A DNA stretch of 64,000 bases from Sulfurospirillum deleyianum DSM 6946 (GTDB lineage: Bacteria; Campylobacterota; Campylobacteria; Campylobacterales; Sulfurospirillaceae). Under the pieces are notes generated by a model. That model was not told the DNA's origin. It did not search any database and saw only the letters and a list, made by a program, of their open reading frames with translations. Below are positions 1 through 64,000 of this stretch, one piece after another. Location of the stretch: the NCBI RefSeq assembly GCF_000024885.1, contig NC_013512.1, forward strand, positions 1,426,001-1,490,000. The letters are read 5' to 3'. How positions within the stretch are numbered: position 1 is the first letter of the stretch; each line of letters begins with the position of its first letter. The position numbers were made by a program, and so were the translations under genes.

Positions 1-200
1 TCTATCATCTCAGCGGCAGCTTTATTGGTAAACGTTAATAGCAAAATTTTTGAGGGTGCAACGCCATTTTTTAATAAATACGCTAGCCTTGCAACGATGG
101 TCGAGGTTTTCCCCGTTCCCGCACTGGCAATGATAAGATTGTAACCTGATGGTGCTGTAGCAGCACTTTTTTGTTCAGTATTAAGTCGGCTTAGAGGCAT
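1..200 (-). CDS. UvrD/Rep-type ATP-dependent DNA helicase (N-terminal part, runs off the window)
   Basis: The first 66 codons of a superfamily 1 helicase are present; the rest lies beyond base 1. The ATG is at 200. The translation shows the Q-motif region (LNTEQKSA, residues 6-13), the Walker A motif ASAGTGKT (residues 25-32) and motif Ia with LLLTFTNKAAAEM near residues 54-66. This order and spacing are typical of UvrD, PcrA and Rep, which unwind DNA with 3'-5' polarity in repair and replication restart. Whether it is UvrD or a Rep-like paralogue cannot be decided from the N-terminus. It is separated by 66 bases from the next gene and is probably transcribed on its own. Confidence 0.85.
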   Translation of the reverse strand, partial: MPLSRLNTEQKSAATAPSGYNLIIASAGTGKTSTIVARLAYLLKNGVAPSKILLLTFTNKAAAEMI

Positions 201-266
201 AACTATCCTAGAAAAATTTTTGAGGTCGCATTCTAGTCAAAAAGAGCCTAAAACAAAGTAAATCCC

Positions 267-803
267 TTACAAATACCAATGACGCTGTACCAATTTACCC
301 TCTTTGTGCTCATCAATGTAGACACGCTTAGGTTCATCATCGCTCAACCATAAAAGATAGTTCATCTGCGGTGTACCAATCTCTATACGCTTTTCGACAA
401 CTTTATAATTTCCCTTGGAGAGCTCCTCAAAAACACGAGAAAGCACGTGATCGGTACGAGGGAGGAGAAGCTCTTTAAGATTGATAGCATCATGCATAAA
501 TTGATAAATAAGCTTTTTTTGAAGCATTAAGGTTGTAAAGTAGGAGGCACTTTCACGGTACTCTTTGGTGCTAATAAGATTTTTACTGATATAACTTAAG
601 GGTTGAATGGCATCCACTTTCGCACACGCATCGCCAATAGCAACCAAAATCTGTTCATTGCGCTCATTTTTCAGATAAAACTCCGCTCCATCTGAACACA
701 CCTTTTCATAACGCTTCGCTTGATAATCTTTTAAGACATCATTATACGAATAAGCATAAAGAGAATGGCATACAAAAACACTCACTACAATCAAAAGTTT
801 CAT
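267..803 (-). CDS. Small secreted protein of unknown function, last gene of the ATPase/TPR operon
   Basis: A 178-residue protein whose first 17 or so residues (MKLLIVVSVFVCHSLYA) form a clear Sec signal peptide, so it is probably periplasmic. Two cysteines lie in the mature part, near residues 36 and 59. The helical, repeat-like character around YQAKRYEKVCSDGAEFYLKN suggests a TPR- or Sel1-like fold, but no named family is recognised. Its ATG overlaps the TGA of the TPR gene upstream (ATGA at 800-803), so the two are translationally coupled. By context it may serve the same envelope machine as the ATPase and TPR protein. The function is unknown. Confidence 0.75.
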   Translation of the reverse strand: MKLLIVVSVFVCHSLYAYSYNDVLKDYQAKRYEKVCSDGAEFYLKNERNEQILVAIGDACAKVDAIQPLSYISKNLISTKEYRESASYFTTLMLQKKLIYQFMHDAINLKELLLPRTDHVLSRVFEELSKGNYKVVEKRIEIGTPQMNYLLWLSDDEPKRVYIDEHKEGKLVQRHWYL

Positions 804-1462
804 TGTTGTCCTTTGTAAAATTCTAAAAGCTCTTGTAACTCTTTGGATTTGATATACTCTAAAATACGCTCTAAAGCATCAATAGCAACCTCTACTTCAC
901 CCAAAGCAAATTTGGATTTTGCATAAATAAGCCATGTTACGTCACTGTTAGGATTGAGTTTATTGGCTTTTTTTGTCCACGCAATCGCCTCATAATACGC
1001 TTTTTGCTCAAAATAAAATTGGGCTAAGGCATACGCGTTTTCATAATTCGACATTTGCTGAAAATGGTTCATCAGCACTCTTTCCGTATGCAAAAGATGA
1101 TTGGCGGCTTCTATCTCTTTTTGAGGCAATTTCGCCTTTTTTTTAGGGGTGAAGTGTGGCGCTAAAAATAAAACAGGCTCGTTGAATGCTTCAGGCTCTT
1201 TTTCTACTTCTACGACTTCAACAACCGTTTCATTCACATCCTCTACACGCTCATGAGGCTTTGGCGTTTGAGCTTCTTCGCTCAGAGGCAAAGAGAGCGT
1301 CTGAGAAACTAAAACCTCTTGAGGCGGTGTTTGCTTTAACGATAATATACTTCCCACACACACAACGCCAACACCAATTACCCCAGCGCCTATTTTAAGC
1401 AACTGTTTTTTATAGAGCGTTTTACAACGTTTTTCAAGTTCTTCAAATCGATTATGCGTCAC
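800..1462 (-). CDS. Single-pass inner-membrane TPR protein (MshN-like position)
   Basis: A 220-residue protein with a short basic cytoplasmic N-terminus, one transmembrane segment at about residues 22-41 (LLKIGAGVIGVGVVCVG), an acidic and proline-rich linker (about 42-110), and a C-terminal helical domain with TPR-like repeats (about 135-215; for example YALAQFYFEQKAYYEAI). A TPR domain held in the periplasm by one membrane anchor, directly downstream of an ExeA/MshM-type ATPase, resembles the mshM-mshN pair of type IV pilus and type II secretion-like machines. The gene overlaps the ATPase by 11 bases and the next gene by 4, so it is the middle gene of an operon. The assignment to a pilus or transformation machine is inferred from context only. 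Confidence 0.7.
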   Translation of the reverse strand: MTHNRFEELEKRCKTLYKKQLLKIGAGVIGVGVVCVGSILSLKQTPPQEVLVSQTLSLPLSEEAQTPKPHERVEDVNETVVEVVEVEKEPEAFNEPVLFLAPHFTPKKKAKLPQKEIEAANHLLHTERVLMNHFQQMSNYENAYALAQFYFEQKAYYEAIAWTKKANKLNPNSDVTWLIYAKSKFALGEVEVAIDALERILEYIKSKELQELLEFYKGQQ

Positions 1463-2252
1463 GAATGATTCCTATGTCCAATGCCGTCATGGTTAAAACA
1501 CATCGGTTAATGGTTGTGTATTTAGATTTGTCATTTTTTTGAGCAAAATCAAGCAATTTAAAAAGCGCATAGAAAAATTTTTTAATCGTACGAAAATTAC
1601 CTTTAGCATAACGAGCAATTTTTTTGGCATCACGAATTGAAAACATTAAAGCAATTTCACCTTGCGAATGTGCCATTAACTGCGCTTGAAGATAACGGTA
1701 CAACTCACGCTCATGCAACATTCCATAAACAATACTCTTTGCCACAAAAGGCTTCAATAAAGGCTGTGAAAGAACTTTTTTTTCATCCTCTTTATGCAAG
1801 GCAAAAACACATTGAAAAGATTTTAAACGCACTAATCGTGCGAGTATTTCATATTGGCGTTCACTTAAAAGTTGCGCCTCATCAATGAAAATCGTACACT
1901 TCTCTTCTGCGTACAACTCATATAAAAATACTTCATGTACCTCTTGTGCCTCTGTTTCATCAAAGGGTAATCCTTTAAGGGTATAAAGCTTTAAAAAAAG
2001 TTCATGCCACTCAAAGCAAGGATTATCCATAAAAACAGATTCTAAAACGAAAAGTGGAGAGTGATGAAGCATCAAAAGCGTGTGCGTTTTTCCAACCCCT
2101 GGCTCACCCAAAAGAAAGAGCACATCATGCTTTTTCTCTTTTAATGTCTCAATGAGTGTTTTACGAACTAATTCCGCACTCGTACTATCAAAATAGAACG
2201 AAGTATCAATGCTATCTTTAAAAACACTTTTGGCAATTTCGAAGTTCTTCAT
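1452..2252 (-). CDS. AAA ATPase of the ExeA/MshM type
   Basis: A P-loop ATPase of about 266 residues. Walker A is GEPGVGKT, about 50 residues from the N-terminus, and Walker B is TIFIDEAQLL near residue 120. Beyond Walker B it has a lid and helical region like those of ExeA, MshM and the TniB-like ATPases. In secretion and pilus systems these proteins use ATP to help assemble or localise secretin complexes. In Campylobacter, small ATPases of this kind are encoded with natural-transformation secretion genes, but no secretin or pilin gene lies in this window. I prefer the ATG at 2252; a GTG at 2258 is also in frame, and neither has a clear ribosome binding site. It heads a three-gene overlapping operon. 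Confidence 0.75.
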   Translation of the reverse strand: MKNFEIAKSVFKDSIDTSFYFDSTSAELVRKTLIETLKEKKHDVLFLLGEPGVGKTHTLLMLHHSPLFVLESVFMDNPCFEWHELFLKLYTLKGLPFDETEAQEVHEVFLYELYAEEKCTIFIDEAQLLSERQYEILARLVRLKSFQCVFALHKEDEKKVLSQPLLKPFVAKSIVYGMLHERELYRYLQAQLMAHSQGEIALMFSIRDAKKIARYAKGNFRTIKKFFYALFKLLDFAQKNDKSKYTTINRCVLTMTALDIGIIRDA

Positions 2253-2325
2253 TTCCACACTTTTTAGTAAATAATAGGCGATTTTAACATATTCTTTTCA
2301 AAGCATCCTGAAGGCATCTCTCTTC

Positions 2326-2850
2326 TTAAAAATTAACGGCATTTTCATCGGGAAGAAGTGAACGTTTTGGAAGGGGTGGCGCTAAGTTGAGTGGTTGAAA
2401 AGGTTGTGAAGGAGATGCGTGTTGCTGAGGCTGTTGGGTAGTTTTAGGCGCACTACTTTTTTGCTGAAAAAGTGCCTCTTTTTTAATCGCCTCAATAATC
2501 TCTTGCGTTGTAGGATTGGTTTTAATACTCAACTCTTTAATGTAAAGAGCATCAATAACGAGGTTATGTGTTTTTTTCGCATAGGCAATTAAGGTCGATT
2601 TGAAGAGTTCTTTGCCCCTAGAAGTCACCAAATCCTCAGCATAATAACTTCCAATAACGATATTTAACGCATCAACGGCTTTATGCTCACTCTTTTTAAT
2701 CTCATTGCCCTCAAATACCAAACTTACGCTCACTTCCACAGGTCTTTTATCAAGCTTTGAAAAGACATTGGCGTTGAAATGCTCTAACGCCAATGTCTCA
2801 GCAAACACGCTTACATGTAAAGATAAAAAGATAAAAACAATGTATCGCAT
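2326..2850 (-). CDS. Secreted FliL-like protein
   Basis: A 174-residue protein starting at the ATG at 2850. A longer in-frame reading back to 3132 crosses the neighbouring gene and is rejected, because residues MRYIVFIFLSLHVSVFA form a proper signal peptide at the chosen start. The core (about residues 25-120) reads like a FliL domain: a beta strand VEVSVSLVFEG, then an alternating helix/strand region and DLVTSRGKELFKSTLIAYA. FliL proteins sit at the flagellar motor and interact with the stator. The tail is rich in proline and glutamine (about 130-174), which is not typical of FliL. One copy of the TTACATGTAA palindrome (2811-2820) encodes Leu-His-Val in the signal peptide. The flagellar role is an inference. 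Confidence 0.6.
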   Translation of the reverse strand: MRYIVFIFLSLHVSVFAETLALEHFNANVFSKLDKRPVEVSVSLVFEGNEIKKSEHKAVDALNIVIGSYYAEDLVTSRGKELFKSTLIAYAKKTHNLVIDALYIKELSIKTNPTTQEIIEAIKKEALFQQKSSAPKTTQQPQQHASPSQPFQPLNLAPPLPKRSLLPDENAVNF

Positions 2851-2860
2851 ACTTGCCTTT

Positions 2861-3373
2861 TTAGACGGATGTATCAAGCACATTTCCGCCAAGTTCTTTA
2901 ATTCTGGCATCCACTTTTTCGAGTGCTTGTTGCATCGTAGTATAGCTAATTTCAGGCAATTTTCCACCCCACATCTGCTCAGCTTCCGCAAAACCTCTGA
3001 GCATTCCCTCTCGTCCTGCTTGCAGTTTTTGCATATCATCTCCCGCACCACCAATGACAAAATTGGCAATGCGCTCACTCGTTTGAGCAATGCCAAAAAA
3101 GCCATCTTCGGAGACAAGCTCTGATGCTTCACTTTGGCTCAATTCACTTAAAGGCTTTCCCGTGTAGCCAATATCTGCCAAACGAAAGGTATCGGCTTGT
3201 GAGCTAAAGCTTTTTTTAGCCTCTACAAGCACCTCTTCCATGTACTGTGTAATGTAGCCATTAACAATCTCCTTGGCACTAAGATTTTTCTCTTGTGCTT
3301 CACTCACTGTCACAGCTGACTTTGCACTGTATGTAGCATTTGATGTACTGCTGTAGGTTGCATTAAGATTCAT
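2861..3373 (-). CDS. Conserved Campylobacterota protein of unknown function
   Basis: A 170-residue soluble protein. The start at 3373 is chosen because a strong ribosome binding site (GAGGAGG) lies six bases upstream; an ATG at 3421 is in frame but has no such site and overlaps the upstream gene. The N-terminus is Ser/Thr/Ala rich (MNLNATYSSTSNATYS) and is followed by a helical domain with the signature GREGMLRGFAEAEQMWGG near residue 120. From memory, similar proteins in Campylobacterota carry the database label hydrogenase-4 component G; nothing in the sequence supports a hydrogenase role. Its neighbours are a FliL-like gene and a helicase, which are not informative. Confidence 0.65.
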   Translation of the reverse strand: MNLNATYSSTSNATYSAKSAVTVSEAQEKNLSAKEIVNGYITQYMEEVLVEAKKSFSSQADTFRLADIGYTGKPLSELSQSEASELVSEDGFFGIAQTSERIANFVIGGAGDDMQKLQAGREGMLRGFAEAEQMWGGKLPEISYTTMQQALEKVDARIKELGGNVLDTSV

Positions 3374-3407
3374 AAATACCTCCTCATTGTTCTTTACATG
3401 TAAATCG

Positions 3408-4736
3408 TCAAAAGCCATCAAAAAGTGAATCGCTAGGCATCTCTTCTATGTATAAAATCTCCGATTTTTCGTAAAACTCTCCTACTTTTGGCGAGACCTG
3501 AACACACCGCTTGACATGCTCAGCAAAACGCGCGTATTGGTAGTCAATTAAAAGCCCCTCAGGGTAGCGTGATCGTGAAATAGCCACGTAAAATTGGCTC
3601 TTTTCAAAAATGGTGTTGATGTTACATACGAGTGAGTCGATGCTCATGCCCTGAGATTTATGAATCGTAATAGCGTAGGCTAGTTTGAGAGGAAACTGCT
3701 CAAGGGAAACTAAGGGTTTATCCTGCACTTCGCCATTTAAAAGCACGTTTTCATGCAGAGTGTACTCTTGACGCTCCACTCTTACCAAATCACCCTCTTT
3801 TTCAACCACCACCTCTTTTTCATCAATGGCATGCACAATGCCCCGCTCACCGTTATAGTATTTGCCCCATTTATTCGTACAAAAAAGCACTTTTGCTCCC
3901 ACTTTAAGGGTTAAATCCGCAGGTACAGGAAGGGCATTTTTCCACCCTTCGATTTTATTTACATGTAAAGATTTTTCGTGCACTTTTTCTTTGGCTTTAA
4001 GGAGGATGGGTTCACTCTTGATTTGCGCTAATTTTTGAATGTTCAAAAGCTCCGCCTCTTTATTTCTACCAAATAAAACCGTAGGCTCCGCCTCCCAAAC
4101 ATTCACATTGCCACGCAAAGCTTCCAAATAGGAGAGTGTCTCTGGCGTTAATGTCCCTTTTCGAATCAAACGCAAATGCTCAAAAAAACGCTCATCTTGC
4201 GTTCGTTTTGTTTTGGTCAGCTCTACAACCCTAGGATTAAACGCACTCCATGCACTGCTCTCAAACGCATACTCAAGACCGCCGAGTAAAGAGCCCTCTT
4301 TGCCTTTGGAAACAGGTGGAAGTTGAAAAAAATCACCCACAAAAAGGATACTGCCCTCAAAACCATTGTTGCGCAGGCGGTAATAAATCATATCGAGTAA
4401 ATCCGCTGAAACCATGCTAATCTCATCAATCACCAGCAAATCACACCGTGCAAGCACTTTTTTAATCTCAGAAAGCCTCGCTTTGGCATAACGGTCATGG
4501 CGCATCAGCTCATCCAAATGAGCACAAATGCCAAAAGCAAAAAAGCTGTGCACCGTTTGACCATTGACATTCACCGCACTCACGCCCGTGCTTCCTAAAA
4601 CGACCACTTGTTTGCCAATTTTTCGAAGATTTGTCACGACCTCGCCGACAAGATAGCTCTTGCCAACACCCGCACCGCCTGTCAGCAACACATGGCGTGT
4701 TTGTAAAATTTCAATGAGTTTTAACGAAAGGCTCAA
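3408..4736 (-). CDS. Pif1/RecD-like superfamily 1 helicase
   Basis: A 442-residue helicase (from a TTG at 4736). Walker A is GGAGVGKS about 20 residues from this start, Walker B is LLVIDEISM, motif III is LFVGDFFQLPPVS, and the C-terminal motif is AYAITIHKSQGMS, in which the helicase closes around nucleotide. The order fits the Pif1/RecD2 family, 5'-3' DNA helicases acting in replication and repair. The first ATG in frame is at 4799, but it would overlap the start of the divergent lipoprotein gene; the TTG has an AGGA sequence eight bases upstream and begins right before conserved sequence. The start is therefore uncertain. One TTACATGTAA copy lies inside the gene at 3959-3968, read as Leu-His-Val. 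Confidence 0.8.
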   Translation of the reverse strand: MSLSLKLIEILQTRHVLLTGGAGVGKSYLVGEVVTNLRKIGKQVVVLGSTGVSAVNVNGQTVHSFFAFGICAHLDELMRHDRYAKARLSEIKKVLARCDLLVIDEISMVSADLLDMIYYRLRNNGFEGSILFVGDFFQLPPVSKGKEGSLLGGLEYAFESSAWSAFNPRVVELTKTKRTQDERFFEHLRLIRKGTLTPETLSYLEALRGNVNVWEAEPTVLFGRNKEAELLNIQKLAQIKSEPILLKAKEKVHEKSLHVNKIEGWKNALPVPADLTLKVGAKVLFCTNKWGKYYNGERGIVHAIDEKEVVVEKEGDLVRVERQEYTLHENVLLNGEVQDKPLVSLEQFPLKLAYAITIHKSQGMSIDSLVCNINTIFEKSQFYVAISRSRYPEGLLIDYQYARFAEHVKRCVQVSPKVGEFYEKSEILYIEEMPSDSLFDGF

Positions 4737-4793
4737 TGGGTATCCTAAGTTGTTTTTGCTATTATAGCACGTACCAAAATAAAGGGGTAAACC

Positions 4794-6794
4794 GTGCAAT
4801 ACCGCATGCTATTTCTTTTTACATGTAACCTTCTTTTGCTTAGTGGTTGTGCCATGAAAGAGCAGACGCAAACACCCTCTGCACTCAGTGGGGATTCCCA
4901 AGCGATACTTCTTTATCCGCAACGGGTAGATGCATTAACGCAAAACATTGCACCACACACTATTGCGCAGGAAGATTTCACCTACCGTTACTATAAACCG
5001 TGGTTTAAAACGCATTTAACACATAAAAAAGAAGACGCCTCATGGGCGAATAAATCCTATGGCATTAAAGGGCGTTACTATGGTGAAAATTTACAGCTGA
5101 TCGGCGATGAAGAGATAGACACGCTCATTAAAAGTACCAATTTTGAAGCGTATGGCAGTGTCAATGCTTATGCTATGATGACGCAAAACGAGCAAATGCG
5201 CTCCCTCCCAACTCACAAACCTTTTTTTAAAAAAACCACCCTTCCAGGAGAGGGGTATCCGTTTGATTATTTGCAAACCTCGCAAATTCACATTGCAGAA
5301 CCCATTTTTGTATCACACTACTCACGAGATGGAGCGTGGGCGTATGTGGAGAGCTCTTTTGCGGCGGGGTGGGTTCCTAGTCACAGTTTTGTTTGGCTAG
5401 AGGCAATGGAGCGTACAGCCATCCTTCAAGCACCCAAAGTGGCTATCATCCACGATAATGTGCCTCTTTATAACGCCCAACAACACTTTGTCACTTACGC
5501 TAAAGTAGGCGCACTTTTTCCTATTGAAGGGGAAGATGAGAACTTTTACCATGCCTTCATTTACACCAAAGATGTTACGGATAGAGCGTATAAAATGACT
5601 CTTTTTGTTCCAAAAAGTTTTGCCAAACCTGTACCTATTGCTTTTTCAAAAGAGAATGTAGAACAACTCTCTTCAACCCTATTAGGCGAAAAATATGGTT
5701 GGGGTGGATACTTGCAAAATCGTGATTGCTCTGCCATGACCCGTGATTTTCTAGCCCCTTTTGGGGTGTGGATACCCAGAAATTCAGCCGCTCAGAAGAG
5801 TTTTGGAGAGTATATCTCCCTGAAAGATTTGTCACCAAAGGAAAAAGAAGCCATGATCTTAAAAAACGGTATAGCCTTTTTAAGTCTTATCTACCTCAAA
5901 GGTCACATTATGCTCTACGCAGGTGAATTTGAAGGTAAACCTCTTGTCATGCACAATGTTTGGGGTGTTCGTACCCTAGAAAATGGAAAAGAGGGAAGAA
6001 ATATCATCGGCAAAGCCGTCATTACCGACCTTTATGTGGGGGCGAATCAGCCCAATGTGCCAGAAGCGGGACTGCTTATCAACCGTGTAGAGGGTATCAC
6101 TAAACCTACAAAAACCACAAGCCATAACCTCGTGTACAAATACCCTAGTGTTAAAAATATTAAAGACAACAGCGTCTATTTTATGGATGGAAGTAGCCTT
6201 GCGTATGATGATAAAAAAGAAAAAAGCTTTAATGAATTGCTTGAAAATGCGGACATTGAAGATATGTTTACTGGGAAGTATCCCGCTTTTGCACCTATCG
6301 CACCCCCAGCCCTCAATGACGACCCAGGTCGCTTTCGCAATGATGCGTTTTTGAAAAAACTTTATGGCGAGAGTAAAAAAGAGATAGAAAAAAACTTAAC
6401 CGACGTGGTATGGCTACAGAGTCACGGTGGGAAAAAACTCAAATTTAACCAAAATGAAAACGCAAGTGCGCAACTGCAAAAAATCTCCGACGAACTTGAC
6501 CGCTTACCTGAAAAATATATGAAATACCTGATAAATCCAGCAGGGACTTACTACTACCGAAAAATTGCAGGTACAAATCGTCTTAGCGCACACAGCTACG
6601 GCATCGCTATTGATTTAGAAACACGCTATTCACGTTACTGGCAATGGGATAAAACCTACGCCTTTCAGAACGAATTTCCCAAAGAGATTATTGATATTTT
6701 TGAAAAACATGGCTTTATTTGGGGTGGTAGATGGTACCACTACGACACCATGCACTTTGAGTATCGACCTGAGTTGTTTGAGAGTATAGACTAA
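4794..6794 (+). CDS. Lipoprotein fusing NlpC/P60 and M15 peptidase domains
   Basis: A 666-residue cell-wall hydrolase candidate. It starts at a GTG (4794) preceded by AAAGGGGT; an ATG at 4806 is the alternative. The N-terminus is a lipoprotein signal ending LLLLSGC. Residues of about 40-290 match the N-terminal and SH3b regions found in SH3-type NlpC/P60 proteins. The NlpC/P60 catalytic region follows (Cys in NRDCSAM, His in KGHIMLYAG, His in VMHNVWG). The last 130 residues contain M15-type zinc motifs: SAHSYGIAIDL and, close to the end, WYHYDTMHFEYRP. NlpC/P60 enzymes cut D-Glu-meso-DAP bonds; M15 enzymes cut D-Ala or L-Ala bonds in peptidoglycan peptides. Two peptidases in one outer-membrane-anchored chain is unusual. 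Confidence 0.85.
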   Translation: MQYRMLFLFTCNLLLLSGCAMKEQTQTPSALSGDSQAILLYPQRVDALTQNIAPHTIAQEDFTYRYYKPWFKTHLTHKKEDASWANKSYGIKGRYYGENLQLIGDEEIDTLIKSTNFEAYGSVNAYAMMTQNEQMRSLPTHKPFFKKTTLPGEGYPFDYLQTSQIHIAEPIFVSHYSRDGAWAYVESSFAAGWVPSHSFVWLEAMERTAILQAPKVAIIHDNVPLYNAQQHFVTYAKVGALFPIEGEDENFYHAFIYTKDVTDRAYKMTLFVPKSFAKPVPIAFSKENVEQLSSTLLGEKYGWGGYLQNRDCSAMTRDFLAPFGVWIPRNSAAQKSFGEYISLKDLSPKEKEAMILKNGIAFLSLIYLKGHIMLYAGEFEGKPLVMHNVWGVRTLENGKEGRNIIGKAVITDLYVGANQPNVPEAGLLINRVEGITKPTKTTSHNLVYKYPSVKNIKDNSVYFMDGSSLAYDDKKEKSFNELLENADIEDMFTGKYPAFAPIAPPALNDDPGRFRNDAFLKKLYGESKKEIEKNLTDVVWLQSHGGKKLKFNQNENASAQLQKISDELDRLPEKYMKYLINPAGTYYYRKIAGTNRLSAHSYGIAIDLETRYSRYWQWDKTYAFQNEFPKEIIDIFEKHGFIWGGRWYHYDTMHFEYRPELFESID

Positions 6795-6800
6795 CAATAA

Positions 6801-6820
6801 GAGCTTTACATGTAAAGCTC
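6801..6820. terminator. Perfect 20-base palindrome built on TTTACATGTAAA, likely bidirectional terminator
   Basis: The 20 bases at 6801-6820 are a perfect palindrome centred on the recurrent TTTACATGTAAA, flanked by GAGC and GCTC. It sits between convergent genes, seven bases after the lipoprotein stop and touching the stop of the DUF1737 gene. The following T runs are short on both strands, so termination efficiency is uncertain. Confidence 0.5.
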
Positions 6821-7008
6821 TATTTCGTAAACCCACACGCCTTAATGTCTTTGTCATCTTCTTTGACAATCGCTTGCGCTGCGATCACGCTCTGCCCATT
6901 AAACGTCACCGATGGGTTTCCGTGTAATTTCCAACCATCATTTAAAAACTTCGTAATCCTCGCACAAAATTTTGAATCATCAACACCTGTGATAAGTTTG
7001 TACTGCAT
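6820..7008 (-). CDS. DUF1737 domain protein
   Basis: A 62-residue protein that is essentially a single DUF1737 domain: it starts MQYKLITGVD, has the mid-domain FLNDGWKLHGNPSV, and ends in a short helix with QAIVKED. DUF1737 proteins are small, soluble and uncharacterised, and are often found as isolated genes. The start has an AAAGGAGC ribosome binding site. It lies between an intact core gene and the YobI-type NTPase; a copy of the palindrome at 7028-7037 separates it from that gene. Confidence 0.7.
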   Translation of the reverse strand: MQYKLITGVDDSKFCARITKFLNDGWKLHGNPSVTFNGQSVIAAQAIVKEDDKDIKACGFTK

Positions 7009-7043
7009 TTTTGCTCCTTTGAAATGTTTACATGTAAACGTTA

Positions 7044-10000
7044 TTAAGCTCTTTTTCTATTAACAATAATTTTATTCTTTTTTAGAGAACTTGTTGAAAT
7101 ATACCTTTTATTGTCTAACGCTTCAATTAGTGCTTGATTGAGGTCACTAGCCTCAAATTCTATTGGTTTTGCCCCTTTCTGGCTTAAATCAGAATATGGA
7201 TTATCAAGTTGAGTGAGATATTCACTTATCTTTTCAAGTTCCAAATAAGGTATGTGTAATGTTAAAATTTCCAAAGATTCTTTCAAAGCACTTTTTTCAA
7301 ATAAGACTTCAAATAAAGCCATTGGCATTTGTTTTGAATTTTTAATATAAAGATTATTTGTACTTATTGCTAATTCTTGATTCTCAAAAACTGATGTATC
7401 AGCTTTTTCCATAAAAAATAATTTTTCATCCACAGTAAATTTTTGAGAATTTAAAATTTGTTGATAGTCACTAATGTGTAATTCAAATTCATCTATCTTT
7501 TCCAATAACTCATTTTTAAAACTTTCTATTAACACAATGACTTTATCAACACAATATTCTCTTAAATTATCAAGATTTTCCTGTGCCAATTTTAATTTTT
7601 TATTCTCCAACAAAATATCAACTTTTTTCACAGACAAATTATTTATTTTCAAATTTGACCATCCAAAAAACCAAATGCCTTTTACGATAAACTCATACGC
7701 AGTATCTGAAATTTCATTTGATAACAAAATCACTTCCGAAAATCTTTGTAATACTTCTTGTGTAAAGGTTGATTCATTATTCATTTTGTTTTTTGAGAGT
7801 TCACTATAATTTTCTTCTTCATTAAAAAAATCAGTAAGCGTCTTATTTAACTCATTTGCTTCTTGATAGTAGTACAAAACATTATCCCATGTTGGAGTAG
7901 CTTTATTAAGAGAAAATACATTTTCCCAAATTTCTTTATCATTTAATTTTGAAACATCTTCAATTTGGACTACTTCTTTTTGAATAATTTTTAGTTTATT
8001 TTCTTTCTTAACGTCCTCGTTATTGAGTAATTCGATAACCACATCTTCAGATTCTTGCGTATTTGTTTCTATTTTCAAGAAGACATTTTCGATGTATTCA
8101 TTGATGTTTTGTCCAATGTACTCAACCAACTTGGAAGCATAAGTCGTTTTTAGGGTCGTTAGATGAGCTGTTTTTAACGCTTCTGAAAGTTCACGCTCAG
8201 GTTTACCTTTTACATAGGCAACTTGATTTATCATCTTTTCGTTAAGCGCATAAAGATTTTCTTCATAAATAAAATTAAACAACGGTGGATTATCTGTTGG
8301 ATTTTCGATATAACCATATTTCACATTCAGAGATTCAATGAGGCTTTGAAATTTTTTATTATCAGATTCTGTATATTTCTCTAGCGTTTCGTTATTTTGA
8401 AGATATAGTTTTAATGACTGTTCAATGTTAAGGGTAACAAGTTCTTTGACACTTAAATACTGAAACAAAAGTTTAAAATACTCCTCTTTTTTCTCTTGAG
8501 TTACATTGCTTTCATTAGCAATATAAAACCACAAGTTTTTCCAAAGAGTAGCTATCTTTTTAACAAAAAAAGCACTTTCAACCGTCACTAATACAAAAGA
8601 TAAAACAAACTCTCGTGATTCCTCACTTTCATCTGCTAGCTTTTTAAATAACGAGCCAAACTTATCCTTTAAGAAGTTCTCTTCTCTTTTTTGAACACAA
8701 TACTCCACTAAGTTATAATTTAAGATTGCTTTGGAGTTAAATTCGCTCTCTTTAAGATGCAAAACAATCTCTTTTTTATTGGTTAATTCAAAATCAGTAG
8801 GAAACATTTTTCCATCTTTGACAGCTAGGACAAACTCTCTATCTTTGTATGTCAAACTTCCTTCAAAAAAGTGCGAAATATACCAATGATAATCCTCGTC
8901 GTCGATATACCCTTCACGAATAAGATATTTTAAGAGAGATTCATCTTTTATTACCAAAAAAATTTCGTCTGAAATTGTTGTTTTAGAAAGATCACTAATA
9001 GAATACTTTTTAATTTTATGCTCTTCAGCGGAAAGTACTTCCAATTCTTTTTTTAAAAGTTCCAGCTTTTCATCGCTCATTTCTAATATAAGCTTTTCTC
9101 TTTCTCTATACGTATGCGTATTATTAACATCTTTTTCAATATCAGCAAAAGAATAACGCCGATCGATATTTTGAGTATTTATAAGCTCTTCAAATATGTT
9201 TGCTTGTACTTGATTTGAAATATCTGATATATTAAAATATCGACTATTATTAATATTAAACTGCGTAGAATCAACTTTTTGATAAATTTTAAGAAGGTAC
9301 ACCATCCGAAGCTCTTCAACAGTTTTTTGTCTCTCTTGTGCTAGCAACTCTTTTCTCTTAGTTATTTCATCGTTTTTCTCATGCTTCTTTTGTGTAACAT
9401 CATTGGATAAAGACAAAATCCAACTTAATCTCTTACTAAAAATTGTATATAAACTACCTTCTCCCTTGTGCAACAATGCAAAATCCTTGGGATAAAAGTT
9501 TTTATATATAATCATCGCCAACAGCTTTTCAGCAGAAAAATACTCAGAATTTCCAATTTTATTTTTGTACAACTTATATTCATTGTGAATGTTGATTAAA
9601 AGCCTCATTTCATCAATATAAAGTGCAATATCTCTTAAAAAATCATCACTAACCTTTTCACCTTTAAATTTTTCTTTCATTTTTTGGTAAGAGCTTGTTG
9701 AATTAATATAAGGGATAATAGGCAAGATAAAATCAAAAAATTTCGTTCGATCTTTATTATCTATAAACATATCATCCTTAATTGCATATATGAAGATAAT
9801 ACGTCGTCCTACATCTTTTGAATTATTGAGTAGTGTATTAAGCTCTCGCAATTTTATAAAAATTTCTGTATTGTCAAACCTATCTAAATCTTCAACGACA
9901 ACCACGTTAAACTGTGTCACTTGGAAAAAATACAAAATCTCATCTAAATGTTCATTTAAGATGGAAGCTTTATCTTTGTTAGCAACTTCCATTTCTCCAT

Positions 10001-10691
10001 TTTTGAGATTGAATTTACTTATTTTTAAATTTGATAGGTATTTGATAAATTGATAAAAATAATACAAGCCTATGGGTAAGACAATGAACAAAAATAACAT
10101 TTTAGATTCATTCAATGCGCTAATAAAATCAGCTTGTGATACCTGAAGAAAGGCACTTGCTTTGGTAGGAAAATAGATTGAAAAAACATAAGATAAGAAA
10201 AAAACTATGGCAACTACGTGTAGAATAAGAAAAGATTTTTTAAGATTTTTGATTCGTTTAAACCGTGAATAGGGAATAGTTTTGTCACATTCCTTATAAA
10301 AAATTTGTTGTAAAATACTTTTTTCGACAAGTTGTTTATCCTCATCCGTGGGAACTTTTCCTGTTAAGTCTTTAAATGTCGCTAGCGAAACATGAAGATA
10401 ATTCCAATCTACGTCATTCTTTTTTTCAAAGGTTCTTAAAAAACTACTTTTTCCTGAACCATAAGCACCAGAAATAGCAATGTTGTTTACTTTGAGTGTC
10501 TTTAGTGCATATAATAACGCTTGGGAATATTGTCCATCTTCATCTGCATTTTCATTGGGAATTAATGCTTCATATTTGTTTGGATTATCTGTTACGCCAT
10601 AACTAATTTTATTCATAATTAAAAGATGTAACTGTTTTAATTTTTGCATCAACCAGACTAAAAATTTATCAATATAAACTAAAAAATCCAT
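7044..10691 (-). CDS. YobI-type membrane P-loop NTPase, 1215 residues
   Basis: A very large, AT-rich gene. After an N-terminal hydrophobic stretch the protein has NIAISGAYGSGKSSFLRTF, with Walker A GAYGSGKSS near residues 75-83. Two transmembrane segments follow (about 150-175, HVVAIVFFLSYVF, and 193-215, MLFLFIVLPIGLYYFYQF), then Walker B FNVVVVEDLDRF near residue 265. This arrangement, with membrane hairpin between Walker A and B, matches the YobI/KAP group of NTPases. Residues from about 450 to 1215 are a long helical, partly coiled-coil region with no recognised domain. KAP and YobI NTPases are patchily distributed and have been proposed to act in conflict or defence systems; that role is inference here. 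It follows the decayed RhuM-Fic gene by 84 bases and carries no TTACATGTAA copy in 3.6 kb. Confidence 0.75.
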   Translation of the reverse strand: MDFLVYIDKFLVWLMQKLKQLHLLIMNKISYGVTDNPNKYEALIPNENADEDGQYSQALLYALKTLKVNNIAISGAYGSGKSSFLRTFEKKNDVDWNYLHVSLATFKDLTGKVPTDEDKQLVEKSILQQIFYKECDKTIPYSRFKRIKNLKKSFLILHVVAIVFFLSYVFSIYFPTKASAFLQVSQADFISALNESKMLFLFIVLPIGLYYFYQFIKYLSNLKISKFNLKNGEMEVANKDKASILNEHLDEILYFFQVTQFNVVVVEDLDRFDNTEIFIKLRELNTLLNNSKDVGRRIIFIYAIKDDMFIDNKDRTKFFDFILPIIPYINSTSSYQKMKEKFKGEKVSDDFLRDIALYIDEMRLLINIHNEYKLYKNKIGNSEYFSAEKLLAMIIYKNFYPKDFALLHKGEGSLYTIFSKRLSWILSLSNDVTQKKHEKNDEITKRKELLAQERQKTVEELRMVYLLKIYQKVDSTQFNINNSRYFNISDISNQVQANIFEELINTQNIDRRYSFADIEKDVNNTHTYREREKLILEMSDEKLELLKKELEVLSAEEHKIKKYSISDLSKTTISDEIFLVIKDESLLKYLIREGYIDDEDYHWYISHFFEGSLTYKDREFVLAVKDGKMFPTDFELTNKKEIVLHLKESEFNSKAILNYNLVEYCVQKREENFLKDKFGSLFKKLADESEESREFVLSFVLVTVESAFFVKKIATLWKNLWFYIANESNVTQEKKEEYFKLLFQYLSVKELVTLNIEQSLKLYLQNNETLEKYTESDNKKFQSLIESLNVKYGYIENPTDNPPLFNFIYEENLYALNEKMINQVAYVKGKPERELSEALKTAHLTTLKTTYASKLVEYIGQNINEYIENVFLKIETNTQESEDVVIELLNNEDVKKENKLKIIQKEVVQIEDVSKLNDKEIWENVFSLNKATPTWDNVLYYYQEANELNKTLTDFFNEEENYSELSKNKMNNESTFTQEVLQRFSEVILLSNEISDTAYEFIVKGIWFFGWSNLKINNLSVKKVDILLENKKLKLAQENLDNLREYCVDKVIVLIESFKNELLEKIDEFELHISDYQQILNSQKFTVDEKLFFMEKADTSVFENQELAISTNNLYIKNSKQMPMALFEVLFEKSALKESLEILTLHIPYLELEKISEYLTQLDNPYSDLSQKGAKPIEFEASDLNQALIEALDNKRYISTSSLKKNKIIVNRKRA

Positions 10692-10775
10692 AATAAAACC
10701 TTTACTGTTTTAAGTTTTTTTTAAAATAAGAAAACCATTCATTTCTTTAGCATCATCTTTAGATGTAAACGTATT

Positions 10776-11454
10776 TTAGTCTGTTTCACTTAAAAGATTG
10801 ACGATAAGTTTAACCATCAACTCTTTTTGCGAAGAGTCACTTGATGCTACCAAAAGTGCTAATGAAACTAAAGCGTTATCGTTTATCTTTGGTTCTCCAT
10901 TTGCCTTGTAGCGCATGAAGTGCATTTGAGTCGTAGCCTTGAAGCAATGCCCATGTTTTGGCGTAGTTGTTGATGATGTCAAGCAAGCCTTTGGCTTCGT
11001 TGCTACTCAGCTCTTTTGTTTCGATGCTTTTTCGCACTAACTCCATCGTGGCGGTGAGTTCACTCAGGCTTTGAGCGTTGATGCGTTGGTGGTTGATGGC
11101 ATAACCTTTGATGAGATACTCTTTGAGGATTTTACTTGCCCAAATGCGAAACTGCGTTGCATTTTTAGAATTAACCCTATATCCAACAGAGAGCACAGCG
11201 TCTAAATTATAAAACGATGTTTCGTATGTTTTCCCATCGTTGGCAGTATATTCCAAAATGGAATGAACTGAATTTTTATCCAATTCTCCTGATTTAAAGA
11301 TATTGCTTAAATGCTTTGATATAGCTGGTTGCTTTGTGCCAAATAGTTCAGCTATCTGAGCTTGATTGAGCCAAAGAGTCTCATGCTCCAAAGTAACTTC
11401 TAAACTCACGTGCCCCAAATCGTCAGTGTATAGAACGACATTTTGCTTTTCCAT
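10776..11454 (-). pseudogene. RhuM-Fic gene with the Fic catalytic core deleted
   Basis: The intact frame from 11454 gives the N-terminal RhuM module (LWLNQAQIAELFGTKQPAIS, then TSFYNLDAVLSVGYRVNS), which in full-length relatives precedes a Fic domain. The frame stays open through NNYAKTWALLQGYDS near residue 165 and then stops at 10876. In another frame, starting about base 10900, the sequence NGEPKINDNALVSLALLVA to the stop at 10776 is what I recall as the C-terminal end of Fic domains in this family. The Fic signature (HPFxxGNGR-like) between the two is missing, so roughly 110-130 codons have been lost along with the frame. The 192-residue N-terminal protein may still be made; Fic-mediated AMPylation should be lost. 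The motif recall is from memory and needs alignment. Confidence 0.7.
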
Positions 11455-11544
11455 TTGAGTTTTCCTCTTACATGTAAAGATTTTGACTCATTCTAGCGCT
11501 ATTTATAGTACACCATTAAAAATATTTCAAAATGGTATCAATCC

Positions 11545-11560
11545 CTAGACTTAAGTCAAG
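11545..11560 (+). promoter_or_regulatory. CRP/FNR-family box upstream of nnrS
   Basis: The bases CTAGACTTAAGTCAAG form a dyad matching CTTGAC-N4-GTCAAG at all but one position. A possible -10 element (TACGAT, 11583-11588) puts a start near 11594, so the dyad centre falls at about -41.5, the usual place for a class II CRP/FNR-type activator. A DNR, NssR or HcpR-like regulator would fit a nitric-oxide gene; which one is unknown. Confidence 0.45.
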
Positions 11561-11617
11561 GTTTTTTGACCAAAAAATAAGATACGATACCTTTTCATAA
11601 TGCGCTAAGGGCTTACA

Positions 11618-12802
11618 ATGATTTTTACAACACATATTTCGTCAACAACACCCTTCCAGAACCTAAAAGCACACCCCCATCGCATCTTCTTTTTTGCGGG
11701 GATTGTTCAAAGTATTCTCTTTATTGCTCTTTTAGGGCTTAACTATGGAGGGCTGTTACATGTAGAAATAGCACTAAAGCTTTACCATGCGTACACACTC
11801 ATTTTTATCGTCTTTACACAGTTCTTTGCAGGGTTTTTACTGACAACATTTCCACGCTATCTCTCCATGCCTCCAGTTTCTCAAAAAGAGTATTTGCCTA
11901 TCGTTTGGCTTATCAATGGTAGTGCTTTTCTCTTTCTAGGACTATCCTTTGTCTCAGAAATCGCTCTACTAGCGCCTATTGGTATCATTCTTATAGGCTA
12001 TCTTAAACTCTTTTTGTTACTGCTTGATATGCAAACCAAAAGTCGTGTGACTCATAAAAAAGATACGACATGGATGTTGGTTGGTTTTGCTTCTGGCGTT
12101 GCAGGACAACTGTTGTTTATGATGGATATTTTTTTGCCTTTGTATGCGGCTGCTTTAGGGGTAAGTTTTTATCTTTATACCTTTTTTATTGTTATGAGTG
12201 TTTCACAAAAAATGATGCCTTTTTTTGCTTCAAATGCTGTTTTAGGCTATACCATTCACAAAAGCCCTCATTTTTTGAGTGTCTTATTTTTAGGACTGCT
12301 CAGCAAAGTTTTTCTTGAAACCTTAGAGTTCAATGCGTTTGTTGCAGATGCGTTTTTATTTGGAGTAATTACGTACGAGCTTATAAAATGGGACTTGCCA
12401 TTTTCAAAAGCTCCTGCGATTTTATGGGTTTTATTTCTCTCGATTTGGTGGGTGCCTGTGGGATTTGGGCTGTTTGTCATTCAAGACTTTAGTGCTCTTT
12501 TAGGAGCGCCCATTTACGTAGAAAAATCTCCTCTACACACACTGGCTCTTGGCTATTTTACAACCGTTCTCATAGGCTTTGGGACACGAGTCATTTTAGG
12601 ACATTCAGGGCGTATCCCCAAAGCGGATACCTATGCGATTTTCCTTTTCGGGCTGATTCAAGTCATGACGCTTCTTAGAATTATGGCGGGACTCTTCCCT
12701 GCGTATGGTTATTTTCACGCCATTTTAAGTGTTGCGGGATTATGGTTGATTATTTTTGGATTGTGGGCAAAACGGTATATTGCTATTTTATTCGAGAAAT
12801 AA
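11618..12802 (+). CDS. nnrS: NnrS family heme-copper membrane protein
   Basis: A 394-residue polytopic protein with about twelve transmembrane segments. It begins MIFTTHISSTT and shows family landmarks: HPHRIFFFAGI near residue 21, YHAYTLIFIVFTQFFAGFLLTTFPRY (about 56-80), FFIVMSVSQKMMPFF, and HTLALGYFTTVLIGFGTRV with GHSG in the second half. NnrS proteins bind heme and copper and protect against nitrosative stress in denitrifying and ammonifying bacteria. The gene is monocistronic, with RmuC convergent, and has a CRP/FNR-type dyad at the right distance upstream. A near-copy of the palindrome (TTACATGTAG) lies at 11756. Confidence 0.85.
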   Translation: MIFTTHISSTTPFQNLKAHPHRIFFFAGIVQSILFIALLGLNYGGLLHVEIALKLYHAYTLIFIVFTQFFAGFLLTTFPRYLSMPPVSQKEYLPIVWLINGSAFLFLGLSFVSEIALLAPIGIILIGYLKLFLLLLDMQTKSRVTHKKDTTWMLVGFASGVAGQLLFMMDIFLPLYAAALGVSFYLYTFFIVMSVSQKMMPFFASNAVLGYTIHKSPHFLSVLFLGLLSKVFLETLEFNAFVADAFLFGVITYELIKWDLPFSKAPAILWVLFLSIWWVPVGFGLFVIQDFSALLGAPIYVEKSPLHTLALGYFTTVLIGFGTRVILGHSGRIPKADTYAIFLFGLIQVMTLLRIMAGLFPAYGYFHAILSVAGLWLIIFGLWAKRYIAILFEK

Positions 12803-12818
12803 CCTTTACATGTAACGC

Positions 12819-14105
12819 TTATTTCTCTTCAATCAGCTCCATATCGGTTGAAAAATCTTGATACTCTATCTTCGCATCTTTAAGATTTTTGGTTGCTTTT
12901 GCACCCAAACGCTTTAAGTTCTCCACACGTCCTAAGATATTGCCAGAACCTTCACTGAGCTGTTTGTGTGCACTCTCATAGCTATTATTGAGGGTTTGAA
13001 GCTGTGTTCCCACTTTTTTAAAACTCTCCGCAAAGCCGACCATTTTGTCGTACATCTTCCCTGCTTCTTCAAAAAGCTTTGAAGCTAGAGTGCTGGATTG
13101 TTCGCTTTGCCAGTAGAGATAAATCGTACGAAGTGAAACGGTCAGCGTTGAAGGATTGACGATGGCGATGTGTTTACGCAAGGCATATTCGTAGAGTTTT
13201 GGGTCTTCATGAATTGCCACAGAAAAGGCTCCCTCAATGGGCACAAACATAAAAACGTATTGAAGCGTTCCTTGTTTATAATGCGCATAGTCTTTGCTAT
13301 CAAGCGTGTCAATGTGTTCACGAAACGCCAAAGAGAGTGCTTTAGAAGCGATGCTTTTCTCTTCATCACTTTGCGCTCGAATCAGCTCATCGTAACTGTT
13401 CAATGAGACTTTTGAGTCGATAATAATGGTGCGCTCTTGAGGGAGCTTAATCACCACATCGGGGCGTTTGGTGCGCCCTTCTTCATCTTTGTAACTCTCT
13501 TGTGTCTCGTAATGCACCCCTTTGATAAGTCCTGAGTACTCCAAAACACTCTCCAATATCATCTCACCCCAACTGCCTTGCGCTTGTTTTTTGCCTTTTA
13601 AGGCTTTGGTGAGGTTTTCCGCTTCTTTGGAGATATTCATCCCAGCCCTTGCGACCAGTTCTATCTCTTTGGAGAGTTCTGCAAATTTTTTGATGCTCGA
13701 TTCTTGGGAGGTTTCTACACTTTTTTTAAAGGTATCGAGATTTTCTTTAAACGGTTTTAGAAGCGTTTCAAGCGATTTTGTGGAGGCAGTATCGAGTTTT
13801 TGGAGTTTGTGTTCTAGGTGCGTTTCCATAATAGCATTGAGCTTTAACTCTAGCTTTTTACCTTGCTCATCCAAATCAACTTTAAGTCTGGCATTGCCCT
13901 CTTTTTGTGCTTCTATCTCAGCGTTTAGTTTGGCGTTATGCATGTTTAAACGTAAATTTTCCGCACTCAACTGTTCAAATTTTACGTACATGTCACGCAA
14001 AGCCTGTTCTTTTCCATCTAACAACGCTTTCATCCAAAAGCCAAAAGCCACCATCATTCCTAGAAATAGGACTAAAACAGCTATGATTACCATCTCTTGT
14101 GGCAT
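12819..14105 (-). CDS. rmuC: DNA recombination protein RmuC
   Basis: A 428-residue protein with an N-terminal membrane segment (VIIAVLVLFLGMMVAFGFW), a long coiled coil to about residue 190, and the RmuC domain: KGKKQAQGSWGEMILESVLE, then RPDVVIKLPQERTIIIDSKVSLNSY and MFVPIEGAFSVA. RmuC limits recombination at inverted repeats, possibly as a restriction-like nuclease acting on structured DNA. I use the ATG at 14105, five bases after a GAGGAG; a GTG at 14111 directly abuts that site and is less likely. In a genome full of perfect palindromes this gene is an interesting neighbour, though no link is shown. Confidence 0.9.
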   Translation of the reverse strand: MPQEMVIIAVLVLFLGMMVAFGFWMKALLDGKEQALRDMYVKFEQLSAENLRLNMHNAKLNAEIEAQKEGNARLKVDLDEQGKKLELKLNAIMETHLEHKLQKLDTASTKSLETLLKPFKENLDTFKKSVETSQESSIKKFAELSKEIELVARAGMNISKEAENLTKALKGKKQAQGSWGEMILESVLEYSGLIKGVHYETQESYKDEEGRTKRPDVVIKLPQERTIIIDSKVSLNSYDELIRAQSDEEKSIASKALSLAFREHIDTLDSKDYAHYKQGTLQYVFMFVPIEGAFSVAIHEDPKLYEYALRKHIAIVNPSTLTVSLRTIYLYWQSEQSSTLASKLFEEAGKMYDKMVGFAESFKKVGTQLQTLNNSYESAHKQLSEGSGNILGRVENLKRLGAKATKNLKDAKIEYQDFSTDMELIEEK

Positions 14106-14140
14106 GCTCACTCCTCAAAATTCTTTACATGTAAAACGTA

Positions 14141-14425
14141 TTATTCGATATAAATGGTGTCTAAAATTTGGTTTTTAAAGCGCATATTTTCCAAATTTTG
14201 CTTTAAAATGCGGTTCTCTTCTTTGAGAATGGAGTATTCACCATAAAGCTTATTGATATCACGGCTCATATAATAAATTTGATTTTTAATGTAAATTTTT
14301 GGCAATATCACTAAAAATCCGACGCCCATGACCAAATAGATTAACAATAAAAAACGAAAATCAAGATTTTTTTCAATTTTTTGTTCCGCATCGTACTGCT
14401 CTAAAAGCTCATTTTTATCGTCCAT
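14141..14425 (-). CDS. ftsL: FtsL-like divisome protein
   Basis: A 94-residue bitopic protein: a 25-residue cytoplasmic N-terminus, one transmembrane segment (FLLLIYLVMGVGFLVILPK, about 25-43) and a periplasmic heptad-repeat coiled coil (about 50-85, LKEENRILKQNLENMRFK). Size, topology and its position two bases after rsmH match FtsL, which pairs with FtsB and FtsQ at the septum. FtsL is poorly conserved in sequence, so the call rests on architecture and synteny. Confidence 0.65.
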   Translation of the reverse strand: MDDKNELLEQYDAEQKIEKNLDFRFLLLIYLVMGVGFLVILPKIYIKNQIYYMSRDINKLYGEYSILKEENRILKQNLENMRFKNQILDTIYIE

Positions 14426-14427
14426 TT

Positions 14428-15342
14428 TTACCCTTCTATCTTAAACACACGAAGCCTTGCACTTCTACTTCGTGGATTTTTTTTAAGCTCTAAAGGTGAA
14501 GCTTCTATGGGCTTTTTACTGATAATTTTTCCTAACGCATGGTTATTACCACACATGCAACGCATGACGTGTGGCGGGCAGATACAGTTTTGACTCCAAA
14601 ATTTAAAGGTCTGTTTCACAATACGATCTTCTAAGGAATGAAACGAAATAATCCCTACGATACACTGCGTAAAACCAGCGTTTTGAATGCTCTCTAAGAG
14701 CTGTGTTAACACACCCAATTCGTTATTGACCTCGATACGAATCGCTTGAAAAAGAAGTGTTGCGGGGTGAATACTCTTTTTACCTGGTATTTTTTGAGCA
14801 AGAAAAGAGAGCTCTTTAGCACTTTGTATAGGCGCTTTGAGGCGTGCCTCACACATCAGTTGCGCCATCTTTTGATACGCATGAATTTCGCCATATTCCC
14901 TAAAAATAAACTCAAGTTGTTCTTTTGTGTAGTGATTAACCACTTCATAAGCGCTCAGTGATTGATGGGGATTCATCCGCATATCAAGCACCTCTGAATC
15001 AAAAGCAAATCCACGCTCTTTTTTATCGAGTTGCAAAGAAGAAACCCCAATATCCGCTAAGATACCACGAATCGGTAAATGTGCGTACTGAGCAATAACA
15101 GAGGCAAAATTTCCATGATGAAACATAACACGCTCACCAAAACGCTCCAAACGCTTTTTGCTAAACGCTAATGCCTCTTCATCTTGATCGCACCCAATTA
15201 GCCGTATATGTGGATTTTGTTCTAAAAGTGCTTCACTATGCCCGCCATATCCAAGCGTACAATCAATAATAACGCCATCAGAGATATTAGAAAAAGCCGC
15301 TTTAACCTCTTCTAAAAGTACGGGAATATGGGGAATGTTCAC
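14428..15342 (-). CDS. rsmH: 16S rRNA (cytosine(1402)-N4)-methyltransferase RsmH
   Basis: A 304-residue SAM-dependent methyltransferase. It starts MNIPHIPVLLEEV and shows the family motifs DCTLGYGGHSEALL, IGCDQDEEALAF, ILADIGVSSLQLD, RGFAFDSEVLDMRMN, and a C-terminal SFHSLEDRIVKQ. RsmH methylates C1402 of 16S rRNA at the ribosomal P site. It is the first gene of a minus-strand pair with the FtsL-like gene; the leader carries the structured repeat at 15371-15507. Confidence 0.95.
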   Translation of the reverse strand: MNIPHIPVLLEEVKAAFSNISDGVIIDCTLGYGGHSEALLEQNPHIRLIGCDQDEEALAFSKKRLERFGERVMFHHGNFASVIAQYAHLPIRGILADIGVSSLQLDKKERGFAFDSEVLDMRMNPHQSLSAYEVVNHYTKEQLEFIFREYGEIHAYQKMAQLMCEARLKAPIQSAKELSFLAQKIPGKKSIHPATLLFQAIRIEVNNELGVLTQLLESIQNAGFTQCIVGIISFHSLEDRIVKQTFKFWSQNCICPPHVMRCMCGNNHALGKIISKKPIEASPLELKKNPRSRSARLRVFKIEG

Positions 15343-15370
15343 GCAAAATCCTTCGTTAAAATGTCTATTT

Positions 15371-15507
15371 TATTAGAGTTCTTACAGAACTCTTGACACA
15401 CCTTTAAAGCAAAGCTCTAAAGGCTACGTTAACACTGGGTTTTCCTAGACGGAATGCCCACGCACCTTTGGTGCTTTTTCTTCTTACAAAATGAGTTTTG
15501 CAAGAAG
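15371..15507 (-). ncRNA. Structured intergenic repeat, copy A (upstream of rsmH)
   Basis: This segment is closely similar to 49425-49576. Features read on the minus strand are: a 12-pair hairpin at 15480-15507; a conserved single-stranded block matching GGTGCGTGGGCATTCCG; the block GTGTTAACGTAGCC; a stem around GCTTTGCTTTAAAGG; and a perfect hairpin AGAGTTCT/AGAACTCT at 15375-15393. G-U pairs fall in the stems only if the minus strand is transcribed. It lies 28 bases before rsmH. It could be a cis-regulatory RNA, a small RNA or a dispersed repeat. It matches no riboswitch class I can recall. Confidence 0.5.
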
Positions 15508-15511
15508 TTTA

Positions 15512-16816
15512 TTATAAATCATTAACACTTACAATCGCCTCATACGCCACATCCATCATCCGCTCAATCTCTTTACATGTAATAACATAAGGGGGCATAA
15601 AATAGACAATATTTCCCAAAGGTCTAAGGATGACTCCCTTTTTCATGGCATACTCAAAGATTTTGAGATTGACCCGAAAATCAATGGGGTATTCTTTAAG
15701 TTCAACCGCTGCTATCATGCCTGTTTGACGAATAGTTTGTACGTTAGGAAGTGCTTTAAAACGCTCTAATTGCTCAGCAATAAACGCTATTTTTTCCTCA
15801 TTTTTTTCTAAAATAGACTCTTGCTCAAAAATATCTAACGTTGCATTGGCCGCACTGCACGCTAAAGGATTTCCTGTATAGCTATGGGAGTGCAAAAAAG
15901 CCTTAAATTCTACATAATCACCATAAAAAGCCTCATAAACCTTTTGCGTGGTTAAGACTACTGAGAGAGGAAGATAACCTCCCGTTAGCCCTTTAGAGAG
16001 TGTCATAAAATCAGGACTAACACCTGCATACTCACACGCAAACATTTTCCCTGTTCTCCCAAAGCCAACAGCGATTTCATCGGCAATGAGGTGAATGTCA
16101 TAGCTATCACACAGTTTGCGAGCAAGTGTGATGTAGAGTGGATGATACATATGCATTCCCCCCGCACACTGCACCAAGGGTTCAATAATAAACGCAGCAA
16201 CTTTTCCTTCATACGCCTGAAACACTTTTTCAAGCCCCAGCGCTGCCTCACGAGCGGCCTCTTCACTTTGATCTTTTGGAACGGGGGCTTGTAGGGTTTG
16301 GAGTAAAATATCTTCAAAAATCTCTTTATAGAGTTTGACATCGCCTATGGCTAAAGCGCCTATGGTCTCGCCATGATAGCTATTAGAGAGGGAGACAAAA
16401 AAAGGACGTTTTTCGCCTCTATTTTTATGGTATTGAAAGCTCATTTTAAGTGCCACTTCAATCGCACTAGAGCCATTATCCGCATAAAAACACTTTTGCA
16501 ATCCTTTTGGAGCAAGCGCACACAAACGTTGTGAAAGTTGAATGATAGGTTCATGCGTAAAACCTGCAAATATCACATGTTCAAGCGTATCAATCTGCTC
16601 TTTTACTTTTTGATTGATATAGGGATGACAATGCCCAAAAAGATTAACCCACCATGAACTAACACCATCAATATAAGCGTTATCTTCAAAATCATACAGA
16701 TAAACGCCTTCTCCTTTTTTGATGGGAACAAGAGGAAGCGTCTCGTGGTCTTTCATTTGGGTGCATGGATGCCAAATATATTTCAAATCTTCTTCAATTA
16801 AACAATCTTTTTTCAT
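15512..16816 (-). CDS. bioA: Adenosylmethionine-8-amino-7-oxononanoate aminotransferase
   Basis: A 434-residue class III aminotransferase. It starts MKKDCLIEEDLKYIWHPCTQ and includes GHCHPYINQKVKEQ, DNGSSAIEVALKMSFQY, SNSYHGETIGALAIG, LIADEIAVGFGRTG and the PLP lysine in TLSKGLTGGYLPL. The N-terminal HPCTQMKDH is specific for BioA, which makes 7,8-diaminononanoate in biotin synthesis using SAM as amino donor. The start is preceded by a spaced promoter region of about 100 bases shared divergently with the ppiD-like gene. It carries one copy of the palindrome at 15573-15582. Confidence 0.92.
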   Translation of the reverse strand: MKKDCLIEEDLKYIWHPCTQMKDHETLPLVPIKKGEGVYLYDFEDNAYIDGVSSWWVNLFGHCHPYINQKVKEQIDTLEHVIFAGFTHEPIIQLSQRLCALAPKGLQKCFYADNGSSAIEVALKMSFQYHKNRGEKRPFFVSLSNSYHGETIGALAIGDVKLYKEIFEDILLQTLQAPVPKDQSEEAAREAALGLEKVFQAYEGKVAAFIIEPLVQCAGGMHMYHPLYITLARKLCDSYDIHLIADEIAVGFGRTGKMFACEYAGVSPDFMTLSKGLTGGYLPLSVVLTTQKVYEAFYGDYVEFKAFLHSHSYTGNPLACSAANATLDIFEQESILEKNEEKIAFIAEQLERFKALPNVQTIRQTGMIAAVELKEYPIDFRVNLKIFEYAMKKGVILRPLGNIVYFMPPYVITCKEIERMMDVAYEAIVSVNDL

Positions 16817-16920
16817 ACGTGAATAAACCTTTTTTGTTAGGAAATGAGAGCGAATTTATCGTTATTTAATAACTATACGGCTAGAATTATAACAAAATAC
16901 AAAGTTAACAAAGGGTAAGA

Positions 16921-18381
16921 ATGATTACGTGGATGCAACGTCACAAAAAATACCTAGTGGTCACCATCTGGATTAGTACAATAGCGTTTGTCGGTGCTGG
17001 TTTTGTTGGATGGGGGGCTTATGATTTAAATCAAGACAGAGCAGCATCCGTTGCAAAAGTAGGAAATAGAACAATCTCCGTTCAAGAATTTCAATCCGCT
17101 TACGCAAGTCACTACAATTTTTACAACAACCTTCTTCAAGGACAACTCACCCAAGAACAAGCAGAACAAATGGGTTTAGATAAAATTGTGATGAGTAGCT
17201 TAATCAATCAAACACTTCTGCTAAACTACGCAGATGAATTAGGGTTATTGGTGAGTAAAGAAGAGACAATGGAACGTCTTAAAAACAATCCAAACTTCCA
17301 AGAAAATGGTGTTTTCAACAAAGAACTCTACTATACTATTTTGAAATCAAACCGCATTAAACCCAATGATTATGAGCATGAACTTGCCAAAGAAATCTTA
17401 CATACCAAACTAGAAAATATTTTCAAACTTCCCGCTTCTGATAAAGAGATTGAGATGTTTGCTTCAGCCTTTTTTATGGAAGATCGTCTTGCGATTGAGA
17501 CTATTAGCCTAAATGCCAATGAAGTCAGCGCAGACGAAGAGGCAATCAAAGCCTATTGGGAAAAAAATAAAGCAAACTACTTAACGCAAAAAAGTTATAC
17601 CCTTGAACTGCTTAACTTGCCTCCTTCAAAAACCCCTTTTGATGACAAGACATTGGAAGCCTTTTATGCTGAAGAAAAACACAATTACCAACATGCCGAT
17701 GGAAAATTGATGCTTTTTGAAGAGGCGAAAGAGAAACTTGCCATTGATTTACGTCTTAAAAACGATAAAAAAAGTGCATTGGAGAGTTTTTTAGCCTTTA
17801 AAAAAGGCGAAATAAATGCCACTGAAACAAAAGTTGTGTATGATACAGACAGCCTCTTCCCAATGGATAAAATCCAAATTGCAGCCAAAGATGAAGTCTT
17901 AAAACCTGTCATTATCAATAACCAATATGTTGTTATCCGTGTTAAAGAGATCAAATTTCCTGAACCGATGTCTTACGAAATGGCAAAAAAAGAGGCTTCA
18001 AATGACCTCTTAAAAACACTTAAAGAAGAAGCTTTAGAGAAAAAAGCACACGCAAAAGTAGAACAATTTAAAGGTAACGATATTGGTTTTGTTAGCAGAG
18101 ATTCTGTCAAATCAATCGCTGGACTCAATGAAGCGAAAAGCGCAGAGTTTTTAAGTCACGTTTTTGATAACACAGCCAAAAAAGGTTATAAAATTATTGA
18201 TGACAAAGCCATTGTTTACGAGATTTTGGAACAAAAGTTGCTTAACTCTGATAAAATCAAACAACATGTTAGTTTGATTAGTGATAATGTTTCACAAATG
18301 AAACAAAAAGAGTTAAACCAAAATCTTATTAAGAAACTCGCTGCGACTTATAAAGTCGAGCAATATTACAAAGGAAAATAG
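16921..18381 (+). CDS. PpiD/SurA-type periplasmic chaperone
   Basis: A 486-residue membrane-anchored protein. A transmembrane segment near residues 13-34 (YLVVTIWISTIAFVGAGFVGW) is followed by a SurA-N-type helical domain (about 45-200), including QEFQSAYASHYNFYNN. A peptidyl-prolyl isomerase-like region follows but has weak conservation, so catalytic activity is uncertain. PpiD-type proteins assist folding of proteins leaving the Sec translocon. It is one gene before ftsA, with the ftsA TTG directly after its stop, so the three genes ppiD, ftsA and ftsZ probably form an operon; the same order is known in Campylobacter. Confidence 0.8.
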   Translation: MITWMQRHKKYLVVTIWISTIAFVGAGFVGWGAYDLNQDRAASVAKVGNRTISVQEFQSAYASHYNFYNNLLQGQLTQEQAEQMGLDKIVMSSLINQTLLLNYADELGLLVSKEETMERLKNNPNFQENGVFNKELYYTILKSNRIKPNDYEHELAKEILHTKLENIFKLPASDKEIEMFASAFFMEDRLAIETISLNANEVSADEEAIKAYWEKNKANYLTQKSYTLELLNLPPSKTPFDDKTLEAFYAEEKHNYQHADGKLMLFEEAKEKLAIDLRLKNDKKSALESFLAFKKGEINATETKVVYDTDSLFPMDKIQIAAKDEVLKPVIINNQYVVIRVKEIKFPEPMSYEMAKKEASNDLLKTLKEEALEKKAHAKVEQFKGNDIGFVSRDSVKSIAGLNEAKSAEFLSHVFDNTAKKGYKIIDDKAIVYEILEQKLLNSDKIKQHVSLISDNVSQMKQKELNQNLIKKLAATYKVEQYYKGK

Positions 18382-19755
18382 TTGAGCACTACAATTTTAG
18401 GTATTGACATTGGTTCAACCAAGATTTGCGCTATTATTGCTCAAAAAAACGATGATGGTGACATTAAAATCTTAGGGGCAGGTATTTCGAAGTCTCAAGG
18501 TCTTAAAAAAGGTATTATCACTAATATTGACCTCGCTTCAAAATCGATTCGCAGTGCGCTTAATGATGCCAAAAGAGTTGCTGGAACACAATACGAAAAA
18601 GTGATTGTTTCTATTTCGGGTGCTTACACGAAAAGTGTTGATAGTAGCGGTATTGTCAATATTCCTAATCGTGATATTGGCATTAAAGAAATTAATCGCG
18701 CGATGCAAATGGCAGACCACAATGCCAATATTCCTAATGAATATGAAAAACTCCATGTACTTCCATACAACTTTAAAGTCGATGACCAAGAGTTTATCGA
18801 AGACCCATTAGGAATGAATGGAGCACGTCTTGAAGTTCAAGTACATATTATCACTGTACAAAAATCATCGCTGAGCAATCTTAAAAAAGCAGTCAAATCA
18901 GCAGGTGTTGAAATTGATAACATTGTTTTAGGCTGTTATGCCTCAGCTATTTCCGTATTAAATCATGATGAAAGAGAACTCGGTGTTGCCGTTATTGATA
19001 TGGGTGGTGCAACGTGTGATATTATGATTCATGCGGGTAACTCGATGCGTTTTAATGACTATTTAGGTGTAGGCTCACTCAATATTACCAATGACCTTTC
19101 AACAGCCTTACACACACCCCTTAGCGCAGCAGAAGAGATAAAAATCAATTATGGCTCCCTAAAGGGAAATTCTAATGAACTTATCGAACTTCCTGTTATT
19201 GGTGATGATGGTTCAACCCATGAAGTCTCGCTCAACATTGTTTCTAATGTCATTTATGTACGTGTTGAAGAGACCCTTATGATTTTAGCAAAAGCACTTG
19301 AAGACAGTGGTTTTAAAGAACAAATTGGTGCGGGTGTTGTTTTAACAGGTGGTATGACAAAATTAGAAGGGATTCGAGAATTGGCTTCTGCTATTTTTGA
19401 TAATATGCCTATTCGTATTGCCAAACCTAAAGATGTTGATGGACTCTTTGAGACACTCAGAGATCCAAGTTATGCAACAGCGATTGGTCTCATTTTATAC
19501 GGTGGGGGGTATTTTACGCCCTATGAGATTGATTCTAATAAAAAGTTACGCTATAAAAATGAGACAATAGAACCAAATCGTCATCATCATCAAGAAACCT
19601 TGTTTGATGATGATCTACCAGAAGAAAATGAAACACCAACAGCACTTCCTGTGGAGAACGCAAAGGAAAAACTCAAAGATCTTGCGAATATCCAAGAAGA
19701 ACATAGTGAAGGGTTTGGCTCTAAACTATGGAATAGATTAACACAATTATTTTAA
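18382..19755 (+). CDS. ftsA: Cell division protein FtsA
   Basis: A 457-residue actin-like protein. The start is a TTG immediately after the preceding stop, with AAAGGA upstream. Key pieces are GIDIGSTKICAIIA (ATP-binding), KSIRSALNDAKRVAG in the SHS2/1C region, VAVIDMGGATCDIMIH and VVLTGGMTKLEGI, ending in an amphipathic helix (GFGSKLWNRLTQLF) that binds the membrane. FtsA tethers FtsZ to the membrane and recruits later divisome proteins. It is 15 bases from ftsZ. Confidence 0.95.
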   Translation: MSTTILGIDIGSTKICAIIAQKNDDGDIKILGAGISKSQGLKKGIITNIDLASKSIRSALNDAKRVAGTQYEKVIVSISGAYTKSVDSSGIVNIPNRDIGIKEINRAMQMADHNANIPNEYEKLHVLPYNFKVDDQEFIEDPLGMNGARLEVQVHIITVQKSSLSNLKKAVKSAGVEIDNIVLGCYASAISVLNHDERELGVAVIDMGGATCDIMIHAGNSMRFNDYLGVGSLNITNDLSTALHTPLSAAEEIKINYGSLKGNSNELIELPVIGDDGSTHEVSLNIVSNVIYVRVEETLMILAKALEDSGFKEQIGAGVVLTGGMTKLEGIRELASAIFDNMPIRIAKPKDVDGLFETLRDPSYATAIGLILYGGGYFTPYEIDSNKKLRYKNETIEPNRHHHQETLFDDDLPEENETPTALPVENAKEKLKDLANIQEEHSEGFGSKLWNRLTQLF

Positions 19756-19769
19756 GAGGGGTAAGAGGG

Positions 19770-20885
19770 ATGAATGGATTTAGCATAGAAGAAACAAAAT
19801 GTGTTTATGGGGCTAAAATTAAAGTTATCGGTGTTGGTGGTGGCGGTGGTAATATGATTAACCACATGGTACGAGAAGGTGTTAATGGCATTGAACTCAT
19901 TGCTGCAAACACGGACGCACAAGCCCTTGAGCACTGTTTAGCAAAAACAAAAATCCAATTAGGTCGCAAAGGATTGGGTGCGGGTATGCGCCCAGATGTG
20001 GGTCGTGAATCCGCATTAGAGAGTTATGAAGAGATTAAAAGTTCCCTCGAAAAAGCAGATATCGTCTTTATCGCTTCAGGTTTTGGTGGTGGTACAGGCA
20101 CAGGTGCAGCACCTGTCGTTGCACAAGCAGCGAAAGAAGTGGGGGCATTAACGGTTGCGGTTGTTACACGTCCATTTTTATTTGAAGGTAAAAAAAGAGC
20201 TAAACTTGCAGACATTGGTATCAATGAGCTTCGCAAAGAGAGTGATTCTATTGTAATCATCCCCAATGATAAATTGCTCTCGATTGTGGATGCAAAATTT
20301 GGTATTAAAGATAGCTTTAAAATCGTTGATGACGTCTTAAGCCGTGCGGTTGGCGGTATGAGTTTAGTCGTGCTTTCCTCTGGACAAAGTGACATTAACG
20401 TTGACTTTGCAGACGTTCAAACGGTTATGAGTCATCGTGGTATGGCACTCATGGGTATTGGTGAGAGTACTGGTGAAGATGCGGCGATGGAAGCGATTAA
20501 AAGTGCTATTGAGTCACCATTGCTTGATAATATGTCTATCAATGGAGCCTTAGGCGTACTCGTTCATTTCCACATCCCTCCAACCTACCCTATTACTGAA
20601 ATTAGTAATGCGATGGGGCTTATTATGGATTGTGCGGATGAAGATGCGGATGTTATTTTTGGTACAACAACCGATGATCATATGGCAGAGAACAGTGTCA
20701 AAGTTACGATTGTAGCAACAGGTTTTGAAAATAAAGCAGAAGTTAAAGAGCTTAAAATGCTCAATAGCAATCAAGAAGCAATTAAAAAAGAGCGTATTTT
20801 ACGTATGAAAAAAGTAAGTGGTGGCTATGAAGGACAAGATGATTATCTTGACATTCCAACCTTTATCCGCCATCAAATGGACTAA
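19770..20885 (+). CDS. ftsZ: Cell division GTPase FtsZ
   Basis: A 371-residue tubulin homologue. It contains the GTP-binding loops VIGVGGGGGNMINHM and FGGGTGTGAAPVVAQ, the T7-loop region VDFADVQTVMSHRG, and a C-terminal tail ending DDYLDIPTFIRHQMD, the peptide that binds FtsA. It forms the Z ring. It follows ftsA and ends before the bidirectional hairpin at 20912-20934. The start has AGAGGG six bases upstream. Confidence 0.97.
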   Translation: MNGFSIEETKCVYGAKIKVIGVGGGGGNMINHMVREGVNGIELIAANTDAQALEHCLAKTKIQLGRKGLGAGMRPDVGRESALESYEEIKSSLEKADIVFIASGFGGGTGTGAAPVVAQAAKEVGALTVAVVTRPFLFEGKKRAKLADIGINELRKESDSIVIIPNDKLLSIVDAKFGIKDSFKIVDDVLSRAVGGMSLVVLSSGQSDINVDFADVQTVMSHRGMALMGIGESTGEDAAMEAIKSAIESPLLDNMSINGALGVLVHFHIPPTYPITEISNAMGLIMDCADEDADVIFGTTTDDHMAENSVKVTIVATGFENKAEVKELKMLNSNQEAIKKERILRMKKVSGGYEGQDDYLDIPTFIRHQMD

Positions 20886-20911
20886 CTTTTACCCAACCCT
20901 CTTAAAAAAAA

Positions 20912-20934
20912 ATAAGAAGCTTTGCGCTTCTTAT
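20912..20934. terminator. Bidirectional rho-independent terminator after ftsZ
   Basis: A perfect nine-pair stem (ATAAGAAGC/GCTTCTTAT) with a five-base loop. Seen from the minus strand it is followed by a long T run, and from the plus strand by a short T-rich tail. It lies between the convergent ends of ftsZ and the DUF4149 gene. Confidence 0.85.
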
Positions 20935-20944
20935 CTCCCCTTTT

Positions 20945-21418
20945 TTAGCGCTTTGCTAATAACCATCCTCGCCTTACAAAAAGTCCTAACTGTGCAATCA
21001 TTAAGATTTTAATCACCAACTCACTTTGTTTATGCATCTTATAAAAAATTTCTGTGGCTGTCTGCTCAGCACCCATATGTTGTGCATGAACAATAAACGG
21101 AGTGTAATAAAAAAGAAAAAGTCCCGTAGCAATCGTTACCACTAAAGAGCTCAAGAGAGAAAAAAGATCAAAATTCTTGCGCATCATCATCACTTGTACT
21201 TCATAAATCATGCTATACAGTGCGACAAAACCTATTAAAATATTCATCTTTAAAAAAACCTGCGTCATTAAAATTCCACTTTGAAAATGGCTTAAAACAC
21301 CTTCCCCTAAATAGTCTTGGGGAAAGAAAATAACAGGAGCAACCAAAGCACCCGCCGCAATTTCTACACCAATTGCAATTCCCAATAACCCCAAATAGAG
21401 CAACGTCAAACCTTTCAT
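20945..21418 (-). CDS. DUF4149 family membrane protein
   Basis: A 157-residue protein with four transmembrane helices (starts MKGLTLLYLGLLGIAI; later KMNILIGFVALYSMIYEV and SLVVTIATGLFLFYYTP), with the DUF4149-type pattern APVIFFPQDYLGEGVLSH near the first loop. The function is unknown. The start at 21418 overlaps the prmC stop (ATGA) and has AAAGGAG upstream; an in-frame ATG at 21436 lies inside prmC without support. It ends close to the bidirectional terminator. Confidence 0.7.
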   Translation of the reverse strand: MKGLTLLYLGLLGIAIGVEIAAGALVAPVIFFPQDYLGEGVLSHFQSGILMTQVFLKMNILIGFVALYSMIYEVQVMMMRKNFDLFSLLSSLVVTIATGLFLFYYTPFIVHAQHMGAEQTATEIFYKMHKQSELVIKILMIAQLGLFVRRGWLLAKR

Positions 21419-22236
21419 CTCTTCTCCTTTATCCAAAATCCACGATCTAGCCCTGCTAAATCTTGATAAAAATCTACCACCAAATCTTTTTGCTTGGCAT
21501 AATCCATGATGGCATAACGCTGATCGTACCCCATTTCACAGGCAAGCACTTTAACCTTCCGCTCACAAAAAAGATCCATAATATGACACAACATCTCATC
21601 ACCCCTTACTCCTCCAAAAAGTGCTAGGGATGGCTCATAGGAAAGATTTTCCTCTAAAGCTTCATGATTTGCAATATAAGGAGGATTAGAGACTATCATA
21701 TCAATAGGCTCAGATACACCATCCAAATAACTCCCCTGCACAAATGCGATTCTCTTTGAAACGCCATGTTTCACAGCATTTTTCTGACTTACATGTAACG
21801 CCTCGTTTGAAATATCAACCGCTGTGATTTTAACATCAGGAAGCATCAAAGCCAACATAATACTAATAATCCCACTGCCACATCCAATCTCAACAATATG
21901 TGCCTCTTTGGGCAGAGTTTTGGCAAGTTCAACTGCTTTATCCACCAAAATTTCCGTCTCAGGTCTAGGAATGAGCACACGTGCATCGACCTCAAATTCT
22001 CTGTCATAAAAAGAGGCTCTTCCTAAAATATACTCTAAAGGCTCATACCGTGCACGTCTTTTAAGCGCACTGTGCCACCACTCATTTGGCATCATCTCAT
22101 CATCACTGTGCGCAACCAGCCAACTCATCTCTTTTTGAAGCATTTCGCCTAAGAGTAACATGGCCTCTTTTTGAGGGATAGGAGTTACTTCTTTTAAACA
22201 TTCAGCCCCCATCTGCAAAATCTCTTTAATTTTCAC
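21415..22236 (-). CDS. prmC: Release factor glutamine N5-methyltransferase PrmC
   Basis: A 273-residue methyltransferase that modifies the GGQ glutamine of release factors RF1 and RF2. Motifs are VEIGCGSGIISIMLALM (SAM binding), VTAVDISNEALHV-type segment near residue 140, and the NPPY active-site motif in MIVSNPPYIANHEALEE, with LALFGGVRGDE after it. It overlaps the M48 protease upstream by four bases and the DUF4149 gene downstream by four. Palindrome 21789-21798 lies in its body and is read as Leu-His-Val. Confidence 0.93.
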   Translation of the reverse strand: MKIKEILQMGAECLKEVTPIPQKEAMLLLGEMLQKEMSWLVAHSDDEMMPNEWWHSALKRRARYEPLEYILGRASFYDREFEVDARVLIPRPETEILVDKAVELAKTLPKEAHIVEIGCGSGIISIMLALMLPDVKITAVDISNEALHVSQKNAVKHGVSKRIAFVQGSYLDGVSEPIDMIVSNPPYIANHEALEENLSYEPSLALFGGVRGDEMLCHIMDLFCERKVKVLACEMGYDQRYAIMDYAKQKDLVVDFYQDLAGLDRGFWIKEKR

Positions 22237-23447
22237 GCATCTCCCTTTAATAGAGGCATTCCCAATTTTTCAAGACGCTGTAACAATGGAGGATGCGTAA
22301 AATAAAGCACAATACTCAAAGGATGCGCATAAGGAAAACTTCGGTTTTCATCGGCAAGTTTGACCAGTGCGGAACACAATGCCTCCTTACTCTCACACTC
22401 ACTTCCATACGCATCCGCCCTATACTCATTGTAGCGACTCACGAGTCCAAAAAGTGGCATAAAGATAAACGAAACCAATGGGGAGAGTAATAAAAAAAGT
22501 ATCATGACACTTCCCGCTTCTTTTTTTACATGTAAAGCATCAAAAAGAGTTTGAGGAAGATTGCCAAAGAGTGCAAACATCACAAGCAACATCACCGCAC
22601 TTGAGGCGATATTTTTAAGAATATCTTTGTGCTTAAAATGTCCTAACTCATGTCCTAAGACTGCTAGAAGTTCTTGTTTTTCAAGTTTAGCTATCAATGT
22701 ATCGAACAACACCACCCGTTTGGAACTTCCTAAACCTCCAAAATAGGCATTAAGCCGATTGTCACGCTTACTTGCATCCAAACTAAATACCCCACTGCTC
22801 TTAAGCCCCGCACGTTTCAGTAGCGCTTCAATAGAACTTTTTAAACTCTCATCTTCCAAAGGGGTGAGTTTATTAAACATCGGGACAATAAAAATAGGAT
22901 AAATCATATTGATACATAAAATAACCCCCAAAGAGAACAAAAAGCCATACACCCACCAGTAGGTAAAGTACGCCATAATCGCACTCATCGCCCAAAAGAA
23001 TGCCCCGCCAAAAACCAAAAACATTCCAGCAGCTTTGATTTGGTCAAACAAAAAGGTACGACCATCAATCGTTGAAAAACCAAACGCTTTATCTAACCCA
23101 AACGTTTGGTATATCTCAAAAGGGAGCATCAAGAGATAATTCATCGCTATAAAAAGCATGACAACCACAACTGAATGCAACAAAGCATTCTCTAAAACCA
23201 CAAGCTCATTCACAAAAGCAATACCAAAGCCAACCCAGCCCATAAAAAGCAAGGTTTCATACACAATACTTGCAAGTGCAAATTTTTGTGTTGCTATCTT
23301 ATACTCTGCTGCTTTTTCATAATTTTGTGCAGAGAGAATAACAGGTGGCAATGCTTTAGCCTTTTTCACATGCCCTATTTCCAACAAAGCAACATAAAGT
23401 CTAATGCCACTGTAACACATATACAGCGCAATCACTATCCATACCAT
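22233..23447 (-). CDS. M48 family (Ste24-type) membrane metalloprotease
   Basis: A 404-residue protein with several transmembrane segments and the zinc motif in LAVLGHELGHFKHKDIL near residue 265, with the third ligand likely in EYRADAYGSE. The domain order (membrane N-half, then HExxH) fits the Ste24/CAAX-type M48B group, which cuts at the inner membrane. The substrate is unknown. It starts at 23447 and is first of an overlapping minus-strand operon M48-prmC-DUF4149. The palindrome at 22526-22535 is in its body. Confidence 0.88.
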   Translation of the reverse strand: MVWIVIALYMCYSGIRLYVALLEIGHVKKAKALPPVILSAQNYEKAAEYKIATQKFALASIVYETLLFMGWVGFGIAFVNELVVLENALLHSVVVVMLFIAMNYLLMLPFEIYQTFGLDKAFGFSTIDGRTFLFDQIKAAGMFLVFGGAFFWAMSAIMAYFTYWWVYGFLFSLGVILCINMIYPIFIVPMFNKLTPLEDESLKSSIEALLKRAGLKSSGVFSLDASKRDNRLNAYFGGLGSSKRVVLFDTLIAKLEKQELLAVLGHELGHFKHKDILKNIASSAVMLLVMFALFGNLPQTLFDALHVKKEAGSVMILFLLLSPLVSFIFMPLFGLVSRYNEYRADAYGSECESKEALCSALVKLADENRSFPYAHPLSIVLYFTHPPLLQRLEKLGMPLLKGDA

Positions 23448-23642
23448 CGTTTACAATCCTTCTTTATCTCAATAAGGTGAAATCATAGCAACTTTTTTTC
23501 AATATTTGATAAATCATGTAACACATATACAACACTCAAACGTTACAATGCGCCTAGAAAAATAGTTTACATGTAAAAGGGTTTAGTCTTTTATTAGGAT
23601 TATGAGATTAAAATGCTATCTTCAATCAAAAAAGGGGTTTTT

Positions 23643-25253
23643 ATGAATCTTTCTAAACAGCTGTATATGATGCTCTTCATTATGACGTTGGGTATCTTTG
23701 GTGTCTTTTTTATAGGCTTTAGTAAAATGAATACGGTTTATGAGGAGACAAACTATGCCAATATTAACTCTTTACCTAGTATTGACCTACTCAATGAAGT
23801 GATGCAAAACGGTGCTAGTTTACGCTTCGATATATGGGAACACATCTCTGCTGAAGATATGCAAAGTATGAAAAAAGAAGAAGAGGCGATTCAAAAAGTC
23901 AAACAAGAGATCGACAAAGGGCTCAGTAGCTACGAAACTATGCTCTCTAACGATGAAGATAAAACACTCCTTGCAAAAGATAGAGAAACTCTTGCAAAAG
24001 CTTATACTATCTTAGAAAACGTAATGAAACTCTCCTTAGACAATAAAAAACAAGAAGCTACAAAAATGCTTAATGCCAACCGCCCCTCTTTATTAGCCTT
24101 TACCCAAACTTTGGATAAGCATATGATCTTTAACCAAGAACTTGCCCAGCAAAAAGCAAAAGAGGCAGCTTCTGCAAAAGATAATGCCAATACGATGATG
24201 ATTCTCCTCTCCCTTGCAGTTTTTATTGCCTGTATGGTGGTGGGGTATATGATTCGTAAAAATATCCTAGAGGGCGTTCATCTTATTCGAGATAGCATCA
24301 CCCATTTTGTTGAGAAAAAAGAGTTGAAATTCCGCATTGTTTATAACAGAACCAATGAAATTAAAGAAATTGTTGAGAGTTTTAACCATTTGGTTGAAGC
24401 CCTAGAGCATACCATCGTCGATGCCAAACACTCTTCCAATGAAAATGCTTCGGTTTCCCATGAACTCAGTACCACAAGTATGCAAATTGGACGTAATGCA
24501 GAGCAAAGCTCTACCATCGTTTCCAATACCATTTCAGAGATTGCAACCATTAAAACCTTTGTACAAGAGACCAGCAAACTCTCTGAAGAGATGAAAATAG
24601 AAATTTCAACAGCACAAATACGTTTAGAAGACGCTAAGCATGAAGTCATTGCCCTTCGCAACGAAGTCGAATCTGCGAGTGATGAACAAAGCGCCTTAGC
24701 ACAAAAGCTAGAGCAAATGAGCCACGATGCTGAACAGGTCAAACAAATCCTCACCGTCATCTCCGATATCGCAGACCAAACGAACCTTTTAGCACTCAAT
24801 GCCGCCATTGAAGCCGCACGTGCGGGTGAACATGGACGTGGCTTTGCCGTTGTTGCGGATGAAGTGCGAAAGTTAGCAGAACGTACCCAATCCTCTTTAA
24901 CCGAGATTAACGCAACGATTAATATCATCGTCCAATCCATCATTGACTCTTCAGAGCAGATGAACAAAAATGCTAAAAATATCCAAAGACTCTCCACCGT
25001 TTCAAGTGGGGTTGAAAAGACCATCGTAGGGACAACTGAAGTCATGCAAGCCAGTGTTCAAAGTGTCACCACCAGTGCCACCAACTCACAAAAAATAGCT
25101 CAAGATACTGACAAAATCGTAAATATGGTCACTAATATCAATGCAATTACCAGTGAAAACGCTAGAAGTGTTGAAGAGATAGCTTCCGCAGCAGACCACC
25201 TCTCTAAATTGGCTGAAAATCTCAACCTCAAACTCAACCAATTCCGCTCTTAA
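23643..25253 (+). CDS. Methyl-accepting chemotaxis protein with 4-helix-bundle sensor
   Basis: A 536-residue MCP (546 if it began at the ATG at 23613). I prefer 23643 because GGGG sits upstream and [14 protein letters not shown] begins directly with the first membrane segment. A periplasmic 4HB-type sensor region (about 35-180) is followed by a second transmembrane segment ([19 protein letters not shown]), HAMP, and a signalling domain with the conserved hairpin [20 protein letters not shown] and [14 protein letters not shown]. No CheR-docking pentapeptide is seen at the C-terminus (ends NQFRS). The ligand is unknown. Confidence 0.9.
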
Positions 25254-25267
25254 ATCCTTTGCTTTTA

Positions 25268-25288
25268 GGGAATGTGATAGACATTCCC
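25268..25288 (+). terminator. Rho-independent terminator after the MCP gene
   Basis: An eight-pair perfect stem (GGGAATGT/ACATTCCC) with a five-base loop begins 15 bases after the MCP stop and is followed by a T/C-rich tail containing TTTT. It separates the MCP from the ABC-F gene. Confidence 0.75.
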
Positions 25289-25352
25289 TCCTCTTTTCGT
25301 GCACTAAGACATCATGGTATAATACGCCCAAAAAATGAAATGAGGCACCGCT

Positions 25353-27302
25353 TTGGCACTGTTAGATTTAATTGGAATACACAAAGCATACGAAACCCAG
25401 AAAATTTTAACCAATGTTGATTTTTCACTCCACGAAGGAGAGCGTGTAGCGATTATTGGAAAAAATGGTGGCGGAAAATCGACCCTCATGAAAATCGTTT
25501 ATGGCATTTTAGAAGCCGATGAGGGACGAAGGATTTTGCAAAAAAATATTAAAGTCGGTATGTTAGACCAAACACCCCGTTTTAAAGAGGGTATGAATGT
25601 CAAAGAGGCGATAGAAGAGGAATTAAAAGAGCTTAAAAACGCCAAACTTCGCTACGATGAAATTTTAACACTGCTTGAATCAAACTTTCATAATGACGCC
25701 CTTTTACACGAACAAAGCCACCTTGCCACGTTTTTAGATATGCACGACGCATGGAGTTTGGATGAAAAAATTGAAAAAGTCTTACAAGAGTTTGATCTCA
25801 AACAGTTTGAAAACAGCGATGTCAATCTACTCAGCGGAGGAGAACAACGCCGTGTGACCCTAGCTGGGCTTATCTTGCAAAAGCCCGATATTTTATTGTT
25901 GGATGAGCCAACCAACCATTTGGATGTTTACATGGTTGAGTTTTTAGAAGAGATGATTTTAAAGGGAAAATTTACCCTGCTCTTTATCTCGCATGATCGT
26001 TATTTTATCGACCATTTGGCGACTCGAACGATTGAAATTGATGAGGGAAGTTTGCGTAGCTTTGAGGGAGGCTATGAAAATTATCTTACATGTAAAGAGC
26101 TTTTAATTCTCTCCCTTCAAAAACAGCATGAAAATCTTCTCAAATACCTCAAAGGCGAAGAAGAGTGGTTGCGTCGTGGCGTCAAAGCACGGCTTAAACG
26201 TAATGAAGGTCGAAAACAGCGTGTATTTGAACTGCGTGAAAATGCGAAAAAAAATCCCTCTTTGGTGAAAAAACTTAAACTAGAACTGGAGAGAGAAAAG
26301 CATAATTTTAACGGTGAGAAAATCCTAAACAAACAAAAAATGCTCTTTGAAATGTACAATATCCAGAAGAAACTTGGCGATAAACTTCTCATTCGTGATT
26401 TTACAACCCGTATTTTACAAAAAGACCGTATTGCGATTGTGGGGAAAAATGGAGCGGGAAAATCAACACTCTTAAAAATTCTCCTTGGGGATTTAAGTGT
26501 GGATAGCGGTGTTTTCAATAAAGGTGATTTCAAAATTGGCTATTTTGACCAACAACGCTCTATGCTGGATGAAAACAAAGACCTCATTGAAACTTTTTGT
26601 CCTAATGGCGGTGATAGAGTTGATGTTAAGGGCAAAAATATGCACGTTTTTGGTTACCTCAAAAATTTCCTTTTTCCAAAAGAAGATTTAAATAAAAAAG
26701 TGGGTGTACTAAGCGGTGGTGAGAAAAATCGTGTCGCTTTAGCCCTCCTTTTTGCGCAAGAAGTGGATTGTCTTATTTTGGATGAGCCGACCAATGATTT
26801 GGATATTCCAACGATTAACATTTTAGAAGAGTACATTCAAAGTTTTAATGGAGCGGTCATTTTTGTCAGTCACGACCGCTATTTTGTCGATAAAATAGCC
26901 CAAAAGCTCTATGTTTTTAAAGGTGAAGGGGTTGTCGAAGAGAGTTATCAAGGCTACAGCGAATATTTGGAAATTGAAAAAGAGATTAAAGAGCTGGAGA
27001 TGATGGAAACATCTGAATACACACCAAAAGAAGAGCCAAAAACACAAAAAACCAAAGAGACACCACCCACTAAACTGAGCTACAAAGAGCAACGTCTGCT
27101 TGAAACACTCCCCTTGCAGATTCAAACCTTAGAAGATGAAATCAAAGAGATTAAAGCCTGCCTTTCCAATCCAGCGTGTTACCAAAATATTGGACTCACA
27201 CAGCTCTCAAAAACACTCGAAGAAAAAGAGGCTTCTTTAGAGCCTCTGATTGAAGAATTACTGCTGATTGAAGAAAAAGTAGAAATGATGCAAAAGGCTT
27301 AA
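25353..27302 (+). CDS. ABC-F family ATPase (Uup-like)
   Basis: A 649-residue soluble protein with two ABC domains. First domain: IIGKNGGGKSTLMKI (Walker A) and LSGGEQRRVTLAGLI with LLLDEPTNHLD. Second: IVGKNGAGKSTLLKI and LSGGEKNRVALAL with LILDEPTNDLD. The linker between domains is rich in charged residues and a coiled C-terminus (about 560-649) is present, as in Uup. No transmembrane segment exists, so it is not a transporter; ABC-F proteins act on ribosomes or branched DNA. The start is a TTG at 25353 with GAGG upstream. The palindrome at 26086-26095 is read as Leu-Thr-Cys-Lys. Confidence 0.9.
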   Translation: MALLDLIGIHKAYETQKILTNVDFSLHEGERVAIIGKNGGGKSTLMKIVYGILEADEGRRILQKNIKVGMLDQTPRFKEGMNVKEAIEEELKELKNAKLRYDEILTLLESNFHNDALLHEQSHLATFLDMHDAWSLDEKIEKVLQEFDLKQFENSDVNLLSGGEQRRVTLAGLILQKPDILLLDEPTNHLDVYMVEFLEEMILKGKFTLLFISHDRYFIDHLATRTIEIDEGSLRSFEGGYENYLTCKELLILSLQKQHENLLKYLKGEEEWLRRGVKARLKRNEGRKQRVFELRENAKKNPSLVKKLKLELEREKHNFNGEKILNKQKMLFEMYNIQKKLGDKLLIRDFTTRILQKDRIAIVGKNGAGKSTLLKILLGDLSVDSGVFNKGDFKIGYFDQQRSMLDENKDLIETFCPNGGDRVDVKGKNMHVFGYLKNFLFPKEDLNKKVGVLSGGEKNRVALALLFAQEVDCLILDEPTNDLDIPTINILEEYIQSFNGAVIFVSHDRYFVDKIAQKLYVFKGEGVVEESYQGYSEYLEIEKEIKELEMMETSEYTPKEEPKTQKTKETPPTKLSYKEQRLLETLPLQIQTLEDEIKEIKACLSNPACYQNIGLTQLSKTLEEKEASLEPLIEELLLIEEKVEMMQKA

Positions 27303-27314
27303 CTGCCCTTTGCA

Positions 27315-28907
27315 TTACACTTTAAAGCTTGAGAGCGTCTCTTCGAGTTGAAGAGAAGTTTGCAACATTTTTTGAGAAATTTCAGAGAACTCTGAAGCAA
27401 TCGCTTTATTGCTGTGTGATAAAGCAAGTGTTTTTTGCATCTGTTCCATCATTTGTGTTGTCATTTGAACACTCTCAACAACTTTTGCCGAGGCTTCTTT
27501 TGCGTCATCCATAGATTCTAACGTACGCTTTTTCGTCTCAAGCGTTTCAGCTTCGACTTTGATAGCATGACTTGAAATCAAATGAATATTTTCAGCGTTA
27601 TTTTCCATATGTGAACTCAACTGTGTCACGCCTTGTACGATCACACTAATCGTAACGTCAATTTCCGCTAATGATTTTTGTGTACGCTCAGCTAACTTTC
27701 GTACTTCATCAGCTACCACCGAAAAGCCTCGTCCATGTTCCCCAGCCCGTGCGGCTTCAATAGCGGCATTTAACGCTAATAGGTTGGTCTGATCGGCGAT
27801 CTCTTTAATCATCGCAAGAACAGACTTAATTTGATTGGTTTGAGTCACCACACTTTGAACCTGTTGTGCCATCGTCTGTTCATGCTCACTGGCAAGATTG
27901 ATTTTTTGAACGACCTCATTGAGTGAAAGGCTCATGGTTTCTAACACATTAAAAGAGGCACTGTTATCTTCTACCGCATGAAGGGCTAAGCGTTTTGATT
28001 CTTCCAAGTGTCCTTCAATTTTCTGCATCAAGCCAAAGGAGCGTTCGATTTGGAGAGCTTGTTCTCCTACACTCTTTGAAAAACTTTCAGCATTTTGATT
28101 GAGCGTTTCACCCGTATGTTCGACATGATGCGAAATACCCTGAGAGGTGAGAATAATGGAGTGAATTTTTTCAATAAAAAGATTGATAAAACGAGCGATA
28201 TCTCCCATTTCATCTTTGCTTTGAATATTAAGCCTTGCTCTTAAATCACCATTTCCACCGCTTAAATCCCTCACCCTCTCTCGTAAAAGTATCAATGGAT
28301 TTCCCACAACACGTCTAAGAACAAGCATGATTAAAACCGATGTTATTAAAAGTGACAGCACGAAAATAGTGAGCAATTTCCAACTAATTTGCGAAATATA
28401 ATCATCAATCGCATCAAATGAAAAGGTCATATCCATCACACCTAAAACATCGCCCTCTTTTGAGGTTGGATGACAAGAGAGACAATCTTTTTCTGCAATA
28501 AGTGGTTTTAAAAGCCGTAAACGATGCCCCTGTGCATCATCAAGTTCGATATTGCGAGGGTGGGGATTTTTGAAGATAGAAACAACAGCTTCATCATTGG
28601 AAGGTTTTGCTTCTATGCCAAACGTCTCAATGACCGCTAAAGACTGATGAATTTTCAGCTCTTTAATGCCTTTCATCTGCCCAGCCTCGTGCAAAGACTT
28701 CTCAATCAATGCTCTATCGCCTAGATTCATCGTAGCTCGCACCGTTTGAAAAACAGATTGACTGAGCAAATCGAGGTTATTTTCACTTTGAAGTTGGGAA
28801 GATTTTTTGAACTCCCCAACAATGAAAAATTGTAACACACCAAAACTAATCAACAACAAAGGGATAAGCGTTAAGCCTATTTTGAAACCGATACCTCGTA
28901 ACATCAT
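27315..28907 (-). CDS. Chemoreceptor with a periplasmic c-type heme motif
   Basis: A 530-residue MCP: N-terminal membrane segment ([19 protein letters not shown]), periplasmic domain (about 35-170), a second transmembrane segment ([19 protein letters not shown]), HAMP and the signalling domain with [20 protein letters not shown]. The periplasmic domain holds a CXXCH site, [14 protein letters not shown] near residue 140, followed by [10 protein letters not shown]. That layout resembles DUF3365/Tll0287-like heme sensors, which sense redox state or gases such as NO. It lies convergent to the ABC-F gene. Redox sensing is inferred from the heme motif. Confidence 0.88.
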
Positions 28908-29041
28908 ACGTATCTTTTTACATGTAAAGCTATTTTCATCAACATAATCACTCCTCTATGCACTACTCTTTTTCTAAATTTGATTTATTATAGTAGTAAT
29001 AGCTGAGGCAAAAGTTAAATTTTTTTTTAAAAAGACACCTT

Positions 29042-29341
29042 TTAGCCACACAGTTCCTTTTTTACCTCTTCACTTGCCATGCTTATATTCCATGCAGGTT
29101 CCCACACCAATTCTATTTCGCAAGAGTTAACCCCTTCAAGTTTTAAGACCGATTCTCGTGTCCACTGCTGAATCAGTTCATGCAAAGGACATCCTTTAGT
29201 GGAGAGGGTCATTGTGACATGAACATTATTTTCCGCATCCACTTTTACCCCATAAATCAGTCCCAAAGAGACAATATCAAACCCAACTTCTGGGTCAATG
29301 ACGGTTGAAATCGCTCCATACACGTGCTCTTCTGTAATCAT
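29042..29341 (-). CDS. MIP18/DUF59 (PaaD-like) metal-sulfur cluster assembly protein
   Basis: A 99-residue single-domain protein: it starts MITEEHVYGAISTVIDPEVG and contains the family Cys in LSTKGCPLHELI near residue 51. DUF59 proteins such as SufT and PaaD help load Fe-S clusters. A C-terminal Cys (KKELCG) is also present. It overlaps the membrane-protein gene by four bases (ATGA), so it is the last gene of a three-gene operon. A role in Fe-S repair after nitrosative stress is inferred from context. Confidence 0.8.
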   Translation of the reverse strand: MITEEHVYGAISTVIDPEVGFDIVSLGLIYGVKVDAENNVHVTMTLSTKGCPLHELIQQWTRESVLKLEGVNSCEIELVWEPAWNISMASEEVKKELCG

Positions 29342-30609
29342 TTTAAATTCTCCTTCATTTTAAAATTAAACGCATAAAACGCATTAAAAGCAACCAATAT
29401 CAACGATACAATCAACGTAACACTTCCCACGAAAAAGAGTGTTGGCATTTGCATCACAACCCCCACTGATTGAATCATCACCGCTAAAAATAAAAGATAC
29501 GTCTGCGTATCCGCTATTTTTGTATGCACCATTTGATGGAGTAATGGCACTTTTTGCTTTCCCACCAATGGTGAAAATTTCTCATACCAAATCAAAAATG
29601 GCAAAATTTTATAAATATGCCCGACAATAAACGAAAGTAAAAAACCAAAAAAGAAAAGCACTCCTGAGAAAATGGCTAAAAACTCATCTCCTTGAACCAT
29701 GTAAAGCACCAAACTTAGCACACTAAGACTGAGTGCCATCCATGCAAACACGATATTTTTCACCCAATAATCATTCTGCTTACGCACCCTCTGATTTAAG
29801 ATAATGCCCATTTGAATCACATACAAACCAAGCCCCACCAGTATCAGCAAGGTCGCTAAAAACTTAAAACTCTCCCCTAAGCCAAAAACAAACGTTATCA
29901 TGCCCAGTACAATGCCTAAAGGATAGATACAAAGGGCTGCTTTAATCCAACTATCTTTAAAACTATGAGAGAGTGAAAACATAGGAATTAAAACCATCGA
30001 AACCCCCATAACAATCATCATGACAAAGCCGCCTAAGGTTCCAAGTACATGGGCTTTAATCCACGCATCAATATCAATCGCTAAAATTCCATGCCCAAGC
30101 GTCAAGCCAATTAAAAGTCCTAAGCTTACCGAGATAAAGAGAAACAACGTAGCAATCAGTAAAAACCACCCGACTACGCTCATCACTTCCAACCGATAAA
30201 AGGTGATAAACACATTGACACAAAAAATCAGCATCGTAAGATAGGTAATTACCGCACCATAAGGAATGAGCAGATGCAGAGCATCAACGTAAAATCCACT
30301 CACCATTAATGAAAGACCCAACACGTACATGTAAAACTGCACATACGCAAAATCTTTCGAAAAAATAGGTGCTTCAAGCACCACAGGTAAAAGCTGATAC
30401 ATCGCCCCAAAAATAATCATCATCACAAACCCTAACAAATAGAGATGTGAAAATGCCGCTAACGATGAGGAGACCATGTAGCCTAAAATATCAGACCCCA
30501 TACCCAAAAGCAAAAGTCCGCTTAAGATAAGAAAAACAATCCCAGCGATAAAAAAATGCGCTACTAAAACAAAAGGCGGTGCCATTTCTGTGGCAAGTGA
30601 AACTTTCAT
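29338..30609 (-). CDS. Multi-pass membrane protein, NnrS/heme-copper-oxidase-like
   Basis: A 423-residue protein with about twelve transmembrane helices. Histidines placed within helices (AAFSHLYLLGFVMMIIFG, WIKAHVLGTLGGFVMM, LTLGHGILAIDI, FIVGHIYKILPFLIWYEK) resemble heme ligands in the cytochrome oxidase subunit I/NnrS superfamily, but the family cannot be fixed. I use the ATG at 30609, with GGGGTGAG upstream, rather than 30624 inside the previous gene. It lies between DUF2249 and DUF59 genes under a CRP/FNR-like promoter, consistent with a nitric-oxide-related role. Confidence 0.65.
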   Translation of the reverse strand: MKVSLATEMAPPFVLVAHFFIAGIVFLILSGLLLLGMGSDILGYMVSSSLAAFSHLYLLGFVMMIIFGAMYQLLPVVLEAPIFSKDFAYVQFYMYVLGLSLMVSGFYVDALHLLIPYGAVITYLTMLIFCVNVFITFYRLEVMSVVGWFLLIATLFLFISVSLGLLIGLTLGHGILAIDIDAWIKAHVLGTLGGFVMMIVMGVSMVLIPMFSLSHSFKDSWIKAALCIYPLGIVLGMITFVFGLGESFKFLATLLILVGLGLYVIQMGIILNQRVRKQNDYWVKNIVFAWMALSLSVLSLVLYMVQGDEFLAIFSGVLFFFGFLLSFIVGHIYKILPFLIWYEKFSPLVGKQKVPLLHQMVHTKIADTQTYLLFLAVMIQSVGVVMQMPTLFFVGSVTLIVSLILVAFNAFYAFNFKMKENLK

Positions 30610-30613
30610 TGGC

Positions 30614-30946
30614 TCACCCCGCACAATGCTTTTGACTTAAATCAGCCTTGTCACTTACACCCTCTTTATAGGAGAAAACCAATTTTTGTTTGCCCCCTTC
30701 CAATTCGGTGACATCAATCGTGTAAAAATCACTCACTTTGGCTAAAAGTCCCGCGGGAGAGCGATGGTTAATCATTACGACTTTTTTGCTCGGTGCGTCT
30801 AAAAGCTCTAATGCCAACATCGCATTCACCATCGGTTCAGGGGGAATACACATAGAAGTATCAAACTCAATATACTCAATGCCATCATGCGTATAGGTGA
30901 CAAAAGGAACCGTTGCATCGTTTACATGTAAAGAAATAGGTGTCAT
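30614..30946 (-). CDS. DUF2249 domain protein
   Basis: A 110-residue protein. The core has the DUF2249/TusA-like pattern: TSMCIPPEPMVNAMLALELL (about 30-50), then INHRSPAGLLAKVSDFYTI. Proteins of this family are small, soluble and often encoded near nitric-oxide or denitrification genes; the activity is unknown. Three cysteines or histidines suggest metal or sulfur handling (C32, H59, and H-C near the C-terminus). The palindrome at 30922-30931 supplies its Leu-His-Val near residue 6. It is the first gene of the operon, after the box at 31004-31017. Confidence 0.65.
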   Translation of the reverse strand: MTPISLHVNDATVPFVTYTHDGIEYIEFDTSMCIPPEPMVNAMLALELLDAPSKKVVMINHRSPAGLLAKVSDFYTIDVTELEGGKQKLVFSYKEGVSDKADLSQKHCAG

Positions 30947-30977
30947 TGTTTCATCCTTTGCGTTATTTTGATGAAAC

Positions 30978-31017
30978 TATAGTGCAAGATGGGAGGGATT
31001 TCCTTAATCTACATCAA
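30978..31017 (-). promoter_or_regulatory. CRP/FNR-type box and -10 element upstream of the DUF2249 operon
   Basis: On the plus strand TTAATCTACATCAA lies at 31004-31017, one mismatch from TTGAT-N4-ATCAA (read on the transcribed minus strand as TTGATGTAGATTAA). A -10-like TATAGT (minus strand, 30983-30978) predicts a start near 30970, so the dyad centre is about -41. That spacing is typical of class II activation by FNR, DNR or NNR-type regulators. The regulator is not in the window. Confidence 0.5.
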
Positions 31018-31047
31018 GAAAAAGAGAAAAAATGTCCGAATTGAAGA

Positions 31048-31070
31048 AGAAGCCCACGAAAGGGGCTTCT
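31048..31070 (-). terminator. Terminator after purH
   Basis: An eight-pair stem AGAAGCCC/GGGCTTCT with a seven-base loop lies 11 bases beyond the purH stop on the minus strand, followed by a TCTTC-rich tail rather than a pure T run. Confidence 0.6.
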
Positions 31071-31080
31071 AAAGAAGTTT

Positions 31081-32613
31081 TTAGTGTAAAAAGTGTCTCA
31101 CACCTGTAAAATAAAGCGCCATGCCATGCTCATTTGCAGCGGCAATCACCTCATCATCCCTAATGCTTCCACCTGGTTCAATAATCGCTTTCACACCCGC
31201 AACGGCCGCGGCATCAATGCTATCACGGAAAGGGAAAAACGCTTCACTCGCAAGTGCAGCACCACTGACATCAATGCCCATATCTTCTGCTTTTCTTAGC
31301 GCTGCTTTCGCCGCATCCACACGACTGGTCATGCCCATACCAATCGCAACCATGGCGCTATCTTTGACATAGACCACACAGTTTGATTTGGTCAAACTTG
31401 CCACTTTATAGGCAATTTCAAGGTCACTCATCTCTTGCTTGGAAGCTTGACGAGTCGTGAGGCACTTCGCTTGTGTGACCTCTTCATCTTGGACGACATC
31501 ACTCTGCTGAAATACAAAACCACCATCCACATGCTTAAAGTCGTACGCATCTTCACTCAACACCAAATACTTACTCTCTTGCGTAAAGATTTTAATGCGT
31601 TTTTTGCTTTCAAAAACCGCCAACGCTTCTTCATCCACGTTCGCCGCAATGATCACTTCCACAAAAATTTCATTGATTTTCTCTGCTAAGGCTTTATCTA
31701 ACGTTCCATTAATCGCAACCACCCCACCATATGCCGAAACAGGGTCACATTTTAAGGCTTTCACGTAACTATCAAGCAAGTTTTCACCAATCGCAAAACC
31801 ACATGGATTAGCATGCTTGATAATACACACCGCTGGGGCTCCCCCAAACGAAGCCGCAATCTTCACCGCTCCGTTAATGTCTGTCATATTGTTAAAACTT
31901 GCCTCGCCTTTGAGGGTTTTAAAGTTATTCGTAAAGAAATAATCAAACTCGTATAACGCCCCTTTTTGGTGTGGATTTTCACCATAACGGGTATCGAACG
32001 CTTTAGTTCCTACGATAAACTGTTTTTCACCAAATCCACCGTTAAAACGCTGATTCATATAATTAGCAATCATGCTATCGTACGCTGCAGTATGCTCGAA
32101 GGCTTTAATCATTAAAGAACGTCTAAATTCAAGGGTATTACTTCCAGATTTTAACACATCAATCACGCCATCATAATCCAAAACATCGGTGACAATCAGC
32201 ACATCGCTAAAGTTTTTTGCCGCACTTCGCACCATCGCAGGACCGCCGATGTCAATATTTTCGATAATTTCATCAAAATCATCCGTCTTTGCAATCGTCT
32301 CTTTAAAAGGATAAAGATTGACACACACCACATCAATACCAAGAATTCCATGCTCTTGCGCTGTTTTTACATGTAAAGGTAGATCTCTACGGTGTAAAAT
32401 CCCCCCGTGAATCATAGGATTAAGGGTTTTAACCCTACCATCAAACATCTCTGGAAATTTTGTCACTTCTGAAATCTCAAGTGCGCTAATGCCCTCTTCT
32501 TTTAAGAGTTTATACGTCCCTCCCGTAGAGATAACCTCAAACCCAAGCTCCACCAAATCTCTTGCAAATTCGACAATACCTGTCTTGTCACTGACACTGA
32601 TTAACGCTCTCAC
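31081..32613 (-). CDS. purH: Bifunctional AICAR formyltransferase/IMP cyclohydrolase
   Basis: A 510-residue enzyme catalysing the last two steps of IMP synthesis. The N-terminal MGS-fold cyclohydrolase reads [20 protein letters not shown] and [11 protein letters not shown]; the C-terminal transformylase includes [26 protein letters not shown] and [11 protein letters not shown], ending [12 protein letters not shown]. All are close to the standard family. The palindrome at 32367-32376 encodes Leu-His-Val in a loop (LPLHVKTA). It is monocistronic. Confidence 0.96.
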
Positions 32614-32725
32614 ATGATTCCTTTTTATATTACTTTTATTAATAATTCATTGATGTTTTTATTTTACAATATCTTCCTTTTAGGACGGATTAAAAAACGT
32701 CCCACACCTTTGTTTGGAGCCAAAT

Positions 32726-33157
32726 ATGCCCCCTTCTTCACCCTCAAAATCCATATGGATAACGCTTTTTGCCACATGGCTTGTCGCTATGATAGCAACC
32801 CTAGGCAGTCTCTTCTTTAGCGAAGTGATGCTTTTTCCACCGTGTGTCATGTGTTGGTATCAACGCATTTGTATGTATCCTTTAGCGCTTATGCTCTTCA
32901 TCGCTTTGCTCTTCAATGATAACAAAGTCTTTCTCTATGCGATGCCTTTAGTCGTTGCGGGACTCTTTTTTGCCCTTTACCATAACTTCCTCTCATGGGG
33001 CATTATTCCACAGAGTGCGGCTCCTTGCACACAAGGTGTTTCATGCACAAGCGAATACATTAACTGGTTTGGTTTTATCAGCATCCAATTTCTCTCTTTG
33101 AGTGCGTTTGTTATGCTTTTTATACTGCTACTTGTTTTAAAACGAAAGGAAAAATAA
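32726..33157 (+). CDS. DsbB-like disulfide bond formation protein
   Basis: A 143-residue protein with four transmembrane segments. The start is the ATG at 32726, seven bases after GGAG (an in-frame TTG at 32714 is not needed). The first periplasmic loop has MLFPPCVMCWYQR with a CXXC, and the second has APCTQGVSC. That is the BdbC/DsbB layout, the quinone-linked reoxidant of DsbA. It directly precedes and overlaps (TAATG) the thioredoxin-like gene, so the two probably act as a redox pair. Confidence 0.88.
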   Translation: MPPSSPSKSIWITLFATWLVAMIATLGSLFFSEVMLFPPCVMCWYQRICMYPLALMLFIALLFNDNKVFLYAMPLVVAGLFFALYHNFLSWGIIPQSAAPCTQGVSCTSEYINWFGFISIQFLSLSAFVMLFILLLVLKRKEK

Positions 33158-33783
33158 TGAAAAAACAGTGGATTCTCTTAAGTACACTCGCTCTGTTTAT
33201 TGGGCTTTATATTGCAGGAAGTTATCTTTATACTTCAGCAAATCATACCATCCCCAACGAGCAACAATCTTCACTCTATCGTAGTCATGCCTTCGTGGTT
33301 GGAAAAGAAGACGCACCTATTACCATTGTTGAGTTTTTTGACCCAGCATGCGTTACATGTAAAAACTTTTATCCCTTTGTCAAAGAGTTTCTCAAAAAAC
33401 ATCCCAAAGAGCTAAAACTGATGTTACGTTATGCGCCTTTTCATCAAGACTCCTCCATTGTTGTCGCCATGATAGAAGCCTCTCGTCTGCAAAACAGATA
33501 CCTTGAAACCCTAGAAGTCATCTATCGGTATCAAGACCAATGGGTCAGCCAACACACACCTAACATTGCACGTATCTGGAGTTTCTTACCCGAAGCGGGA
33601 GTCGATATCGAAAGACTTAAAGAGGATATGAAAAAACCAGAAATTGAAGCCATCATTGCTCAAGATATGGCAGATGTAAAAACCTTAGGCATCAAAGCAA
33701 CGCCTGAATTTTTTGTCAATGGCAAACCTCTGGTAAAATTTGGATATAAAGAGTTACAAACGCTTATTGAGTCTGAATTATAG
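33157..33783 (+). CDS. DsbA-like thioredoxin-fold protein
   Basis: A 208-residue thiol-disulfide oxidoreductase with an N-terminal membrane anchor (WILLSTLALFIGLYIAGSYL) and the active site in FFDPACVTCKNFYPF, a CXXC (CVTC) near residue 66-69, with cis-Pro segment KATPEFFVNG. It belongs to the DsbA/DsbG-type fold. The adjacent DsbB-like gene suggests oxidising disulfide formation. Unusually, the second active-site Cys is encoded by the palindrome copy at 33353-33362 (codons GTT ACA TGT AAA). Confidence 0.88.
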   Translation: MKKQWILLSTLALFIGLYIAGSYLYTSANHTIPNEQQSSLYRSHAFVVGKEDAPITIVEFFDPACVTCKNFYPFVKEFLKKHPKELKLMLRYAPFHQDSSIVVAMIEASRLQNRYLETLEVIYRYQDQWVSQHTPNIARIWSFLPEAGVDIERLKEDMKKPEIEAIIAQDMADVKTLGIKATPEFFVNGKPLVKFGYKELQTLIESEL

Positions 33784-33806
33784 AAAAACCCTCTAACAGG
33801 GTTTTT
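33784..33806. terminator. Bidirectional terminator between dsbA-like and thioesterase genes
   Basis: A perfect nine-pair stem (AAAAACCCT/AGGGTTTTT) with a five-base loop directly follows the DsbA-like stop and overlaps the last codons of the convergent thioesterase gene. T tracts are part of both arms. Confidence 0.85.
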
Positions 33807-34278
33807 CCTCGTGGCACTCGCAACCGTGAAGACGAATCTCTTTGCGTTTTTTTGCGGCCTTAAACCGCTTAATTTGCGCAGGTGTTTCAGGAACCAACTC
33901 AGGTACGGGTGTCGGTTTACCATCTTTGCCAATCGCCACCATCGTAAAAAAACAACTGTTAGTATGCATCGTTGTTCCTTTTTGAATATCCTCAGAAATC
34001 ACTTTAATCCCCACTTCCATCGACGTTTTGCCCGTATAATTCACACTGGCTAAAAATGTAAGCAGTGAGCCTACCGAAACAGGATGTTTAAAAATCACCT
34101 GATCAACGGACATCGTCACAACATAATGCCCACAATAGCGTGAAGCACACGCATAGGCTACTTGATCCAGCAATTTTAAAATATCACCCCCGTGTACATT
34201 ACCTGCTAAATTGGCTTTATCGGGTGTCATTAAAACTGACATCGTTAGCGTGTGTTTTTCAAACGGAGTGGAAAGCAT
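33793..34278 (-). CDS. Acyl-CoA thioesterase, hotdog fold (YciA-like)
   Basis: A 161-residue protein with the hotdog core: MLSTPFEKHTLTMSVLMTPD, NLAGNVHGGDILKLLDQVAYA with the catalytic Asp region, and VDQVIFKHPVSVGSLLTFLA. These match YciA/Acot-type acyl-CoA hydrolases. A histidine- and cysteine-rich tail (LHGCECHEEKPC, about 150-161) is unusual and could bind a metal. A palindrome at 34288-34297 lies just upstream of the ribosome binding site. Confidence 0.85.
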   Translation of the reverse strand: MLSTPFEKHTLTMSVLMTPDKANLAGNVHGGDILKLLDQVAYACASRYCGHYVVTMSVDQVIFKHPVSVGSLLTFLASVNYTGKTSMEVGIKVISEDIQKGTTMHTNSCFFTMVAIGKDGKPTPVPELVPETPAQIKRFKAAKKRKEIRLHGCECHEEKPC

Positions 34279-34442
34279 TTTCTTCCTTTACATGTAAAAA
34301 ATATCAAACAATTTCCTTCATTGTAGCATATTGAAAACGTACTCTTTCTCTCAATTCTAAGACTTTTCATAAAAATTCTCTTTTTTTTCATAACATTTCA
34401 AACAATATGCGATAGAATCATTAGGCGAAAAAATATTAAAAA

Positions 34443-36452
34443 ATGAACATGAAACACTATTTATTCAAAAACATCAAAATGATTCTACTCTTTAGCATAG
34501 GTTTCTTTATCCTTATTATTGCTAATTATTGGATGAATCTCTCTATCTTAAAAAGTACCATTTATGATTTGCAAATTCAATCCATGAAAGATGTTTCAAA
34601 TCATTTAAATGAATGGTTAGAGACCAAAATGAGCTCGCTTTATCTTGCAAGAGATTTTGTGAGTAAGCTTCATCCAGATGAGAACGAAAAGCGTATTCAC
34701 GAAATTTTAACCAATAGTTCTAAACTTGCTGGTTTTGCGACTCTCTTTATGCAAGATGCTTATTCGCCTACCCTTCTTCCCCTCGAACAAGGTTCTCTCT
34801 GCCACGCTCCAAACACTTTTTTTTATCATGAAAAAACCCTGCTTGACAATACACTAACCCTACATTTTAATTCCTGTCATAAAGCAATGAGTCTTGTTAT
34901 GTGTACGCCCCTTTACATGCGTAACACTCCCACACGAATGTTGTGTGGGACACTTCCTTTAGAATACATTCAAGCAGAAATGGAAAGTATTTCGCTCCCT
35001 TATGATGGTAAGGCTTTTTTAATTAACCAAAATAAGCGTATTTTAGTCCACAGTGATACAAACAATTTTTTCAAACTCTTTCCTTGTGAATTAGATAAAA
35101 ACTCTTGCCACCTTGTAGAAACAAGCAAATGTTTAGAAAAATATATCTTTTCCTACGCTCCTATCAAACTCTTAGATGGCTATCTCATAACCCAACTGGA
35201 CAAAAAAAAAGTGTATGAAAAAGTGGATATGCAACTTTTCATCAATATCTTCATTTACACCGTAAGCCTACTCTTATTTATACTCTTAAATCTTTTATAC
35301 AATACCTTAGTCTATAAAAATGTTGAACAATTATCTTCTGCAAAAGCATTGATTCAAAATTTTATTGATCATAATGAAAAAGGGATTTTAATTGCCGATG
35401 CAAACCAAAACATCACCTACTACAATCAACGATTTTTAGAACTGCTTAGAGTCTCAAACTTCGAATCAAAAACGAATTATTTATCAACCCAACATCCGCT
35501 TTATCAGAACTTACCTCCATGGGTTCAATCGTGTATGGAAAAAATGATACAAGCAACCATCCAAAAACAAAAAACATGGAAAAATGCTTTTTCATTCTCT
35601 TACAATAACGAACTCCTCCATTTTTTCTGCATCATGTCTCCCCTTAAAGATGGGGAAGGAACCTACAAAGGAATTATCGTTATTTTAGATGATGTTACCG
35701 AAAAGACGAAAGAAAAACAGCAAAAAAAAGAGCAAGAAGATATTCTTTTTCAACAAGCAAAAATGGCCGACCTTGGACAAATGATAGGTGCTATATCGCA
35801 CCAGTGGAGACAGCCTCTAAATGCTATTTCTATTTTGCTGGGAAATTTATTGCAGTTTAAGAGCATGAAGTGTTTAAGCGATGCTATTTTTGAGGAGAAT
35901 CTTCAACGAGCTATATCCAATACACACTATCTCTCAACCACCATTGATACCTTTAAGAATTTCTATTTGCCTGAACAAAAAATACAAACTTTTGATTTAA
36001 AAATTGCCCTCGACGAGACGCTTTTCATTATAGAACCTCATTTCAAAAACAGTTCTATTTTCATTGATGTCATCACAAAAAAAGAAACCTACCCGTGTCA
36101 AACCTATAAAAATGAATTACAACAAATCATCGCAAATCTCTTATTTAATGCCAAAGAAGCTTTACTTGAGAGCACAACCAAAAAAGAGTTCACCATAAAG
36201 ATAATTCTTGAAGAGACAGAAACAGAGTATCGCATCAAAGTAGAAGATAATGGACCTGGAATTCATACGAGTATGCGAACCTTGTTATTCAAACCTTTCA
36301 AATCCACCAAAGGTTCTAAAGGAACAGGGAATGGTCTATACTTATCCCAATTAATCGCCACACAAAAATTAGCAGGAACCCTCTCTTTGCTCTCTTATCA
36401 AAATCCAACAACATTTCTACTTTCATTTCCAAAATACCAAGGAGCCATTTAA
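34443..36452 (+). CDS. Membrane sensor histidine kinase with PAS domain
   Basis: A 669-residue kinase: N-terminal transmembrane segment (MILLFSIGFFILIIANYWM), a periplasmic sensor of about 240 residues with several cysteines, a second segment (LFINIFIYTVSLLLFILLNLLY), a PAS region (KGILIADANQNITYYNQRFL), coiled linker, and a kinase core whose phospho-acceptor box is AISHQWRQPLNAISI with GNGLYLSQLIA in the ATPase domain. The stop overlaps the next gene's ATG (TAATG), and the pair lies just before fccABC, so it may control that operon. The signal could be a reducible acid, by context. Confidence 0.88.
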   Translation: MNMKHYLFKNIKMILLFSIGFFILIIANYWMNLSILKSTIYDLQIQSMKDVSNHLNEWLETKMSSLYLARDFVSKLHPDENEKRIHEILTNSSKLAGFATLFMQDAYSPTLLPLEQGSLCHAPNTFFYHEKTLLDNTLTLHFNSCHKAMSLVMCTPLYMRNTPTRMLCGTLPLEYIQAEMESISLPYDGKAFLINQNKRILVHSDTNNFFKLFPCELDKNSCHLVETSKCLEKYIFSYAPIKLLDGYLITQLDKKKVYEKVDMQLFINIFIYTVSLLLFILLNLLYNTLVYKNVEQLSSAKALIQNFIDHNEKGILIADANQNITYYNQRFLELLRVSNFESKTNYLSTQHPLYQNLPPWVQSCMEKMIQATIQKQKTWKNAFSFSYNNELLHFFCIMSPLKDGEGTYKGIIVILDDVTEKTKEKQQKKEQEDILFQQAKMADLGQMIGAISHQWRQPLNAISILLGNLLQFKSMKCLSDAIFEENLQRAISNTHYLSTTIDTFKNFYLPEQKIQTFDLKIALDETLFIIEPHFKNSSIFIDVITKKETYPCQTYKNELQQIIANLLFNAKEALLESTTKKEFTIKIILEETETEYRIKVEDNGPGIHTSMRTLLFKPFKSTKGSKGTGNGLYLSQLIATQKLAGTLSLLSYQNPTTFLLSFPKYQGAI

Positions 36453-37138
36453 TGCTTGACCTTAGCATACTCAAAAAACTATCTAATCTTAATGTACTGA
36501 TTGTCGAAGATGATGAAATGACATCTTATGCATTAAAACAATCTTTAATTTTGCATTGTCATCATGTTGATGTCGCCAATAATGGCATGCTAGGATTTGA
36601 AATGTTTGAAAAAAATCGCCATGATGTTGTCATTGCAGATATTAATCTTCCTGAAATGAATGGCTTAGAAATGGTTGCCGCTATGCATAGCATTGCACCC
36701 CATTTACCTGTGATTATCATGACCTCGTATGATAATTCAGAAAATATCGCTGAGAGTATCCACCAACGAGCTTATAGCTATCTGCGAAAGCCCATCCAAA
36801 TTAATGACTTACAAACTACCCTTCTCATGGCGACCAAAGACATTTGTATCCATTGCGTTTCTTTACACAACAACTACACATACGATATAGAACATAAACT
36901 GTTGAAAAATGTTGGAAAAACGATTACTTTGACAAAATCTGAAAGAGAGTTATTGCATCTTTTAGTACTCAATATCAATCAAACCATTGATTATTTAACG
37001 ATTGAAAATTATGTATGGAAAGAAAAAAGCATGAGTATTCAATCCTTACGTATGTGCATCAAAAAAATTCGCAATAAGACTTATCCTGAGATTATCGAAA
37101 ATGTTTCAGGATATGGCTACCGTGTTATTTCTTCTTAA
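36452..37138 (+). CDS. OmpR-type response regulator
   Basis: A 228-residue regulator with a receiver domain (VLIVEDDEMTSYALKQSL; phospho-Asp in VVIADINLPEMNG; Lys in SYLRKPIQ) and a winged-helix DNA-binding domain (LTKSERELLHLLVLNI to VSGYGYRVISS). It is encoded directly after its probable partner kinase. In context it probably regulates the fccABC genes starting 108 bases downstream. Confidence 0.9.
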   Translation: MLDLSILKKLSNLNVLIVEDDEMTSYALKQSLILHCHHVDVANNGMLGFEMFEKNRHDVVIADINLPEMNGLEMVAAMHSIAPHLPVIIMTSYDNSENIAESIHQRAYSYLRKPIQINDLQTTLLMATKDICIHCVSLHNNYTYDIEHKLLKNVGKTITLTKSERELLHLLVLNINQTIDYLTIENYVWKEKSMSIQSLRMCIKKIRNKTYPEIIENVSGYGYRVISS

Positions 37139-37246
37139 TGCTATCATCCACGACACTCCTTCACATAAACTTCTTATATAAAATTTATTTTTTAATTATT
37201 TTTTTATAGTTAAATTCAAGGGTAATAACATTTTAAGGAGGTCATT

Positions 37247-38785
37247 ATGGCTGATATTACCCGACGTAATTTTGTTAAACTTGGAGCACTAAGTGCAGGA
37301 ATGGTCGCATTAGGCGAAAATACCCTCAGTGCAAGTGCGCTTGAGCAAAAAGGTGTCAAATACGATCAAGAATATGATGTTGTGGTTATTGGTTCTGGAT
37401 TTGCAGGACTTGCCGCAACGATTACCGCAGCAGAGAAAGGTCTTAAAGTATGTGTCATTGAGAAAATGGGACGTTTTGGAGGTAATTCAATTATTAACGG
37501 TGGCTTATTTGCCGTGGTCAATAGTCCAAAACAAAAAGCAGAAGGTGTTCAAGATTCTATTGAGCTTTATCTCAAAGATATGCTCAAAGCAGGGTTAAAT
37601 ATGAACCACACAGATAATCTTAAAGTCATTGCCGCAAGAAGTGCTGACGCGCTTAAATTGACTGAAAAGTGCGGTGCAAAATATTATGAAAAACTTTCTC
37701 ACCTTGGTGGGCACTCTATTCCTAGAACCTATTTAACATCCACCGCAAGTGGTGCTGGGATTGTTCAACCTATGTTAAGCTATGCAGAAAAACTCTCCAA
37801 TGTCATACTGAAAAACCGAACAAAATTTGATGATTTTATTGCAGACGATTCTGGACGTATTGTAGGCGTTGTTATAAGAGAAGACTACAAATTTGATATG
37901 AAAGCCTTAGATGACAATGCAGAAAATAAAACAGGAGATATCAAATACATTAAAGCACGTAAAGGTGTGATTCTTGCTAGCGGTGGTTTTTGTAGAGACA
38001 CTTTCTTACGTAGTATGCAAGACCCTAGTATTCCTCTTGAATGCGACACGACAAATCAGCCAGGTGCAACGGGTGAAGTGATTATGAAAGCGTTAGAATT
38101 AGGTGCCGTACCCGTTCAAATGTCATGGATTCAATGGGGTCCTTGGGCAAGTCCAGATGAAAAAGGATTTGGTACGGCTTCTAATTTTAACATCAATGCA
38201 ACCTTTAGATACGGTATTACGGTCGATACAAAAACAGGTAAACGTTTTATGAATGAATTAGCTGACCGTCGTGTTCGTTCGCTTGCGATGTTTGATGTCA
38301 TAGGAAAGGATCAAAACTATCCTATCAACATTTGTGATCAAGCCGCTGTTGATAAAATCATTCCTGATTTAACTGCAAAAGCACTCGCTTCAGGTGTTGT
38401 TAAAAAATTCAATACCCTCGATGAATTAGCAGCAGCCTACAAAATCCCCGTTGCTGAATTGAAAAAAACCGTTGAAGCCTATAATGGATATGTCACAGCT
38501 AAGAAAGATACAGAATTTGGAAAACCCGTTCAAGGTGTAGAGGGTGTACAAGTCAGTAAACCTCCATTTTATGGTACCAGAGGCGTTCCAAAACTCCACT
38601 ACACTATGGGTGGTTTAAAAATCAATGACAAAGCGCAAGTCATCTGCACAAAAACAAAAAAACCTATTCCTGGTCTTTTTGCCGCAGGTGGTGTCAATGG
38701 TGGTATCCATGGTGCAAGTCGTTTGGGTAGTTGCTCTATTCCAGACTGTCTTGTCTTTGGTATCGTTGCGGGAGAAAATATCTAA
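37247..38785 (+). CDS. fccA: Periplasmic flavoprotein reductase (FccA-like, fumarate reductase family)
   Basis: A 512-residue flavoprotein with a Tat signal (TRRNFVKLGALSAG) and a good ribosome binding site (AAGGAGG). FAD binding is shown by VVVIGSGFAGLAATITAAEKG and the C-terminal HGASRLGSCSIPDCL. The substrate motif LHYTMGGLKIN and the Arg in NELADRRVRS, aligned by eye with the active-site Arg of Shewanella Fcc3, support reduction of an unsaturated acid such as fumarate, methacrylate or urocanate. There is no heme domain in this protein; hemes are supplied by the next two genes, like Wolinella FccABC. The true substrate is unknown. Confidence 0.82.
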   Translation: MADITRRNFVKLGALSAGMVALGENTLSASALEQKGVKYDQEYDVVVIGSGFAGLAATITAAEKGLKVCVIEKMGRFGGNSIINGGLFAVVNSPKQKAEGVQDSIELYLKDMLKAGLNMNHTDNLKVIAARSADALKLTEKCGAKYYEKLSHLGGHSIPRTYLTSTASGAGIVQPMLSYAEKLSNVILKNRTKFDDFIADDSGRIVGVVIREDYKFDMKALDDNAENKTGDIKYIKARKGVILASGGFCRDTFLRSMQDPSIPLECDTTNQPGATGEVIMKALELGAVPVQMSWIQWGPWASPDEKGFGTASNFNINATFRYGITVDTKTGKRFMNELADRRVRSLAMFDVIGKDQNYPINICDQAAVDKIIPDLTAKALASGVVKKFNTLDELAAAYKIPVAELKKTVEAYNGYVTAKKDTEFGKPVQGVEGVQVSKPPFYGTRGVPKLHYTMGGLKINDKAQVICTKTKKPIPGLFAAGGVNGGIHGASRLGSCSIPDCLVFGIVAGENI

Positions 38786-39247
38786 ATGAAACCAAGAGCA
38801 CACAATACATTTGTAGCTCTTTGTCTTTTTTTATGTTTTACTCTTTTACCTTTAACGCTTTTTGCAGGAGAAGAGTCCTCTTCTCCTGATTTAAAAGGAA
38901 GAGAAACCGTAACGATGACACAAGAGTTCAAAGAAAAATATCCTCTCAAACGTGTCCACGCAAAATTATCTTTAGACTGTCTCTTTTGTCATGAAGGAGA
39001 GGGAAATAATCCTGAAGCATTTAAAGCGGTTAGAGAAAAAACCTGTCTTGAATGCCATGGCTCTAAAGAAAAAATTGCACAACGTTTAGATTTTATAGGC
39101 AAACCAAACCCACACAACTCCATTCATGATGGAACACGCTTATCCTGTGATGAGTGTCATAATGAGCACAAAGAGTCTACCAACATGTGTGCGGAATGTC
39201 ATGAAAAAGAGATTGCTACGAATATGTGGATGAGGAAAACGCCATGA
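38786..39247 (+). CDS. fccB: Tetraheme cytochrome c3-like protein (FccB-like)
   Basis: A 153-residue secreted cytochrome with a signal peptide (FVALCLFLCFTLLPLTLFA) and four CXXCH motifs: CLFCH, CLECH, CDECH and CAECH. It likely passes electrons from the membrane cytochrome to the flavoprotein. It starts on the base after the fccA stop codon and its stop overlaps the fccC start (ATGA). Confidence 0.85.
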   Translation: MKPRAHNTFVALCLFLCFTLLPLTLFAGEESSSPDLKGRETVTMTQEFKEKYPLKRVHAKLSLDCLFCHEGEGNNPEAFKAVREKTCLECHGSKEKIAQRLDFIGKPNPHNSIHDGTRLSCDECHNEHKESTNMCAECHEKEIATNMWMRKTP

Positions 39248-39864
39248 AACTTAAACTATTTATCTTTCTATCCATCGGTATTGGTGTTGGATTGGTGTTG
39301 AGTCTTGTCACTTACTATGGACTTCACAAAACAAGCGATCAAAAGTTTTGTGTCATCTGCCATGAAATGGATCCTATGGTGGTGGCTTACAGAGAAGATG
39401 TACACGGAGGTGCGGGAAAATTAGGAGCAAGTGCGAAGTGTGTTGATTGTCATTTACCCCATGATAATATCCTCAAATACATCTATACCAAAGCAAGAAA
39501 CGGTGTTGTAGAAGGAAGTATTCATCTCTTTGGCGATCCTTCTAAAATTAATTGGATTGAGAAAAGAGCACACAGAGAAAGTTTTGTCTTTGATGATGGC
39601 TGTTTAGAATGTCATGGCAATCTCCTCTCAACTCAAACAGCTTCCAAACAAGCACAGAAAATGCACACACATTATCAAAGCCTCAAAGGAACAGATAAAG
39701 AAATTCATTGTGCTTCGTGTCATATTGATGCAGGACATCAAAATATGCGAAATATCTTAAATTATTACACCCCAGAATTTGAGATAATGAAGGAGCACAT
39801 GAAAGAGAAAAAGAGTGAAATACAAGAAAAATATCAACACTATGGCATCCAAAAGGAGAAGTAA
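39244..39864 (+). CDS. fccC: NapC/NirT-type membrane tetraheme cytochrome c (FccC-like)
   Basis: A 206-residue protein with one N-terminal transmembrane segment (FIFLSIGIGVGLVLSLVTYYG) and four heme motifs, CVICH, CVDCH, CLECH and CASCH, as in NapC/NrfH quinol dehydrogenases. It should oxidise menaquinol and feed FccB. The start at 39244 forms an ATGA overlap with fccB and has GAGGA seven bases upstream; an in-frame ATG at 39226 is less likely. Confidence 0.88.
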   Translation: MKLKLFIFLSIGIGVGLVLSLVTYYGLHKTSDQKFCVICHEMDPMVVAYREDVHGGAGKLGASAKCVDCHLPHDNILKYIYTKARNGVVEGSIHLFGDPSKINWIEKRAHRESFVFDDGCLECHGNLLSTQTASKQAQKMHTHYQSLKGTDKEIHCASCHIDAGHQNMRNILNYYTPEFEIMKEHMKEKKSEIQEKYQHYGIQKEK

Positions 39865-39898
39865 AAAGCTTTCTTTTTATGCCTCATTTTTCATATTT

Positions 39899-39978
39899 GG
39901 TATCCTTATTAAAACTTTACATGTAAAATGAAATGAGAGCAATTATGCTACAATCATTTCATTAAAAATAAGGATACC
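39899..39978. promoter_or_regulatory. Nested inverted repeats overlapping the promoter and ribosome binding site of the patB-like gene
   Basis: An outer 12-base repeat (GGTATCCTTATT at 39899-39910, its complement at 39967-39978) encloses an inner 10-base repeat (AATGAAATGA at 39927-39936, complement at 39954-39963) and one TTACATGTAA copy. The right outer arm contains the AAGGAT ribosome binding site of the downstream gene. Possible roles are an operator, an RNA switch hiding that site, or termination of fccABC. Confidence 0.45.
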
Positions 39979-39982
39979 TTAT

Positions 39983-41122
39983 ATGAGTTTTTTTAATGAA
40001 GTCGTCGATAGAACCCAAACACCTTCTGAAAAATGGAACAAATACAAAGGCATAGATGTCATTCCCGCATGGGTTGCTGATATGGATTTTAAATCGCCTC
40101 CGTGTGTGATTGAAGCTTTGCAAAAGCGTGTGAGTGAGGGTGTTTTTGGCTATACCTCTGTTGATGATGAAACCTATGCTGCGATTATTGGTTTTATCAA
40201 ACGCCACTATGGCTGGGAAATTCGCAAAGAGTGGTTGGTCTTTACGCAGGGTGTGGTGAGCAGTATGAACATTGCGTGTATGGTGATTGAGACGGGAAGT
40301 GTCATGACCACAACGCCTATTTATCCCCATTTTATCAAAGCACCTAAACACGCAGGACATGAGGTTATTGCTATTAAGATGAAAGAAGAAAACAACCGTT
40401 GGACGCTTGATTTTGAAGCGATGGAAGCACACATAACTCCTACATGTAAACTTTTTATGCTCTGCAATCCTTACAACCCAGCAGGTACGGTTTTTACATG
40501 TAAAGAGTTAGAGCAATTAGGAGCCTTTTGTGTGAAGCATGACCTCACCCTCTGTTCAGATGAAATTCATGCTGATTTGCTGTTAAAACCAGAGGCAAAA
40601 CACATTCCTATTGCCTCACTCAGCCCCGCACTTCAAGAGCGCACCATTACCCTCATGGCGCCTAGTAAAACCTTTAATATCGCAGGGCTTCAAGCCTCTT
40701 TTGCCATCATTCCCAACGCCACACTTCGTAAACGCTTTAAAGAGAGTATGGGAAGCATGGTTGGAGGCATTAATCTTTTAGGCATTACTGCCATGAGAAC
40801 CGCCTACGAAAAAGGCGATGCGTGGTTAGCGGAGCTTCGTCTTTATTTGGCAGAAAACCTCAAACTCGTTCAAGCCTTTGTCGCCAAAAATCCAAAACTT
40901 AAACTCCTAGAACACGAAGCCACGTTTTTAGCATGGATAGACGCTTCGGCTTTACATGTAGAAAGCCCGCACGAATTTTTTCTGGAATTTGGCGTGGGAC
41001 TGAGTGATGGGGAGCCTTTTGGCGACAAAAATTTTGTACGCTTAAACTTTGGAACACAAAAAAATCTTTTAGAGGAGATTCTAAAACGCATGCAAAAAGC
41101 AATGGATAGTTTAAAAATTTAA
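39983..41122 (+). CDS. PatB/MalY-type PLP-dependent C-S lyase
   Basis: A 379-residue fold-type I enzyme starting MSFFNEVVDRTQTPSEKWNK, with WVADMDFKSPPCV and the PLP lysine in LMAPSKTFNIAGLQASF. This is the MalY/PatB family, often acting as cystathionine beta-lyase or a related cysteine-S-conjugate lyase. ATG at 39983 has AAGGAT six bases upstream. Two near or exact palindromes lie inside (40441, 40494). Confidence 0.85.
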   Translation: MSFFNEVVDRTQTPSEKWNKYKGIDVIPAWVADMDFKSPPCVIEALQKRVSEGVFGYTSVDDETYAAIIGFIKRHYGWEIRKEWLVFTQGVVSSMNIACMVIETGSVMTTTPIYPHFIKAPKHAGHEVIAIKMKEENNRWTLDFEAMEAHITPTCKLFMLCNPYNPAGTVFTCKELEQLGAFCVKHDLTLCSDEIHADLLLKPEAKHIPIASLSPALQERTITLMAPSKTFNIAGLQASFAIIPNATLRKRFKESMGSMVGGINLLGITAMRTAYEKGDAWLAELRLYLAENLKLVQAFVAKNPKLKLLEHEATFLAWIDASALHVESPHEFFLEFGVGLSDGEPFGDKNFVRLNFGTQKNLLEEILKRMQKAMDSLKI

Positions 41123-41163
41123 GGCAAAATCGCTAAAATCATATAATTTTTTTAAGGGACACG

Positions 41164-41781
41164 ATGAAACTTTTCTATCTTATAATACTTGCTTTTCTCT
41201 TTTTAGTGACAGGGTGTAGTCAAAAAACTTTAGTGCAAACGCCCCCACCTGTTATCCAGCCTGATGATACACCTAAACGCATGGGAATCCTTCAAAATGC
41301 ACTCAAACACCATGGTAAAAAAGATGGTGGGGATTGTTCAGGATTTGTCACGTTGGTCAATAAAGAGAGCTTTGCCCCTTACTTTACAACCGAAGAGCTC
41401 AATGAGTACTTTGAAGATTCAAGGCGTTCACTCGCCATCTATAATCTTTTAGAGACCCAAAACCGTCTTTACCATGAAAAACCTAAAGTGGGCGATCTTG
41501 TCTTCTTTGCCAATACCGTTAAAGAATACGCTAAAGCAAAAAAAAGTGTCGACAACATTACTCATATTGGTATCATTACGAAAATTGATAACGATGAAAC
41601 CGTACATTTTATTCACCATACCAAAGGAAAAAATCTCATTAGCCAAATGAATTTAAACTATCCAACAGACGTCAACTACGAAGAAAAAAAGATCAATTCC
41701 TACATGGAAAAATGCCCTAAAAATGAAGGCTATCTCTGCTTAGCCCCTGCTTATTTTAGTGCTTATGGGAGTATCAAATGA
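41164..41781 (+). CDS. NlpC/P60-like lipoprotein, first of a tandem pair
   Basis: A 205-residue lipoprotein: signal to the lipobox FLFLVTGC, then a compact NlpC/P60-like domain with the nucleophile in DGGDCSGFV (about residue 58) and His in ITHIGIITK. It is similar to the next gene over most of its length, indicating tandem duplication, and overlaps it by four bases. Such lipoproteins may cut peptidoglycan peptides. Confidence 0.78.
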   Translation: MKLFYLIILAFLFLVTGCSQKTLVQTPPPVIQPDDTPKRMGILQNALKHHGKKDGGDCSGFVTLVNKESFAPYFTTEELNEYFEDSRRSLAIYNLLETQNRLYHEKPKVGDLVFFANTVKEYAKAKKSVDNITHIGIITKIDNDETVHFIHHTKGKNLISQMNLNYPTDVNYEEKKINSYMEKCPKNEGYLCLAPAYFSAYGSIK

Positions 41782-42560
41782 AACAGATTATGTTAAGCCT
41801 TAGTGCCCTATTGCTGTGTGGATGTGCCATGACGCAGGTTGAAGTTTCACCTACAAACAATGTCGCTGAAGCCAAAGTGGAACCTAAAATGTACATCGAC
41901 AATGAACCCACCAATGAACTCTTACTTGAAAAAGAGAAAGAAAGTTATGTTTTGCGTCATGCGCCACAACGCTCATCACGTGAAACGATTGTGGAAAATG
42001 CTATGATGTATTTGGGAAAACGAGACGGTGGGGATTGTTCAGGATTTGTCAATCTTATCAATCTTAAAACAGGTCGTCCTTTTTACGATGAAAAAGAGTT
42101 AAACGCTAGTTTTGATAACGCACGAAAATCCCGTGCCATGTTTAATCTTATGTCTAAAAAAGGTAATGCTTACGAGGCACGACTTCCAAATCTTGGAGAC
42201 CTTGTCTTTTTTGAAAATACCGAGCGAAGAGCCACCCCTAAAACCAAAAAAACAGTTAAAAGCAAAACAAAAAATGCTAAAAAAGAGATTGTTCAAAAAA
42301 AGCCATCTGTGCCAAATGTGGCTGAGAACATCACTCATGTGGGCATTGTCACCAAAGTGGAAGCTGATGGTACGGTAGAGTTTATTCACCACTCCAATGG
42401 TAAAAATATTTTAGATTATATGAATTTTAACTACCCCATGCTCACACACAAAGATGGCAAAAAAATCAATACCTACATGAAGCGTTGCCCCTCAAAAAAA
42501 GGTGCGGCACAACCACAATGTATGAATATCGCCTTTTTCGTGGCGTATGGGACATTTTAG
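41778..42560 (+). CDS. NlpC/P60-like lipoprotein, second of a tandem pair
   Basis: A 260-residue paralogue of the preceding protein. It has its own lipobox (LLLCGCA), catalytic DGGDCSGFV near residue 93, and ITHVGIVTK followed by FIHHSNGKN. Compared with its neighbour it has an extra lysine-rich insert (about 155-180, KTVKSKTKNAKKEI). The ATG overlaps the preceding TGA. The two probably form an operon. Confidence 0.78.
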   Translation: MKQIMLSLSALLLCGCAMTQVEVSPTNNVAEAKVEPKMYIDNEPTNELLLEKEKESYVLRHAPQRSSRETIVENAMMYLGKRDGGDCSGFVNLINLKTGRPFYDEKELNASFDNARKSRAMFNLMSKKGNAYEARLPNLGDLVFFENTERRATPKTKKTVKSKTKNAKKEIVQKKPSVPNVAENITHVGIVTKVEADGTVEFIHHSNGKNILDYMNFNYPMLTHKDGKKINTYMKRCPSKKGAAQPQCMNIAFFVAYGTF

Positions 42561-42593
42561 AATGAGTTACATGTAAAGTCTAAATAGGAAGCA

Positions 42594-42615
42594 AAGAGGT
42601 GCTTTCACACCTCTT
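42594..42615. terminator. Hairpin between convergent lipoprotein and purL genes
   Basis: A perfect eight-pair stem AAGAGGTG/CACCTCTT with a six-base loop lies between the two stops. No strong T run follows on either strand, so it may be only part of a terminator. Confidence 0.5.
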
Positions 42616-42623
42616 AAAGAGTA

Positions 42624-44825
42624 CTAGATATCTTGTTCGATAACTTCTTGGAAACGGTTAAAATAACGATCTTTGATAGCCTCAACAGATTTTGAAATAT
42701 CATTACATGTAAAATTATTTCCACCCACGGTTCCAATTTTCACAGCGCTTAAACCGCTCTCTTTTACCATCACTTCAAAGCCTGAAACATTACTGACTTC
42801 AACAATCGCACGAGAAAAACTCTCTGAAAAAATATCTCGTACATCATTCAATGCAACGTTACATGTAACGCCTTTTCCACTCTTTGCAGCCATCTTAGCA
42901 AGCGCAATGGCAATACCACCTACGTTCACATCTTTAGCCGCACTGAGGTAGCCTTTTTTATTGGCTTCAATCACCAAATTCCAAAGCTTCAACTCTTTTG
43001 CATAATCCAAAGGAGCCAATGTTCCTTCCACTTTACCAAACAGCTCTTTCATATACAAACTGCCACCAAAATCGCTTTTGGTTTCACCGATAAGATAAAG
43101 AGATGCGCCCTCATTTTGGAAACTTGATGGTAATGTTTTGTTGGCATCTTGATTGAGTCCAACCATCACAATGGCAGGCGTTGGGAAAACACCCACACCA
43201 TTGGTTTCGTTGTACAACGAGACGTTACCACTTACAACAGGCGTGTTAAGAGCCGCACATGCCTCTTTGATGCCATAACAACCCTCAGCAAATTGCCACA
43301 TCACTTCGGGGTTTTCAGGATTTCCGTAGTTGAGACAATCGGTGATGGCAAGAGGTGTTGCGCCACTCATCGCAACATTTCTTCCACTCTCAGCCACCGC
43401 AGCTGCTGCACCCATTTTAGGGTCGATGTAGTTATAACGTGGGTTACAATCGCTACTCATCGCAATGGCTTTTCCATTCTCTTTAATACGAATCACACTT
43501 GCATCAAGGCTGCCTGGTGCTTTAATCGTATTGGTTTGTACGGTTGAGTCGTATTGGTCAAAAATCCATGATTTATCAGAAATTTCAACAGAGTTTAAAA
43601 GGGTATCAAACGCTTTTTGATTCTCAACTTTGTCAAAATCATTGATGGTTGTCTTTTGAATGCTCGCCAAATAAGCAGGCTCTTTGGTTGGTCTATCATA
43701 AATCGGTGCTTGTTCACTCACAGGCTGGACTGGCATATCAGCCACTTTTTCGCCATGCCAGAAAAGCTCCATATTTCCAGTAGCAGTAACTTCACCGATG
43801 ATTTCAGCATTAAGGTCCCATTTTCTAAAGATATCAACCACTTTATCTTCATACCCTTTTTTCGCACAAATGAGCATACGCTCTTGTGATTCTGAGAGCA
43901 TAAATTCAAAGGGTTGCATCCCTTCTTCACGTGCTGGAACTTTATCTAAGTGCATAATCATACCGCTACCACTGCGTCCTGCCATCTCAAAAGAACTCGA
44001 CGTTAAACCCGCCGCACCCATATCTTGGATACCTACAATGTAGTCGGTTTTAAAGAGTTCTAAACACGCTTCAAGTAAAAGTTTTTCAGCAAAAGGATCA
44101 CCCACTTGAACGGTTGGACGAAGGCTTTTATTCGCTTCGGTAAAGCTATCGCTCGCCATAACAGCACCACCCAAACCATCACGACCTGTTTTAGAACCTA
44201 CATACACCACAGGATTACCAATCCCCTCAGCTCTGCCGTAAAAAATTTCATCGCTTTTTGCAAGACCGAGTGTAAAAGCATTGACAAGAATGTTTCCATT
44301 GTAACTCTCATCAAAAAATGTTTCGCCACCAATAGTAGGAACACCCATACAGTTACCGTATCCACCGATACCCGCAACCACACCACGGACTAAATAGCGT
44401 TGATGATGAGAAATGTCATCGTTATTGGTGACATTACCAAAGCGAAGTGAGTTCATGTTGGCTACTGGACGTGCACCCATGGTAAAGACGTCTCTTAAGA
44501 TTCCGCCCACACCGGTTGCCGCACCTTGATAAGGCTCGATAAAACTAGGGTGATTGTGAGATTCCATTTTAAAGACAGCCGCCATACCGTCTCCTACGTC
44601 AATAACACCCGCATTTTCACCTGGACCTTGAATCACCCATGGTGCTTTGGTAGGAAAGCCATTCAGATATTTTTTACTGGATTTGTAAGAGCAGTGTTCG
44701 CTCCACATGGATGAGAAGATACCAATCTCTAGCATATTAGGCTCACGTCCTAAAATGTTCAAAATATTTTCATATTCGTCTTTTGTCAACTTATGTTTTT
44801 TTAACACTGCGTCTAAATTTTCCAT
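42624..44825 (-). CDS. purL: Phosphoribosylformylglycinamidine synthase subunit PurL
   Basis: A 733-residue small-type FGAM synthase, working with PurQ and PurS. Motifs include [20 protein letters not shown] near the start, [46 protein letters not shown], and [13 protein letters not shown]. Length is normal for this type. Two copies of the palindrome at 42703 and 42859 lie in the C-terminal coding region, each read Thr-Cys-Asn. Confidence 0.96.
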
Positions 44826-44886
44826 GGATTATCGCCCTATGTGATGTAATTAAAATGGGCTTATTGTACAAAAAAGGAGCTAAAAG

Positions 44887-46776
44887 TTAGTTTTGACGCA
44901 AATACTCCTCACACGCTTCTGCACTCATGGGTTTTGCAAATAAAAAGCCTTGCGCCAGATGACATCCGTTTTTAAGTAAAAACTCTTCTTGCTCCTCTTC
45001 TTCAACGCCTTCTGCTAAGACTTCAAGTCTTAAGCCTTGCGCTAAAGAAACAATGGCTCTTAAAATAGCCCTATCTTCATAATCATAAGGTAAATCTTTG
45101 ATGAAAGAACGGTCAATTTTGAGTTTTTGTAAAGGGAGTTGTTTGAGATAACTTAAAGAAGAATACCCTGTTCCAAAATCATCCACAGCAATGCTAAAGC
45201 CCAAATCTTGAAGTTCTTGAAGCATCAAAATAGACGATTCTGCTTTGGTCATAATGTAACTCTCTGTCACCTCAAGTTCAATCAAAGAAGCATCAACGCC
45301 AATTTCCTTGCGAATTGCCTCCAATCTATCCACAAAATTCTCTTCTTCTATTTGGATACCTGAAATATTAATCGCCATTCTCCCAGTCAAAAGCTTCTCT
45401 TCACTCCACTGCTTGACCTGTTGCAACGCCTTTTTAAAAACCATTTCACCCATAGGAATAATCAAACGATTTTCTTCTGCCCTTGGGATAAAAACATTCG
45501 GTCCTAAAATGCCTTTTGAAGGTTCATTCCATCGTATCAGCGCCTCAATACCAATCACTTTTTTCGTTTTAAGGTCTATTTGAGGCTGATAATAGAGCAC
45601 AAACTCATCATTATCAAGAGCTCGTTTGATTTCATTATCAAGTTTCGTCGATTTGACAATCGTATCGGTCATATCTTGCGTGTAAAACACATAACGATTT
45701 TTACCATTGCTTTTTGCTTCATACATCGCTGTATCTGCATTTTTAAATAACATTTCAAAGCTCGTGCCATCTTGAGGAGAACACGCCACGCCAATGCTAA
45801 CCCCCAATAAAAAACTATCTTCTTCTAAAACAATGGGTTCAACCAAACTACGCACCAAATCCTCACACAAACTTCCTACATGTAAATGCCCATTGGTTAA
45901 AATTACAAACTCATCACCGCCCACACGGGCTAAAAAATCACTCTCGCACAGACAACTTGCAAAACGTTTTGCCACAATTTGAATCACTCTATCACCAATA
46001 GAATGTCCATACATGTCATTGATATTTTTAAAATAATCCAAATCTAAAAATAAAAACGCCATCAACGAATTATCATCTAAGCGTCGTTTTTCAAACTCTT
46101 GTCTTAAATAGGCACGATTAGGAAGTCTCGTTAACGGATCATTCAGCGCTAAAAAAAGCATATCTTCTTGCGTGCGTTTGCGATCACTGATGTCACGATG
46201 GGTTCCCGCAAGCCTTAAAGGAGCACCGGTCTTTTCATCCCGCTTTACCACCGCCCCAGAACCTTCTATCCAAACCCAATGCCCATCTTTATGTTGCATC
46301 CGAAACTCAATCACATAAGGTTTGTTATTACGAATGGTACTTTCAATCGCTTTGTCTGCAACAATTTTATCGCTAGGATGAATTCTCTCAGCCCAATCTT
46401 TAAAATCATCTTGAATATCCCCACGCATTAAGCCTAAGAAACCAAGCCATCGATCATTAACCCACTGTTGATGGTTGACATAATCCCAATCCCAATACCC
46501 TAAATTTGCCCCTTCTATCACATATTCAAGTCGTTGGCGATGTTCATTGAGATTTTTGCGAATAGACTCTATCTCATCAATTTTTGCCTTAATCAGAAAA
46601 TAGAGCATCAAAGAAGTAATCAAAATAAAAAAGAGTCCCTTAATAGTTTGCAAAGAGCTTATAAGAGAGTTATCGTGAATAAAAAAACCCACAACGCTAT
46701 CCGAAAACAAAATCCACAAAATAGAAAAAAAAGCATACACTAAAACAATGCGCAAAGGGTTCATCATAATTCGCAT
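44887..46776 (-). CDS. GGDEF-EAL cyclic-di-GMP protein with PAS domain
   Basis: A 629-residue membrane protein: two transmembrane segments (about 9-28 and 40-60), a PAS domain with PAC (about 75-190, MQHKDGHWVWIEGSGAV), GGDEF domain with intact ARVGGDEFVIL, and EAL domain with VIGIEALIRWNEP, ELEVTES, DDFGTGYSSLSYLK and LKIDRSFI. Both catalytic signatures look intact, so it could make or cleave c-di-GMP. It is monocistronic and divergent from tatB. Confidence 0.92.
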   Translation of the reverse strand: MRIMMNPLRIVLVYAFFSILWILFSDSVVGFFIHDNSLISSLQTIKGLFFILITSLMLYFLIKAKIDEIESIRKNLNEHRQRLEYVIEGANLGYWDWDYVNHQQWVNDRWLGFLGLMRGDIQDDFKDWAERIHPSDKIVADKAIESTIRNNKPYVIEFRMQHKDGHWVWIEGSGAVVKRDEKTGAPLRLAGTHRDISDRKRTQEDMLFLALNDPLTRLPNRAYLRQEFEKRRLDDNSLMAFLFLDLDYFKNINDMYGHSIGDRVIQIVAKRFASCLCESDFLARVGGDEFVILTNGHLHVGSLCEDLVRSLVEPIVLEEDSFLLGVSIGVACSPQDGTSFEMLFKNADTAMYEAKSNGKNRYVFYTQDMTDTIVKSTKLDNEIKRALDNDEFVLYYQPQIDLKTKKVIGIEALIRWNEPSKGILGPNVFIPRAEENRLIIPMGEMVFKKALQQVKQWSEEKLLTGRMAINISGIQIEEENFVDRLEAIRKEIGVDASLIELEVTESYIMTKAESSILMLQELQDLGFSIAVDDFGTGYSSLSYLKQLPLQKLKIDRSFIKDLPYDYEDRAILRAIVSLAQGLRLEVLAEGVEEEEQEEFLLKNGCHLAQGFLFAKPMSAEACEEYLRQN

Positions 46777-46895
46777 ACGCCTCGTCTCCTTTTAGAGATT
46801 TATTTCGCATTTATTATACAGATATTTATATTATTTTGATGAAAGTTCAGCTAAGATTCAACTTTTAAATTTACTTCGTAGAGGCGGTACCTTTT

Positions 46896-47339
46896 ATGTT
46901 TGGATTAGGTATATCAGAACTCCTAATAATTGCCATCATAGCAATTATCTTTTTAGGACCAGAAAAATTACCAGAAGCAATGGTTAAAGGTGCAAAATTT
47001 TTTAAAACATTTAAAAACAGCATCAACGATGTCAAAAGTTCCTTTGAACAAGAGATGAAAATTCAAGAGCTTAAAGAAGAAGCACTTACTTATAAGAAGA
47101 AATTGGATGAAGCAGCAACCAGCGCACGCAAAGTGATTAGCTTTGATGAACTTGAAGAGATTAAAAAGACAACCCAAGGTGTTAACGATTCTCTCAAAGA
47201 GTTAGAAAACAGTGTGAAAGAAAGTGTTTCACATCCAACACCTATCTCTTCGGAAGAGACTAAAATAACGACAGCAGAAGCACTCCCTTCTTCAACTGCA
47301 TCCCAAATACCTGAAACCAAAAAAGAGGTAACTGCCTAA
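46896..47339 (+). CDS. tatB: Sec-independent translocase component TatB
   Basis: A 147-residue protein starting MFGLGISELLIIAIIAIIFL with the GP-E-LP hinge in GPEKLPEAM, then an amphipathic helix and a long charged C-terminus. This is TatB, which with TatC recognises Tat substrates such as the FccA precursor. It precedes tatC with a one-base overlap. Confidence 0.93.
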   Translation: MFGLGISELLIIAIIAIIFLGPEKLPEAMVKGAKFFKTFKNSINDVKSSFEQEMKIQELKEEALTYKKKLDEAATSARKVISFDELEEIKKTTQGVNDSLKELENSVKESVSHPTPISSEETKITTAEALPSSTASQIPETKKEVTA

Positions 47340-48100
47340 TGTTTGATGAGTTAAAACCACATCTTGCCGAACTTCGTAAACGTCTTGGTATCTCCTTAAT
47401 TGTCGTTCTTGTTATGTTCTTATGTTGTTTTGCATTTTGGCAACCCCTACTTTCTTTTATGATTGCTCCTTTAAAAGCAGTACTTCCAGAAGGGAGTAAT
47501 GTCATTTTTACAGGCGTACAAGAACCATTTTTTACTGCCATGAAAGTCGCTTTTTTTGCAGGATTTATTCTTTCACTTCCTGTTATTTTTTGGCAATTTT
47601 GGCTTTTTGTTGCACCAGGACTTTATGACAATGAAAAAAAACTTGTTGTTCCTTTTGTCTTAGCTGCCACTCTTATGTTTTTAATAGGTGCTTCTTTTTG
47701 TTATTATGTAGTTGTTCCCCTTGCTTTTGCCTTTTTGGTCGCTTTTGGTAGCGCCCTTTTTACAGCATTACCAAGCATTGGAGAGTATGTCGGCTTTTTT
47801 ACAAAATTCATTGTAGGATTTGGACTCTCTTTTGAAATGCCCGTCGTCATCTTCTTTTTCGCCAAACTAGGACTCGTAGATGATCAAGGTTTAAAAGAGT
47901 TTTTCCGCTACGCAATTGTCATTATCTTTACCGTTGCGGGGATTTTAACACCACCTGATGTTTTATCGCAATTTTTAATGGCTGGACCTTTGCTTATTTT
48001 ATATGGTATCTCCATTTTAGTTGCCAAAGCGGTCAATCCTTATCAAGCACCCGATACCAGTGAAGAGAAAAATGACGATGATGAAAACAAAGAGGACTAA
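47339..48100 (+). CDS. tatC: Sec-independent translocase component TatC
   Basis: A 253-residue six-transmembrane protein: starts MFDELKPHLAELRKRLG, with EPFFTAMKVAFFAGFILSLP, FGLSFEMPVVIFFFAKLGLV and FTVAGILTPPDVLSQ, all typical TatC motifs. The acidic tail is unusual but tolerated. Together with TatB it exports folded proteins. The next gene (queA) follows immediately. Confidence 0.95.
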   Translation: MFDELKPHLAELRKRLGISLIVVLVMFLCCFAFWQPLLSFMIAPLKAVLPEGSNVIFTGVQEPFFTAMKVAFFAGFILSLPVIFWQFWLFVAPGLYDNEKKLVVPFVLAATLMFLIGASFCYYVVVPLAFAFLVAFGSALFTALPSIGEYVGFFTKFIVGFGLSFEMPVVIFFFAKLGLVDDQGLKEFFRYAIVIIFTVAGILTPPDVLSQFLMAGPLLILYGISILVAKAVNPYQAPDTSEEKNDDDENKED

Positions 48101-48103
48101 GCT

Positions 48104-49123
48104 ATCGATCCGTTTTTAAAATCCACGTATGATTATTATCTTCCTACCGAACGTATCGCCACACATCCTGTTGAACCACGGGATGAGGCGAGACTTTTGG
48201 TCTTTAATCGAAGCAGTGGGCAGATAACACACACCTTTTTTAAGCATCTTTTTGATTTTCTTCCAGAAGATATTGGCGTTCTTCTTAACGATACAAGAGT
48301 TGTTAAAGCACGTATTTTTGGAAAAAAAGAGAGTGGCGGAGAGATAGAACTGCTTTTAAATGCCCCGTTGCAAGAGAATCTCTACTCTGTTTATATTAAA
48401 GGACGTGTTAAAAAAGGAATGAGGCTCTTTTTTGATGCAGACTTAGAAGCAGAGCTCATCGAACTCAAAGAAGATGGCACACGTCTGGTTGCTTTTTTTA
48501 GAAAAAATGAAGCACTTCATACCAAAGCTTTGTTTGATATTTTAGAAATAATTGGGCATATTCCACTTCCTCCGTATATTAAACGTGAAGATCAAGAAGA
48601 AGATAGCGTAGATTATCAAACGGTGTTTGCTAAAGAGCAAGGTGCCGTAGCAGCGCCCACCGCTTCTCTTCATTTTACAGATAGTATGTTTGAGGCACTG
48701 AAAAAACGTTATGAAACGCACTTTTTAACCTTACATGTAGGCGCAGGTACCTTTAAGCCTGTTGAAGCAGAACACATTTTAGAACATGTAATGCACTCAG
48801 AAATCTATACCATTCCAGAGCTTACATGTAAACTCATAGAGTCCAAAAAACCTCTTCTTGCGGTGGGTACAACCGTCACACGAACGGTTGAATATTATGC
48901 AAGGACAAACATACCCGTAGGCAAATGTGACCTTTTCTTGCATCCTAACAATCCACCCTTACGTGTCAATCATCTTTTAACCAATTTTCATCTTCCTAAA
49001 TCCACACTCATTATGTTAGTCGCTTCATTTATTGGGATTGAAAAAACGCTAGAATTGTATGAAGAAGCCGTAAAAGAGAAGTATCGCTTCTTCTCCTACG
49101 GCGATGCAATGCTGATTATTTAG
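48104..49123 (+). CDS. queA: S-adenosylmethionine:tRNA ribosyltransferase-isomerase QueA, apparent ATC start
   Basis: QueA makes epoxyqueuosine in tRNA. From an ATC at 48104 the protein has 339 residues and the expected N-terminal motif STYDYYLPTERIATHPVEPR. The only standard start (TTG at 48197) would remove that motif and leave 308 residues. An AGAGGA lies seven bases before the ATC, and the tatC stop is three bases away in the same frame, so no upstream ATG, GTG or TTG exists. Other motifs present are LLNDTRVVKARIFG, APTASLHFT and LHVGAGTFKPV. The gene is therefore either ATC-initiated, coupled to TatC, or affected by a sequence error. Confidence 0.9.
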   Translation: MDPFLKSTYDYYLPTERIATHPVEPRDEARLLVFNRSSGQITHTFFKHLFDFLPEDIGVLLNDTRVVKARIFGKKESGGEIELLLNAPLQENLYSVYIKGRVKKGMRLFFDADLEAELIELKEDGTRLVAFFRKNEALHTKALFDILEIIGHIPLPPYIKREDQEEDSVDYQTVFAKEQGAVAAPTASLHFTDSMFEALKKRYETHFLTLHVGAGTFKPVEAEHILEHVMHSEIYTIPELTCKLIESKKPLLAVGTTVTRTVEYYARTNIPVGKCDLFLHPNNPPLRVNHLLTNFHLPKSTLIMLVASFIGIEKTLELYEEAVKEKYRFFSYGDAMLII

Positions 49124-49127
49124 CGTT

Positions 49128-49409
49128 TTATGCTTTCATATCCAGCAAAGTACCGAGCATTTCATCTTGAGCTTGAATGGGTTTTGTATTCGCTTCAAAG
49201 GCTCTCTCGAGTGAGATTTGGTCTGTAAACTCGGTCTCTAAATCGGTACTATTTTGAGTTTGAGCGCTCTGCGCCACCACTGCATCATTTTGGTTTGTAA
49301 TGGTTGTTTGTGTTGCTTTAAACTCTTCCGTATTTACATTAGCAACATTATGAGCGCTGTTTCCCATCCAGCTTGACATTGCCATCATCGCATTTGCATT
49401 AATCTGCAT
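49128..49409 (-). CDS. Minimal flagellar rod/hook-type protein, 93 residues
   Basis: A 93-residue protein whose N-terminus (MQINANAMMAMSSWMGNSAH, then NVANVNTEEFKA) and C-terminus (DLETEFTDQISLERAFEANT, then IQAQDEMLGTLLDM) match the two ends of flagellar rod, hook and FlgC-type proteins, but the middle domain is missing. A strong AAAGGAGG site precedes the ATG. It could be a small rod-like adaptor or a decayed gene; the intact frame and site favour a functional one. The leader carries the structured repeat copy B. Confidence 0.75.
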   Translation of the reverse strand: MQINANAMMAMSSWMGNSAHNVANVNTEEFKATQTTITNQNDAVVAQSAQTQNSTDLETEFTDQISLERAFEANTKPIQAQDEMLGTLLDMKA

Positions 49410-49424
49410 GAGAACCTCCTTTTT

Positions 49425-49576
49425 TATTAGAGTTCTTTCAAAACTCTTGGCATACCTTTAAAGCAAAGCTCAAAACGTAGTTTCTGTGAAAAGGCTACGT
49501 TAACACTGGGTTTTCTCGGCGGAATGCCCACGCACCCTTGTACTTTTCCTGCTTACAAAATGCATTTTGCAAGCAG
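49425..49576 (-). ncRNA. Structured intergenic repeat, copy B (upstream of the rod-like gene)
   Basis: This is similar to 15371-15507 over most of its length. Shared blocks on the plus strand include ACCTTTAAAGCAAAGCT, GGCTACGTTAACACTGGG and CGGAATGCCCACGCACC. The long hairpin stem is CTGCTTACAAAA/TTTTGCAAGCAG here and CTTCTTACAAAA/TTTTGCAAGAAG in copy A: a T-A pair is replaced by G-C with both partners changed. Copy B has about 15 extra bases that pair CGTAG with CTACG. It ends 15 bases before the start codon of the downstream gene. Confidence 0.5.
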
Positions 49577-49631
49577 TTTGTTCAGGAAAACTATACTCCC
49601 ACTGCTTTGAAAAATATCTAAAAAATAAACA

Positions 49632-51026
49632 TTAAACATAAATCGTCTCATTTCTTTTGACAATATGCACCTTCAAGCCTGTATTCTCTTTTAAATAAGT
49701 TTTAAAAAGCTCTAGTTTATCAGGTTCGCCATGAATCAAATAGATATGATTTAAGCCTTCCATTGGTTTTATCCATTGCAACATATCGTCTCGATCTGCA
49801 TGGGCTGAAAAACCATTGATGGTATAAATTTTGGCGCGTACTTTAATGTCCTCACCATAAATGCGAATAAACGACTCACCATCTACAATTTCACGTCCGA
49901 GTGTTCCTTTCACCTGAAACCCTACAAAAACAACCGCATTTTTAGGATTCCAGATGCGCTGCTTCAAATGATGTAACACTCTTCCTCCCGTACACATACC
50001 GCTTCCAGCAATAATAATCGCTTTTTTTTCTACGTCATTAATTTCCATTGAATCTTTTTTACGTTGTGTATGACGTAATTGTGGAAAGGAAAAAGGGTCA
50101 TCGCCTAAGCTGACATGTAACCCCACGGTTTGATTCATATGCATAGGATATTTTTGATAAATCTTGGTTGCTTCAATAGCCAAAGGACTGTCTAAAAACA
50201 CATGACAATTTCCTAACAATCCCTCATCATGCATCTGTCGCAATAACCATAAAATCTCTTGTGTTCGCTCTAAAGCAAAAGAAGGAATGACGATATTGCC
50301 ACCCTCTTTTAACGTTTGGGTAATTACCGTTTTAAACTCATCAATGCTCTCTTGAAGTGCGCGATGTTCCCTATCCCCATAGGTAGATTCAATAAAAAGC
50401 GTTTGAGCCTCTAAAACAGGGGTTAATTCATTGAGTAAAAGACGATTTTTACTCCCTAAATCTCCTGAAAATATAACACTTTTTTCAACCTCATCTTCTC
50501 TAAAATGCATTTGAATAAATGCACTCCCTATAATATGCCCTGCATCATGAAAACTCATCGTTAAAAAAGGAGCGATTTTTATGGTTTCTTCATACTGTGC
50601 GTAGCGTATCTTTTGCGCAAAGACATTTTCCACATGCTCTTTGGTGTACAAAGGCTCTTGCACCGAAGCCTCTTCTCCCCTACGCAGTGCTTTTCTTAGT
50701 TGCGTTTCATACTCTTCCATCAATAAAACCGCACTATCAAGCAGCATAATATACGCTATATCTAAGGTCGCTTCCGTGGCAATAATCTGCCCCCTAAACC
50801 CCTCTTTAACGAGCTTTGGAACACGTCCTATGTGGTCTGTATGAGCATGGGTTAAAATCAAATAATCAATCTCTCTCGGATTAAACCCAAAAGGGTTATA
50901 GTTTTCTTGCCACAACTCCCCTTGAATCATTCCACAATCAATCAAAATTTTAATAGAGTGAATTTCGACTAAGTGACACGAACCTGTTACCATAGATGCG
51001 CCACCGTACGATGTTACGTTTGCCAT
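49632..51026 (-). CDS. MBL-fold beta-CASP RNA-processing type hydrolase
   Basis: A 464-residue protein: metallo-beta-lactamase motif HAHTDHIGRVPKLV, DAGHIIGSAFIQM, FSGDLGSK, then a beta-CASP domain and the C-terminal GFSAHADRDDM. The set resembles YSH1/CPSF-type nucleases found in bacteria, with GSGMCTGGRVLHHL. Such proteins act on RNA; the target here is unknown. It is co-directional with the acyl-CoA ligase, 10 bases downstream of it. Confidence 0.85.
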   Translation of the reverse strand: MANVTSYGGASMVTGSCHLVEIHSIKILIDCGMIQGELWQENYNPFGFNPREIDYLILTHAHTDHIGRVPKLVKEGFRGQIIATEATLDIAYIMLLDSAVLLMEEYETQLRKALRRGEEASVQEPLYTKEHVENVFAQKIRYAQYEETIKIAPFLTMSFHDAGHIIGSAFIQMHFREDEVEKSVIFSGDLGSKNRLLLNELTPVLEAQTLFIESTYGDREHRALQESIDEFKTVITQTLKEGGNIVIPSFALERTQEILWLLRQMHDEGLLGNCHVFLDSPLAIEATKIYQKYPMHMNQTVGLHVSLGDDPFSFPQLRHTQRKKDSMEINDVEKKAIIIAGSGMCTGGRVLHHLKQRIWNPKNAVVFVGFQVKGTLGREIVDGESFIRIYGEDIKVRAKIYTINGFSAHADRDDMLQWIKPMEGLNHIYLIHGEPDKLELFKTYLKENTGLKVHIVKRNETIYV

Positions 51027-51036
51027 TGTTTATCCT

Positions 51037-52926
51037 TTAATGTATAAACTTATCAATAACTTCTTTATACTTTTTCTCAATCACATGCCGTTTCTTTTTA
51101 AGCGTATTGGTTAGCTCTTCACCCACAGTAAACTCTTTTTCTAAAAAATGAATATTTTGAAGCTTTTCAAAGGGTTTAAAGCCTTGATTATAGTGCAATA
51201 AATCATTCATTTCACTTTTAATTTTTGTCACAATGTGTTTATCTTCCATCACCTGTTCAATCGTATTGACCGCTTTGCCAAAATGAACCGCTACATACTC
51301 TTTAAGTTTTTCAAAATCAGGAACAATCAACGCTCCCAATCCTTTTTTACTGTGCCCGACTAAAATCGCATCCTGAATAAAAGGTAACATAGAAAGCGTT
51401 GATTCGATGCGGGAAGGATCGACATTTTCGCCATTTGCCAAAACGATAATCTCTTTGGAACGCCCTGTAATAACCAGTTCTCCGTTGAGTGTCACTTTTC
51501 CCAAATCCCCTGTTTTAAAAAAACCCTCTTCACTAAAACTTTTGGTGTTCTCCTGAGGATTTTTATAATACCCTTGCATCACTTGCTCACCTTTGACCCA
51601 AATCTCGCCTATCTCTCCCGCTTCCAACGCTACACCCTCTTTGGAGACAATTTTAAGCATTGTCCCTTGCACGGGTAGCCCAAGGGTTGAAAAGGTGTTG
51701 CATTGAAGCGCACGTCCCGCAATTACAGGAGCGCATTCACTCATCCCATACGCATTAACAATGCGAATCCCTATCGCATCAATCCATGCATCTAAAAAAT
51801 CAGGCAATGCCCCACCCCCACTCACGGCTAAACGAAGTCTTCCACCAAATTTTTCTTGCACAAGAGAGAGTTTTTTTTGTGCGAAAGCATGAAAGGGATA
51901 AAGCGCAAAACGGCTTACAAACGCAATGCTCTTATCTTTACATGTAAGAAAAGCAGAACGCTTTTGAAAACAGGGAAGTTCATCTTTTAAAATACGTTCT
52001 GCACGCTTATAAGCAACCGAAATTGCAATCAGTTTTTTAAAAATTTTTGCTTTTTTAGGGTCTGTTTTTTCGAGGGTTGTATTGATTTTAGTGTACATAG
52101 ATTCCCACAGTCTAGGAACAGTGGCGACAATGGTTGGCTTATAGTGTTCCAAATCCGCCGCAAATGTTTTAATGGTTGAATAAACCGTACAGCACCCGCC
52201 AGAAAGCGCTACATACTCCGCAGCCCTCTCAAAAATATGCCACGAAGGTAAAATAGAAACCCACACATCAGCACTTTCAAGCGCAATGAGCGGAGGGATT
52301 TCACGGACATTGTACATGATATTTTGATGACTCAATGGCACACCTTTAGGTGTTCCTGTCGTGCCTGAGGTATAGATAATCGTAACGATATCTTCTGTAT
52401 GCAAGGCTTCTTTACGTCTTTTAAACGCTTCAAGCTCATCTGTGTGAATGGTTCTGTCTTTTAAAATATCTTGATAAGAGTAAAGATTGTTCAAAAAAGA
52501 GTGTATATTAGGAGCTTCAACAACAAAGATAGCTTCTAAAGAAGTGGGTAAAATCGCCTCATAACGATGATACATCTCCTCATTTTCCACAATCAAAAAC
52601 GATGCTTCTGAATGGTTAAGGATAAACTCTAACTCTTGTGCTGGGGTATCACATCCTCTAGGAATACCAATCGCCCCCAAAGAGACCAACGCTAAATCCG
52701 TAACCATCCACTCATAACGATTATCGCAAACAAACATGACTTTGGAGTGTTGTGTAATTTTTTTTGCCTTTAAAGCCCTAGTGAGAACTAAAACATCTTC
52801 AAAAAGTTTTTCGTAGGTAACCTCAAACTCTTTCTCGGCAATTTTATAGATAAAAGCTTTTTTCTCTTTATTTTCTTCATACGTTCTAAGCAGCATATGA
52901 AAAAGTGTCGTTTCATCAGAGCGCAC
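51037..52926 (-). CDS. Long-chain acyl-CoA synthetase (AMP-forming)
   Basis: A 629-residue AMP-forming ligase with IIYTSGTTGTPKGVPLSHQN (P-loop), YGMSECAPV, and GFFKTGDLGKV/GRSKEIIVLANGEN in the C-terminal part. It resembles FadD15-type long-chain fatty acid-CoA ligases. I use the GTG at 52926 with AAGGA upstream; a TTG at 52941 is in frame but has no ribosome binding site. The palindrome at 51938 encodes Leu-Thr-Cys-Lys. Confidence 0.85.
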   Translation of the reverse strand: MRSDETTLFHMLLRTYEENKEKKAFIYKIAEKEFEVTYEKLFEDVLVLTRALKAKKITQHSKVMFVCDNRYEWMVTDLALVSLGAIGIPRGCDTPAQELEFILNHSEASFLIVENEEMYHRYEAILPTSLEAIFVVEAPNIHSFLNNLYSYQDILKDRTIHTDELEAFKRRKEALHTEDIVTIIYTSGTTGTPKGVPLSHQNIMYNVREIPPLIALESADVWVSILPSWHIFERAAEYVALSGGCCTVYSTIKTFAADLEHYKPTIVATVPRLWESMYTKINTTLEKTDPKKAKIFKKLIAISVAYKRAERILKDELPCFQKRSAFLTCKDKSIAFVSRFALYPFHAFAQKKLSLVQEKFGGRLRLAVSGGGALPDFLDAWIDAIGIRIVNAYGMSECAPVIAGRALQCNTFSTLGLPVQGTMLKIVSKEGVALEAGEIGEIWVKGEQVMQGYYKNPQENTKSFSEEGFFKTGDLGKVTLNGELVITGRSKEIIVLANGENVDPSRIESTLSMLPFIQDAILVGHSKKGLGALIVPDFEKLKEYVAVHFGKAVNTIEQVMEDKHIVTKIKSEMNDLLHYNQGFKPFEKLQNIHFLEKEFTVGEELTNTLKKKRHVIEKKYKEVIDKFIH

Positions 52927-52975
52927 ACCTAATTCCTTCAATAAAAATCTTTCTTATTGTATCTAAAAGAGAGGA

Positions 52976-53536
52976 TTAACGTGAGCGAAACGCCTTAACA
53001 ACTAAGACTATCATCAAAATTTGTATTCCCAAAAGTAGCCAATGCAGATAATAAACTTGCGTTTGCTTCTCCATAATTTCACAGTATTCTAGTCCTTTGT
53101 AAAAAATATAAGAGAGAATCATTCCCGCCAAATACCCTTTTTGCTTCACCACATCCGCAAAAGAGAGTAAACGAGTACGTTTTAGCACTAGCGTTTCCAT
53201 GCGCATTAAATAGTTTCCAAAGATAAAGGTCAGCTGATAAGCAATGTAAATGAACAAAACATTGGCGTACGCATAATCAAAGAGAAGAAAACTTATCACA
53301 ATAAACAAAGAGAGAAGTTCAACGCCTAAACTAACCCCATAAAAAACGAGAAGATTCATCATCTTCTCGTACGCTTTAGCAACCAACAATAACCCGATGG
53401 CAAGCCCAATACCCCCCAATGAAAACACCGAAGGCTCAAGGGGTGTATAAAGCACAAAAACACTCCCCACCGCTAAACCAAAAAAAAGAGAGTTTAAAAG
53501 CTTATACCACAGGTAAAAACGTAGGTGCAGTTTCAT
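52976..53536 (-). CDS. Multi-pass membrane protein of unknown function
   Basis: A 186-residue hydrophobic protein with about six transmembrane segments (starts MKLHLRFYLWYKLLNSLFFG). No motif identifies a family. It overlaps the TonB-dependent receptor stop by one base (TAATG), so the two are coupled, and it may serve in uptake of the same ligand; a fused permease or MFS fragment is possible. Confidence 0.6.
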   Translation of the reverse strand: MKLHLRFYLWYKLLNSLFFGLAVGSVFVLYTPLEPSVFSLGGIGLAIGLLLVAKAYEKMMNLLVFYGVSLGVELLSLFIVISFLLFDYAYANVLFIYIAYQLTFIFGNYLMRMETLVLKRTRLLSFADVVKQKGYLAGMILSYIFYKGLEYCEIMEKQTQVYYLHWLLLGIQILMIVLVVKAFRSR

Positions 53537-55479
53537 TAGAATTTCGCCTGAACACCCGCATAATAACTGCGTTCTGGAGAGGCATAACCATAAACGCTCT
53601 GATAATAACGGTCAAAAAGATTATTCACTTTCACATAAACATCCACATCTTTGTTAACATGATAGGTAAGTTTTGTATTTGCAACAAAATAGTTTCCCGT
53701 CTCATTGCTTGAAGAATCTTCTCGTGAACCAATGTGTGTTCCATTTATATTCCATGCAATCTGCTTAATGGGTAAATAGGTCGCATACACGGTTGTTTGA
53801 TAACGTGGTCGATTGACCAATCTATCGCCATCTTCATCTTTGGCATCAACATAGGTATAATTAGCCCCTGCTAAGAGAGAGTGAAACAACTGTTGTTCAT
53901 AGGAAATTTCAATGCCTTTAAGCACAGATGTACCGTCAATATTTTTATTGTTCCATGTTGCACTATCCCAGCTAATCATATCTTCAATTTCATTTCTAAA
54001 AACATTAATTGTTAATCCAGCATACTGTAATCCTACGTTAAAACTTTGAATATTTTCAGGTTTTAAGTCTCCATTGCTATACATAAGTTCCCAAATATTG
54101 GGTATTTTATAAGCTGTTCCATAGTTTGTATAAATATTAAAATCATTGCTAAACAGATATTTTACACCAACTTTACCAGTCGTTTTATCATCAAAATCAC
54201 TGTATTTATCGTAGCGAAGAGCCTCTGTTAAAATAACATTACCAAATTTGTTCGTATTGTTCATATAAAGTGCTTTGGAATTTTCATTTAATTCCTCTTT
54301 TGATTGTGCCACGTACTCAATATCAAGGTTACGTTTTTCATAGGTTCCCCCAAAAACAAGCGTTGCGTTGTCATAATATTTCCATGTATCTTTCATTTCT
54401 ATGGACGGGACTTCTGCTTCATAATTTTTAACATCATAAGAGTTTGAAGCTTCTAATTCTTTTCTTTCAAAGGTACTTTTAGAGAGCGTTGTCTCTATGG
54501 CGTGATTCGCAATAAAATATTTATAGGTTAAATAGCCTGAACGCTGTTTTAAGTCACTATGCTGTGTGCTATTGGGGGCTAGATAACCATCATAACTGCT
54601 TAAAGCATTAATATCATGATACCCTGCTTCAATACGATTTGAATCGTTTAGCCAATACCCTGTTTTTAGGTTTATTGTTGTATTTCGATAGCTATCATCT
54701 TCGTAGTTATCAATATCTTTTCGCCAAGGTGCTTGTGCACTAAATCCATCTTCAACCACACGTTGAACAGAGAATATGGCGTCAAATGTATCGGTTTTAT
54801 GTGAAAGAGAGGTATTAAAACTTTTATGCCCATAACTTCCTATCTCAACGCCCGCACTTCCATGTGTTCCTTTTGAAGCACTTTTAGTAATAATGTTAAT
54901 CACACCTGCCGCAGCGTCCGCTCCCCACACACCACTTTGTGCTCCTTTAATCACTTCTATACGCTCAATATCACCCACCAAAAGGTTACTAAAATCAGCA
55001 CCTGAGCTATTGCTAGGGTCATTATAACGAATGCCATCTACCAATAAAAGTGTATATTTATTTGCCATACCTTGCACAAAAATGCTTGAGAGTGTACCTT
55101 TTCCACCTTGAGAAGTAGTACTAATACCAGAAATGGTATTTAAAGCCTCAGTAACGGTTGAAATGCCTTTTTGAGAGAGTTCTTCGGAGGTGATAATGCT
55201 CACATTATCAGTCACATTGGTCGCACTGACCAGAGATTTAGAAGCGGTGTAAACTTCAGACTTTTGCGCTTTAATTTTTTTCGAGATAACCACAGCAGGC
55301 GTACGTGTCTCTTCAAGCACCTCTGATGTTTCCGATGAAGATTCTGCTTTGGGTGCATAGAGTTGCTTTTCCGTATCCAAAACACTTTGCCCTTCACTGG
55401 CAATCGCAATGGTCGTATTTAAAGCAAGAATAGCCGCCAAGCTAAAATACTTCCCTCGAAATCCTTTGAGTTTTTTCAT
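53536..55479 (-). CDS. TonB-dependent outer-membrane receptor
   Basis: A 647-residue receptor with a signal peptide (KYFSLAAILALNTTIAIA), a TonB box region near residue 60 (TPAVVISKK), plug domain (TNVTDNVSIITSEELSQKG, RIEVIKGAQSGVWGADAAAG) and a beta-barrel ending in aromatic residues (YYAGVQAKF). Similarity is to the CirA/BtuB type of receptors for siderophores or cobalamin; the ligand cannot be told. No cobalamin riboswitch is seen in the leader. It is divergent from the KdpD-like gene. Confidence 0.9.
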   Translation of the reverse strand: MKKLKGFRGKYFSLAAILALNTTIAIASEGQSVLDTEKQLYAPKAESSSETSEVLEETRTPAVVISKKIKAQKSEVYTASKSLVSATNVTDNVSIITSEELSQKGISTVTEALNTISGISTTSQGGKGTLSSIFVQGMANKYTLLLVDGIRYNDPSNSSGADFSNLLVGDIERIEVIKGAQSGVWGADAAAGVINIITKSASKGTHGSAGVEIGSYGHKSFNTSLSHKTDTFDAIFSVQRVVEDGFSAQAPWRKDIDNYEDDSYRNTTINLKTGYWLNDSNRIEAGYHDINALSSYDGYLAPNSTQHSDLKQRSGYLTYKYFIANHAIETTLSKSTFERKELEASNSYDVKNYEAEVPSIEMKDTWKYYDNATLVFGGTYEKRNLDIEYVAQSKEELNENSKALYMNNTNKFGNVILTEALRYDKYSDFDDKTTGKVGVKYLFSNDFNIYTNYGTAYKIPNIWELMYSNGDLKPENIQSFNVGLQYAGLTINVFRNEIEDMISWDSATWNNKNIDGTSVLKGIEISYEQQLFHSLLAGANYTYVDAKDEDGDRLVNRPRYQTTVYATYLPIKQIAWNINGTHIGSREDSSSNETGNYFVANTKLTYHVNKDVDVYVKVNNLFDRYYQSVYGYASPERSYYAGVQAKF

Positions 55480-55589
55480 AAATTCTCCTTAAAATTTGGG
55501 AGAACTATTCTATCCAAAAAGTAACCATTTTGATAATTTTTTGATACATTCTATTCTATAATGAAGGCTAATTTATCGTAGGATGTGCT

Positions 55590-56615
55590 GTGTTTTATTA
55601 CTCTCGCTATACACTTACAACACTGATAACACTTGCTTGTGTAACAGGTTTTAGTTTGCTCTTTTATGACTCATTGGAATTAATCAATATTGCATTAATC
55701 CACTTTATTCCTATTATTGTCATTGCCCTTGAAGGGAATTATGCCAAAACAACTTTTGTGGCGTCACTGAGCGTTTTACTCTTTAATTATCTCTATGTTC
55801 CTCCTATTTTTACATTCAGTGTTTCTGATATGATTCACATTTGGACGTTTGGTATTTTTCTCTTTTTTGGCTCTGTCATTACATGGCAAGCTAAGAAAAT
55901 TAAGCAAAATGAGATTAAGGAAATTTTGCTCAACACCCTTTCGCATGACCTCAAAACACCGCTCTCGTCTATTTTAGGCTCGATTACACTGCTCTTAGAA
56001 GACCAAAAGCTGAGCCAAGAGACACAAAAAACACTTCTAAACGACATAAAAAATAGCTCCGATAGAATGCATCGCCTCATCAATAATCTTTTAGACAACG
56101 CAAGGCTTAAAGATAAAAAGCTTGATCTCAAAATGGAGTGGTGCGATTTGGAAGATCTACTGGGTGTGGCACTGAAAGATTTTGATGATGCGCATCTTAA
56201 ACGCTCTTTGCACATTTTTATTGACCCAACGCTTCCTCTTTACTGGGGCGATTACAACCTGTTAGGACGACTTTTTGCCAATCTACTCGACAATGCGTTT
56301 AAATACTCCAACCAAAGTAGGCAAATTTACATCAAAATCAAGCAGGAAAACAACACAATTCATCTTCTTTTTTTCAATGAAAGTAATCCTTTAAATGAGC
56401 AAAGTCTCGCAACCATTTTCGATAAATTTTACAGAGCAGAAGATACAAAAGAGATTTCAGGCAGTGGCATTGGACTCTTCATCTGTCAAAGCATCGTTCA
56501 AGCCCATCAAGGGAAAATCAAAGCGTATAACAAAGACAACGGTGTCTGTTTTGAAATTACATTGCCCATTTTTAAACATCCAACCCAACTCCAAAAGGAG
56601 AGCGAATGGAACTGA
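55590..56615 (+). CDS. Short KdpD-like sensor kinase lacking the KdpD N-terminal domains
   Basis: A 341-residue histidine kinase. The N-terminus is four transmembrane segments (DUF4118, as in the KdpD sensor; LINIALIHFIPIIVIAL), then a HisKA box (LNTLSHDLKTPLSSILGS) and an ATPase domain (GSGIGLFICQSIVQAHQGK). Full KdpD is about 890 residues, with an N-terminal KdpD/USP sensor domain that is absent here. The start is a GTG (55590) with AGGA upstream. Its stop overlaps the KdpE-like start. Confidence 0.9.
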   Translation: MFYYSRYTLTTLITLACVTGFSLLFYDSLELINIALIHFIPIIVIALEGNYAKTTFVASLSVLLFNYLYVPPIFTFSVSDMIHIWTFGIFLFFGSVITWQAKKIKQNEIKEILLNTLSHDLKTPLSSILGSITLLLEDQKLSQETQKTLLNDIKNSSDRMHRLINNLLDNARLKDKKLDLKMEWCDLEDLLGVALKDFDDAHLKRSLHIFIDPTLPLYWGDYNLLGRLFANLLDNAFKYSNQSRQIYIKIKQENNTIHLLFFNESNPLNEQSLATIFDKFYRAEDTKEISGSGIGLFICQSIVQAHQGKIKAYNKDNGVCFEITLPIFKHPTQLQKESEWN

Positions 56616-57307
56616 TTTTAATCGTTGAAGACGATGATGCCATCGCAAAACTTTTAACCATCTCTTTACACGAGTATGGCTTTAAAACCAAACATGCGTA
56701 TGACCTTGCCACCGCCAAACGCGATATTTTGAGTCATAACCCTTTACTGATTATTTTAGATTTGGGACTACCTGATGGTGATGGCAAGAGCCTCATCACT
56801 AAGGTGCGTAAACAGAGTAAAACACCCATCATTGTGCTCTCCGCTAGAAACGATGAAAAAGAGATTATTGCAGCACTTGATTTAGGAGCAGATGACTATG
56901 TCACAAAGCCTTTTTCTACCAGTGAGCTCTTAGCAAGAGTGCGCTCAACCCTGCGTCGTGTTCAGGCAACAACAGCACGTGATATGCTTACATGTAAAGA
57001 TCTCACCATTGACTTTACTAAAAAAGAGGTACAGCTTAAAGGAGCACTTTTAAAGCTCACGCCAACAGAGTATACTTTGCTACGTTATCTCATGCAAAAT
57101 GCGAACAAAGTTCTTCCACACCAGCAGATTCTTAAAGAGGTGTGGGGTGTTGGGTATCAAAACGAGATGCAGTATCTTAGAACCTACATCAATTCACTCC
57201 GTAAAAAAATTGAAGACAGTTCAACACGACCAGAATACATCACGACAGAATCAAGCATAGGCTATCGTTTTGCATGTCATTGCCATGATGAAAGAGGAAA
57301 TCAATGA
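56606..57307 (+). CDS. KdpE-like response regulator
   Basis: A 233-residue OmpR-family regulator with receiver motifs (LILIVEDDDAIAKLLTISL, IILDLGLPDGDG, VTKPFSTSELLARV) and a winged-helix domain (LTPTEYTLLRYLMQNAN to SSIGYRF). It overlaps the kinase by 10 bases and the KtrB-type gene by four, so it is probably cotranscribed with the potassium transporter it controls. Confidence 0.9.
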   Translation: MELILIVEDDDAIAKLLTISLHEYGFKTKHAYDLATAKRDILSHNPLLIILDLGLPDGDGKSLITKVRKQSKTPIIVLSARNDEKEIIAALDLGADDYVTKPFSTSELLARVRSTLRRVQATTARDMLTCKDLTIDFTKKEVQLKGALLKLTPTEYTLLRYLMQNANKVLPHQQILKEVWGVGYQNEMQYLRTYINSLRKKIEDSSTRPEYITTESSIGYRFACHCHDERGNQ

Positions 57308-58635
57308 ATCAAAAAACCTTACGGATTATCTTTTTTAGTTACCTTACGGTCGTTTTTGTCGGTGCTATTTTATTGATGTTGCCTATCGCCCATATAGGAA
57401 AACTAACCTTTATTGATGCGCTGTTTACTTCGACTTCAGCGACATGCGTAACAGGGCTAGTTGTAAAAATCACCGCTCAAGACTTTACCTTTTTTGGGCA
57501 ATTTGTCATTTTACTCTTGATGCAAGTAGGTGGCGTTGGATACATGAGTATTGTCACCCTCTTCTTCTTATTTATGAAGAAAAATCTTAACATCCATGAA
57601 AAAAATATGGCAAAAGATTCGCTCAATTACTCATCAAACCTAGACATTCAGAACTTTCTTCAAAAAGTTTTTATCTTTACGATTATCATCGAATCCCTTG
57701 GCGCATTCATCTTAACCCTGCGTTTTGCCACCCATATGCCACTCAATCAAGCGTTCTGGCAAGGGATCTTTCACTCCGTTGCCGCCTTCAATAATGCGGG
57801 ATTTTCCCTCTTTAGAGACAATCTCGTAGGCTATCAGACGGATGCTACCGTATTGGTAACGATTGGGTTATTGATTATTTTTGGTGGATTGGGATATTTA
57901 GTTTTAGTTGAACTTCACGCAAAAGCAACGCACAAACGCTTTATGATTTCAGCACATACTAAAATCACTCTGGTAGGAACGCTCATCCTTATTATCTCAG
58001 GAATGCTTCTTTTCTTAGTCATTGAATGGGATAATAAAGGCATTTTTAAATCAATGTCGTTGTACCATAGCCTTCTCAACAGTTTTTTTCTCTCAGTGAA
58101 TTTTAGAACCTCTGGCTTCAATAGCCTTGATCTTGCCAATCTAAGCGACGCATCACTCTTTTGCTCAACCATCTACATGATGACGGGCGGAGGAGCGGGA
58201 AGTACGGCTGGAGGTATCAAAATCACTACCGTTGCTGTGCTTATCATCGCAACCATTCATACCATTAAAATTAGCAACCAATCGCCTCATGCGTTTAAAC
58301 GAACGATTACACAAGAGATTATCAACCGCTCTTCTGCCATTATTCTCGTCGCTTCGTTTATCTCCATCACCGCAACCGTCATTCTCGTAGAAACCCAACA
58401 CACACACTTTATGAGAACTCTTTTTGAAGTGGTTTCTGCTTTTTGTACGGTGGGTGTTTCAGTCGGAAATGGTGATGTTTTAAGCCTTTCCGCAACATTT
58501 AGTTCCTTTGGAAAATCTTTAGTTATCGCCTTGATGCTCATTGGGCGTATGGGCATTTTCGCTTTTGGATTTCTCATTATTGGCAAAGAAAAAATTAAAC
58601 ATATTCAATACCCAGAAGGAAGGATTTTATTATGA
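57304..58635 (+). CDS. ktrB: KtrB/TrkH-type potassium uptake channel subunit
   Basis: A 443-residue membrane protein with four repeated pore loops: SATCVTGLVV, SVAAFNNAGFS, VNFRTSGFNSL and VSAFCTVGVSVG, containing the conserved glycines of the K+ filter. It transports K+, probably Na+-coupled, with the cytosolic gating subunit encoded next. The stop overlaps the ktrA start (ATGA). Confidence 0.9.
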   Translation: MNQKTLRIIFFSYLTVVFVGAILLMLPIAHIGKLTFIDALFTSTSATCVTGLVVKITAQDFTFFGQFVILLLMQVGGVGYMSIVTLFFLFMKKNLNIHEKNMAKDSLNYSSNLDIQNFLQKVFIFTIIIESLGAFILTLRFATHMPLNQAFWQGIFHSVAAFNNAGFSLFRDNLVGYQTDATVLVTIGLLIIFGGLGYLVLVELHAKATHKRFMISAHTKITLVGTLILIISGMLLFLVIEWDNKGIFKSMSLYHSLLNSFFLSVNFRTSGFNSLDLANLSDASLFCSTIYMMTGGGAGSTAGGIKITTVAVLIIATIHTIKISNQSPHAFKRTITQEIINRSSAIILVASFISITATVILVETQHTHFMRTLFEVVSAFCTVGVSVGNGDVLSLSATFSSFGKSLVIALMLIGRMGIFAFGFLIIGKEKIKHIQYPEGRILL

Positions 58636-59294
58636 AAACATATGCTGTCATTGGACTTGGAAAATTTGGCTTTCACATCGCCAAAGGCTTGGCAGAACAA
58701 GGCATGGATATCATTGCCATTGACAACGATCCACACAAAATTCAAGTCATTAGCGAATACATTGAAGATGCGATTATTTTAGACAGTACCGATATAAAAG
58801 CGCTTCAAGAAGCAGGTGTTGTAGGGCTAGATACGGTTATTATTAGCATTGGAGAGAACATTGAGGCGAGTATTTTAACCTTGATGGCACTTAAAGAACT
58901 GGACAATAAAACGATTATCGCCAAAGCCATTACCTTAACCCACGGAGAGATTTTAGCCCGTTTAGGTGCGTTTAAAGTCATCTACCCTGAGAGAGAATCG
59001 GCAAAAAAACTGGTTGAAAATCTTGTCGGTAATGTGGTCATTGATCAAGTTGATTTTAGCAGTACCATTAAAATCGCCAAATTTTCTGTCACAAAAACAT
59101 TAATCGGAAAAATGGTCAAAGAGATTGAGCTGATGTTTGAAAACGAGATTCATCTTATAGCCTGTAAAACACGTGATAACTGGATATTTGATGTTGAAAA
59201 AACCTATAAAATTCGTGAAAACGACATGCTTGCGTTTATTGGTAAAAAAACATTCATTGATAAGCTAAAAAATCTCACAAAAGCGGAGAGTTAA
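58632..59294 (+). CDS. ktrA: KtrA/TrkA-type regulatory subunit
   Basis: A 220-residue RCK protein. N-terminal nucleotide fold: MKTYAVIGLGKFGFHIAKGL and IIAIDNDPHKIQVIS; C-terminal RCK_C region to KTFIDKLKN. It gates KtrB in response to nucleotides. It is the last gene of the kdpDE-like-ktrBA operon and is followed by paired palindromes. Confidence 0.92.
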   Translation: MKTYAVIGLGKFGFHIAKGLAEQGMDIIAIDNDPHKIQVISEYIEDAIILDSTDIKALQEAGVVGLDTVIISIGENIEASILTLMALKELDNKTIIAKAITLTHGEILARLGAFKVIYPERESAKKLVENLVGNVVIDQVDFSSTIKIAKFSVTKTLIGKMVKEIELMFENEIHLIACKTRDNWIFDVEKTYKIRENDMLAFIGKKTFIDKLKNLTKAES

Positions 59295-59296
59295 TT

Positions 59297-59355
59297 TTTA
59301 CATGTAAAGCCTCTTTTAGTGTGAAAACGTTATAAATAGTTTACATGTAAAGAGG
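59297..59355. terminator. Paired TTTACATGTAAA palindromes with pairing arms after ktrA
   Basis: Two copies of the 12-mer (59297-59308 and 59340-59351) flank a loop; CCTCTTT after the first pairs with AAAGAGG after the second, followed by TTTTC. The arrangement could fold into a long hairpin between ktrA and msrB and act as a terminator, though the loop is large. Confidence 0.4.
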
Positions 59356-59415
59356 TTTTCGAAGCCTTCAAAACATACTTTTACTTCATTTTTAGCCATC
59401 GAAGAAGGAATGCTT

Positions 59416-59781
59416 ATGAAACTACAAGCACTGACACCAGAAGAAGAGCATATCATCGTTCAGAAAGGAACGGAAATGCCCTATTCAGGAGAGTATAACG
59501 ACTTTTATGAAGCAGGTACGTATCTCTGTAAGCGCTGTTTGACACCGCTGTATCATTCCAAAGACAAATTTAAATCAGGCTGTGGATGGCCTAGCTTTGA
59601 TGATGAAATAGAAAGTGCCGTTCAACGTGAAATAGACAAAGATGGTAGGCGCATTGAAGTTCTCTGTCAAGCGTGTGGAGCGCACTTAGGACATGTATTT
59701 GAGGGCGAAGGGTTCACCCCTAAAAATACACGCCATTGTGTCAATTCACTCTCCCTTATGTTTATTGCTGAAAAAAATTAA
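59416..59781 (+). CDS. msrB: Methionine-(R)-sulfoxide reductase MsrB
   Basis: A 121-residue MsrB. It begins MKLQALTPEEEHIIVQKGTE, has both zinc pairs (CKRC, CQAC), SGCGWPSF and the catalytic RHCVNSLSL. The ATG at 59416 is six bases after AAGGA; the ATG at 59410 directly abuts it and is unlikely. It repairs oxidised methionine in the cytoplasm. Confidence 0.95.
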   Translation: MKLQALTPEEEHIIVQKGTEMPYSGEYNDFYEAGTYLCKRCLTPLYHSKDKFKSGCGWPSFDDEIESAVQREIDKDGRRIEVLCQACGAHLGHVFEGEGFTPKNTRHCVNSLSLMFIAEKN

Positions 59782-59831
59782 TTTTTTGTTTATGCTATAA
59801 TACGACTCAAATTATTTTAAAGGAATTTCGT

Positions 59832-59894
59832 ATGACCCAAAGCGAACCGGACTCGTGTAGCTTAATCTCTTCTGTTCTAGGAGTGATCCTATGA
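59832..59894 (+). CDS. 20-codon leader ORF coupled to the CNNM gene
   Basis: A short ORF (MTQSEPDSCSLISSVLGVIL) with its own AAAGGA site seven bases upstream. Its TGA overlaps the ATG of the next gene (ATGA), so ribosomes finishing it can start the CNNM gene. It is too short to be certain; it may be a leader peptide for translational control. No similarity is recognised. Confidence 0.45.
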   Translation: MTQSEPDSCSLISSVLGVIL

Positions 59895-60967
59895 CACTAC
59901 TGCTTGTCTATCTTCTTATTGCCATTGCCATTTCGTTTCTTTGCTCCATTCTTGAAGCTGTATTACTTTCAAGTACCAATTCGTACATTGAAAGCCTACC
60001 TAAAGAGGGAAATGAGGAAGCTCTCACAAAAATCAAACATCTTAAATCAGACATTGATAAGCCTATCTCGTCTATTTTAACGGTCAATACCTTTGCGCAT
60101 ACCATGGGTGCGGCAGGTGTGGGTGCTCAAGCACAAGTTTTATTTGGTGAAGAGTGGCAAACCGCTGTTGCTTTTGTCGTAACATTACTTATATTATACG
60201 CTTCAGAGATTTTGCCTAAAACGATTGGTGCCTTGTACTGGAAAAAGTTACTGACTCCATCAGCGCATATTATTTCGTTTCTTGTCACCGTTACAACACC
60301 ATTCACATGGATTTCCTCACTTTTATCTAAATGGATTTCCAAAAATAAAAAACACCATCCAAACTATTCTCGTGATGAGATTATGGCAGTCGTTGCAATG
60401 GGTGAGCGTGAGGGTTCTATTTTAAGTAAAGAGAGTGACCTCATTGAAAATCTCTTAAAACTCAAAAATATTAAAGCCAAAGATATCATGACACCTCGTA
60501 GCGTTGTCTTCGCACTTCCCTCTTCTACCACCATTGAAGATGCTATTGAAGACGATAGAATGTACATTCACTCACGTATTCCTATTTTTGGGGAAACGCT
60601 TGATGATGTTGTGGGGATTGTCTTTAATCAACGTATTCTTGAAGAGAGTGTTGAAGATCATGATGCTACAACGTTAGAGCAAATTTCACATGAAGTGCAT
60701 ATGGTCTCAGAAAATCTTCCTGTGCCAAACCTTATTGACCAATTTATCAAACGTAAAACTCACCTCTTTGTTGTCTTTGATAGCTATGGACAAACCGCAG
60801 GTGTGGTCACGCTTGAAGATGCTATTGAAACACTTTTAGGTGTTGAGATTGTCGATGAAATGGACGAAGTAGAAGATATGCAACTCTTTGCAAAAGACAG
60901 AAGTAAAAAATTCCAAGACCGTATGAAAGTGGAACGTAAAAAACTCGAAAAAGCAAAAATAAACTAA
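59891..60967 (+). CDS. CNNM/CBS-domain membrane protein (hemolysin family, CorC-like)
   Basis: A 358-residue protein with a DUF21/CNNM membrane domain (MTLLLVYLLIAIAISFLC; LYASEILPKTIGALYW) and a cytosolic pair of CBS domains (DIMTPRSVVFALPSS; VVTLEDAIETLLGVEI). It resembles YfjD and CorB types that handle Mg2+ or Co2+ efflux. The short C-terminus lacks the CorC domain. It is coupled to the leader ORF. Confidence 0.85.
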   Translation: MTLLLVYLLIAIAISFLCSILEAVLLSSTNSYIESLPKEGNEEALTKIKHLKSDIDKPISSILTVNTFAHTMGAAGVGAQAQVLFGEEWQTAVAFVVTLLILYASEILPKTIGALYWKKLLTPSAHIISFLVTVTTPFTWISSLLSKWISKNKKHHPNYSRDEIMAVVAMGEREGSILSKESDLIENLLKLKNIKAKDIMTPRSVVFALPSSTTIEDAIEDDRMYIHSRIPIFGETLDDVVGIVFNQRILEESVEDHDATTLEQISHEVHMVSENLPVPNLIDQFIKRKTHLFVVFDSYGQTAGVVTLEDAIETLLGVEIVDEMDEVEDMQLFAKDRSKKFQDRMKVERKKLEKAKIN

Positions 60968-61560
60968 ATACACAGAGGCTTTACATGTAAAGCCTCTTCC
61001 CACTCTTTTTTTTCTAAATTTCTCACTAACACATTAACTCCAGCATAAGGTTGCTCAATTTCAAAGATGTTCTCAAAAGGAATGCCTAAGATGTGGCGCA
61101 AGATGACCCGATTGACCCCTGCGTGTGCGACGATAAGCACCGTGCCATGGTAGGTTTGCGTGAGGGTATGAAACGTCTCTAAGACCCGTTTGGAGAGCGT
61201 ACCAAAACTCTCTGCTTTGGGAGGTGCAAAGTGCTCGATGTTTCGACCTCGCTCTTCAAAGCCTTGTGGGTCATGCGCTTTGATTTCTTTTAGTGGCATA
61301 TTTTCCCATTTTCCCATGTTTATCTCACGCAAGGCGTCCACTGTATGATAAAGAGGGGTAATGATTTGCGTGGTTTGCACACAACGCATCAAAGGACTGG
61401 TAAAAACAGCGTCCAAAGGAATGGTCTGAAAATACTCCGACAACGTATGCGCTTGTTCAATCCCCAAAGCATCCAGAGGCAGGTTGGTTTGCCCGATGTA
61501 GCGCTTTTCACTCCCTGTATCAATGTGCCCATGACGCACCAAATAGACGTTTTCAACCAT
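60964..61560 (-). CDS. Histidine phosphatase family protein
   Basis: A 198-residue phosphatase of the phosphoglycerate-mutase fold: VYLVRHGHIDTGSE (RHG, catalytic His), FTSPLMRCVQTTQ, then LREINMGKWEN and IVAHAGVNRVILR. The fold includes alpha-ribazole phosphatases, but the substrate here is unknown. It overlaps the nucleotidyltransferase gene upstream by eight bases and shares its operon. Confidence 0.82.
   Translation of the reverse strand: MVENVYLVRHGHIDTGSEKRYIGQTNLPLDALGIEQAHTLSEYFQTIPLDAVFTSPLMRCVQTTQIITPLYHTVDALREINMGKWENMPLKEIKAHDPQGFEERGRNIEHFAPPKAESFGTLSKRVLETFHTLTQTYHGTVLIVAHAGVNRVILRHILGIPFENIFEIEQPYAGVNVLVRNLEKKEWEEALHVKPLCI
60974..60997. terminator. Perfect 24-base palindrome built on TTTACATGTAAA, convergent terminator
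   Basis: The 24 bases at 60974-60997 are a perfect palindrome: AGAGGC, the recurrent 12-mer, GCCTCT. It begins six bases after the CNNM stop and lies within the last codons of the convergent histidine phosphatase gene, where it encodes Leu-His-Val. T-rich sequence follows on the plus strand. Confidence 0.55.
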
Positions 61561-62659
61561 AGGAAAACTCTTTACATGTAAGGATTTGCATCTTGGCGAT
61601 AATCGCTTTTAGAGCATTAAGTCGCTTTTGAATATTGCGTTGTGCCTCAGCGTTTCCCTCACATTTTTGAAGTGCTTTGGCAAAGCGTTTTTCAAAGCCA
61701 CAGACTTCATCTTCACACACCAATTTATCGGCTAAAAAAAGAATCTCGTTGGCATTTAAAGGCGTACTGGCGTCCACTTCAATGTCCATGTGCGTTTCGA
61801 TCAGTTTAGCAACCTCTTTATAGCCCATCTTTTCTAACATTTGCGCGCCAACTTCTGCATGGTTTTTCTCTTTGCGTGCGATGTCGTGCAAGAGTGCTGC
61901 GGCTAAAAGTGTGGGTATGTCACAAGAAAACGCACTCTTTGAGACTTCATGCAAGCAAATGCGCACCATTTTTTCAACCGCCTCGCAATGCCTGATAATA
62001 TGCTCTTCCACCCCATAAAACGCCATCATGGCACAACACTCTTTTTCGGTGGGTGCGTGAAGTTCACCATAGGCTTTTAATGCTTCATAGTCCTCTTTCG
62101 TGTCCATATCCATCAAAACAGCTTGGTCATAAACCTTTACATGTAAAGCATCGCCCTTAAAGGCTTCAAGGACTTTTTTAAGCCCACCTTCCCCATCGCT
62201 CACTAAAATCTGCTCCTTATACTTCATATCAATGAGTGGCGGATGCCCCTTGCGCCCTAAAAAAGTGGGGTAAATCACCCCTTTTTTCTCACGCTCATAC
62301 GCCTCGTACAAACACTCAAGGCTTTGCGCTTTGATGAGTGGAATATCCACAGGATTCATGTAAAACGCTTCGATGTGCTCATTCATCGCACGCAAGCCCT
62401 TTTGAATGGAGCTAAACATGCCCTTATCGTAATCTTCGTTGTAAACGATATGAACCTTGTAATCTTTTAAAACGTCGATAAGCTCATCTTTTCGATGCCC
62501 TACCACCACATAGATATGCCCGATACCATGCGCTTGATAGGTCTGAATCAACCGCTCTAACGCACTCGTTTTTCCCAAAGGCAAAAGCGGTTTAAAATCG
62601 CCCATGCGGGAGGAATACCCAGCAGCGATGATGAGAACAGCGATGTTTTGTTTTGCCAT
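61553..62659 (-). CDS. MobA/MocA-like nucleotidyltransferase fused to an HD domain
   Basis: A 368-residue fusion. Residues 1-190 are a MobA/MocA-type transferase (VLIIAAGYSSRMGDFKPLLP, YMNPVDIPLIKAQSL, PTFLGRKGHPPLI), which attaches a nucleotide to molybdopterin. Residues 220-340 are an HD domain (EEHIIRHCEAVEKM, LLAAALLHDIARKEKNHAEV). Similar enzymes in Desulfovibrio (DVU_1551 type, from memory) sit in molybdenum-hydroxylase clusters. The HD domain could hydrolyse a nucleotide or phosphate. Palindromes at 61572 and 62147 lie in frame. Confidence 0.8.
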   Translation of the reverse strand: MAKQNIAVLIIAAGYSSRMGDFKPLLPLGKTSALERLIQTYQAHGIGHIYVVVGHRKDELIDVLKDYKVHIVYNEDYDKGMFSSIQKGLRAMNEHIEAFYMNPVDIPLIKAQSLECLYEAYEREKKGVIYPTFLGRKGHPPLIDMKYKEQILVSDGEGGLKKVLEAFKGDALHVKVYDQAVLMDMDTKEDYEALKAYGELHAPTEKECCAMMAFYGVEEHIIRHCEAVEKMVRICLHEVSKSAFSCDIPTLLAAALLHDIARKEKNHAEVGAQMLEKMGYKEVAKLIETHMDIEVDASTPLNANEILFLADKLVCEDEVCGFEKRFAKALQKCEGNAEAQRNIQKRLNALKAIIAKMQILTCKEFSYG

Positions 62660-62663
62660 GTGC

Positions 62664-63701
62664 TTAACTTCTTTTGGCTTTAATCAGCTCAGCTACGATG
62701 CTAATCGCTATTTCTTCAGGCGTTTGAGCATTAATGGAAACACCGATGGGGCAATGCACCTCTTCTAAGTCCTTTTGTGCAAAGCCTTCTGCTAAAAGTT
62801 CCCCGTAAATGTGCGCTTTTTTCGTTTTGCTCCCGATCATACCGATGTATTTGGCGTGGGTGTGAAGGGCTTGTTGTAAAACGATTTGATCAAACGCATG
62901 GCTTCGGCTGACAATGACAATGTAACTGTTTTTTGGGATGTTTACCTCTTGACGTAAAACACCGTACGAGGAGATGACATGCACTTCTTCAGCACTGGGA
63001 AAACGCTCCTTACTCGCAAACTCTTCTCTATCATCAATGACAACCGTGTAAAAACCAACGCTTTTACTGAGCATCGCAATTTGTTGAGACACATGCCCAG
63101 CCCCTACGATGTAAAGCTTTTGCGTGGCGTAGCATGGCTCTATCATATAGTCATTTTTACCGCACAGCAGGTGAAATTTGGTACGATTAAAATTTTCTCT
63201 AAGCTTTTGAGCTAGGGCTTCCACTTCTTTATCTTCTACACCATACAACGCTGTCTCGGTACAAATCCACTTATTTTTTCCCAAAGTACGTGTGCTTTTA
63301 AGTGAAATTTTGGTAATCATCACAAAATCCACCCCTTCACTTGTTAGCTCTTTAGCTTTATGGTGGATGTCGAGTTGATGGATATCCAAAGCGTCTAAGT
63401 ACTCCAACAAAATTCTCACTTCACCGCCACACACCATCCCCTCCGCCGCCGCATCGGTGTTAGAGAGTTCAAAATCTTGAAAACGACACTCTTTGGTATG
63501 TAAAACCTCAGGCGCCAATCGCATAATCATCGCTTCAAGCAAACCACCTCCTATCGTCCCATCTATCGTCCCATCTTTGCGAATAAGCATTTTTGTACCC
63601 GCTTCTCTAGGAGCCGAACCGCTTTTTTCTACGATGGTAGCGGTTACAAGTTCATCTTGGTTGTTTAGACCATCAACAATAGTATCAATCAGCGTTCTCA
63701 T
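62664..63701 (-). CDS. XdhC/CoxI-like molybdenum enzyme maturation protein
   Basis: A 345-residue protein: N-terminal XdhC/CoxI region (IVEKSGSAPREAGTKMLIR; TIDGTIGGGLLE; GMVCGGEVRILLEYL) and C-terminal Rossmann-type domain (LYIVGAGHVSQQIAMLSKSV; IGMIGSKTKKAHIY). XdhC inserts the sulfurated cofactor into xanthine-oxidase type enzymes. It overlaps the ligase gene upstream by four bases. The enzyme it serves is probably beyond the window. Confidence 0.88.
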   Translation of the reverse strand: MRTLIDTIVDGLNNQDELVTATIVEKSGSAPREAGTKMLIRKDGTIDGTIGGGLLEAMIMRLAPEVLHTKECRFQDFELSNTDAAAEGMVCGGEVRILLEYLDALDIHQLDIHHKAKELTSEGVDFVMITKISLKSTRTLGKNKWICTETALYGVEDKEVEALAQKLRENFNRTKFHLLCGKNDYMIEPCYATQKLYIVGAGHVSQQIAMLSKSVGFYTVVIDDREEFASKERFPSAEEVHVISSYGVLRQEVNIPKNSYIVIVSRSHAFDQIVLQQALHTHAKYIGMIGSKTKKAHIYGELLAEGFAQKDLEEVHCPIGVSINAQTPEEIAISIVAELIKAKRS

Positions 63702-64000
63702 TCCTTCTCTCCACAGTGGTGTATTTTTCGTTTGATCATGCTATGAATGATGAGGGGTGAGCCATCATCTTCTTGGCACTTAATGCTAAAGCTAAAAGCG
63801 TTGTGAAACTGTGCATGTATCGCTTGGTATAGTCTCTCTTTAAGCGCCTTTTCTTGGGCGATATTGGCAACAATGAGCGTTACATGTAACGTAGCGTTTC
63901 CATCACATAAGGCGTGATAGTTAAGGACACGTTCTTCCCTTAAGATGATTTCATCAAGCGCTCTTAAGCTCACTTCATGTCCGTTAATGATGACGTTGTC
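63698..64000 (-). CDS. C-terminus of an AMP-dependent ligase (phenylacetate-CoA-ligase like), runs off the window
   Basis: The last 100 residues of a protein that starts beyond base 64000. It contains DNVIINGHEVSLRALDEIIL, typical of the C-terminal domain of phenylacetate-CoA ligases, and ends IHSMIKRKIHHCGEKE. In Desulfovibrio a ligase of the DVU_1553 type is next to the XdhC and NTP-transferase genes (from memory). The TGA overlaps the XdhC start. The palindrome at 63880 is read Leu-His-Val. Confidence 0.7.
   Translation of the reverse strand, partial: DNVIINGHEVSLRALDEIILREERVLNYHALCDGNATLHVTLIVANIAQEKALKERLYQAIHAQFHNAFSFSIKCQEDDGSPLIIHSMIKRKIHHCGEKE

Follow-up and report, generated by a model that had tools for sequence, protein, structure and literature searches.

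A mobile intergenic repeat of Sulfurospirillum, probably a MITE-like unit with a REP-like, GTAG-tagged pseudoknotted core

The REPs and MITEs known from bacteria are mostly simple hairpins. REPs are defined by a GTAG motif before the hairpin, and RAYTs are the enzymes belonging to them (PMC3733652, PMC8266576). GTAG repeats have been reported in the epsilonproteobacteria, including Sulfurovum NBC37-1 (PMC3733652). The Y1 enzymes of subclass 2.1, or RAYT group 1, are prevalent in the epsilonproteobacteria, with no REP known for them (PMC6006769). A structured repeat with a GTAG tag was found in a 64-kb stretch of the genome of Sulfurospirillum deleyianum DSM 6946, the whole of which is referred to here as the window. 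No description of a Sulfurospirillum repeat of this type was found in the open literature searched.

The first-pass annotation of the window had placed two copies of the repeat at 15371-15507 and 49425-49576, in the same orientation, and both were present as placed. Exactly two cores were detected in the window by the family covariance model R1, both on the minus strand. The core of copy 1 scored 106.9 bits (E 1.4e-20) and the core of copy 2 scored 53.4 bits (E 1.9e-9). The genes flanking copy 1 are bioA, with its stop at 15512, and rsmH, with its start at 15342; the minus-strand fold of this copy was 7.5 s.d. below that of dinucleotide shuffles. Copy 2 is located between a gene for a beta-CASP nuclease (stop at 49632) and an FlgEFG-like gene (start at 49409), the protein of which is 93 aa long. 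The features of both copies are collected in Table 1.

Table 1. Positions of the repeat units and their parts in the window, and of the element with near-identical ends in a second Sulfurospirillum genome (G023)
Feature	Position	Strand	Basis or remark
Whole MITE-like unit, copy 1	15373..15509	-	bounds from alignment with unoccupied sites
Left-end TA, target duplication of at least TA	15371..15372	.	TTATTA/TTTATTA fits too; G014 compared with window site
Right-end TA, second target copy	15510..15511	.	unoccupied-site comparison
Terminal inverted repeat TAGAGTTCTTACAGAACT	15374..15391 (genome 1441374-1441391)	+	itself palindromic; minus-strand 3' hairpin
Opposite terminal inverted repeat TAAACTTCTTGCAAAACT	15494..15511 (genome 1441494-1441511)	-	terminal-repeat search, fold
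12-bp hairpin into which the TAAACTTCTTGCAAAACT repeat runs	about 15480-15507	5' on minus strand	fold
87-nt conserved core, copy 1 (H1, pseudoknot with H2, H3, GTAG, H4)	15392..15478	-	model R1
H1 hairpin, GCACC-AAA-GGTGC	15462..15474	-	5 pairs, 5/5 doubly changed order-wide
Pseudoknot and H2	15442..15458	-	covariation, motif table
H3, 2-bp mini-hairpin with GNNA loop (GT-GTTA-AC)	15428..15435	-	UA/CG/UG covariation, 100% paired
GTAG tag directly 5' of H4, REP-like	15424..15427	-	nearly invariant in alignments
H4 hairpin, 11 pairs, TTT loop, conserved G-U	15400..15424	-	10/11 pairs doubly changed
Whole unit, copy 2 (right boundary approximate)	49427..49580	-	occupied compared with unoccupied relatives
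Core of copy 2, 17-nt insertion in H4 (last hairpin)	49446..49547	-	model R1
G023 end pair	222616-223533		DDE_Tnp_1 at 222678-223091
G023 end pair	941336-942253		DDE_Tnp_1 at 941778-942191
G023 end pair	1019711-1020628		DDE_Tnp_1 at 1020153-1020566

Two other features of the window were observed. For the beta-CASP metallo-nuclease (49632-51026, minus strand), the top NCBIfam models were Cas14 (type VII CRISPR) and archaeal aCPSF1, with scores well under either cut-off. The palindrome TTTACATGTAAA was hugely over-represented, with 17 occurrences in the window where base composition predicts 0.02. In the sister species G014 it occurred 486 times in 2.1 Mb against 0.57 expected, and six control palindromes occurred 0-1 times each. 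Many of its sites adjoin ORF ends, and it may serve as a HIP1-like or uptake-like signal. The window also holds 33 TTACATGTAA sites, for example at 2811, 3394, 6806, 11468, 12806, 14125 and 15573.

The two copies had been annotated as lying in leaders, with conserved blocks reminiscent of ligand-binding RNAs. A cis-regulatory leader or riboswitch acting on rsmH and the flagellar gene would fit the marked structure of the strand that is sense for both genes, and the conserved unpaired blocks on it. A leader position turned out to be wrong in general, as the unit occurs in all gene arrangements. About 26 full or partial copies were found on both strands of the whole 2,306,351-base genome, and 23 of 23 other Sulfurospirillum genomes carry copies. 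None of 85 distinct copies was within a long ORF. The arrangement relative to genes was same-sense for 32 copies, antisense for 24, convergent for 13 and divergent for 13, with no significant bias. Twenty-four copies in other families were likewise intergenic and unbiased in orientation, and the few ORFs called across distant copies appear spurious. Because copies are never in long ORFs and show no orientation bias, a leader function is excluded as a general explanation. Shared downstream functions had been proposed as a point to look for, and the flanking genes were found to be unrelated. Neither the copies in the genus nor those in other families showed the constant position and orientation ahead of genes of related function that characterize riboswitches. 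The core matches no known Rfam RNA family; the window copies and about 25 related loci gave no match in Rfam 15 at relaxed and gathering thresholds, in agreement with the earlier failure to recognise a riboswitch class. Furthermore, the unit was present in the bioA-rsmH gap of the window genome only, and 22 of the 22 other Sulfurospirillum genomes with a readable gap were without it (G022, in which contig L196 ends before the gap, is outside this count). A regulatory leader for the two genes is thus scarcely credible. The annotation had offered a dispersed repeat as the alternative, marked by many copies of random orientation and position, and this is what was observed.

Comparison of occupied and unoccupied sites indicates that the window unit is mobile. 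The unoccupied site of the sister species G014 reads AAAATGTCTGTTTTATTATAAATC, against GTCTATTTTA-[unit 15373-15509]-TATTATAAATC in the window. The site of copy 2 was occupied in the window genome (G000), G005 and G022, and unoccupied in G003 and the other relatives with a readable gap. Among the window-genome copies with both flanks in G014, about 15 sites were unoccupied there and one (L022) was occupied, in a comparison covering about 2.1 of 2.5 Mb. As several of the alignments lie in diverged intergenic DNA, the argument is carried by the clean cases L001, L005, L010, L022 and L023. A possible target duplication was seen at the rsmH site, where TA (up to TTTATTA) is doubled, and at L023, where TA is doubled; its length is ambiguous between 2 and 7 bp, and the other sites were too diverged.

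Copies consisting of the core only were also variable. One of them was present in G014 and G019 and absent from G009, G021 and G023, so that core-only copies come and go as well. Long target duplications were not general at core-only copies and flanking repeats were inconsistent, although one core-only insertion had an imperfect repeat of 14-17 bp at both ends. This insertion and the RNA-like covariation described below speak for an RNA-borne (retro-type) mobile element, in which a trans-supplied reverse transcriptase would turn the folded RNA back into DNA. The inconsistency of the flanking repeats argues against this explanation, which is very improbable.

Most copies of the window genome are bounded by terminal inverted repeats, giving a unit of ~137 bp. 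Unit lengths were ~137-154 bp, with no coding gene. The unit ends, TAGA[C/G]TTCTTGCA[A/G]AACT, occurred in the window genome solely as pairs 120-137 bp apart. An order-wide search identified near-identical ends, TAGACATCTTGCAAAACT, in a second Sulfurospirillum genome (G023, 2,814,086 bases), in pairs 918 bp apart, and the pairs listed in Table 1 coincide, by coordinates only, with DDE_Tnp_1 matches. Shorter units with the same ends were observed in other families of the order, with lengths of about 271 bp (G039, G074, G225, G069) and about 104 bp (G059, G056). With ends shared by units of ~918, 271 and 104 bp, the terminal repeats are part of a broader family of transposons. No autonomous element with the unit ends was found in the window genome or the fetched loci.

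The inner part of the unit is an 87-nt core, which is shared by copies from different species, including those with divergent or no outer parts. Read on the minus strand of the window, the core folds into four hairpins and an H-type pseudoknot. The H2 hairpin is formed by TTCC and GGAA (15454-15451 with 15445-15442), and in the pseudoknot GGC at 15458-15456 pairs with the loop of H2 (G15450-C15448). The loop of H3 was found as GTTA, GACA, GTCA, GATA and GTGA, and the conserved G-U pair of H4 was never replaced by A-C. RNAalifold, applied to 57 copies mostly from the genus, gave 25 pairs with double changes in 19. In an order-wide alignment of 55 distinct copies, 97.1% of the cells were paired and 21 of the 25 pairs were doubly changed; this alignment was fitted to the covariance model, which favours structure, and a motif table read straight from the sequences agrees with it. 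There were 336 doubly changed cells; shuffles gave about 99, and sliding of the partners no more than 73. The compensatory change from T-A to G-C noted between the two window copies is real and part of a much wider pattern. Absence of covariation in further copies had been named as evidence against a structured repeat, and the covariation was very strong. The wobble pairs were also correctly assigned to a minus-strand RNA, with 94 G-U pairs against 8 A-C pairs on the structured strand. The preference for G-U over A-C on one strand points to constraint on one folded single strand, either RNA or ssDNA.

The annotation had further described two strongly conserved single-stranded blocks, GTGGGCATTCCG and GTGTTAACGTAGCC, as reminiscent of ligand-binding RNAs. 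Their conservation was upheld; the reading as a ligand-binding leader was not supported. The first is the pseudoknot strand with the second hairpin, and the second is the GNNA mini-hairpin with the GTAG tag. The strand GRGC, located before the second hairpin, and the H2 loop GCYGA change jointly, GGGC occurring with GCC and GAGC with GCT. The informative pair of the pseudoknot was GC in 33 copies, AU in 21, GU in 1 and mismatched in 0, and both covarying states were found within one genome (L157 of G188). Of the three pseudoknot pairs, a single one is variable enough to covary, and the support for the pseudoknot comes from it. A pairing of GGG with a 3' CCC strand, proposed first by RNAalifold, was rejected, as it was unpaired in 17 copies against 0 for the pseudoknot.

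The search with a covariance model, recommended at the outset for the genome and its relatives, revealed a widespread structured family. At E<=0.01, 94 of the 299 genomes sampled from the order had a core match with model R1; these belong to eight families and to 23 of 81 genera. A draw across the phylum gave matches at E<=1e-4 in 45 of 298 genomes, every one of them in the same order. The named records bearing the core were Sulfurospirillum species and MAGs. Positive genomes had from 1 to at least 14 copies in the order-wide scan and up to 74 with fuller scoring, the latter number being reached in the draft genome G188. Head-to-tail tandem arrays of the core with a period of about 90 bp were observed in L157 and L183, and in G188. 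At L187 (1501-1586), L176 and L060, the cores were within longer tandem units, with 21-38 bp repeated on both sides. The pseudoknot, the GNNA loop and the one-sided wobble (G-U pairs on one strand, not A-C) are RNA-like, and could suggest a candidate family of independently transcribed, trans-acting small RNAs. A copy number ranging from 1 to 74, gain and loss of copies between sister species and tandem arrays do not fit such a family, and it is an improbable explanation.

The core was not matched in phage records, and a single partial match was found on plasmids, in a Sulfurovum plasmid. Two IMG/VR contigs hold the core between structural genes. At L192 (5681-5771) the core is between the genes for a phage portal and an XkdF-like protease, and at L193 (1933-2016) a phage capsid gene is among the structural genes concerned. 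Phage carriage is one possible route between families.

The window copies are probably short non-autonomous mobile repeats, with outer DDE-type terminal repeats and an inner structured core. Given the mobility and the ends shared with a DDE-transposase element, a MITE with a REP-like, GTAG-tagged structured core is the best reading of the window unit. The outer module would be the terminal inverted repeats of the DDE-transposase element. Judged from these ends, the window unit appears to be moved by a DDE transposase, which would be supplied in trans and would carry the ~137-bp unit into TA-rich intergenic DNA. By the action of such a transposase on its terminal repeats, the unit would work as a MITE. 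The inner module would be the 87-nt core, made up of the GTAG-tagged hairpin, two further hairpins, the GNNA mini-hairpin and the H-type pseudoknot. Eight or more families of the order have the core alone, lacking the outer repeats. The shape of the core may be conserved because a protein recognises it as a folded single strand, be it RNA or, during transfer, ssDNA. If rsmH or the flagellar gene is affected at all, this would be incidental, with the hairpin being a passenger of the mRNA, as described for REPs. The conservation of structure across families exceeds the need of a dead passenger, and the core therefore probably has a selected partner or role. As a tentative extension, the core could be an unnamed pseudoknotted mobile-element class of Campylobacterota, with a folded single strand recognised by a dedicated enzyme, and secondarily captured by a DDE-type MITE in Sulfurospirillum; it would then be either the missing repeat of the group-1 RAYT transposases or an RNA-level mobile element.

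Alternatively, the GTAG-tagged core could be the substrate of a RAYT-like Y1 transposase, by which folded ssDNA would be cut and rejoined, the outer repeats being a later addition in Sulfurospirillum. GTAG stands immediately before a hairpin that has a conserved irregularity, as it does in REPs (PMC3733652, PMC8266576). A Y1 gene was found in 23 of 24 Sulfurospirillum genomes, usually one per genome, and the odds ratio for co-occurrence of Y1 and core was 3.3 over the 299 genomes and 2.4 outside the genus, phylogeny being ignored in both. The Y1 protein of the window genome has NHYH and YIETNP motifs and resembles subclass 2.1 (PMC6006769); however, it was under the cut-off of the RAYT model (72 of 80 bits). 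Thirty of the 94 positive genomes gave no Y1 match, among them complete genomes holding 5 to 20 copies of the core. No copies were within 1.5 kb of 30 Y1 loci, and only distant ones were within about 10 kb. Neither strand bias relative to the replication fork, with the origin assumed at position 1, nor inverted pairs of BIME or REPIN type were found. RAYT as the obligatory mobiliser was ruled out, as nearly one in three positive genomes is without Y1, and no copy of the repeat flanks a Y1 gene. The absence of flanking copies, the Y1-free positive genomes and the moderate association make RAYT action a rival and not a conclusion, and an unlikely one.

The RAYT-like Y1 gene of the window genome is located at 310039-310365 (L080), beside gyrA as identified by eye from the translation, and several complete Sulfurospirillum genomes seem to have it in a comparable map position. 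The GTAG repeat reported in Sulfurovum NBC37-1 may correspond to H4 and its GTAG.

A dispersed repeat that keeps a five-helix pseudoknotted fold over several families implies a specific recognising partner, and identification of this partner would show how such repeats spread. The alignment and covariance model provide a ready family for annotating Campylobacterota genomes, in which unannotated copies could be mistaken for leaders or riboswitches.

Compared with known systems, the unit resembles DDE_Tnp_1 IS elements (IS4/IS5-like) in its ends, as near-identical terminal repeats flank such a transposase in G023, an assignment to family made by Pfam and coordinates only; in contrast to these elements, the window units are without a transposase. 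With RAYT group 1 or Y1 subclass 2.1 (PMC6006769), the Sulfurospirillum Y1 gene shares a similar length (an open frame of ~258-264 aa) and motifs, but it is physically unlinked to the repeat and missing in a third of the genomes that have the core. Features in common with the GTAG REPs (GTAG/CGTC superfamilies, PMC3733652) are the intergenic location, GTAG directly 5' of a hairpin, G-T pairs, tandem groups and many copies. A REP is a palindrome of 20-50 nt with GTAG 5' of it, and in the core GTAG is nearly invariant before the 11-bp H4. Unlike REPs, which occur as the palindrome alone or in inverted pairs, the core is an 87-nt unit with about 50 nt more conserved structure 5' of GTAG and four other helices, and is found as single or head-to-tail copies. 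A flanking or consistently co-occurring RAYT gene was not found among the 30 Y1 loci and the 94 positive genomes. Finally, the window unit is, like the MITEs Correia/NEMIS and ERIC, a short, multicopy, non-coding, intergenic sequence with terminal inverted repeats and a TA-rich target, presumably moved in trans. It differs from them in consisting mostly of a covarying pseudoknotted core, which lives without terminal repeats in other families.

Follow-up and report, generated by a model that had tools for sequence, protein, structure and literature searches.

To our knowledge, well-documented bacterial starts at AUH codons (AUC, AUA or AUU) are few. The infC gene, which encodes initiation factor IF3, starts at ATT in E. 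coli and at ATC in Streptomyces (PMC5472188), and an AUA start has been reported for infC of S. aureus (PMC13009471). Staphylococcal ccpN (AUA) and cvfC1 (AUU) have conserved AUH starts with a Shine-Dalgarno (SD) sequence and gave about 10% of the AUG level in reporters, and in an S. aureus reporter the AUA of ccpN reached up to 30% of AUG in rich medium (PMC13009471). The sigR gene of Streptomyces is a non-infC gene with a GTC start that is repressed by IF3, and the same report describes very few non-canonical starts as characterized (PMC5472188). IF3 disfavours weak pairs at the third base, and yields were very low in a reconstituted system (PMC10158994). A separate body of work concerns gene pairs that lie close together or overlap, as in ATGA or TAATG, where, in the pairs tested, reinitiation falls off sharply as the distance grows and the final 15 nt of the first gene are sufficient (PMC10666635). 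Here we describe a locus of Sulfurospirillum deleyianum and its relatives, the tatC-queA junction, at which both subjects may meet.

The genome of S. deleyianum consists of 2,306,351 bp in one contig, and the anti-SD pattern occurs in it three times, which is the number of published rRNA operons (PMC3035281). The window, that is, the whole stretch of DNA analysed, is 64,000 nucleotides long; positions are given within it and all features lie on the + strand. A putative tatB-like open reading frame (46896-47339; both its name and its ATG were read off the translation) is followed by tatC (47339-48100), which is matched by PF00902 of Pfam and TIGR00945 of NCBIfam and is the proposed source of reinitiating ribosomes. 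The TAA of the tatB-like frame overlaps the ATG of tatC as TAATG (47337-47341), and the entire run to queA may perhaps be translationally coupled. The tatC gene ends in TAA (48098-48100), in frame with queA and three bases upstream of the proposed start codon, and the frame continues with GCT (48101-48103), ATC (48104-48106), GAT, CCG, TTT, TTA and AAA. The SD-like sequence AGAGGA (48091-48096) lies seven bases upstream of the ATC. The GCT ATC GAT after the tatC TAA and the AGAGGA seven bases before the ATC had been read from the letters in the original prediction and are confirmed, as is its statement that ATG, GTG and TTG are absent for 30 codons: the frame is open for 340 codons from the tatC TAA to a stop codon ending at 49123, and its first canonical in-frame start is a TTG (48197-48199) at codon 33 after the TAA.

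The proposed queA coding sequence (48104-49123) encodes full-length QueA (S-adenosylmethionine:tRNA ribosyltransferase-isomerase), as its scores lie above the family cut-offs. Pfam PF02547 matches residues 8-339 with 366.6 bits (cut-off 25) and an E-value of 1.4e-109, NCBIfam TIGR00113 matches residues 8-340 with 398.6 bits (cut-off 267.45), and NCBIfam NF001140 matches residues 8-340 with 405.6 bits (cut-off 324). Three solved QueA-type chains also align to the product, from residue 8 or 9. Because the models match from residue 8, the conserved part of QueA reaches 25 residues upstream of the first canonical start, in agreement with the statement of the original prediction that a conserved N-terminus directly follows the tatC TAA.

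Relatives were searched for queA in 24 genomes of the genus, 44 of the family (match in 42) and 120 of the order (match in 116), and the start region was read in 147 genomes, of which 42 belong to the family and 105 to others. Left out of the census were one masked record (L206) and one with a C-terminal match only (G137), together with two genomes having no queA match (G029 and G030). Records L027-L032, also ATC or ATA, were not counted and appear to duplicate genomes already in the set. The motif anchor was off by some codons in L112, L139 and L140, all three of which have TTG regardless. We write ATH for ATC, ATA or ATT, g1 for Sulfurospirillum and g2-g5 for its sister genera. At the codon homologous to 48104, ATH is found in 24 of 24 Sulfurospirillum genomes. 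The single g3 genome has ATT, four of six g4 genomes and three of three g5 genomes have ATA, and the g4 exceptions have a GTG one codon before (L144) or a pair of ATG codons 7 and 8 codons upstream (L111). Thus, ATH is present in 8 of the 10 genomes of g3-g5, in seven of them as an ATA that overlaps the tatC stop (ATAG or ATAA). Genus g2 starts with TTG in all eight readable genomes and has no ATH start (0/8). For the family as a whole, ATH was found in 32 of the 42 genomes with a readable N-terminus (ATA 20, ATC 10, ATT 2), and in all of these except L012, thus in 31, the 17 codons upstream of the YDY motif contain no NTG. This comparison of the codon in relatives, which the original prediction had named as a check, strongly favours the ATC start. 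By sequence comparison, queA has the two marks of a conserved AUH start, namely that no canonical start is available and that AUH stands in register across species.

Among the 105 genomes from other families, four lack ATG, GTG and TTG in the 17 codons upstream of YDY. In one draft genome (L218; G050, family f8), an ATA lies seven codons upstream of YDY and may be an AUH start of independent origin. CTG codons are candidate queA starts in L155 and L174 (both f15) and in L173 (f18), the two f15 cases forming a CTGA overlap with the tatC stop; CTGA is also present in L219 (f15), which has TTG codons just downstream. The resulting count of non-canonical starts, 35 of 147, is a lower bound, since in other families further cases may be masked by an NTG that directly precedes the anchor.

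The position of the start is bracketed from both sides. In 21 of the 24 genus genomes a stop codon lies two codons before ATH, with all three stop types seen, and the codon directly before ATH varies within the genus (Ala, Thr, Ser or Pro). After ATH, the residues in the same 24 genomes are D (N in 2), P, L (F in 1), L, K, S (T in 1) and T (S in 2), followed by invariant Y-D-Y, and the codon changes are mostly synonymous. Over all pairs of the 24 genomes, which are not independent of each other, pN/pS rises from 0.06 in the first seven codons after ATH to 0.14 over codons 1-30 and 0.24 over codons 31-110. Judged by these ratios, strong protein-level selection acts on the codons that directly follow ATH, and these codons are translated in the queA frame. 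Given the upstream stop and the constrained codons that follow, the start must be NCN, ATH or GAY/AAY, and of these only ATH differs from AUG by a single base. Two genomes leave the bracket open: L012, where a GTG stands in frame five codons upstream of the ATA, and L107, where an ATG stands in frame 12 codons upstream of the ATT. L018 and L021 have no adjacent in-frame stop, yet the open stretch contains no NTG.

The distance from the tatC stop to ATH is 6 bases in 21 genomes, 7 in three, 4 in one and -1 in seven, the last being the ATAG or ATAA overlap of g4 and g5. An AGGA or AAGG core is kept 6-9 bases before ATH in all 32 ATH genomes, while the tatC stop shifts in position and frame. Pairs that undergo termination-reinitiation have stop and start overlapping or a few bases apart on one strand, and this arrangement is found by sequence in 32 of 32 genomes (-1 to 7 bases). 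We regard real AUH initiation of queA, at AUC in S. deleyianum, as the best explanation of these observations and as very probable; the proposed start at ATC is in this sense the best-supported reading of the locus. Coupling of queA initiation to tatC termination, which the original prediction had called likely, is also the best-supported reading and is probable on the basis of position.

Several other accounts of the junction were weighed. QueA might be made as a TatC-QueA fusion by readthrough or by a frameshift, from tatC or from a short overlapping frame, with ATC as an internal Ile codon. In agreement with this, tatC and queA share one frame with a single intervening stop in the window and in 20 further genus genomes, and NTG-started frames cross the junction in many genomes, including the window, where such a frame meets its stop 13 bases after ATC. 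However, all three stop codons occur at the end of tatC, and the offsets of 7, 4 and -1 bases (3, 1 and 7 genomes) would demand different recoding events for one outcome. Readthrough was rejected because the frame relation of tatC and queA differs between relatives, and a conserved out-of-frame start combined with a frameshift was rejected because it is absent in six of the 32 ATH genomes (L003, L009, L012, L018, L021 and L107), which have no NTG-started junction-crossing frame in either other frame. We consider a fusion very unlikely. A start at TTG 48197, giving QueA without its first 32 residues, appears even less likely. It would use the first canonical in-frame start, which has GAGG eight bases before it and is TTG at codon 33 in most genus genomes too, but it would delete the block that Pfam, NCBIfam and the solved structures match from residue 8, and the lost block (codons 1-30) is more constrained than codons 31-110. 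In addition, the first NTG elsewhere falls at codon 14, 24, 29, 32 or 34, and four genomes of sister genera (L108, L109, L110 and L114) lack any NTG through codon 35; the downstream TTG was rejected on account of these four and of the conserved N-terminal block. The chance that a sequencing or assembly error removed an ATG is negligible. The genome dates from 2010 and was obtained partly from 454 reads, but its coverage was 9.12x Sanger plus 25.3x 454 (PMC3035281), and the ATH class repeats in the genus and in g3-g5, so that an error, which the original prediction had named as a refuting outcome, is itself refuted by the codons of relatives. Overall, conservation, constrained codons, the upstream stop and the fixed SD gap against a shifting tatC stop make readthrough, frameshifting, a downstream TTG and error poor explanations.

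A further account accepts AUH as the start and denies it a regulatory role: the canonical start would have been lost by drift, and coupling would make the identity of the codon matter little. The odds of this being so seem to us about even. Laboratory E. coli can do without queuosine modification, which counts for this account, as do the two g4 genomes assigned to NTG by hand (L111 with ATG and L144 with GTG). None of the 32 ATH genomes has ATG at this codon, though ATG is one base change away. This absence lies within the behaviour of fourfold sites, as 4 of 19 conserved fourfold queA columns also never end in G; it is therefore not significant by itself, and selection against ATG at the third base was not shown by the comparison with these columns. 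On the other side, selection normally holds starts at AUG, and among 68,906 ancestral AUG, GUG or UUG starts that were reconstructed, a switch to AUU occurred in just 2 (PMC5622118). The lack of ATG in all 32 genomes, although one base change would create it, also speaks against this account.

The history of the codon was followed on a tree of the queA protein without its N-terminal codons, on which NTG was assigned by hand to L111 and L144, and L012 and L107 were scored as ATH from their register. The ATH and NTG states need at least three changes on this tree, and the third base among ATH rows needs at least six. In the simplest rooted reading, ATH may have been gained once, in the common ancestor of g1, g3, g4 and g5 (branch support 88/86), and lost twice within g4. 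The 32 ATH genomes are not 32 independent events, and one gain may explain them all. Of 33 order genomes with NTG in the preceding codon, 7 carry ATH at the aligned position (three rows having been dropped for lack of the motif), as against 32 of 32 in the ATH-start genomes, where it holds by definition of the class; L144, with its GTG one codon before, has CTA at the aligned codon. With only 7 of 33 as ATH where NTG precedes, the codon is not simply kept for Ile, and the pattern fits a start that moved by one codon. An Ile here can also be plain residue 2, since g2 and five genomes of other families have an ATH or like Ile codon after a normal start.

For a control across the genome, non-overlapping stop-to-stop ORFs of at least 100 codons were collected (n = 415), 55 from the window, including queA, and 360 from 20 stretches of 20 kb. 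A late first NTG, defined as at least 25 codons in the window and at least 20 codons in the 400 kb sample, was found in 27 of 415 ORFs (7/55 in the window, queA included, and 20/360 in the sample). Four of the 20 sample ORFs look like copies of one IS21-type gene, with equal length and the same first 60 bases, and 17 were scanned. Pfam matches were obtained for 17 of the 24 distinct late-NTG ORFs scanned, queA included, and seven had none. The six in the window besides queA gave four matches, all starting after the first NTG, and two had no match; the 17 distinct sample ORFs gave 12 matches, one of which begins before the first NTG, and five had no match. That one is a hepT-like ORF (L277:8070-8438) whose frame is shifted near the start in this genome, and its relatives in the genus have an in-frame ATG in seven of seven read, out of matches in 12 genomes. 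Within the limits of Pfam, queA is alone in this respect in about a fifth of the genome, though AUH starts may also occur among the seven ORFs that gave no match.

The infC gene of the family was examined at 30 fetched loci, of which five did not fit the pattern. An AUH start of infC, common though not obligatory for IF3-repressed starts, was not found, as all 25 readable infC genes start with TTG. At these loci (L232-L260), the bases between the in-frame stop and the TTG are GGTACACTT in 24 of 25, a stretch that is unusually constant for presumed untranslated sequence.

The mechanism that we propose is as follows. In Sulfurospirillum and in most of the sampled g3-g5 genomes, queA would be initiated at AUH, which shares its first two bases with AUG, so that the CAU anticodon of the initiator tRNA would pair with A and U and be mismatched at the third base. 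The SD-like match and the ribosomes terminating on tatC would help initiation at AUH. In E. coli, an AUU start yields about 0.3% of the AUG level (Hecht 2017, as cited in PMC10666635), so the unaided yield would be very low; if tatC-terminating ribosomes reinitiate, a codon that is poor for independent initiation may suffice. The conserved ATH at the end of tatC suggests that ribosomes finishing tatC restart on a codon that is normally rejected. The product is predicted to begin Met-Asp-Pro, and QueA may be needed in small amounts, in which case a weak start would be enough. With less certainty, the weak codon may be kept because a low, tatC-linked output of QueA is enough or is preferred, and that output is predicted to rise when IF3 proofreading is weakened. 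A literature search returned no N-terminal peptide, ribosome profile or reporter result for this queA start.

These elements can be joined into one tentative scheme, which we think possible, with the balance against it. AUH would have been fixed in the common ancestor of Sulfurospirillum and g3-g5 and kept as an IF3-dependent lock, with queA translated only by coupling and QueA made at a fraction of tatC that is set by IF3. The codon would be kept because reinitiating ribosomes accept AUA, AUC or AUU where free 30S subunits would reject them. If this holds, the ATAG and ATAA overlaps would be the non-canonical counterpart of ATGA, with the CTGA overlaps of f15 as a parallel.

The proposed queA AUH start can be located by sequence comparison, and it lies at a junction where the position and frame of the upstream stop vary naturally. 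The natural variants, with ATC, ATA or ATT, offsets from -1 to 7 and TTG, GTG or ATG in sister genomes, are suited to testing whether reinitiation relaxes the choice of start. Gene callers restricted to ATG, GTG and TTG may truncate or misplace QueA in these genomes. A literature search found nothing combining queA, start codon and Sulfurospirillum, and a search for queA, tatC and start codon gave only a two-hybrid study of H. pylori. Conserved AUH starts are already known from infC, ccpN and cvfC1; within the literature searched, what seems new is the gene (queA), the lineage and the ATAG/ATAA overlap.

Like the proposed start of queA, that of infC belongs to the AUH class, but the product of infC is the very factor by which such codons are rejected, and infC is thus self-regulating, whereas queA encodes a tRNA-modification enzyme. 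The staphylococcal genes ccpN and cvfC1 share with queA a conserved AUH start with an SD sequence. In these genes an extended SD is predicted to steer initiation to the weak codon, whereas queA has a short SD core (AGGA); cvfC1 is also first in its operon, whereas the AUH of queA adjoins or overlaps the stop of the preceding gene. The sigR start resembles that proposed for queA in being non-canonical and liable to be missed by annotation; it differs in being GTC rather than AUH and in belonging to a sigma factor, and repression by IF3 was tested for sigR and is only proposed for queA. Termination-reinitiation pairs resemble tatC-queA in having stop and start within a few bases, and the tatB-like frame and tatC form the familiar TAATG. 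The pairs described in PMC10666635 have canonical starts, whereas tatC and queA of g4 and g5 are joined by ATAG or ATAA in seven genomes.
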